Assembly: GCA_958349075.1 (NCBI GenBank) | Contig: CATWBR010000001.1 | Span: 1-29,927 of the forward strand | Reading direction: 5' to 3' | Source of the DNA: an uncultured Clostridium sp. | Lineage (GTDB): Bacteria; Bacillota; Clostridia; Lachnospirales; Lachnospiraceae | Length of the DNA: 29,927 nucleotides | Shown here: positions 1 through 29,927 of the stretch, piece after piece | How the letters are laid out: each line of letters begins with the position of its first letter | Position numbering within the stretch: position 1 is the stretch's first letter | Translations under genes and position numbers: made by a program | The notes under the pieces: generated by a model | Told to the model about the DNA's origin: nothing | The model's input: the letters and a program-made list of their open reading frames with translations, nothing else | Database searches by the model: none

Positions 1-8
1 ATATATAT

Positions 9-75
9 GAAATGCGAATGCGTGAAAACGCGTTCGCATTTCGTCGGTTAAGGGAACATGAACGGTTTTGTTCAT
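9..75 (+). repeat. Double-hairpin intergenic element, copy 1
   Basis: Stem 1 pairs GAAATGCGAA (9-18) with TTCGCATTTC (33-42). It is extended by an inner GCGT/ACGC stem closed by a GAAA tetraloop (24-27). After 8 unpaired bases comes AGGGA (51-55), then stem 2, ATGAAC (58-63) with GTTCAT (70-75). The same arrangement with the same spacing recurs at 5436-5503 and 29269-29335. This copy ends 93 bases before the surface-protein start at 169. There is no T-run after either stem, so it does not look like a terminator. Whether it acts as RNA or as a DNA operator is not known. The window starts just upstream, so the gene before it cannot be seen. Confidence 0.75.
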
Positions 76-168
76 GTTGGCAGAAATTCACAGTAAAGAT
101 GATGCAGCAATGGATGGTCTAATTTGCAACTTCTGACTGTAATCAGATTTTAGAAAAGGAGGAAAAAC

Positions 169-2676
169 ATGAGACTTTGGATTAAAAAACAGACAGCGTT
201 TCTATTAACCGCGATCATCATTGCGCTACAGTTTCCGTATGCGGCGCTGGCGGAGACAGACGGGCCGGATATCAAAACCGTAACTTCGTTTACCCCGCTT
301 AAGGACGGTATTAAAAAACAGACTGTCCAGGCGGGAACAAAGCGGGAAGATCTGATTCTGCCGGATCAACTGAAGGCGGAGATTGTCAAGGAACCGGAAG
401 AAAAACCGGATGCCGCCACTCCCTCACAGGCAGAAAAAGAGGAATCCGAGACGGATTTGGTGCACTCGGCGTGGATTCCGGTGACCTGGGACAGCGAGCC
501 GGAGTATGACGGCGATACGGAGGGAAGCTACGTGTTTACAGCGGATATCGGTGACTATGTGCTGGCGGACAGTGTGAAACTACCCCAAATTACCGTAACC
601 GTGGAAAACCCTGAATTTCTCCCGCCGGATGCCGACGCCAAGACCTACCAAAAGACTTACACCGTGGATTTTTCCACAGAAGGCTATGCGATTAAACCAC
701 TTTCTGACAATCAGGACTTTGGTGAAGCCGAGGCAGGTTATCTCCCCTCCTCTGCCGCGAAAGACGTGGGTTTTGAGAATACGGGAACCCTTCCGTTAAA
801 TGTGACAGGCGGCCGCCTGTTAGAGGCGAAAGCATTTGAAGTTGTGCCCCCCGAAACTAAAACCGGAGTGCTGGCGGCAGGTGAAACGATATTCTATACC
901 ATACAGCCGAAATCCGGTTTGGAACCGGGAGTATATGAGGATATGTTTAGCATCTATACGATGGAAGGCTTCATCGCGGGAGTGAATCTAAAGTTTACAG
1001 TGACAGAAAAAATCACTCAGACCGTCACCGTTATCTTTGACACTGCGGGAGGGACGCGGACCGGCGGAGGGGAACTGACACAGGCAGTCCCGGCAGGCGG
1101 AGCGGCGGCTGCCCCGGAGGTAACCCGTGACGGATATACCTTTATCGGGTGGGATAAGGATTTTACAAACGTGGCGGCGGATATGACTGTCACCGCTTTA
1201 TGGAAGAAAAATTATGCCATTGAGGCATCCCCTGTCGACCTGGACTTTGGCATTGCCGAGGAAGGTTATAACGGCTACTATTTCACAAAGACTATGAATT
1301 TTAAGAATACGGGAGCCCTTACAATGAATATTACAGGTGTCGTCCTGTCAAAGGCGGAAGCATTTGAACTTGTGAGCAATCCGCCAGGACCAATGCAGTT
1401 CCTGGCAGGTCAGAGGTACGTCTATTTAATACTACCGAAATCCGGTCTGGCGCCGGGAGTATATGAGGATACGTGTACCCTCCGTACGGTGGAAGGCGCC
1501 AACGCCCCAGTGGACCTAAAGTTTACGGTGACAAAAAAGACCGTTCAGACCGTCACCGTCACCTTTGACCCTGCGGGAGGGACGCGGACCGGCGGAGGGG
1601 AACTGATACAGGCAGTTCCCGTGGGCGGCGGGGCTGCTGCCCCGGAGGTAACCCGTGACGGATATACCTTTACCGGTTGGGATAAGGATTTTACAAATGT
1701 GATGGCGGATACGACTGTCACCGCTTCATGGGAGAAAAATGGCTTCTATGGGATTGAGCCACTCTCTGCCAATCAAGACTTTGGCAAGGCCGAGGCAGGC
1801 TATCTCTCCTCCTCTGCCGAAAAAACCGTGAGTTTTGAGAACACGGGAACCCTGCCGTTAAATGTGACAGGCGGCGTCCTGTCAAAGGCGGAAGCATTTG
1901 AAGTTATGAACCATCCAACGAAAACCGTATTGCTCGCGGCAGGTGAAACAATATCCTATTCCATACAGCCGAAATCCGGGTTGGTGCCGGGAGTGTATGA
2001 GGATATGTTTACCATCCACACGGCGGAAGGCGCCACCGCGGCAGTGAACTTAACGTTTACGGTGACAGATAAGACCGTACAGACCGTCAACGTCACCTTT
2101 GATCCTGCGGGAGGGACGCGGACCGGCGGAGGGGAACTGATACAGGCAGTTCCCGTGGGCGGCGGGGCGGCTGCCCCGGAGGTGACTCGTGACAGCTATA
2201 CCTTTACCGGTTGGGATAAGGATTTTACAAATGTGACATCAGATATGACGGTGACCGCCTTATGGAAGAAAAATACAGGTTCATCGGGACGCAGCAGCGG
2301 TTCCTCATCGGACAGCAGGAGAATCCCCTATTCGGATACATCGGTTCTCTACGGAAACTGGGAGCAGACCGCTGCGGGCGTATGGCTGTTTAAGATGATA
2401 AACGGTTCCTACGCAAAAAACAGTTGGGGGCAGGTAAACGGCCGGTGGTACTACTTTGATGCTGAGGGCAGAATGCTGACGGACTGGTATTATGACCAGA
2501 ATTACCAAAAATGGTTCTATCTTGAACCGGATGGAAGTATGGCGGTCGGATGGAGGCAGATTGACGGGAAATGGTATTATTTCAATCCGGTTTCCGACGG
2601 AACCAAAGGAGCGATGGCGGCAGGTACCGAGGTGGACGGATATACCCTTGGGGCAGATGGCGCGGCAATTCACTGA
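169..2676 (+). CDS. Secreted repeat-rich surface protein with Ig-like, InlB B-type and choline-binding-type repeats
   Basis: This 835-residue protein starts at ATG 169 behind a strong AAGGAGG site. Residues 1-28 form a signal peptide (basic start, hydrophobic core, AxA-like end ALA). Residues about 45-150 form an Ig-like module with a VTWDSEPEYDG motif and an acidic Pro/Glu stretch. Three repeats of about 175 residues follow (about 175-348, 351-524, 529-702). Each has an Ig-fold part (DFG, FENTGTLPLNVTGG, PKSGL.PGVYED) followed by an InlB B-type (Listeria-Bacteroides) repeat (FDPAGGTRTGGG, GYTFTGWDKDFTNV). A Ser/Gly-rich linker (about 703-727) leads to a C-terminal region (about 735-835) of choline/glucan-binding-type repeats (GRWYYFDAEGRM, GKWYYFNP). 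Such repeats normally hold proteins on cell-wall polymers. No LPXTG motif is present. The likely role is adhesion or wall binding; the ligand is unknown. The two-component system begins 57 bases downstream with no visible terminator between them. Confidence 0.9.
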   Translation: MRLWIKKQTAFLLTAIIIALQFPYAALAETDGPDIKTVTSFTPLKDGIKKQTVQAGTKREDLILPDQLKAEIVKEPEEKPDAATPSQAEKEESETDLVHSAWIPVTWDSEPEYDGDTEGSYVFTADIGDYVLADSVKLPQITVTVENPEFLPPDADAKTYQKTYTVDFSTEGYAIKPLSDNQDFGEAEAGYLPSSAAKDVGFENTGTLPLNVTGGRLLEAKAFEVVPPETKTGVLAAGETIFYTIQPKSGLEPGVYEDMFSIYTMEGFIAGVNLKFTVTEKITQTVTVIFDTAGGTRTGGGELTQAVPAGGAAAAPEVTRDGYTFIGWDKDFTNVAADMTVTALWKKNYAIEASPVDLDFGIAEEGYNGYYFTKTMNFKNTGALTMNITGVVLSKAEAFELVSNPPGPMQFLAGQRYVYLILPKSGLAPGVYEDTCTLRTVEGANAPVDLKFTVTKKTVQTVTVTFDPAGGTRTGGGELIQAVPVGGGAAAPEVTRDGYTFTGWDKDFTNVMADTTVTASWEKNGFYGIEPLSANQDFGKAEAGYLSSSAEKTVSFENTGTLPLNVTGGVLSKAEAFEVMNHPTKTVLLAAGETISYSIQPKSGLVPGVYEDMFTIHTAEGATAAVNLTFTVTDKTVQTVNVTFDPAGGTRTGGGELIQAVPVGGGAAAPEVTRDSYTFTGWDKDFTNVTSDMTVTALWKKNTGSSGRSSGSSSDSRRIPYSDTSVLYGNWEQTAAGVWLFKMINGSYAKNSWGQVNGRWYYFDAEGRMLTDWYYDQNYQKWFYLEPDGSMAVGWRQIDGKWYYFNPVSDGTKGAMAAGTEVDGYTLGADGAAIH

Positions 2677-2733
2677 TTTTCCTTGCATCCAACGTACCAT
2701 AATGCTATATTCATCTTGAGGGGGTGGAAACAT

Positions 2734-3414
2734 ATGGACTATTCTTACCGGCTGCTGGCAGTTGATGATGAACCGGATATCCTGCGGACAAACCGCCGGT
2801 ATCTGGAGGCGCGGGGATACCGGGTGGATTCAGCCGTCTGTGCACAGGATGCCCTGGAATTGTTAAAAAAACAAAGCTACGACTGCATTCTGTTAGACGT
2901 GCTGCTTCCGGATATGAACGGATTTGCACTGTGTGAGGCTGTGCGCGCGCTTACCTCTGCCCCGATCCTGTTTTTGAGCTGTATGGATGATGAGGAGGAT
3001 AAGATAAAGGGGCTGATGGCAGGCGGCGATGACTACATCACCAAGCCATATAGCCTGAAGGAGCTGGCGGCACGGGTGTATGCCCAGGTGAGGCGCAGTG
3101 CTATGAGAGGATTTGCCATCGACCACCAGAACCAGATTCTGCGGATTGACAACCGGATTTTTCCTCTGGCCCAGAAGGAATTTGATTTGTTTTTGTTTTT
3201 GCTGGGGAATCCGGGCAGGGTAATACCGGCGCCGGAGCTGTACCGGGAAGTGTGGCGTACGGGGAAAGCGGACGCAGCCAATACCGTGGCGGTCCATATG
3301 GCGCGGCTGCGGCACAAGCTGGAGGACGCGGAGCCCGTTATTGGCCGGATTGAGACAATCCGCGGGGAAGGATACCGGTTTTTGCCCAAGGAAAAAGCGA
3401 GGACCATGCTATGA
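2734..3414 (+). CDS. OmpR/PhoB-family response regulator
   Basis: DNA-binding response regulator of 226 residues. The N-terminal receiver domain shows the acidic pair (VDDE), the phospho-acceptor Asp55 in LLDVLLPDMNG, and the KP pair in DDYITKPYSLKEL. The C-terminal winged-helix (about 125-223) has the family pattern LAQKEFDLFLFLLGNPGRV and ends with IETIRGEGYRFL. I chose ATG 2734 because GAGGGGG lies about 10 bases upstream; an in-frame ATG at 2683 would add 17 residues without a good ribosome site. The stop overlaps the kinase start by four bases (ATGA), so the pair is translationally coupled. The target genes are unknown; the adjacent surface-protein gene is the obvious candidate. Confidence 0.95.
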   Translation: MDYSYRLLAVDDEPDILRTNRRYLEARGYRVDSAVCAQDALELLKKQSYDCILLDVLLPDMNGFALCEAVRALTSAPILFLSCMDDEEDKIKGLMAGGDDYITKPYSLKELAARVYAQVRRSAMRGFAIDHQNQILRIDNRIFPLAQKEFDLFLFLLGNPGRVIPAPELYREVWRTGKADAANTVAVHMARLRHKLEDAEPVIGRIETIRGEGYRFLPKEKARTML

Positions 3415-5381
3415 AACGGTTTTTGGCAGTATTTCTGTTGATTTTTTCCCTGTGCCTAGCTCTGTTTTTTACTTCCTCCAAGCCATTTGTTTCTGGGGGA
3501 CCGGAGGCCGGAGAGGGAGTTCTTGATTACAGGGAGACGGATTTTACGTCCTCCGTATACGCTCTGAACGGCCAATGGGAGTTTTATTACGACAGGCTGT
3601 ATACTCCGGAAGACTTTAGGCAGGGTGTTCCGGAGGGAATGGAATATATTGATCTTCCCGGCCCGTGGACCAAAAAGGGGTATCCCGGACTCGGCTATGC
3701 CACTTACCGTCTGAAAATCCTGACGGAGCCGGGGCGGCCTTATCTTCTCTATATCCCGGAGGTTATGTCTTCCTCGGCCATCTGGCTGAACGGGGAAGCG
3801 TTTTACCGGGCCGGACGGGTGGGAACCTCGGATGAGGAGACCGTCACCGGAGTGCGTAATGAGCTGCTGACCGCGGTTTCCGCGGACGGTGTCCTGGAGC
3901 TTGTGATCCAGTCCGCCAATTACCGGATGAACGGGAGCGGAATTTTTTATCCGCTTCTCATTGGACGGGATACGGTGCTGATCCATCACGTGTTCTGGCA
4001 GCGCACGGTGCTGGCCGCCGCACTGGGAGGCATCCTGCTGATCGGCGTCTATCATCTGTTCCTGTATTTCTTCCGCCGGAGGGAGCTTTTATATCTGACT
4101 TTCAGTCTCATCTGTCTGACCGCAGTGATGAGGCTGGGGATGGAGAGTAATGCCCTGGTTCAGTATTTCCTGCCGGGCGGGATTGGATTTATCTTGAGCC
4201 GGGTATTCCTGCTGCTGTTTACCACGCACAGCATGTTTATCTGTCTTTTCATGATACAGGCTCTTTCCATCCGTCTTGGACGGCGTCTGCGTTTATTTTA
4301 TGTGTTCTGCTTTGCCGCGCCCATGGCGGGAATCTGTATCCTGCCCTATGCAAAAGCGGTCGCCGGGATGTTTCTGGTCATGATACCGTTCGGCATTTCC
4401 ATCGTTCTGGCGGTACGGACGAAAAAAATCGGCAGGGATCCGTACCGGCTTCTGTATCTGTGCAGTATGGTGACCTTTGTATTCTATGGACCTCTGTCAA
4501 AAACGGTATTGGAGGGAGAGTTGTTTGTTCCCGGTATCGTCCCGAATATGTTTTTAATCCTCAGCCAGTGTGTCATGCTGTCGCGCAGCTATGCCCAGGC
4601 GCACGAGGAGGTGGAGCGGGTTAATGCAAATTTGGAGAGACTGGTGGAACAGCGGACGGCTCAGCTAAACAGCGCCAATGAACAACTGGCCGCTTCCCAG
4701 GCGGCTCTCCGGGAAATGATCAGCAATATTTCGCATGATCTGAAGACACCGTTGACCGTGCTGAACAACTACTTAGAGCTGCTGGGAGATGAGACGATTG
4801 CCTCCAGCGAGCAGGAGAGGACCGAATATCTGGGGATTGCCTACAACAAGAATCTGGATTTGCAGCGGCTCATCCACAACCTGTTTGAGGTCACCCGGAT
4901 GGAGGGAGGAACCACAGTCTACCGTCCGGAATGGGTTTCCGCGTACAGTCTCATGGCGGAGGCAGGAAGAAAATACGGAGATTTGGTTTGTGACAAGGGG
5001 GTCTCTTTCCAGGCGGAGAGTGACAAAACGCTGGAACTGAAGATAGATAAAAATAAGATATGGAGCGTGCTGGACAACCTGATTTACAATGCGCTGCGTT
5101 ACACGCCGGAGGGTCAAAGCATCTCCCTCTCCCTTTTCAGAAATGGGGACCGGGCGGAGCTTACCGTTGCCGATACGGGGGAAGGGATAGCCGCTGAGCA
5201 TCTTCCCCATATTTTTGAGCGGTTCTACAAGGTCTCGGCAGAACGCGGGGAGAAGGACGGCTCCAGCGGACTGGGGCTTTATATTGTAAAAACCACGGTG
5301 GAAGCAATGGATGGCGCCGTGTCAGTGGTGAGTGAGCCGGGAAAGGGAACGGTTTTTACCATGACGTTTGCTGCGAGATGA
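3411..5381 (+). CDS. Membrane sensor histidine kinase with 7TM-DISM sensor region
   Basis: A 656-residue kinase paired with the preceding regulator. Residues 1-23 are a membrane or signal segment. Residues about 40-190 are extracellular and resemble a jelly-roll sugar-binding fold of the GH2 N-domain type (LNGQWEFYYD, IDLPGPWT, YATYRLKI). Residues about 194-390 form a block of hydrophobic helices of 7TM-DISM type, and about 397-435 a coiled coil. HisKA follows with His442 in ISHDLKTPLTVL. The ATPase domain shows the N box (NLIYNALRYTPEG, about 555), G1 (DTGEGIAAEHLPHIFERF) and G2 (GSSGLGLYIVK). All catalytic motifs appear intact. It probably senses an extracellular carbohydrate-like ligand and phosphorylates Asp55 of its partner. 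The ligand is an inference from the ectodomain fold. Confidence 0.92.
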   Translation: MKRFLAVFLLIFSLCLALFFTSSKPFVSGGPEAGEGVLDYRETDFTSSVYALNGQWEFYYDRLYTPEDFRQGVPEGMEYIDLPGPWTKKGYPGLGYATYRLKILTEPGRPYLLYIPEVMSSSAIWLNGEAFYRAGRVGTSDEETVTGVRNELLTAVSADGVLELVIQSANYRMNGSGIFYPLLIGRDTVLIHHVFWQRTVLAAALGGILLIGVYHLFLYFFRRRELLYLTFSLICLTAVMRLGMESNALVQYFLPGGIGFILSRVFLLLFTTHSMFICLFMIQALSIRLGRRLRLFYVFCFAAPMAGICILPYAKAVAGMFLVMIPFGISIVLAVRTKKIGRDPYRLLYLCSMVTFVFYGPLSKTVLEGELFVPGIVPNMFLILSQCVMLSRSYAQAHEEVERVNANLERLVEQRTAQLNSANEQLAASQAALREMISNISHDLKTPLTVLNNYLELLGDETIASSEQERTEYLGIAYNKNLDLQRLIHNLFEVTRMEGGTTVYRPEWVSAYSLMAEAGRKYGDLVCDKGVSFQAESDKTLELKIDKNKIWSVLDNLIYNALRYTPEGQSISLSLFRNGDRAELTVADTGEGIAAEHLPHIFERFYKVSAERGEKDGSSGLGLYIVKTTVEAMDGAVSVVSEPGKGTVFTMTFAAR

Positions 5382-5754
5382 TGGCATATAATTATAAAAA
5401 GAAATTACTTTAATAACGGGGAGATCCTGGCAGATAGAATGCGAACACTTGAAGACAGTGTTCGCATTCTGGCATTTCAGGGATTATGAACGAAATCGTT
5501 CATTTGTACCGTAAGTTTCGGCCAAATACTGCAAGATTTGGCCAGGATATTGAAACCTCTCTGCCGGATCGTTATGTTGGAGATAAAGGAAACTATTTAC
5601 GAAAGCATATGGGGCAGCCTTTAATATGGAAACAGCCAGGCGCTGTATGCTGTGGTGGCAGGGCTTAAAAAAGCTGGAGGCCGCCGGGGGAGGGGTTCTG
5701 CTAAACGCCGTGCGTCCGGATGACAGGGGATAGATACGAACCGGGAGGGAAAAT
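5382..5754. other. Gene-poor spacer between the kinase and the MalT-like regulator
   Basis: These 373 bases hold no convincing gene. They contain an AT-rich stretch (5386-5415), the second double-hairpin element (5436-5503), and a further perfect inverted repeat, GGCCAAAT (5520-5527) with ATTTGGCC (5536-5543). An ORF from ATG 5486 to 5668 (60 codons) exists, but it lacks a properly spaced ribosome site and recognisable homology, and it begins inside the second hairpin. The ribosome site of the next gene (GGGAGG, 5743-5748) closes the region. The stretch may be a long 5' leader of the regulator gene. Confidence 0.6.
5436..5503 (+). repeat. Double-hairpin intergenic element, copy 2
   Basis: Stem 1 is a perfect 14-base inverted repeat (5436-5449 with 5457-5470) around a 7-base loop. 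Eight bases later comes AGGGA (5479-5483). Two bases after that is stem 2, ATGAACG (5486-5492) with CGTTCAT (5497-5503), closed by a four-base loop. It begins 54 bases after the kinase stop and ends about 250 bases before the regulator start. It is the most regular of the three copies. No T-run follows stem 1, which argues against a simple terminator for the kinase operon. Confidence 0.78.
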
Positions 5755-8268
5755 ATGAGCAAATGTCTATATAACACAAATCGGCTGTACTTGACGGGGG
5801 CGCTGAAGGCAGGTCTGAATACAATACTGGATTTTCCGCTCGCCATTGTGGAGGCGCCGATGGGATATGGAAAGACGGTGGCTGTCAGGGAGTTCCTGCG
5901 GGAAACGGAGTCTGCGGTGATATGGGTGCCCGTTACCAATGAACATGAGAATGGATACAGGGAGAGCTTTCTTGCGTTTCTGGATGAACGCGTGCCGGAG
6001 CTTGAGGAGACGGTCAGGAGTCTGCGGTTAATAGGGCCGCTTGACGACGACAGCTCCAACCGTCAGTTTGTTTCCATATTACAAAAACTCAACTGGGAAA
6101 AGCCGACGATTGTCGTCCTGGATGATTTCCAGCATATCAACAACATGCGCTCCTGCCGCCTTATTGAACAGATAGCGAGAAGCGGCATAGAAAATCTTCA
6201 CATCGTCTTGATTACGCGGGATACATATTGCGGAAACGCGGAAATTCTTAGCCTGAAAGGACTGCTGACCGTGATCGGGCGTGACAAATTTATACTCAGG
6301 AAAGACGACATTATCGCTTACTATAAAATTTGCGGAGTGAATATCGATGAGGAGGAAGCCATATTTTTGTATAACAAGACGGAGGGATGGATCAGCGCTC
6401 TCTACCTGTACCTGCTGCGGTACGCCGAGGAAGGAATTATTGCTTTCCCGATCAATATTTACGAGCTGATCGATCGGGAGATGTTCTCCTGGTTTTCCGA
6501 TGAGCTGAAGCGCTTTTTGTACGCGGTCAGCCCCTTTCAGATGTTTACCTTTGAGCAGGCCGATTATGTATGGGCAGGGGATAATACCCACGAGCTGCTC
6601 AGCGAGCTGCGGTTTAAAAATACGTTCGTCACCTACAATGATATTACGCACCAATTTTGCATACACAGTATTTTCCTGCAATTTCTGGAGCGCGTGGTCG
6701 CACGTCTTTTGGAGGAAGACCGGCTTTCCTGCTATGAACGCTGCGGAGACTGGTTTCTTCAGGAAAAAGAATATCTGCGGGCCATCCGGTATTATGACAG
6801 GGCAAATCAGTTTGACGCGGTGATGAGAACCATAGAGGCGGACCAGGGCAAATGTATCTCGGTGCAGGAGTGGCCGTTTTTCTCGCTGATTCTGAAAAAG
6901 TGTCCGGAGTCTGTAAAACTAAATCATCCGCCCGCCATGCTGTTTACCGCTCTCCGTGCTTTTTTGGTCAATGACAGAGAGGCATTTGAGAGCTGCAGCC
7001 GGACCATCGGACTGTCTTTCGATCTGCTTGCGCAGGAGGACCCTAAGCGGCAGTCCCTGGAGGGAATGGTCTCCTTTATCTCGGCGTTTCGTGAGTTTAA
7101 TCGGATCTCGGAGATGAAAAATAAATTTATGGAGGCAGGACAGTCGATACGGGAGACTGCGGTGGTTTTGGCCGGACAGGACACCTTTTGGACGCTGGGA
7201 GCGCCGTCGCTTTTGCTTCTGTTTCACAGGGACAGCGGCTGCCTCAATGAAGAAACCGGGCAGATGAGGCTGCTTTTAGACGCCTACGGCGCGCTCACGA
7301 AGCACCGGGAGGAAGGAATCATAGAGCTCATGGAGGCGGAGGGGTTCTATTTCCAGGGGAAAAAGGAGCAGGCCAGAATCAAAACATTTGCCGCGGAGCT
7401 GCTGATTGCGGGCAGCGGTCAGGTATCTAATTTATTCTATGTGAAATTCCTGCAATTCCGTCTGGCTCTTTTAAGTGGAGACCGGATGGAGGTTAACGAC
7501 AGGATGGAGGAGATGGAGCAAATGGCGCAGAACAGCAGGAACAGCGGTTTTGCCCTGTGGCAGATGATGGAGCTATACCGCGGTTTTTACCATGGCTATA
7601 TGGGAAGGGGAAAGCAGATTCCCTCCTGGATCCGTTCGGGGGAAGAGCTGAACCGCACACTTACTCTGTTCGCCTACCCCTCCTATCAGATTATCTATGG
7701 CAAATCGCTGCTTTTGGAGGGCAGCTATGAAAAGCTGATAGGCGTTTTCCAGGTGCTCTTAAGCCAGGAACTCTACACCCGACACGCCCTTTTTGTTATC
7801 TACGCGGAGATTTATCTGGCGGCGTCCCAGTACGCTATGGGCTGGGATAGCCAGGCACTGGCTACCTTAAAACATGGGTTGGAGGTAGCGCTGGCGGATG
7901 AGCTGATCCTGCCATTTGCCGAAAACTATAAGGAGCTGGCTCCGCTGATGGAGGTTCTCGTGCTGATGGAAAACTACCGGGAGGCGGCAAAATCCATCAA
8001 ACGGCTGGCCGAACAGTTGGAGGATGGACGCAGCCGGATCTCGGGAGCGGGAAGACACAGAAGGAGCGACCTTCTGACAGAACGGGAACGGCAGATGGCA
8101 CGCCTGGCTTTTGAAGGACGGACGAACAGCGAGATCGCGTCGGAGTTATGCCTGGCGCAGAGCACGGTAAAGCGGGCCATGGTCAATATTTTCCGGAAGC
8201 TGGAGATTCATAATAGGGAGGAACTAAAGGAACAAAAGCAATGGTTCGAGGATGAGGAGCCGGGCTGA
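5755..8268 (+). CDS. MalT-like ATP-binding LuxR-family transcriptional regulator
   Basis: An 837-residue regulator with the layout of the MalT/STAND group: N-terminal NTPase, helical repeat middle, C-terminal LuxR helix-turn-helix. Walker A is APMGYGKT with Lys40; Walker B is IVVLDDFQ (Asp123). The central region (about 350-760) is helical and TPR-like. The HTH (about 772-835) shows LTERERQMARLAFEGRTNSE and QSTVKRAMVNIFRKLEIHNR. ATG 5755 is preceded by GGGAGG at a good distance. Proteins of this type are ATP-dependent activators triggered by a small ligand, often a sugar. It stands alone between a long leader carrying the double-hairpin element and a strong terminator, just ahead of the polysaccharide operon. 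Control of that operon is plausible but unproven. Confidence 0.92.
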   Translation: MSKCLYNTNRLYLTGALKAGLNTILDFPLAIVEAPMGYGKTVAVREFLRETESAVIWVPVTNEHENGYRESFLAFLDERVPELEETVRSLRLIGPLDDDSSNRQFVSILQKLNWEKPTIVVLDDFQHINNMRSCRLIEQIARSGIENLHIVLITRDTYCGNAEILSLKGLLTVIGRDKFILRKDDIIAYYKICGVNIDEEEAIFLYNKTEGWISALYLYLLRYAEEGIIAFPINIYELIDREMFSWFSDELKRFLYAVSPFQMFTFEQADYVWAGDNTHELLSELRFKNTFVTYNDITHQFCIHSIFLQFLERVVARLLEEDRLSCYERCGDWFLQEKEYLRAIRYYDRANQFDAVMRTIEADQGKCISVQEWPFFSLILKKCPESVKLNHPPAMLFTALRAFLVNDREAFESCSRTIGLSFDLLAQEDPKRQSLEGMVSFISAFREFNRISEMKNKFMEAGQSIRETAVVLAGQDTFWTLGAPSLLLLFHRDSGCLNEETGQMRLLLDAYGALTKHREEGIIELMEAEGFYFQGKKEQARIKTFAAELLIAGSGQVSNLFYVKFLQFRLALLSGDRMEVNDRMEEMEQMAQNSRNSGFALWQMMELYRGFYHGYMGRGKQIPSWIRSGEELNRTLTLFAYPSYQIIYGKSLLLEGSYEKLIGVFQVLLSQELYTRHALFVIYAEIYLAASQYAMGWDSQALATLKHGLEVALADELILPFAENYKELAPLMEVLVLMENYREAAKSIKRLAEQLEDGRSRISGAGRHRRSDLLTERERQMARLAFEGRTNSEIASELCLAQSTVKRAMVNIFRKLEIHNREELKEQKQWFEDEEPG

Positions 8269-8288
8269 AACAGACAGGGAGGTGCCCC

Positions 8289-8346
8289 GGTAGGGGGTGG
8301 GTGTGTCTTATTCGATACCGAAAGACACACCCGCCCCCTACCTTTT
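8289..8346 (+). terminator. Strong intrinsic terminator after the MalT-like regulator
   Basis: A roughly 21-base-pair inverted repeat with one mismatch (8289-8309 with 8322-8342) surrounds a 12-base loop and is followed directly by TTTT (8343-8346). It lies 21 bases after the regulator stop. It should insulate the regulator from the polysaccharide operon. The stem is nearly symmetrical (CTACC/GGTAG ends), but only the + direction has a downstream T-run and an upstream gene. Confidence 0.93.
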
Positions 8347-8422
8347 ATGATCAGGGAGGAACCGGTAAAATAAAGATAAGTTAAATCGGGATTGTCAATT
8401 GGGCGCCGGAGGTGGGGATTGA

Positions 8423-8659
8423 ATGAAGAGCAGAATCGTGGAGGCTTTGCCGTTGGAGAACTACAAACTTGAAATCAGACTGGAGAACGGAAGTGTTGCG
8501 GTAATTGATATGAGGAAAAAGATAATGACGGCCAGATTTGGGATTTTAAGGGAAAGAGATGTCTGGCAGTCTGTGAGGACCAGTCATTCCAGCGTTCACT
8601 GGGGAGGCCATGTGGAGCTGACACTTTCAGAGGCGTTGGAAATCTTAGTGGAGCAGTAG
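8423..8659 (+). CDS. DUF2442-like small protein
   Basis: A 78-residue protein beginning at ATG 8423, with GGAGGTGGGG upstream. The pattern resembles DUF2442: a strand pair (YKLEIRLENGSVAVIDMRKK), a central segment (FGILRERDVWQSVRTS) and an ending like W-x-x-x-x-x-L-x-x-E-x-L (VHWGGHVELTLSEALEIL). DUF2442 proteins have no firm biochemical role; in many genomes they pair with a small DUF4160 protein, which is not seen here. It is the first gene after the terminator and 26 bases ahead of the glycosyltransferase, so it probably heads the operon. A link to polysaccharide synthesis is only positional. Confidence 0.75.
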   Translation: MKSRIVEALPLENYKLEIRLENGSVAVIDMRKKIMTARFGILRERDVWQSVRTSHSSVHWGGHVELTLSEALEILVEQ

Positions 8660-8685
8660 TTAGAAACAGGGAGCGGAGAAGTAAG

Positions 8686-9543
8686 GTGGAAGAAAAAAAG
8701 AGATTTTTAAATACATATATCAATAACATGCCGATGGAAGAAGCATCCGCCCGGATCCGCGGTGATGCCGAGTTGGGAAAACGTGCGAATATAGCCTTCA
8801 TCAATGCGGATGTGGTGATAAAAATGGAAAAAAACAGGGAGCTTCGGGAGGCGGTCGGCCAGGCGGATTATGTGTTCGTGGACGGAATGCCCCTGGTCTG
8901 GATCTCCAGATGGCATAAAAGACCGATCTGCGAGAAAATCTCCGGCTCGGATTTGGTTCCGCAACTTCTCCGGTCGGCGGCGAAGGACGGTAGAACCATC
9001 TTTATCCTGGGAGGCGCGCCCGGAGTCGCTGAGCAGGCCTGCCTGAATCTGAAAAGAGATCTTGAGGGAATCCGTATTGTGGGTACTTATTCCCCGCCCT
9101 TCGGCTTTGAGCGCGATCAGAACGAGGTGGATAACATGAACCGCCGGATCAGCGCTGCCAGGCCGGATTTTCTCATCGTCTGCCTGGGGTGCCCGAAGCA
9201 GGAGATGTTTATCCATTTAAATCAATCCGCCTACCAGGCGACCATCTCCGTCTGTGCGGGGGCCACCGTAGATTTTATTGCCGGGAACGTGAAGCGCTGT
9301 CCCCGGTGGATGAGCCGCTACGGTCTGGAATGGTTTTTCCGGTTTATGATGGAACCGAGACGTCTGTTTAAACGGTATTTTATCGACGACATGAAGATAT
9401 TTTATCTGGCATGGAAATACAGGCCGGGAGCTCTGGAAAGAAATCGGCATTGCGGCAGGGGGAAAGAGCTTTCCATGTATGTAGTGGAAGACCGCAAAGG
9501 GAGAGGCATTCTTTCCCTTTTGTCAGGCAGGGAACTGTCATAG
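8686..9543 (+). CDS. WecG/TagA/CpsF-family glycosyltransferase (GT26)
   Basis: A 285-residue protein of the GT26 family, whose members add N-acetylmannosamine(-uronate) or other sugars to undecaprenyl-diphosphate-linked acceptors on the cytoplasmic face. Diagnostic features are FINADVVIKM near the N-terminus, FVDGMPLVWISR, the segment PDFLIVCLGCPKQEMFI, and the C-terminal signature GATVDFIAGNVKRCPRW followed by GLEWFFRFMMEPRRLFKRY. The start is GTG 8686, with GGAG about 8 bases before it; an ATG at 8731 would cut into the conserved N-terminus. The C-terminal tail of about 40 residues beyond the core is longer than usual and not recognisable. It probably adds the second sugar of the repeat unit, as TagA does in wall teichoic acid synthesis. 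Confidence 0.93.
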   Translation: MEEKKRFLNTYINNMPMEEASARIRGDAELGKRANIAFINADVVIKMEKNRELREAVGQADYVFVDGMPLVWISRWHKRPICEKISGSDLVPQLLRSAAKDGRTIFILGGAPGVAEQACLNLKRDLEGIRIVGTYSPPFGFERDQNEVDNMNRRISAARPDFLIVCLGCPKQEMFIHLNQSAYQATISVCAGATVDFIAGNVKRCPRWMSRYGLEWFFRFMMEPRRLFKRYFIDDMKIFYLAWKYRPGALERNRHCGRGKELSMYVVEDRKGRGILSLLSGRELS

Positions 9544-9563
9544 GGAAGACGGGTGAGGAGAGT

Positions 9564-10643
9564 ATGGAGAGCGATATCCATGTACTGATGTGTGGTTCCA
9601 ATCTGCATACCGTAAAAGGCGGCATGGTGACGGTAGTGCAGAACTATCTAACCTTTCAAGACTGGGGAAGGGTAAAACTCCACTATGTGGCGACTCACAC
9701 AGAGGGAGGGAAAGTGAAAAAAAGTCTTTATTTTGCCGTTGCCTGTGCCAGAATTCTCCGGCTGATAGTAAGCGGAAGGGTGACGGTGGCCCACCTTCAT
9801 GTATCCGAGCGGGGAAGCTTTTACAGAAAAGCATATATTGCAAGACTGTGCGGGCTTTTCGGGATACCGGTGATCCTGCATCATCATGGGGCGGAGTTTG
9901 AGGCCTTTTACGGAAAGCAGAGTGAGAGAAAGAAACGTTATATTGCAAGAATTTTGGAGAAGGCGGATTTAAATCTGGTGCTATCCGAGTACCTGAAGCT
10001 GCGTTTGCTCCAAAAAGCTCCGGAGGCAAGGGCGGAGATCCTTCATAACGCCGTTCCAATTCCGCCCGTGAACCTCTGCCGCCCGGAGGCCGCCGGGATT
10101 CTCCTGCTGGGCCGTCTGGGGGAGCGAAAAGGGGTTTATGATCTTCTCGAAGTGGTCCGGGAGCTGAAAACACAGTTTCCAAAACAGGTGACCCTCTGGC
10201 TCTGCGGGGACGGCGAGGTGGAGAAGGTAAAGGAGAAGGTCCGGGAGTATGGGCTGGAAAACAGGGTGGGGCATGTGGGGTGGCTGTCAGGGGAAGCGAA
10301 AGAAGAATGCCTGAAGAAGACCATGATCCACGTGCTTCCCTCCTATTTTGAAGCGCTTCCTATGAGCATATTGGAGACGATGGCCAGAGGAATTCCAAAT
10401 ATCAGCACGGAGATCGCTTCGATTCCCGAGGTGATACGCCAGGGAGAAAACGGTTTTCTGATTCGGCCGGGTGACAAGGCAGAGCTGAAGAGGAGGCTTC
10501 AGGAATTGATAGAAGACAGGAAACTGCGGGAATCCTTCAGCCGGGCGGGCCGCCGCCTGATCCTGGAGGAATTTTCCATGGAGGCCTGCGCGGTGAGGCT
10601 AAAAAAAATATATGAGGAAGTATGTGCAGATGAAAAGATGTAG
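9564..10643 (+). CDS. GT4-family glycosyltransferase
   Basis: A 359-residue GT-B glycosyltransferase. N-terminal half: HTVKGGMVTVVQNYL (acceptor-side glycine-rich loop) and ILHHHGAEFEAFY. C-terminal half: LLLGRLGERKGVYDLLEVV, LWLCGDGEVEKVKE and the nucleotide-sugar motif LPSYFEALPMSILETMARG, with the E-x7-E spacing of retaining GT4 enzymes. I start it at ATG 9564, preceded by GAGGAG; the reading frame is open back to 9411, but that would overlap the previous gene by over 100 bases. The sugar donor cannot be told from sequence. It lies 20 bases after the GT26 gene and overlaps the next gene slightly. Confidence 0.92.
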   Translation: MESDIHVLMCGSNLHTVKGGMVTVVQNYLTFQDWGRVKLHYVATHTEGGKVKKSLYFAVACARILRLIVSGRVTVAHLHVSERGSFYRKAYIARLCGLFGIPVILHHHGAEFEAFYGKQSERKKRYIARILEKADLNLVLSEYLKLRLLQKAPEARAEILHNAVPIPPVNLCRPEAAGILLLGRLGERKGVYDLLEVVRELKTQFPKQVTLWLCGDGEVEKVKEKVREYGLENRVGHVGWLSGEAKEECLKKTMIHVLPSYFEALPMSILETMARGIPNISTEIASIPEVIRQGENGFLIRPGDKAELKRRLQELIEDRKLRESFSRAGRRLILEEFSMEACAVRLKKIYEEVCADEKM

Positions 10644-11508
10644 TGGTGAAATGGAAAAAAGGCGGAAACCGGCGGTTCGGGTGGTCGCGTTTTTAGTATT
10701 TCCGGCATTGGTATGCGGCCTGGGATATCTGATTTGGTCGGGAAAGAAACTGGAAACAACTTATTATACAGTACCCACCGGGAAGATAAATGGCAGTTTC
10801 CGGATAGCTGTTTTCAGCGACTTACATAATCACCAGTACGGCGCCCGCAACCAGGAGCTGATTGAGGCGGCAAAACAGACAGATCCGGATCTGATTCTGA
10901 TGCTCGGCGACATGGTGAATGATAACGATCCGGACATTGGGATCGTGACGGCACTCTGCGCAGAGCTACAGGGCATTGCGCCGGTGTATTACATTTTAGG
11001 AAATCACGAGGCTAATCTCATGTACTTAAAAGAGGGAAGGCAGATCCCTCTGGACACTTATCTGATACAGGACGGCACAACTGTTTTGTACCAAGGGGAA
11101 ACAGATTTGGAGATCGGGGGGAACCGGGTAGCCCTGGGAGCATTTTCCATGCCGGAAAAGGAGTTTTCCGAGGAGACTAAAAAAAAGGTGGCAAAGTTTG
11201 AAAAGTCAGATGGATTTAAAATCCTGCTCTCGCATTATCCCTCGCTATTTAACCGTTGCCTCCAGGATGCGGACTTCGACCTGGCTCTCGCCGGACATTA
11301 TCACGGAGGCCAGATCCGTATTCCAGGGGCCGGTGGACTGTATCATAAGGATGAAGGTTTGTTTCCGAAATACAGCGGCGGCTTCTATCAACTGGGCAGA
11401 GGAACACTGATTGTCAGCCGGGGGCTGGGGGACCATACGGTCATCCCCAGGCTGTTCAACCGGCCGGAGCTCGTGATCGTGGATGTGATTCAGGAAGACA
11501 GGGAGTAG
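10630..11508 (+). CDS. Membrane-anchored metallophosphoesterase (YkuE-like)
   Basis: A 292-residue calcineurin-like phosphoesterase with one N-terminal membrane helix (VRVVAFLVFPALVCGLGYLIW). The metal-binding motifs are all present: DLHNH (D-x-H), LGDMV (GD), LGNHEA (GNHE), LLSHYPS and AGHYHGGQIR (GHxH). Membrane relatives such as YkuE act outside the membrane on phosphoesters; the substrate here is unknown. I chose ATG 10630, where GAGGAAG precedes by 9 bases, giving a 14-base overlap with the glycosyltransferase; ATG 10612 is also in frame but has a poor ribosome site. Within this operon it may recycle lipid-phosphate carriers or trim polyol-phosphate groups (inference). Confidence 0.9.
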   Translation: MKRCSGEMEKRRKPAVRVVAFLVFPALVCGLGYLIWSGKKLETTYYTVPTGKINGSFRIAVFSDLHNHQYGARNQELIEAAKQTDPDLILMLGDMVNDNDPDIGIVTALCAELQGIAPVYYILGNHEANLMYLKEGRQIPLDTYLIQDGTTVLYQGETDLEIGGNRVALGAFSMPEKEFSEETKKKVAKFEKSDGFKILLSHYPSLFNRCLQDADFDLALAGHYHGGQIRIPGAGGLYHKDEGLFPKYSGGFYQLGRGTLIVSRGLGDHTVIPRLFNRPELVIVDVIQEDRE

Positions 11509-11529
11509 ACTAGGAAGTGAGGTTTTAAT

Positions 11530-12918
11530 ATGGACGTCGTTAAAATACTAAAATATTTGCTGCTGCTCATACCGTTGGGAGTTGGGCTGTTGGGGATTGT
11601 GTTTCTCTTTTCCCCAAACAGGGATATAAACAACTCCGGAATGAAAGAGCGGATTCGGAGACATTTTCGGATCCTGCAAAGGAGGTTACCTCTGGCCATT
11701 CTTTGCACCGCGCTCTACCTGCTGGCTTTTCTCGGTATGAAGCTGATACAGAATAAAATGGAAGCGCAGGTCCTGATCGGCCTTAATTATCCGGAGGCAT
11801 CCAGGGGCATGAACCCCAATAAGACACGGTTTAATACGTTTGACATGGTGGACGACCGGATCATGGAGTCAGTTCTGAAGGAGAGCGGAGCTTCAGGAAT
11901 TACGGCAGGGGAGTTGAGGGAGGCGTTTTCCGTATCTCCGGTGGAGGCGGGAGCAGAGCTTACACCCGAACAGTATTATGTCTCAACAGAATATCTGCTG
12001 AGCTATAAGGCGACGCCGAAGACGCTGCGGTTGGATCCCTACCAGGCGGTGGTGACCGCGGCCGGAACCTATTATCAATGGTTTCTTGAGAGCTACGGGC
12101 GCAGAACCGATGTGCTGGAATTAGACTTCGAGGCTCTGGAACAGGCCGATTATCTGGATAAAATCCAGCTTTTGGGTACGCAGGCGGCCAACATCCAGGA
12201 ATATATGAATGCCTGCAGCCTGGAAGCACCCTCGTTTTGCTCCGGCGAAAGCGGAGAAAACTTTGGTTCCCTGGCAGAGAAAGCCGGCGACTATAAAAAT
12301 GTGGAGCTGGAGCGGCTTAAGGCCTATGTGCTGAACACCGGCGTGTCCTATGATAAGGCGGGCTATATCTCCAAGCTGAATTATGTGAACCGCATGAAAA
12401 ATACCACCTATATGAAAAATTTGGCCGCCCATACGGTAAGGCTCGAAGCGATAGATCGGTATGACAGGGATATGGCGACGATCGTTCTGATTCCGACACG
12501 GGATGAGAAGGGCGAGTTTTATATGGGCAGAACGAAAATCGGGGTGGATAATTTTGCCGATGAGGCCAATTTTTACATCAAAAACGCCACGCGTCTCCAG
12601 ACGGAGATCGAGACAAATAACCTTTCTATCTCGAAACTTCTGTATTCACAGGCAGGGGAGTCGGAGCTAAAAGCCGTAGATCAGATGATTACCCTGCTGA
12701 AGAACGAACTGATGGATTTGGCCGAGAGGGCAAAAGCGATGGTGGAGGAATATGAGGAGGGAAAGGCGAAGGGTTATCTTGTAATCACGCCGGAGAGCCG
12801 GAATTTTAAGGATGCGTACAGCTTAAAGAGGGCGGCGGCCCTGACTGCCGTGTTTGCGGCGGCCATCCTGCTGTTGGCGGCAGCAGTGCCTTACAGACGG
12901 AAGGGGGAGGAAGAATGA
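11530..12918 (+). CDS. Wzz-like membrane protein, putative polysaccharide co-polymerase subunit 1
   Basis: A 462-residue protein with two hydrophobic helices near the N-terminus (about 9-29 and 53-73), a long extracytoplasmic helical region and a C-terminal helix (about 434-455) followed by basic residues. Just after the second helix, AQVLIGLNYPEASRGMNPN and RFNTFDMVDDRIMESVL match the start of Wzz/CapA-type chain-length proteins (an extended strand, then NYPxAxxGxxP). The first helix is additional to the usual two-helix Wzz layout. There is no ATPase or tyrosine kinase domain. It overlaps the next gene by four bases (ATGA), and the two proteins share the Wzz-like layout, so they may form a mixed ring. 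The function is inferred from topology and context. Confidence 0.72.
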   Translation: MDVVKILKYLLLLIPLGVGLLGIVFLFSPNRDINNSGMKERIRRHFRILQRRLPLAILCTALYLLAFLGMKLIQNKMEAQVLIGLNYPEASRGMNPNKTRFNTFDMVDDRIMESVLKESGASGITAGELREAFSVSPVEAGAELTPEQYYVSTEYLLSYKATPKTLRLDPYQAVVTAAGTYYQWFLESYGRRTDVLELDFEALEQADYLDKIQLLGTQAANIQEYMNACSLEAPSFCSGESGENFGSLAEKAGDYKNVELERLKAYVLNTGVSYDKAGYISKLNYVNRMKNTTYMKNLAAHTVRLEAIDRYDRDMATIVLIPTRDEKGEFYMGRTKIGVDNFADEANFYIKNATRLQTEIETNNLSISKLLYSQAGESELKAVDQMITLLKNELMDLAERAKAMVEEYEEGKAKGYLVITPESRNFKDAYSLKRAAALTAVFAAAILLLAAAVPYRRKGEEE

Positions 12919-15002
12919 AGCGATTTGAACCTTTAGCTTATATCAGAAAATACCGTATGTTTATCATTTTCCTATCCATCCTGTCGGGGGTCCTGTTCTA
13001 TTTGGTGTCCATGCGGATGCAGTCTTACACCGTGTCGGCCATTATACAATACATGAACGACGGCGCAGAGCTGGGAAATGCGCCGGACGGGACAGAAATC
13101 GACACTTCGGAGATCTATTCCGTCCAGGTGATGCAGCAGGTGTTCGAGCGGATGGGAATGGCGTACGACAGCTATAATCTGGATGAGCTGCGCTCCCGAG
13201 TTAAGGTGGAACGCCTGATGACGGAAGAGGAGAAAGCTGTTCAGGAGGCTAAAAACAGCCTCGGGGAGGAGTTGGAGGAAAAGTCAAGCAAATATCTGGT
13301 CTCCTTTACAGTGGATCACAAGGATTCCGAGCACCCGGAAGCGTTCGCCCGCCAGGTTCTGGACAATATGCTGGATATATATCTGTCTTCGTTTGCGGAA
13401 AAGCACATTAACGGAAGTGCTGTGGCCAACAATATTTCCGGTCTGGATGAAGGGAATTATGATTATCTGGAGATGGCGGAACTGATGGATACCTCCGTAA
13501 CCAATGTGTTGAACGGACTGACCGGGAGGGTGCAGGGAAACAGCGGATTCCGCGCCTCGTCCACCGGGTATTCCTTCAACGATCTGTACCGGGAATTCCA
13601 GGAGATAGCCGAGATCGATCTTCCGAATCTGTACGCTTATATCCTGAATCACAAGGTGACTAAGAACCGGGAGGTGCTTATCTCAAAGTACCGGAGCCGC
13701 ATTGATAGCCAGGATATTACGAACGACGCGGCCGCCTCCCAGATAAGATCCATGGATAATATTATCTCCTCCTATGTGAACCTGATGCGGGAATCGGGTA
13801 ATACGGAGATTACCGCCGACTATATTTTGGATAATGTCTATGACAGTTATTATAAGGACGGAGAGGAAAATTGGGTAAAGCCGGACGTGACTGTGGAATA
13901 CGACGATCTGCTGAAAAGCTACGTCTCCAACAGGACGACGATCGAGTATGGGATTATTGACAAGACTTACAGCCAGTACATCGTGGATCTCTATTCCGGG
14001 CGGATCGAGTCAGGACTTCAGATTGACGTGGAGCCATCCGGGGAGGACAAAAACCAGGAAGCAGGGCAGGGGACACCGGGACAGGAGGGCGGAGCCCAGG
14101 AGGCAGACCCGGAGACACTGGGACAGGGCGGAAGCGCCCAGGAGATGGCGGCAGTCCCAGAGGCAGTCGATCCGGCTGAGGCAAAAGCTCAGACGAGCGG
14201 GATGGTTCGGACGCTGGTTGGGCGTCTGGATGAGATGTACCGGATTTTAGATGAAACTAACAGGGAATACAATGAGTATTCCGGCGCGGCGAACGTGGGG
14301 CTGGTCAGCAACATCGTCGTGACCGAGGGAATCCGGCTGACACTCTATTCCTGTATTGCGGTGGCGGTTTTCGCGGTTCTTCTTTCCCTGATGTCTGTGA
14401 TCATAGGCAGGCTTGCCGACATCTTTGATTACCACGCGTACACGGATCACAAGTTCCAGCTTCCGAATAAGCTGGCGTGCGACCGGTATATGGCCAGACA
14501 GGGGACCTCGCTCCTGCGGGAGAATGTCTCCTGTGTTTACCTGATACTGGAGCATGTGAGGGATAAGAACAGAGCGTATGGGGTCGATACCTGTGATCAG
14601 ATGATCCGGAAATTTACGGAGCTTGTAAAAGTGAGCTTTGAGCGGGCCGGAACCGATAGCTTTATCGCAATGAACGGGCCAGGCCAGTTCGTGGTTTTCT
14701 TAAACGGGATCACACAGGCGCAGACGCGGGAGCTGCTACGGCAGTTAAAGAACAGGGTTGACAGCTACAACGAAGCTGCCGTCTGCACAATTGAATTCCG
14801 GGAAGGCGTCTCAGGGACTACGGAGGAACATCTGTATGACATCAAAGGCCTTCTGCTCCGGGCACTGGAGAACACGAATGAAGTGCCCCAGGTGACGCAG
14901 AAGGAGCCCGAGGAGAAGCAGAGGAACAACGCCAGCCGGCAGGCCGCCGTCACCGATGAGAAGGCAATCTCAGAGAAAGCCGTCGGTGAGAAAGAGTCCT
15001 GA
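12915..15002 (+). CDS. Wzz-like co-polymerase with a degenerate GGDEF-like cytoplasmic domain
   Basis: A 695-residue protein. A membrane helix (about 16-33) is followed by a Wzz-like region (SYTVSAIIQYMNDGAELGNA, TSEIYSVQVMQQVF). A long extracytoplasmic helical region contains a Gly/Gln/Glu-rich insert with two imperfect 16-residue repeats (about 381-409). A second helix (about 473-498) leads to a cytoplasmic domain (about 505-650). That domain follows the GGDEF order: DHKFQLPNKLACDRYM (where cyclases have DxLTGLxNRxxF), NRAYGVDTCDQMIRKF (where they have INDxYGHxxGDxxL), and GPGQFVVFL at about 588 in place of GGDEF. The metal and GTP residues are lost, so it cannot be an ordinary cyclase. It may bind a nucleotide or a partner. 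It couples translationally to the previous gene. Confidence 0.82.
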   Translation: MKRFEPLAYIRKYRMFIIFLSILSGVLFYLVSMRMQSYTVSAIIQYMNDGAELGNAPDGTEIDTSEIYSVQVMQQVFERMGMAYDSYNLDELRSRVKVERLMTEEEKAVQEAKNSLGEELEEKSSKYLVSFTVDHKDSEHPEAFARQVLDNMLDIYLSSFAEKHINGSAVANNISGLDEGNYDYLEMAELMDTSVTNVLNGLTGRVQGNSGFRASSTGYSFNDLYREFQEIAEIDLPNLYAYILNHKVTKNREVLISKYRSRIDSQDITNDAAASQIRSMDNIISSYVNLMRESGNTEITADYILDNVYDSYYKDGEENWVKPDVTVEYDDLLKSYVSNRTTIEYGIIDKTYSQYIVDLYSGRIESGLQIDVEPSGEDKNQEAGQGTPGQEGGAQEADPETLGQGGSAQEMAAVPEAVDPAEAKAQTSGMVRTLVGRLDEMYRILDETNREYNEYSGAANVGLVSNIVVTEGIRLTLYSCIAVAVFAVLLSLMSVIIGRLADIFDYHAYTDHKFQLPNKLACDRYMARQGTSLLRENVSCVYLILEHVRDKNRAYGVDTCDQMIRKFTELVKVSFERAGTDSFIAMNGPGQFVVFLNGITQAQTRELLRQLKNRVDSYNEAAVCTIEFREGVSGTTEEHLYDIKGLLLRALENTNEVPQVTQKEPEEKQRNNASRQAAVTDEKAISEKAVGEKES

Positions 15003-15045
15003 AACGCAATAACGGGAAAGAAAAGCGGACGGAAGAGGTGAAAGC

Positions 15046-16317
15046 GTGAAAGATAAAAAAAGAGGGGGATTAGCAATCGCATATCTTCTGCTTGCAATAC
15101 CGATGTATTATTTTGTATCCCAGGACATTACGCTGGGCGGCTTTGGTTTTATGTACCGGTATCTGTTCGGTATGGCCATAGCGGGCCTGGCGCTCCTTGT
15201 GTTCCTGGTATCGCCGGATGTGAGATGCATGGTTTTTACGCTCCGCTATGTGGGAGTTTTATGCCTCCCGTATCTATGGACGCTGCTCTATTCAATGGTG
15301 ATCTGGATATTCGGCTTTGCCCCTCTTAAGGTGATGAGCCGCGGCTTTTTCTTTGTGATTTATCAGATCATTGCAATCTTGGCCGCCGGGGCTGTTCTTT
15401 ATTTGTTCGGGAAGAAAGGAGTATTTCTCCAGCTTTTCGCGCTGCTGGCTGCTAATGTGCTTTACATACTGGAAGTGATGAGACTGAATGGAGCCGGCAA
15501 TTTTTTCAGAGAATATGTCCGGCTGATTGTGACGATGACCGGGGATACCGGCCCGATTATGAAGAGCTTTGAGGTGCTCGGCTACTCCTATGCGCTTGGC
15601 TTTTTTCTCGTATATTTCTTTATGAGCCGCAGGAAATCCGGAAAATACGCGTGGATGGCCGCGCTGAGCGCAGCGTTTTTTCTGCTGGGACTTAAGCGCA
15701 GTGTGCTTTTTGCGGTGGTGATGGCCTGTACCGCCGGAGTGGTCCTCAATCTGGTTCCGCGGCACCTGGTCCGCAGACTCTGCGCAGCGATCTGCTGGGT
15801 ATCCGCCGCTGCGGCTCTCGTCTACGTATTTGCGTGCAGCCGCGGACTGTTCCACTGGCTGGAGGGGATAGGGCTCAACACGAATTCCAGAATGAATGTC
15901 ATCGACTTTTTCCGACCGTATTATGAAATCAGTCCCGGCTTTTTGGGGCACGGGGCCGGTTTTGTATCCGGAATGATAGCGAGCGGAGAGCTGATCGTCG
16001 ATGTCAACGGCTATATCTTCGGTGATATTCACAATGACTTTTTGAGACAATACATTGAACTGGGAGCCTTTGGCTTTTGTATCTGGCTGTGGACCTTCCT
16101 GAATGTGAGGGTGAAGTATTTCTTTCATAAAGCGGAAGACGGACCAGGCTTTCGCCGTGGAATTCTTTCCTTCTGTTTTATTCTCACCGTATTTGTCACC
16201 TTTATGACGGAGAATGTTTTTTACCACTATTACACGACGTTGTCCATGGCCGTGATGATCATAGGCTACGGATATGAGGAATTTGAAAAGGAGACCCAGA
16301 GCAGGGAAGATGAATAA
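15046..16317 (+). CDS. Wzy-like polysaccharide polymerase / O-antigen ligase-type membrane protein
   Basis: A 423-residue polytopic protein with about ten to twelve hydrophobic helices spread over its whole length. It has a large loop between late helices containing GIGLNTNSRMNVIDFFRPYY, GHGAGFVSGM and DIHNDFLRQYIELGAFGF. The H-N-D-x-L-R-x-Y-x-E-x-G pattern is typical of Wzy/WaaL-type enzymes that join undecaprenyl-linked units. The start is GTG 15046, with AAGAGG upstream. It follows the two Wzz-like genes and precedes glycosyltransferases, which fits a polymerase. Such proteins diverge strongly, so the family call rests on topology, the loop motif and context. Confidence 0.85.
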   Translation: MKDKKRGGLAIAYLLLAIPMYYFVSQDITLGGFGFMYRYLFGMAIAGLALLVFLVSPDVRCMVFTLRYVGVLCLPYLWTLLYSMVIWIFGFAPLKVMSRGFFFVIYQIIAILAAGAVLYLFGKKGVFLQLFALLAANVLYILEVMRLNGAGNFFREYVRLIVTMTGDTGPIMKSFEVLGYSYALGFFLVYFFMSRRKSGKYAWMAALSAAFFLLGLKRSVLFAVVMACTAGVVLNLVPRHLVRRLCAAICWVSAAAALVYVFACSRGLFHWLEGIGLNTNSRMNVIDFFRPYYEISPGFLGHGAGFVSGMIASGELIVDVNGYIFGDIHNDFLRQYIELGAFGFCIWLWTFLNVRVKYFFHKAEDGPGFRRGILSFCFILTVFVTFMTENVFYHYYTTLSMAVMIIGYGYEEFEKETQSREDE

Positions 16318-17446
16318 ACTGCGGATTGCTGTCTTTCTCCACCGGTTTGACGACGGGGGAGCGGAGAAAATGACGCTTTTATTGGCGCGGGCGTTAAGGG
16401 ATGCGGGCCATTTTGTAACAATTTTAATCCGCTATAATTGGGGACCGCTTAAGAAACTGATTCCGGATGGCGTGTCCGTGGTGGACTTAGGTCTGCCGGA
16501 GCGGGGAAAGATTCGGAAAAATGTGAAAAATGTCATCCTTCTTCGCAGAGCAATGACGCCCGGCGTCTATGATGTGCTCCTGGCGGTGACGGCTGAGATG
16601 AGCCAGGTAGCGTCTCTGGCGGTCTGCGGGAAGAGACAGAGGATTCCTCTGGTGTCGGTAGTGCACAGCACTCTCTCCATGGAGGTGCACAGCTTCCAAA
16701 AGGTCCGGGAACTGCTGTTTCCCATCATGAATCGGTCGTATGACCGGGTGGTCGCCGTTTCGGAGGCGGTGCGCCGGGATTACATGAAGGTCTGTAAAGC
16801 CGGGGAAGATCAGGTGGTCACCATCTATAATCCCGTGGTGAACCGGGAGATTTTTGAGCAGCAGGAGAGGGAGGTTTTCCATCCGTGGCTTTCCGGAGAC
16901 CGAGAATTTGCCACGCTTTTGCTGGCGGGGCGGCTGAGTCCGGTTAAGAATCACAGTCTGATGTTCAGGGCTTTAAAGAGATTGAATGAAAGCGGGGATT
17001 ACCGCCTGATTCTTCTGGGGGACGGGGAATTGCGGGATGAGCTTAAGGCTCTGGCCGGTTCCCTGGGAATCTGCCGCAAGGTGGATTTTGCAGGCTATGT
17101 GGAAAACCCTTACGCCTTTTTCAAAAGAGCGGACGCCGTGGTGCTCACCTCCGTCTATGAGGGCCTTCCGTCGGTGCTCATCGAGGCGCTGGCCTGCGGG
17201 GCCAGGGTCGTGAGTGTGGACTGCCCGTCCGGTCCTCGGGAAATCCTGGCGGACGGAGTTTACGGGAGCCTTGTGCGCCCCGGCGATGAGAGTGCGCTGG
17301 CCACGGAGATTCGGGAAAGCCTGAGACGGGAACCGGACAGAGCGCGGCTCAGGGAGAGAGCCATGGAATTTTCGGCGGAGAAGGCCGCCAGACGGTATGA
17401 GGAGGTGCTGCTGCCTTTGGCAGAGCGGAGGGAGACGAAAGGATGA
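16310..17446 (+). CDS. GT4-family glycosyltransferase
   Basis: A 378-residue GT-B enzyme. The N-terminal loop FDDGGAEKMTLLLARAL is typical of amylovoran/capsule-type GT4 enzymes. The C-terminal domain shows LLAGRLSPVKNHSLMFRAL, ILLGDGELRDELKAL and the donor-binding motif TSVYEGLPSVLIEALACGA, followed by SVDCPSGPREIL. ATG 16310 is chosen because AGGGAAG lies just upstream and the residues before it are unlike the family; it overlaps the polymerase stop by eight bases. It is only distantly similar to the GT4 at 9564, so the two probably make different linkages. The donor and acceptor are unknown. Confidence 0.93.
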   Translation: MNKLRIAVFLHRFDDGGAEKMTLLLARALRDAGHFVTILIRYNWGPLKKLIPDGVSVVDLGLPERGKIRKNVKNVILLRRAMTPGVYDVLLAVTAEMSQVASLAVCGKRQRIPLVSVVHSTLSMEVHSFQKVRELLFPIMNRSYDRVVAVSEAVRRDYMKVCKAGEDQVVTIYNPVVNREIFEQQEREVFHPWLSGDREFATLLLAGRLSPVKNHSLMFRALKRLNESGDYRLILLGDGELRDELKALAGSLGICRKVDFAGYVENPYAFFKRADAVVLTSVYEGLPSVLIEALACGARVVSVDCPSGPREILADGVYGSLVRPGDESALATEIRESLRREPDRARLRERAMEFSAEKAARRYEEVLLPLAERRETKG

Positions 17447-17452
17447 AAACCT

Positions 17453-18655
17453 ATGGGGAGCAAATGGATTCACTTGACGGATAAGCTGCGGTATGCCGGG
17501 TGTCTTCTGATCTACCTGGCTGCCGCAGCCGTATCGGTGTTTGTTAAGAACAGGCCGGCCTTCCGGCATCTGTGGCTGATTTCCGAACGGGGGGTGGATG
17601 CCGGGGACAACGGCTTGCATTTTTTTCGGTATCTGCGCGAAAACCACCGGGAAATAAACACGGCGTTTGTGATTTCCCGCACCTCACCGGATCGGAAAGC
17701 GGTGGAAACCCTTGGCCGGCTGATCGGCTTCGGGAGCTTTGAGCATTATCTGGCAATCCTGCTGGCAGAGGTGAAGATCAGCACCCATATTATGGGTTTT
17801 ACCCCTGACATGTATTTTTTTACGGAACTGGATCGGCTGCGCCTGGTGCCGGGAATCAAGATATTTCTCCAACATGGGATTATCAAGGATGATCTGCCCT
17901 ATCTCTACGGAAATCATATCCGGCTGGATCTCTTCGTCTGCGGCGCCGGGAGGGAGGCGGACTATATTGTGAAGACCTTTGGTCATCCGGAGGGAGTGGT
18001 GCGCTGCCTAGGACTGTGCCGGTATGACGCACTGCCTGAGGCGGGGGTACGAGGCAGCCGCATGATTCTTTTTATGCCGACCTGGAGGGCTTATTTAAAG
18101 GATATGCCGGAAAGCAGGTTTCTTGAGAGCCGTTATTTTGAGGAGATCAACGGATTTCTGGGTGATGCGAGGCTTCACCAGATGCTGGAGGCAGGAGATT
18201 ACCGCCTGGTTTTCTGCCCGCACCATGAGGTCCGGAAATGGATCGGCGCCTTCGACTGTGACTACCGCGGCATAGAGACAAAGGCCACGGACGGTTGCCA
18301 GATTCAGGAGCTGTTAATCCGGGCCGACGTCCTGATCACGGATTATTCCTCCGTATTTTTTGATTTTGCTTATATGCAGAAGCCGGTTCTCTATTACCAG
18401 TTTGATCTGGAACGTTTCCGGGAAGAGCATTACCGGGAGGGGTATTTCAGTTATGACCGGGATGGATTCGGGCCGGTGGCGGAGACGCGGGACGGACTGA
18501 TTTCTGAATTGGAACATCTGCTGGACCGCGGATGTCTGCCGGATCCGCAGTATCTGCTGCGGGAAAAAGAATTTTTCCCCAAGAGGGATCAGAATAACTG
18601 CCGGAGGAATTACGAGGCGGTTAAATCTATCGTGAGGGCAAGGGAGGTTCCGTAA
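17453..18655 (+). CDS. CDP-glycerol glycerophosphotransferase-family protein (TagB/TagF-like)
   Basis: A 400-residue protein of the family that transfers glycerol phosphate or ribitol phosphate from CDP-polyol to a lipid-linked glycan. Family motifs in order are FLQHGIIKDDLPYLYG, LFMPTWRAYL, VFCPHHEVRK (HHE-like), ADVLITDYSSVFFDFAYMQK (the conserved TDYSS) and YYQFDLERFREEHYREGY. The start at 17453 follows the previous stop by six bases. Together with the TagA-like gene at 8686, it suggests that the repeat unit carries a polyol phosphate. No gene for making CDP-glycerol is in this window. An alternative is that it adds another phosphate-linked group. Confidence 0.92.
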   Translation: MGSKWIHLTDKLRYAGCLLIYLAAAAVSVFVKNRPAFRHLWLISERGVDAGDNGLHFFRYLRENHREINTAFVISRTSPDRKAVETLGRLIGFGSFEHYLAILLAEVKISTHIMGFTPDMYFFTELDRLRLVPGIKIFLQHGIIKDDLPYLYGNHIRLDLFVCGAGREADYIVKTFGHPEGVVRCLGLCRYDALPEAGVRGSRMILFMPTWRAYLKDMPESRFLESRYFEEINGFLGDARLHQMLEAGDYRLVFCPHHEVRKWIGAFDCDYRGIETKATDGCQIQELLIRADVLITDYSSVFFDFAYMQKPVLYYQFDLERFREEHYREGYFSYDRDGFGPVAETRDGLISELEHLLDRGCLPDPQYLLREKEFFPKRDQNNCRRNYEAVKSIVRAREVP

Positions 18656-18656
18656 C

Positions 18657-19703
18657 TTGATTAAGAAAAATACGCTGGGAATGTTTGACGGCCTGAAGGG
18701 GCTGAGCATTCTGTTTGTGATAGCGCTCCACTGCCACACGGACGTGTTTGTGGCAAATCCGGGACTTGCGGTTCCGCTCCCGATACACCTGGCGGAAAAT
18801 CTGGCGGGGCTCTCCATGGCGGTCCTGTTCGCCGTGAGCGGCTATAATTTTAAGCCGATAGCCTTAAGCAAGGCGGTGAAAAAACAGGCGGGGCTGCTAT
18901 TAAAGCCCTATGCCGCCGTGGCCGCAGCTTCGATAGTCACTGGAGCTGTCCTGAACTTATGGACCGGAGGGCCCTTTTGGCAGGGAATGAGCAAGTACAC
19001 GCTGGGATTTTTGATCGGTCTGGTCGCTTACAGGAGGATAGGACCGTTCGAGATCCGCTCGATCCAGGCGGTCTGGTTTCTCATGGCCCTGTTCTTCGGC
19101 TGGCTGCTCCTTACACTGTGTATGAAGGTAAAAAGCCAAAGTGTCCGGCTGGCCTGCGTGTGTGCCTGTGCGGCAGCCGGGGTTCTATTAAGCCGCGTGT
19201 GTCCGATCCTCCCGTTTTGTATCCTGCAGTCGCTGACGGCGACAGGGTTTCTTTACCTCGGCTACCGTATCAAGAAGGATGACCTTCTGTTCCGGAAAGT
19301 TCCGGTCTGGGTTTACGCAGCGTGCACGGCTGTTTTCGGCTTCTGCGCCGTATACGGTGACGCCAATCTAGGCTCCAATGTATGGAAACTGTCGCTCCTC
19401 GATTATCTGGGGATGCTATGCGGTTCCTTTGTGGCCCTAAGAATCTATCTGCGTCTCTATAATCCGGAGTGGCGGGTTTGGAGGCCGATACAGTTCTTTG
19501 GGAAGAATTCCCTGTGGATTTTGTGTATCCACACGTATGAGCACTATGTATTTTTTTGGAGGGATCAGCCTGTTTTGCGGACGGAGTCTTACCTGAGAGC
19601 CTGGTTTTATCTGTTCTGCATCCGTCTGCTCCTGATCCTTTTCCTGTATTGGGTGATTAAGCGGGCCAGTGAGAGGAGACGAAGGCGTCTTCGCGTTGCG
19701 TAA
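18657..19703 (+). CDS. Acyltransferase family 3 membrane protein (AT3 copy 1)
   Basis: A 348-residue polytopic protein with about ten hydrophobic helices. The N-terminus has the AT3 signature MFDGLKGLSILFVIALHCH, where Asp-Gly-x-(K/R)-Gly and a following His are characteristic. Late segments include FGKNSLWILCIHTYEH. AT3 proteins O-acylate, usually O-acetylate, extracellular or lipid-linked sugars. The start is TTG 18657, one base after the previous stop, with AGGGAGG eight bases upstream. The SGNH hydrolase gene follows closely, so the pair may be the split form of the AT3-SGNH fusions seen in OatA-type enzymes (inference). Confidence 0.85.
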   Translation: MIKKNTLGMFDGLKGLSILFVIALHCHTDVFVANPGLAVPLPIHLAENLAGLSMAVLFAVSGYNFKPIALSKAVKKQAGLLLKPYAAVAAASIVTGAVLNLWTGGPFWQGMSKYTLGFLIGLVAYRRIGPFEIRSIQAVWFLMALFFGWLLLTLCMKVKSQSVRLACVCACAAAGVLLSRVCPILPFCILQSLTATGFLYLGYRIKKDDLLFRKVPVWVYAACTAVFGFCAVYGDANLGSNVWKLSLLDYLGMLCGSFVALRIYLRLYNPEWRVWRPIQFFGKNSLWILCIHTYEHYVFFWRDQPVLRTESYLRAWFYLFCIRLLLILFLYWVIKRASERRRRRLRVA

Positions 19704-19735
19704 AGGCAGAAATTATGGAACGGAGGGAATCTTAC

Positions 19736-20815
19736 ATGAATCGGATCATAAAAGGGGTGGCGGGAGTTCTCATCCTGCTGCTGAGCTTTATCGCTGCTGT
19801 GCTCTGTATTTTAAGCATGCCGCAAAGACGGGTGGAGGAAAAGCCGGGAGAGCTGCTGGTTCAGTATGTGGGGGGCAGATATTATGAAACAGAGGGAGGC
19901 GGCTATCGGCAGGTGGAGGATGATAATATGGGAGCCTGTCTCATACGGACGGAGGATCAGACGGCTTTTCCGGATGCTGTCTCCTTTCAGTTTACGGAAC
20001 AACTGGAACGCCCGGTGTTTATTCTGGATGAGAGCGGCAGGGTGATTTGGAAGCGGAAGTTTGGCGGCGGGACGCACCGGATCGAGATTCCGAAGGAGGC
20101 TGACGTGATCTCCCTGGCCGTGACAGCCGGCGAGGCTAAGACGCTTCACCCTGTGGGCTATGGCCTTTTGGACTCGGTGGAAACGAATTATTCGGGAAAA
20201 CGGCTGTCTGTTCTGGGAGACAGCATAAGTGCTTATGAACACTATATCCCGGAGCCGTACCGTCCATTTTACAATCAATCATATTTTAACGTTCAGTCGA
20301 TGTGGTGGGCGCAGGCGGCCCAAAATACAGGTATGACCGTCTGCCGGATCAATGCCTGCGGCGGCTCCGGTTTTGCAGTACCCGATGAGGAGACGGACGG
20401 AAAGCCACTCTATGCGGACAGCAGCCGCTGTGAAGACTTAAGCGGTGTAAACGGTAATCCCGACGTAATCCTGCTCCTGCTGGGAGCCAATGACTGCGCG
20501 CAGGGCGTCGGGCTTGAGGAGATCGGGGAGCGCTATGAGTCGGTGGTCGGCCGGATCCGACAGGTATACCCAGAGGCGGAGATACACCTTTGCACCTATT
20601 ATGGTTTTACGGCCATGACGCCGGAGCAGACAGGAGCGCTCAACCAAGTTATACGGGAGACGGCAAAAAAAACCGGCGTAGGTCTCATCGACTCGGCCGG
20701 GTGCGGGATTGTGCCGGGCGATTCATCGACACTGGACGGCGTCCATCCCAACGAGAGAGGTCAGGCCCTGCTGGGAGCCTGCATCGGGGATGCGCTGCTG
20801 AAACGAAATAATTGA
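19736..20815 (+). CDS. Membrane-anchored SGNH/GDSL hydrolase-like protein
   Basis: A 359-residue protein with an N-terminal membrane anchor (about 6-28), a beta-rich segment (about 40-150), then an SGNH domain. All blocks are visible: block I VLGDSIS with nucleophile Ser163, block II NACGGSG, block III LLLGANDC with Asn252, and block V DGVHPNERG with Asp334 and His337. It should therefore be an active esterase or acyl transferase outside the membrane. ATG 19736 is used because GGAGGG lies eight bases upstream; an in-frame ATG at 19715 has none. It sits between AT3 copy 1 and the acyl carrier protein, so removal or transfer of acyl groups on the polysaccharide is likely. Confidence 0.92.
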   Translation: MNRIIKGVAGVLILLLSFIAAVLCILSMPQRRVEEKPGELLVQYVGGRYYETEGGGYRQVEDDNMGACLIRTEDQTAFPDAVSFQFTEQLERPVFILDESGRVIWKRKFGGGTHRIEIPKEADVISLAVTAGEAKTLHPVGYGLLDSVETNYSGKRLSVLGDSISAYEHYIPEPYRPFYNQSYFNVQSMWWAQAAQNTGMTVCRINACGGSGFAVPDEETDGKPLYADSSRCEDLSGVNGNPDVILLLLGANDCAQGVGLEEIGERYESVVGRIRQVYPEAEIHLCTYYGFTAMTPEQTGALNQVIRETAKKTGVGLIDSAGCGIVPGDSSTLDGVHPNERGQALLGACIGDALLKRNN

Positions 20816-20835
20816 TAACAGGAGGGAGATGTATC

Positions 20836-21084
20836 ATGGATAAAAGTAAGATTTTAGAACAGGTGATCGCGGTTACAAAGGAGGCGTCCGATTTGGAGGA
20901 AGTGAGGGCGGAGAATTCTTTCATGGATGATCTGGAAATGGCGTCGGTGGAGATTTTCGCAATGCTGGCCGATCTGGAGACGGCTTTTGATGTGCGGATT
21001 CCGGAACGCCTGCTGGGAAAGATCGCGACAGTGCAGGAGATGGCGGACGAGATCGAGAGACTTTTGGCGCAGCGGGGGAGATAG
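20836..21084 (+). CDS. Acyl carrier protein (DltC-like role)
   Basis: An 82-residue acidic helical protein with the carrier-protein pattern NSFMDDLEMASVEIFAMLAD, followed by FDVRIPERLLGKIATVQEMA. Ser37 aligns with the phosphopantetheine-bearing serine. The residue before it is Ala rather than the usual Asp of the DSL motif, and the residue after it is Val. ATG 20836 follows GGAGGGAG; the frame is open eight codons further up. Its neighbours include an AMP-forming ligase, a DltD-like protein and an MBOAT, so it probably carries the activated group for ester transfer to the polymer, as DltC does for D-alanine. The altered motif leaves some doubt on how readily it is modified. Confidence 0.88.
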   Translation: MDKSKILEQVIAVTKEASDLEEVRAENSFMDDLEMASVEIFAMLADLETAFDVRIPERLLGKIATVQEMADEIERLLAQRGR

Positions 21085-21111
21085 TAAGGTCAGTGAAGGC
21101 GGACAGAGCGT

Positions 21112-22647
21112 ATGAGGACTAAATATTCTTTATTTAATATGGCCGTTTCTTTTGTGGGCCAGTTTGTCAATTTGATTCTTCTGTTTATCAGCCGGAGGAT
21201 TTTTATACGCTGTTTTGCCATTCAGTATCTGGGAGTCAATGGGCTGTTCACCAATATTTTGACGGTTCTGTCCATGGCGGAGCTGGGGATTGGCACAGCG
21301 ATGATCTATGGTCTGTACCGCCCTGCGGCGGCGGAAGACGAAGATGAAATCTGCCGGCTGCTGAACCTGTACCGGCTGTTGTACCGTATGGTGGGCGTCT
21401 TTGTGTTTTTTGCCGGTCTTGCGCTTCTTCCGTTTCTGCCCAGCCTCATAAAAGGAGAAACGGATATTCCCCATATGCCTTTGATTTATTTGATGTATCT
21501 ATTTGATACGGTCGGCTCGTATTTCCTCTCCTACCGGCAGTCGGTGATCACCGCTCACCAGAAAACGTTTTTGATCACCGCCGTGACCCAGGGAGTACGG
21601 TCAGTGCAGATTCTCTTACAGATAGCGGTGATGCTTCTTACCGGCAATTTTTATCTGTATCTGGCGCTTCAGATCGGGGCGCAGTTTGTGTCCAACCTAC
21701 TCCTGGCGGCGGCCGCAGGCCGCATGTATCCTTACATTAACCGCAAGGGGACAGGGCTGCCGGGAAAGGATGAAATCAAGCGGATCTGGAAGGATATTTC
21801 GGCCATGGCCATGCATAAATTCGGTGCTGTCGTCGTGTCGAATACGGACAATCTGATTATCTCTGCATTTGTGGGACTTGCAGCGGTCGGTCTCTATTCT
21901 AATTATAAGATGATCTTAAACAGCATAAAGCTGTTCATGTCCTATGTGTATGGAGCGTTTGCAGCGGGTATTGGAAATCTGGCAGCTACATCGGACGGAG
22001 AGAAGATTAACATGGTACACCGGGAATTGTCATTTTTGTTATCTATGATGTACGGTTACCTGGCGGTCTGTCTGTTTTTGCTGTTTAACCCTTTTATCGG
22101 GCTTTTTTTCGGATGGGAATTTACCATGGGAATGCCGGTGGTGTTATTGATCTCGCTGGATTTTTATATGCATGGCATGCGGCAGCTCACTTTAAAGTTT
22201 CGGGACGGCATGGGGCTGTACCGACATGACCGGTATAAGCCCTTTGCAGAATCGGCGATCAACCTGGCGGTATCTCTGTTGCTGGTGAAACGTTTTTCAG
22301 TGGGCGGCGTCCTGGCCGGGACTATCGTCAGCACACTGCTCACGAATTTTTGGGTCGAGCCGATGGTATTTTTCAAATATGGGGTAAAAAGTGACTGGAA
22401 GCATAAACTGTGCCGCTATTTTGCCGGATATATGAGATATAGTTTTATGACAGTGCTGTGCGGTGGTCTGCTCAGGCTGCTGTTCACGCAGATTCCGGAC
22501 CGGAACTTTCTGTATCTCATCGGGAAGGGACTGCTGTGTACAGCATGCTATGGGGGAGCGGCGTATCTGTTTTTCAGCCGCAGTGAGGAGTGGAGCATGC
22601 TGACTAAACGCCTGGACGGCATTCTGAAGAAGAGGTGGAGCGGATGA
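21112..22647 (+). CDS. Wzx-like polysaccharide flippase
   Basis: A 511-residue polytopic protein with about 12-14 hydrophobic helices, of the MOP/PST exporter group. Typical features are FIRCFAIQYLGVNGLFTNIL and ELGIGTAMIYGLYRPAA near the N-terminus, a second half starting with AMHKFGAVVVSNTDNLIISA, and GLAAVGLYSNYKMILNS. It should flip the undecaprenyl-linked repeat unit to the outer face of the membrane. It lies between the carrier-protein gene and AT3 copy 2, and its stop overlaps the start of AT3 copy 2 by four bases (ATGA). Confidence 0.93.
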   Translation: MRTKYSLFNMAVSFVGQFVNLILLFISRRIFIRCFAIQYLGVNGLFTNILTVLSMAELGIGTAMIYGLYRPAAAEDEDEICRLLNLYRLLYRMVGVFVFFAGLALLPFLPSLIKGETDIPHMPLIYLMYLFDTVGSYFLSYRQSVITAHQKTFLITAVTQGVRSVQILLQIAVMLLTGNFYLYLALQIGAQFVSNLLLAAAAGRMYPYINRKGTGLPGKDEIKRIWKDISAMAMHKFGAVVVSNTDNLIISAFVGLAAVGLYSNYKMILNSIKLFMSYVYGAFAAGIGNLAATSDGEKINMVHRELSFLLSMMYGYLAVCLFLLFNPFIGLFFGWEFTMGMPVVLLISLDFYMHGMRQLTLKFRDGMGLYRHDRYKPFAESAINLAVSLLLVKRFSVGGVLAGTIVSTLLTNFWVEPMVFFKYGVKSDWKHKLCRYFAGYMRYSFMTVLCGGLLRLLFTQIPDRNFLYLIGKGLLCTACYGGAAYLFFSRSEEWSMLTKRLDGILKKRWSG

Positions 22648-23693
22648 GCGGAGTGGAAAAAAAGCAGTTTCATTCTGTCGATGCAGGCCGCCTCGTCATG
22701 GCTCTGTTTGTGCTTACCTATCACTGCAGGCCATGGGACGGGATGGCGGGGACCGCGCTGCCGCGCGTTTTAAGTCTTTTTACCGGTACCTCCGTAGCGT
22801 ATTTTTTCCTGGTTTCGGGATTTTTTATCTTTCGGGGGATGGAGTTTCCGCTTTGCGGGGAGGACAGGAGGAGGTTCTTTAGGGCGATTAGCCGGCAGCT
22901 TCGCCTGTATCTTTTGTGGAGCGTTGTATATCTGCCGCTTTCCGTCTATGGGGAGCTGGAGGTTTATGGCAGAACGCCTGTCCGGGCGGCGGTTGACATT
23001 GCATGGGGGATGGCTGTTCTGGGCAGGAATTATCTCTCTTGGCATTTGTGGTATCTGATGGCCCTGATGATTTCTGAGCTGATTCTCTTTCTTCTGGCCC
23101 GGGCCGGACTTCGGGAGCGGGGAATGGTATGGCTGTCGGCCGCGTTTTTTCTGGCCGGCCGGGTGCTGGATGTGCTTCATATGGCCGAGGATTTTCCGGG
23201 TAAAGGTATGGTAGACGGATATTTCACCGTGTTCGGAAGCACTTATAATGCGCTGTTTTCCGGGCTGTTCTACGTCAGTCTCGGACTGTATGCGGCCAGA
23301 CACAGGACGGAGCAGGGGACGGAGGGGAGGAAAGGACAGTGGGCGGAATATAAAAAGACGGTTTTGGGGCTGGGGGCGATCGGATTAGGAGCGGCTGCGT
23401 ATCTTTTCTATCACTGGTATCTGACAGCCAGCGTGCTGCTGGCGGGATGTATCCTCTGCATTTTTTTGTGGATGCTGGAAATCGATTTAAAAGACAGCCC
23501 GGTGTTCCCGTTTTTAAAGGAGATGAGCCGGATGATTTATCTGGTCCACCTGCTTTTCTATGGGATGTTTACCATTCTGCTCCCAGATGGGAATAGAGAT
23601 CCGGTAAAAGTATTTTTATATACGTTGGCCGCAACCCTGGTATTTTCGGCCGCTGCCGCATGGCGCAAAACCAGGAAAACAGCGGGAGGATGA
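22644..23693 (+). CDS. Acyltransferase family 3 membrane protein (AT3 copy 2)
   Basis: A 349-residue polytopic protein with about ten helices. The N-terminus has the family pattern VDAGRLVMALFVLTYHCRP, with the catalytic-type His in the first helix, and later MIYLVHLLFYGMF. ATG 22644 overlaps the flippase stop by four bases and has AAGAGGTGG upstream; GTG 22635 is also in frame. It differs clearly from AT3 copy 1 in sequence and lacks any soluble domain. It probably O-acylates a second position on the repeat unit. Confidence 0.85.
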   Translation: MSGVEKKQFHSVDAGRLVMALFVLTYHCRPWDGMAGTALPRVLSLFTGTSVAYFFLVSGFFIFRGMEFPLCGEDRRRFFRAISRQLRLYLLWSVVYLPLSVYGELEVYGRTPVRAAVDIAWGMAVLGRNYLSWHLWYLMALMISELILFLLARAGLRERGMVWLSAAFFLAGRVLDVLHMAEDFPGKGMVDGYFTVFGSTYNALFSGLFYVSLGLYAARHRTEQGTEGRKGQWAEYKKTVLGLGAIGLGAAAYLFYHWYLTASVLLAGCILCIFLWMLEIDLKDSPVFPFLKEMSRMIYLVHLLFYGMFTILLPDGNRDPVKVFLYTLAATLVFSAAAAWRKTRKTAGG

Positions 23694-23742
23694 GCCGATC
23701 TTAAAAATTCAGGTATCGGGTAACGGCATGGAGGAGAGAAGT

Positions 23743-25266
23743 ATGACGACAGCGGAGATGGATAAGGGATTTGCGGGAATGCTTGATGAGTGGCGGAGAA
23801 CGAAAGGGGAGCTTATTTCGTTTTGTTTTTTCCAGGACGGAAAGGAGAGGCAGGTCACCTACGGGGAGTGGATTTCGGACGTCTGCTGCTTCGCTTCCCG
23901 GGTGGTGAAGCTCTGCGGCGCCCGACATATAGGGCTGGCCGCCGCCAACTGCTACGAGTGGTTTGTGGCATTTTACGGCGTGATTTTGGCAGGAAAGACA
24001 GTGGTTACCCTAAACAGGGATTTGCCGGGGGAAGAACTGCTCGATATGGCAGGGCTGGCCGACACCGCTCTGATTCTGGCGGATCGGGAGCTGATGGAAT
24101 ATCTAGTGGAGACAGAAAATCAGGGAATACAGCTTTTGAGTTTGGAAGAGGCGGTTTCGGAAAGCCGCAGGCCGGAGTATGGGCCGTTTTGCGGGAGCCC
24201 GGAAAAATTTCCCAGTGACGTGGACGCCTCTGCGTTTATCCTGTATTCCTCCGGAACCAGCGGGGTGAGCAAGGGAGTGATGCTCAGCCAGAGAAACATT
24301 ATGACCGTTCTGCAGGAGCCCTCCGACGGCAGGCAAAGCGGACGGTTCCTGCTGTCTTTGCCGATGCACCACATCGCCGGAATACAGATTGCGCTGATGT
24401 ATTTAGACTTGGGCGTCACACTCTGTCTCAATTCCAGCATCAAGTATCTGATCCGAGATACCATTCGTTTCCGCCCGTCTGTCATGAGCGTCGTGCCGAT
24501 GCAGCTGGATCTGCTGGCTTCCAGAATTCAGAAGGACAGCTGCCTGCGGGAAGCGGCTGCGGCATGTCTGGAAGCCATTGTCAGTCTGGGGGCGCCGCTG
24601 ATGAATGAATATGAAGAGATCTTCACGCCCTTGGGCGTTCAGGTTTTGAATGCCTATGGCCTGACGGAGACATCCGGCTATATTAACAGCTGGTATCCGC
24701 ACAGAAAAGGCAGCATTGGCCGAATTTTGGACAGGAACGAATTTAGCCTGGCGGACGGTGAGCTTGTGGTGAGGGGGCCGTCCGTCATGCTGGGATATTA
24801 TAAAAATGAGGAAGCTACCCGGAAAGCCGTCCGGGACGGATGGTTTTACACCGGAGATTTGGGGCGGATGGATGAGGCGGGCTTTTTGTACCTGTCGGGC
24901 CGGAAGAAGAATACGATTATCCTGGCAAACGGTGAGAATGTGAGCCCGGAGGAGTTGGAACAGAAACTGTTTTCCTGCCCTTCTGTGAAGGAGGTGGTGG
25001 TGAGCGGCTCCGACGGGGGAATCGCCGCCTGCGTCTACCTGGGTGACTGCGGGAAGGAGGGCCGCCGGGAGGTGGAGGCCTGGGTTGATACGCTGAACCG
25101 GCGGGAGCCAACCTACCGCCAGATCCGCAGGCTTTGCTTTAGGGATACGCCATTTGAAAAAACGGGAAGCGGGAAAATTAAGCGCAAAGGAGTGGACGGG
25201 CTTGAAGAAGAGATGGGAGACGGGCGGAGCGGAGAAGGACGGATTGGAGAATGGCACGGTAAATAA
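23743..25266 (+). CDS. AMP-forming acyl/aminoacyl-adenylate ligase (DltA-like role)
   Basis: A 507-residue member of the ANL superfamily. It shows the P-loop YSSGTSGVSKG (168-178), the A5 motif NAYGLTETSGY (303-313), the GD motif YTGDLG with Asp372, Arg387 in LSGRKKN, the hinge LANGENVSPEELE, and the C-terminal catalytic Lys478 in KTGSGKIKRK. It should adenylate a carboxylic or amino acid and load it onto the carrier protein at 20836. Its length matches DltA-type ligases, but substrate specificity cannot be read with confidence: D-alanine, another amino acid or a short acyl acid are possible. ATG 23743 has GGAGGAGA upstream. The C-terminal tail beyond the catalytic Lys overlaps the next gene. 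Confidence 0.92.
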   Translation: MTTAEMDKGFAGMLDEWRRTKGELISFCFFQDGKERQVTYGEWISDVCCFASRVVKLCGARHIGLAAANCYEWFVAFYGVILAGKTVVTLNRDLPGEELLDMAGLADTALILADRELMEYLVETENQGIQLLSLEEAVSESRRPEYGPFCGSPEKFPSDVDASAFILYSSGTSGVSKGVMLSQRNIMTVLQEPSDGRQSGRFLLSLPMHHIAGIQIALMYLDLGVTLCLNSSIKYLIRDTIRFRPSVMSVVPMQLDLLASRIQKDSCLREAAAACLEAIVSLGAPLMNEYEEIFTPLGVQVLNAYGLTETSGYINSWYPHRKGSIGRILDRNEFSLADGELVVRGPSVMLGYYKNEEATRKAVRDGWFYTGDLGRMDEAGFLYLSGRKKNTIILANGENVSPEELEQKLFSCPSVKEVVVSGSDGGIAACVYLGDCGKEGRREVEAWVDTLNRREPTYRQIRRLCFRDTPFEKTGSGKIKRKGVDGLEEEMGDGRSGEGRIGEWHGK

Positions 25267-26362
25267 GGACAGACGAAGGAGTAACTGGAAAACGGCAGTC
25301 AAAGCCGTCTGCTCCGTCTTTCTGGCGTTTTTAGCCGCCAATGCTCTGTGCTTTTTCTACTACCGCATGCCGGGATGGTATGAGAGGGACGGTAATGCAA
25401 CTTCTGCGGTCTGGCAGCCGGGCACCCGCATCGTTCAGGCTTTGGAGGGAGCCGGAAACCACACCGTAGACGGGAATGGGTATGTGAACCCGCAAAAGCC
25501 TCTGGAAAAATCCGGCTATATTCTGGTACTCGGCTCTTCTCACACCATGGGGGAAAATGTTTCCATGGAGGAAAAGTATACGACGCTTTTGGATCGGATG
25601 CTCTATGGTGACAGCGATCGTCTGCATGTTTATAATATGGCGCAGCACGGACATTATTTCCCGGAGCTGTCCGCGGGATTTGCGGCGGCCGTCGCGGAAT
25701 TTCCCGATTCTTCCGCCATTGTACTGGAGCTTACGGACACGGAATTTACGCCCGCTGAGCTGGAGGAAGGGCTAAAGGACCGGCTGTTCGACGGGAAGAC
25801 GCTTGGCTCCCGGATTGTGGTGACTGCCGGGGCCGGCAAGGAAGCGCAGACAGCCGTAAAAAAGCTATTCCCCCTGTTCAGCTTCTTGGCCGGAAAACAA
25901 TTTGCCGGGTTCCGGCTTCACTTTGGCGACGCTTTCGGGATGGGCGGGAAGCCGGAAACTGACGCTCCCGGATCCGCAGCGCCTTCCGGCATGAGCCGGG
26001 ACGGCGCCTTTGAGGACACTCTCTTTCTGGAGGTGCTGGATAAGATTGTCGGCAAAATGCGCAGCCGGTATGACGGCCGGATTATTTTCTTATATCATCC
26101 CCAGGTTGAGCTTTTGCCGGACGGAACAATGGAAATTTACCGGGAGAAAAAAAGCTGGGAGGTGTTCAGGCAGGTTTGCGGGAAATATCAGGTAGAATGG
26201 ATTGACGTGGGCGATCGCTTTTTAGAAGGATACCGGGAACGCTGGGAGGTGCCTTACGGTTTTTCCAACACGGAACCGGGGAAGGGGCATTTAAACCGTT
26301 ATGGGCATCGGGCCATGGCGGAGGCGCTGTATGACGCGATAGAGGGAGGTGGGAAACCGTGA
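25244..26362 (+). CDS. DltD/AlgJ-like membrane-anchored SGNH-type protein
   Basis: About 372 residues: one N-terminal membrane helix (AVKAVCSVFLAFLAANALCF), then an extracytoplasmic domain. It has GSSHT (97-101) in the place of the nucleophile block, LELTDTEF in the middle, and EPGKGHLNRYGHRAMAEAL with His349 near the end. This layout matches the SGNH-like partners of MBOAT proteins (DltD, AlgJ/AlgX), which complete transfer of acyl groups to extracellular polymers. The start is uncertain: no ATG fits. TTG 25244 has GGAGAAGG five bases upstream, while TTG 25154 and TTG 25202 are also in frame. It overlaps the ligase by about 23 bases and the MBOAT gene by four. Confidence 0.82.
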   Translation: MENGTVNKDRRRSNWKTAVKAVCSVFLAFLAANALCFFYYRMPGWYERDGNATSAVWQPGTRIVQALEGAGNHTVDGNGYVNPQKPLEKSGYILVLGSSHTMGENVSMEEKYTTLLDRMLYGDSDRLHVYNMAQHGHYFPELSAGFAAAVAEFPDSSAIVLELTDTEFTPAELEEGLKDRLFDGKTLGSRIVVTAGAGKEAQTAVKKLFPLFSFLAGKQFAGFRLHFGDAFGMGGKPETDAPGSAAPSGMSRDGAFEDTLFLEVLDKIVGKMRSRYDGRIIFLYHPQVELLPDGTMEIYREKKSWEVFRQVCGKYQVEWIDVGDRFLEGYRERWEVPYGFSNTEPGKGHLNRYGHRAMAEALYDAIEGGGKP

Positions 26363-27774
26363 CATTCATATCTGCGGCGTTTGCCGTTTTGTTTACCGTG
26401 ACCTACATACTGTGCCAGACATTCCGGGGGAAGGACGCCAGGCAGCGGATCCTGTTGGCGGCAAGCTACCTTTTTTACGCGTACTGGGATGCCAGGTTTT
26501 TGCTGCTTCTGCTGTTTCAGACCTTTGTCAGCTATATTCTGGCGCGGCGGATCGCGGCGGTAAAGGATGAAAATCGGGCGAAGGCATATGTGACGACAGG
26601 GGTGGCCTGTTCCCTGTTTCTTCTCGGCGTATTTAAGTATTTTAACTTTTTTATGGATACGGCGGACCGCATTTTCGGAACGGGAGTCGGCTCCTTCTCG
26701 ATCGTCCTTCCGGTGGGCATCTCGTTTTACACGTTCCAGGCTCTGAGCTATCTGATCGACGTGTACAGAGGGGATGTGAAAGCGAGAACCAGCTTTTTGA
26801 AGGTATCGCTGTATATTTCGTTTTTTCCGCAGTTGGTGGCCGGTCCTATTGTGCGTTCCGGAGATTTTCTGCCGCAGTTGGACGAGGGGAGAAGCATGAG
26901 CAGAGAGGCGTTCCTGACCGGCGCTCAGATTTTTCTGTTTGGACTCGTGAAAAAGACGGTGATCGCGAACCGGCTGTCGGTCTGCGTGGACGCCGTGTAT
27001 CGGACTCCGGGGGCGTACAGTTCCGCGTCCATCGCTCTGGCGGCGGCCGCCTACACGATTCAGATCTACTGCGATTTTTCCGGTTATTCCGATATGGCGG
27101 TTGGGGTGGCGAAGGCCTTCGGCTATGAACTTTGCCGCAATTTCAACATTCCCTATGCGGCCAGAAACGTGACGGAATTCTGGAAACGCTGGCATATCAG
27201 CCTGTCGGAGTGGCTGCGGGACTATCTCTACATCCCGTTGGGCGGGAATCGGAAAGGGAGATTTCGCACTTATTTCAATTTGTTGGCGACCATGACGTTG
27301 GGCGGTCTGTGGCATGGGGCCGGATGGCACTTTGTCGTCTGGGGCATGCTGCACGGCGCCGCGCTGATCGTCCACAAGGCATGGAGCCGGAGGCGGGGAA
27401 ACCATAGCTCCGCCCCGGAAACGGGTGCGGCGGGATTTATCATCCCGTTCCTTTCCACCGCAGGCACTTATCTGTTTGTCTGTATCACCTTCGTCTTTTT
27501 CCGGGCGGAGAACATTCAGACGGCGTGTCTGATTCTGACACGCATGGCAACCGGCGCGGCGGGGGTGACTTATATCTATGTCTATGCGGCGGCCTATACG
27601 GCGATGGTATTTGCCGGACACCTGGCGGCCGTTTGGAAAAACGGGAGAGAGGGATTTTATCCGCTGGTAAGACTTGACCGCATGGGCGGGCAGTTTGCGG
27701 CGGCGCTGACGGTTTTTTTGACTTTGATGTTTTTCTATGCAGGCAACACGGCGTTTATCTATTTCCAGTTCTAG
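26359..27774 (+). CDS. MBOAT-family O-acyltransferase (DltB/AlgI-like)
   Basis: A 471-residue polytopic protein with the bacterial MBOAT signatures: VGISFYTFQALSYLIDVYRG, FFPQLVAGPIVR, YCDFSGYSDMAVGVAKAFGY, WHISLSEWLRDYLYIPLGGN, and LWHGAGWHFVVWGMLHG with the conserved His319 and His332. These proteins pass acyl groups from a cytoplasmic carrier across the membrane to a secreted polymer. The gene starts at GTG 26359, which overlaps the previous stop (GTGA), with GGGAGG upstream. Its operon mates are the carrier protein, the ligase and the DltD-like protein, so all four Dlt-type parts are present. Confidence 0.95.
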   Translation: MTFISAAFAVLFTVTYILCQTFRGKDARQRILLAASYLFYAYWDARFLLLLLFQTFVSYILARRIAAVKDENRAKAYVTTGVACSLFLLGVFKYFNFFMDTADRIFGTGVGSFSIVLPVGISFYTFQALSYLIDVYRGDVKARTSFLKVSLYISFFPQLVAGPIVRSGDFLPQLDEGRSMSREAFLTGAQIFLFGLVKKTVIANRLSVCVDAVYRTPGAYSSASIALAAAAYTIQIYCDFSGYSDMAVGVAKAFGYELCRNFNIPYAARNVTEFWKRWHISLSEWLRDYLYIPLGGNRKGRFRTYFNLLATMTLGGLWHGAGWHFVVWGMLHGAALIVHKAWSRRRGNHSSAPETGAAGFIIPFLSTAGTYLFVCITFVFFRAENIQTACLILTRMATGAAGVTYIYVYAAAYTAMVFAGHLAAVWKNGREGFYPLVRLDRMGGQFAAALTVFLTLMFFYAGNTAFIYFQF

Positions 27775-27782
27775 AGAAGAAA

Positions 27783-29213
27783 TTGACTTTCAAGAAGAGA
27801 AGGGGGAGACGAAGGCAGACGGGGGGGGTCAGGCATTTGGACTTTTTTATCGTGGATCTGATAGGAGCCTCCGCTGCCTATGGGCTGTCGTGCCTGTCTT
27901 TTTATCTGCAGCACGGAGCGGCCCCGGCCGGCTCTTATATCGCAGCAGGACTGCTGCTTCTGATTTTGCAGATGCTGACAGCTTTTATGCTGGACGTATA
28001 TGAGGGCGTGATCTATAGAGGGTATCTGAAGGAAATGAAAGCCGTGCTCCGCCAGGAGTTTATTGTCAACGCGGGTTTTCTGTTATTGCTTTATCTGCAA
28101 AAGAGCCTGTTTTATTCCCGGCTGATTTTTTGTCTGACCATAGTTTTCACCGTGTTTTTTATCTATAGCGGCAGAGTTCTGCTCAAAGGGTATCTGAAGC
28201 GCCGGTACAGCCGTTTGAAAAATACGCGCCAGATTATGGTGGTGGCGACGGAACGGACGGCGTACGGCATGATTGAGGCAGTGACGGAGGTCGCGATTCG
28301 GGATTACCGGTTTTTATGCCTGGCCGTCATTGATCGGGAAATGACGGGGGAACGGATCGGGGCGGTGGAGGTGTGCGCAGGCCGGGCCGGACTGCTCGAC
28401 TATATTGGCAGCCATATCATCGACGAGGTGCTGATCAATGCGGTGGAGGATCCGTCTTATGTGCTGGAGCTGTCGGAAAAACTTTTGAGTATGGGAAAGA
28501 CCGTTCATCTGTATTTGGAGCAGTATTTCGAGACGCTCCCGCACCGGCGGATGGGAAATGTATTCGGGTTCCGGGTCATGACCTCTACTATCAGCCCGAT
28601 TTCATACCGGCAGCTTTTGCTGAAACGCATGATCGATATTGCGGGAGGCCTGACGGGATGTCTGGTCACTCTGCTGCTGCTCCTGATCGGTCCGGCCATT
28701 TTCATCCGTTCGCCGGGACCTGTCTTTTTCCGTCAGGTAAGGGTCGGAAAAAATGGAAGGCGGTTTTGGATGTACAAATTCCGCTCCATGTACCCGGACG
28801 CAGAGGCGCGTAAGAAGGAACTGATGGAAAAGAATCAGATTGAGGGGGGACTGATGTTTAAGCTGGATCCGGATCCCAGGATTATCAAGGGAATAGGTCA
28901 TTTCATCAGAAAAACCAGTCTGGATGAATTTCCACAGTTTTTTAATGTGCTGAGAGGGGATATGTCGCTGGTGGGAACACGCCCGCCGACGGAGGACGAG
29001 TATGACAGGTACAGTCCCCACCACAGAAAACGCCTGAATATGCGACCTGGAATCACGGGCCTGTGGCAGATTATGGGGAGAAGCAAAATCTTGGAGTTTG
29101 AGAAGGTGGTGGAACTGGACGTCAAGTACATCCAGAACTGGACGCTGAGCGGTGACATTAAAATACTGGTAAAAACCTTGGCGGAGATCGTGAAGGGAGA
29201 GGGGGCAAGATAA
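27783..29213 (+). CDS. Initiating sugar-phosphate transferase (WbaP/CpsE-type)
   Basis: A 476-residue polyprenyl-phosphate hexose-1-phosphate transferase. The N-terminal part has about four membrane helices, then a soluble Rossmann-like region (about 140-260). The C-terminal catalytic domain (about 280-476) is intact: KRMIDIAGG, SPGPVFFRQVRVGKNGRRF, MYKFRSMYPDAE, RKTSLDEFPQFFNVLRGDMS, LVGTRPP and RPGITGLWQIMGRS. It starts repeat-unit assembly on undecaprenyl phosphate. The start is TTG 27783, nine bases after the MBOAT stop, with a weak GAGAAG site; a TTG at 27837 is a possible alternative. It is unusual for this enzyme to be the last gene of the operon. The first sugar (glucose, galactose or an N-acetyl sugar) cannot be told. 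Confidence 0.94.
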   Translation: MTFKKRRGRRRQTGGVRHLDFFIVDLIGASAAYGLSCLSFYLQHGAAPAGSYIAAGLLLLILQMLTAFMLDVYEGVIYRGYLKEMKAVLRQEFIVNAGFLLLLYLQKSLFYSRLIFCLTIVFTVFFIYSGRVLLKGYLKRRYSRLKNTRQIMVVATERTAYGMIEAVTEVAIRDYRFLCLAVIDREMTGERIGAVEVCAGRAGLLDYIGSHIIDEVLINAVEDPSYVLELSEKLLSMGKTVHLYLEQYFETLPHRRMGNVFGFRVMTSTISPISYRQLLLKRMIDIAGGLTGCLVTLLLLLIGPAIFIRSPGPVFFRQVRVGKNGRRFWMYKFRSMYPDAEARKKELMEKNQIEGGLMFKLDPDPRIIKGIGHFIRKTSLDEFPQFFNVLRGDMSLVGTRPPTEDEYDRYSPHHRKRLNMRPGITGLWQIMGRSKILEFEKVVELDVKYIQNWTLSGDIKILVKTLAEIVKGEGAR

Positions 29214-29376
29214 GCGATAACCGGCCGGCTCTGTACGCCGTGCAATGGTTTTTGCTGAACGGTAATAAGAGTGCGGACAAGTGGTTTGCGTGTCCGCATT
29301 CAGGCGTTTTAGGGAATATGAATAAAATTGTTCATATTTATACGGGAAGCCGGAAGAAAGGTAGGGAAGAAATTCG
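29214..29376. other. Intergenic segment after the polysaccharide operon
   Basis: No gene is seen here. It contains a short CCGGCCGG palindrome and the third double-hairpin element. I see no stem followed by a T-run, so the operon terminator is not visible here. Confidence 0.5.
29269..29335 (+). repeat. Double-hairpin intergenic element, copy 3
   Basis: Stem 1 pairs GAGTGCGGACA (29269-29279) with TGTCCGCATTC (29291-29301), including one G-T pair. AGGGA is at 29311-29315. Stem 2 is ATGAAT (29318-29323) with GTTCAT (29330-29335); the T-G pair works in RNA but would break a perfect DNA palindrome. In stem 1 the A-T pair of copies 1 and 2 (GCGAA/TTCGC) is a G-C pair here (GCGGA/TCCGC), a compensatory change. 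It lies 56 bases after the sugar-transferase stop and 42 bases before the GGDEF remnant. Confidence 0.72.
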
Positions 29377-29659
29377 ATGAAGGATGTCCTGACATTGCTG
29401 AAAAATAAAAGTTTGTGCTCGACATAGACAATTAAAAAAAATCAATGACCGGTACGGGCATCTCGCAGGTGATCAGGTTCTCCAAGGTGTTGTCCGTATT
29501 TTAAAGGAAGTGATCTCCGACGATGATATTTTGGGACGTATCGGCGGGGATGAATTTGTCATATTTATGAGTGTAAATCCTGGTCCGGATTTTATAGGGG
29601 CGTGCAGCCACCGGCTTCGGCAGAGGTTTCTCAGCTTCTGTATAAACGGTATCCGTTAA
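29377..29659 (+). pseudogene. Decayed GGDEF-domain (diguanylate cyclase) gene
   Basis: The ribosome site AGGGAAG (29363-29369) and ATG 29377 open a frame coding DVLTLLKNK, which matches the DxLTGLxNR start of GGDEF domains, but it stops at 29425. The next part, FVLDIDN (29412-29432), is in another frame. Then INDRYGHLAGDQVLQGVV and GRIGGDEFVIF (GGDEF at 29543-29557) are in a third register after an A-run, with a stop at 29657-29659. The spacing between the NK and DID motifs is about 70 bases shorter than normal, so there is an internal deletion plus a -1 shift at the poly-A tract. The catalytic GGDEF signature itself is preserved. No product can be made; the gene is recently broken. Confidence 0.8.
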
Positions 29660-29927
29660 AGCCGTCGACAACAAATAGTGGGGGAAAAGTAGAGCAAGCG
29701 CCACGGGGAACCATTGCCGAAGTTAATGCCACACCATGAGACATACCTCCAGCTCCTGAAAAGCCAATGAAGGATTGCATATTTCGGGGTTATAGAGACT
29801 GACGGTGTAGATACGGTGGGAGGGGATAGATTGTTCATTTATCTATAAGTGGCTGAAGAGGGATTCCCTTCCTACTCTGGATAATTTCCTTGCACTAAGT
29901 GTTGTGTTTAACGTTTCCATAAACGAT
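29660..29927. other. Non-coding tail of the window
   Basis: No convincing gene, RNA gene or terminator is seen. The base composition is lower in GC than in the polysaccharide operon. It may hold further decayed sequence continuing from the GGDEF remnant. Confidence 0.45.

Follow-up and report, generated by a model that had tools for sequence, protein, structure and literature searches.

The window, by which we mean the whole stretch of 29,927 nucleotides of uncultured Clostridium sp. (Lachnospiraceae) DNA that was analysed, carries three copies of a two-hairpin element that is real, conserved and directional, with a coherent set of genes behind it, and that is probably a control element not yet catalogued. 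The copies lie at 9-75, 5436-5503 and 29269-29335, all in one strand orientation and with constant spacing, and each consists of a hairpin (stem 1), an unpaired linker containing AGGGA and a second, palindromic hairpin (stem 2; Table 1). An earlier note on this DNA had described the copies, their shared parts and their orientation, and the sequence bore it out in each of these respects, as it did for two changes in copy 3 (a paired one from A-T to G-C in stem 1, and one from C-G to T-G in stem 2), the GAAA loop of copy 1 and the absence of a T-run after stem 2. The linker and stem-2 pattern AGGGANNATGAAYN6GTTCAT, which was derived from the three copies themselves and searched with up to two mismatches, matched the window three times, each time without a mismatch, compared to a mean of 0.01 matches in shuffled windows and none of 100 shuffles with three. 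A search for inverted repeats (at least 14 nt, arms at most 60 apart) gave four in the window, and the first stems of copies 1 and 2 account for two of them.

Table 1. Parts of the three copies and neighbouring genes in the window
Feature	Position	Strand	Details and basis
Copy 1, stem 1	9..42	+	Arms 9-23 and 28-42, GAAA loop; inverted-repeat search and fold
Copy 1, unpaired linker	43..57	+	AGGGA at 51-55; pattern match
Copy 1, stem 2 (palindrome ATGAAC-N6-GTTCAT)	58..75	+	Pattern match
Protein with Listeria-Bacteroides repeat and choline-binding repeats, behind copy 1	169..2676	+	Open reading frame and Pfam
Response regulator (receiver and Trans_reg_C domain); orthologue co-occurs with the element	2734..3414	+	Pfam, orthologue search
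Histidine kinase with 7TMR-DISM region	3411..5381	+	Open reading frame and Pfam
Copy 2, stem 1	5436..5470	+	Arms 5436-5449 and 5457-5470; inverted-repeat search and fold
Copy 2, linker	5471..5485	+	AGGGA at 5479-5483; pattern match
Copy 2, stem 2 (palindrome ATGAAC-N6-GTTCAT)	5486..5503	+	Pattern match
Large LuxR-family regulator (GerE domain), behind copy 2	5755..8268	+	Open reading frame and Pfam
Copy 3, stem 1	29269..29301	+	Sequence and fold
Copy 3, linker	29302..29317	+	AGGGA at 29311-29315; pattern match
Copy 3, stem 2 (palindrome ATGAAT-N6-GTTCAT)	29318..29335	+	Pattern match
Interrupted GGDEF-like remnant, behind copy 3	29380..29600 (approximate)	+	By eye

Distribution and conservation of the element

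About 21 further copies were found in seven Hungatella-related genomes, and 11 more distant copies, the ABC type, occur in other Clostridia with a tetR-like gene on one side and ABC-exporter genes on the other. A pattern scan of 84,980 species genomes gave nine matches in eight stretches, with the record titles Hungatella (four), Clostridium sp. (two) and Clostridiales bacterium 1_7_47_FAA (two), and all six source genomes that were searched again with mismatches carry real copies; matches without stem 1 (L021, L022, L025, L027, L028, L030 and L031) were removed by eye. Copies per genome numbered three in G001 and G006, two in G002, G003 and G005, four in G004 and five in G401, one of the last being split. 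A covariance model built from 17 copies (R1) matched 10 of 397 genomes of the family at E 1e-3, three of them Hungatella and seven others. The best three matches outside Hungatella (L035, L036 and L037, at E 3e-6 to 1.4e-5, for which about 0.006 matches would be expected over the 397 genomes if these rough E-values hold) all precede ABC exporter genes; their stem-1 sequence is unrelated to that of the Hungatella type, while the linker CGTTTTAGGG and the GAAC palindrome are in common. Within the genus of G001, R1 matched four of 17 genomes, namely G001, G006, G401 and G408, the last with one weak copy (L054) that was retained in the 26-row alignment. A second model, R2, was built with three ABC-type members, so that its ABC-type matches are not independent of those of R1; it matched 26 of the 397 family genomes, four of the 41 relatives of G077, one of the 40 relatives of G109 (at E 1e-4) and, at E 1e-4, 13 of 391 genomes of the class. 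These model searches cover samples of about 400 genomes per rank.

Members L081, L098 and L134-L139 were accepted as ABC type on the basis of a TetR-like frame upstream and an ABC frame downstream of each, with Pfam applied to L101 only. Matches on the antisense strand were attributed to palindromy and dropped, and L038-L041, L045, L083-L097, L099, L100 and L140-L143 were excluded from the counts as chance or unproven (L087-L089, L092-L094, L097 and L100 without inspection). The most plausible of the matches left out is L096 (about 5651-5727 of L106, minus strand), a weak model match before a ccdA-like gene, with a hairpin, a TGCGTTTTCGGGG linker and an ATGAA-TTCAT palindrome, which is possibly a further member. 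A lone element in L082 (1501-1570), near a sub-threshold match to the Clostridiales-1 RNA (375-559), looks from its sequence like an ABC-type element in decay; inspection by eye of the frames listed for it showed neither a tetR nor an ABC gene. In G401, a group II intron splits one copy (about 6921-8944 of L108, minus strand) and separates its stem 1 from the linker, as though stem 1 had served as the insertion hairpin.

The earlier note had named an absence of covariation as a refuting outcome; covariation was found in both of the alignments that we examined. In a MAFFT alignment of 17 copies, which was not fitted to the structure, double-sided changes were present in 9 of 21 pairs, and every measure exceeded those of 500 shuffles, none of which equalled nine pairs; slid structures gave one to three. 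In a 26-member alignment, which was fitted to the model and hence leans towards the model structure, double-sided changes were present in 15 of 22 pairs, compared to 3-10 pairs in slid structures, and there were 64 cells, compared to a mean of 15.6 over the shuffles and 3-16 over the slid structures; the kinship of the sequences inflates the counts. Stem 1 differs in sequence between the two types and keeps its pairing. Since 11 of its 14 pairs have changed on both sides, and since its mismatches are G-U in 27 cells and A-C in six, four of the latter at the basal pair, the sequence comparison indicates that stem 1 is under RNA-level constraint on the sense strand and works as transcribed RNA.

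In stem 2 the picture is more divided, with G-U in eight mismatch cells and A-C in five, and G-U found alongside Watson-Crick pairs at its flanking pair. The six-base loop is mostly purine-purine-A-W-pyrimidine-pyrimidine, and is thus symmetric with respect to purines and pyrimidines. Its outer position (G-U 6, A-C 7) has no wobble bias and would fit the dyad symmetry of a DNA site, whereas its second position is wobble-biased (G-U 12, A-C 2) and would not. Whether the palindrome acts as RNA or DNA, a choice that the earlier note had left between a structured RNA and an operator family, is therefore a point on which the evidence is mixed.

The spacing of the parts is fixed; random spacing was the outcome that the earlier note had named as refuting. 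In 34 of 34 members (the 26 aligned, with L081, L098 and L134-L139), a four-base ARGG-like block starts nine bases before GAAC and ends five bases before GAAC (or GAAT, GAAG); the block is ARGG in 27 and a near variant in seven, and the spacing script, which required the block at that place, found exactly one match per member. The distance from the end of stem 1 to GAAC is 16-19 bases, and is 17 in 24 of the 34. The members have in common ARGG-N5-GAAC-N6-GTTC, with variants, at this fixed spacing behind stem 1, and four features do not vary among the 22 Hungatella-type rows: the T of column 51, the G of column 55, ATGAA and TTCAT. In a search for lone palindromes with ATGAACRRWWYYGTTCAT, allowing one mismatch, the seven element genomes gave 22 distinct sites, of which 20 are inside elements (one split) and two, each with one mismatch, are outside, and six genomes without clear elements gave none; the backward control pattern gave three sites across the 13 genomes. 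Stand-alone palindromes in the element genomes were thus not above chance, and these missing sites are the informative part of the search, ATGAACRRWWYYGTTCAT having been taken from the elements themselves; the real copy L018 is too divergent to be listed with it.

Promoters, genes and co-occurring regulators

A TTGACA/TATAAT pair scoring at least 10 of 12 and ending 5-32 bases upstream was found for 12 of 19 Hungatella-type copies outside the window, compared to 0.24 expected from base shuffles, and the remaining seven score 8 or 9; the 19 were drawn from about 21 such copies, the near-identical L014 and the split copy being left out. Because a strong sigma-A promoter lies just upstream in these 12 copies, the element is, as far as predicted promoters indicate, an mRNA leader in most of the tested Hungatella-type cases. 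No promoter of at least 10 of 12 was found for any of ten others, comprising window copies 2 and 3, L054 and seven ABC-type rows. Copies 2 and 3 begin about 55 bp past the end of the preceding frame (stops at 5381 and 29213) and, like the ABC type, are intercistronic by their position, unlike the promoter-linked copies elsewhere. The window opens eight bases before copy 1, so that its promoter results concern copies 2 and 3.

The genes behind the elements fall into a few classes. A response regulator and a kinase follow L016, L018, L020, L026, L044 and L061, as well as L060, where the kinase comes first; secreted or choline-binding proteins follow copy 1, L011, L017, L024, L015, L053 and others; and GGDEF genes follow L019, L023 and L029. 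These assignments rest on Pfam for ten proteins, the remaining genes being named by eye. In the window, the gene types that the earlier note had placed behind the copies (a surface protein, a MalT-like regulator and a GGDEF gene) were recovered, except that the GGDEF-like frame behind copy 3 has internal stops and looks like a remnant; at L119 the element is followed by a GGDEF gene in an open frame, unlike this interrupted one. The LuxR-family gene behind copy 2 precedes an exopolysaccharide-like gene block, named by eye. That the copies precede few gene classes, and are not scattered, supports the suggestion of a control element shared across a regulon. It is also noted that ten-base poly-G tracts or a long GACA run lie near the gene start in L001 and L008, which have surface-protein genes behind their elements, and in L057/L107; these surface-protein genes are candidates for phase variation. 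Furthermore, a 21-bp inverted repeat followed by TTTT lies at 8289-8342 of the window, between the LuxR-family gene and the exopolysaccharide-like genes, and clearly surpasses the only other terminator-like site detected on the plus strand.

Orthologues of the window response regulator (E 1e-60) were found in seven of 21 genomes, exactly the seven with clear elements, the 21 being related so that their co-occurrence does not amount to 21 independent trials; the 14 genomes lacking an orthologue include G408, with its weak copy. Orthologues of the TetR-like protein of L101 (E 1e-30) were found in three of 299 genomes, and the element is present in all three. In the loci scanned for a TetR gene near Hungatella elements there was only one weak match (L006, 28.8 bits), and no tetR homologue was found in plasmids or phages at E 1e-15.

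In all 11 ABC loci, which are related and in several cases near-identical, GAACGA or its complement occurs within 120 bases upstream of tetR, compared to a background of 0.058 of windows. Upstream of tetR the motif reads GAACGA-N3-TCGGTC or a variant of it, in forward orientation at seven loci and in reverse at four, and the leader palindrome is GAACGA-N2-TCGTTC, -TCGGTC or variants; the centre spacing, judged by eye, is constant at three bases in the promoter motif versus two in the leader. The automatic inverted-repeat search recovered the promoter motif in one of eight promoters (L103). A half-site common to promoter and leader that occurs in either orientation would suggest that the TetR-like protein binds it as DNA, and its location before tetR is as expected for an autoregulatory TetR site, at which binding is predicted.

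Comparison with known elements

A search of the window against Rfam (release 15) with E up to 5 gave no match over the gathering cut-off at the element, consistent with the earlier view that this is not a recognised riboswitch; a sub-threshold Qrr match lies over copy 2 on the opposite strand (23.3 bits, cut-off 50). Likewise, nothing over the cut-off was found at the element in L035, L036, L037, L054, L062, L082, L096 and L108, and the sole over-cut-off match at the scanned elements was the group II intron splitting one copy. No description of the two-hairpin element was found in the literature searched.

A strong hairpin followed by a short T-rich stretch is reminiscent of intrinsic terminators and attenuators, and the earlier note had considered that the element might prove to be a known terminator. 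However, the T-run of the element is only three or four long and starts several bases past the stem, and the d-score of stem 1 and tail was below 0 in 30 of 31 members (L060 4.2; a made-up control 38.9). Terminator scans of 1-8500 and 28000-29927 listed none of the three copies; a contrary score came from L020, where stem 1 reached 9 in a scan with shorter folds. Stem 1 is thus mostly a poor terminator, and the reading as a canonical terminator is disfavoured. Repetitive DNA, a REP or a transposon end is likewise disfavoured, as there are two to five copies per genome in the seven genomes, in one orientation and upstream of recurring gene classes, and a phage or plasmid origin was rejected, the evidence consisting of one viral match without stem 1 (L009, by eye) and one chance match inside a coding frame.

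Two further kinds of leader fit poorly. ANTAR-type leaders carry a pair of hexaloop hairpins in which loop positions 1 and 4 are A and G, whereas all 22 Hungatella-type rows have T or A at position 4 of the stem 2 loop and the stem 1 loops are of various lengths. A leader peptide in stem 2 (M-N-x-x-V-H in frame) was set aside: its last two codons hardly vary (one change, in L044), the ATG follows AGGGA too closely for an ordinary ribosome site, and L035-L037 lack the ATG.

Possible mechanisms and their consequences

The reading that we put first, tentatively and at somewhat less than an even chance, is a leader attenuator in which an RNA hairpin and a T-rich linker upstream of a regulator-bound palindrome would stop RNA polymerase. 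Transcription would begin just before stem 1 or enter from the upstream gene, and stem 1 would fold in the nascent RNA behind a polymerase crossing the T-rich, then G-rich linker (TTTTAGGG). The palindrome GAAC-N6-GTTC, 16-19 bases past stem 1, would be the site of a dimeric regulator, most likely as DNA; with the regulator bound, polymerase would halt ahead of the linker or within it, the hairpin trailing it, and then be released or held, and with the regulator gone the gene would be transcribed. In the ABC type the bound protein would be the TetR-like protein encoded next door, and in the Hungatella type the co-occurring response regulator is the first candidate. We infer the protein binding, the blocking of polymerase and the direction of control from a hairpin that varies in sequence and not in pairing, a linker that is T-rich and then G-rich, and a regulator-like palindrome at a fixed distance, all of which the attenuator would fit.

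There are precedents for part of this scheme. Repressor roadblocks inside transcribed regions are established for LacI, CodY and CcpA, and these too have a regulator site within the transcribed region and block elongation, not initiation (PMC10310618, PMC4132739). The element differs from them in that the hairpin and linker are constant parts of it. We know of no conserved RNA hairpin and linker at a fixed upstream distance from the LacI, CodY or CcpA roadblock sites. A nascent hairpin reportedly restricts the movement of polymerase in both directions.

Our estimate for the attenuator is held down by its loose geometry and by the mixed RNA and DNA signals of the palindrome. Stem 1 would not yet have emerged from a polymerase that halts a good way before the palindrome, and the wobble bias of the second loop position and the G-U in the flanking pair of stem 2 look RNA-like. 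Lone palindromes do not occur beyond chance, though operators often occur without a hairpin, and the conserved AGGGA lacks a specific explanation in this model. Further points against it are the centre mismatch between the tetR promoter and the leader, the poor terminator formed by stem 1 and its tail, and the fact that OmpR-type regulators usually bind direct repeats. A broader form of the attenuator, which we consider rather unlikely, is a reusable two-part device in several Clostridia lineages, in which a constant RNA hairpin and TTTTARGG linker would precede the DNA operator of a local regulator (TetR-like in the ABC-transporter operons, another in the Hungatella surface, GGDEF and exopolysaccharide regulon), whose occupancy would make a weak hairpin an effective stop.

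The main rival, itself rather unlikely in our estimate, is a purely RNA cis-regulator, in which the hairpins and linker would form one fold, with an RNA-binding protein or a small molecule as its ligand, to control transcription or translation of the next gene. This would account for the paired changes in both stems, the wobble-biased second loop position, the location of the palindrome within full elements at 20 of 22 sites in the element genomes, and linker columns 51 and 55, which are unpaired as well as invariant; GGDEF and surface-protein genes also resemble second-messenger regulons. On the other hand, the outer loop position without wobble bias and the half-site common to the tetR promoters in both orientations look like DNA, and an ABC exporter and GGDEF or surface genes have no obvious common ligand, nor is there an Rfam match. 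A DNA-only operator, in which a dimeric regulator would bind the inverted repeats and the RNA would be irrelevant, is improbable. It would explain why the element occurs with one response regulator or one TetR-like protein, but a DNA palindrome would hold its sequence and have no wobble bias, whereas stem 1 switches sequence between the types, keeps its pairing and favours G-U over A-C.

We consider a processive antitermination signal, similar to put, EAR or a LoaP-dependent hairpin and giving read-through of later terminators, to be quite improbable. The promoter-proximal or intercistronic position would suit it, as would the strong terminator-like hairpin at 8289-8342 and a weaker terminator (d=8) between element and GGDEF gene in L112; however, across 16 loci examined to at most 7 kb downstream there was no consistent terminator before the gene or inside the operon, so that internal terminators as its targets were rejected. 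The put RNA of phage HK022 is, like the element, an adjacent hairpin pair of about 70 bases near the transcript start, from which the element differs in its long unpaired linker and in the lack of consistent downstream terminators. LoaP is rejected as an obligatory partner, being over the curated cut-off in four of 11 genomes with strong or weak elements and below it in G401, which has five copies. The LoaP-dependent dfn and mln leaders are similar in having an RNA hairpin in the leader of long operons, but the LoaP hairpin is of the UNCG type (PMC12691694), whereas the stem 1 loops seen vary (GAAA, GAGA, TATA, ACCT and others), and the element carries a second palindrome. Finally, an mRNA processing or stability module, with stem 1 shielding the upstream 3' end or a 5' end, the U-rich linker being cut and stem 2 shielding the new 5' end, is very improbable: the hairpin pair around an unpaired U-rich linker and the intercistronic copies in the window and between tetR and the ABC genes would agree with it, but it has no need of the fixed spacing and near-invariant stem-2 sequence, nor of the strong promoters directly before most of the Hungatella-type copies tested.

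To our knowledge, no regulator has been described for the Hungatella-related regulon. Whatever its mechanism, the element provides a sequence handle on this regulon and a limited set of candidate genes and proteins for testing. If the attenuator reading is true, a control element outside Rfam would join signalling, GGDEF enzymes, exopolysaccharide and surface proteins into one Hungatella-related regulon, and would be a natural case of an RNA hairpin and a DNA-bound protein jointly stopping RNA polymerase.
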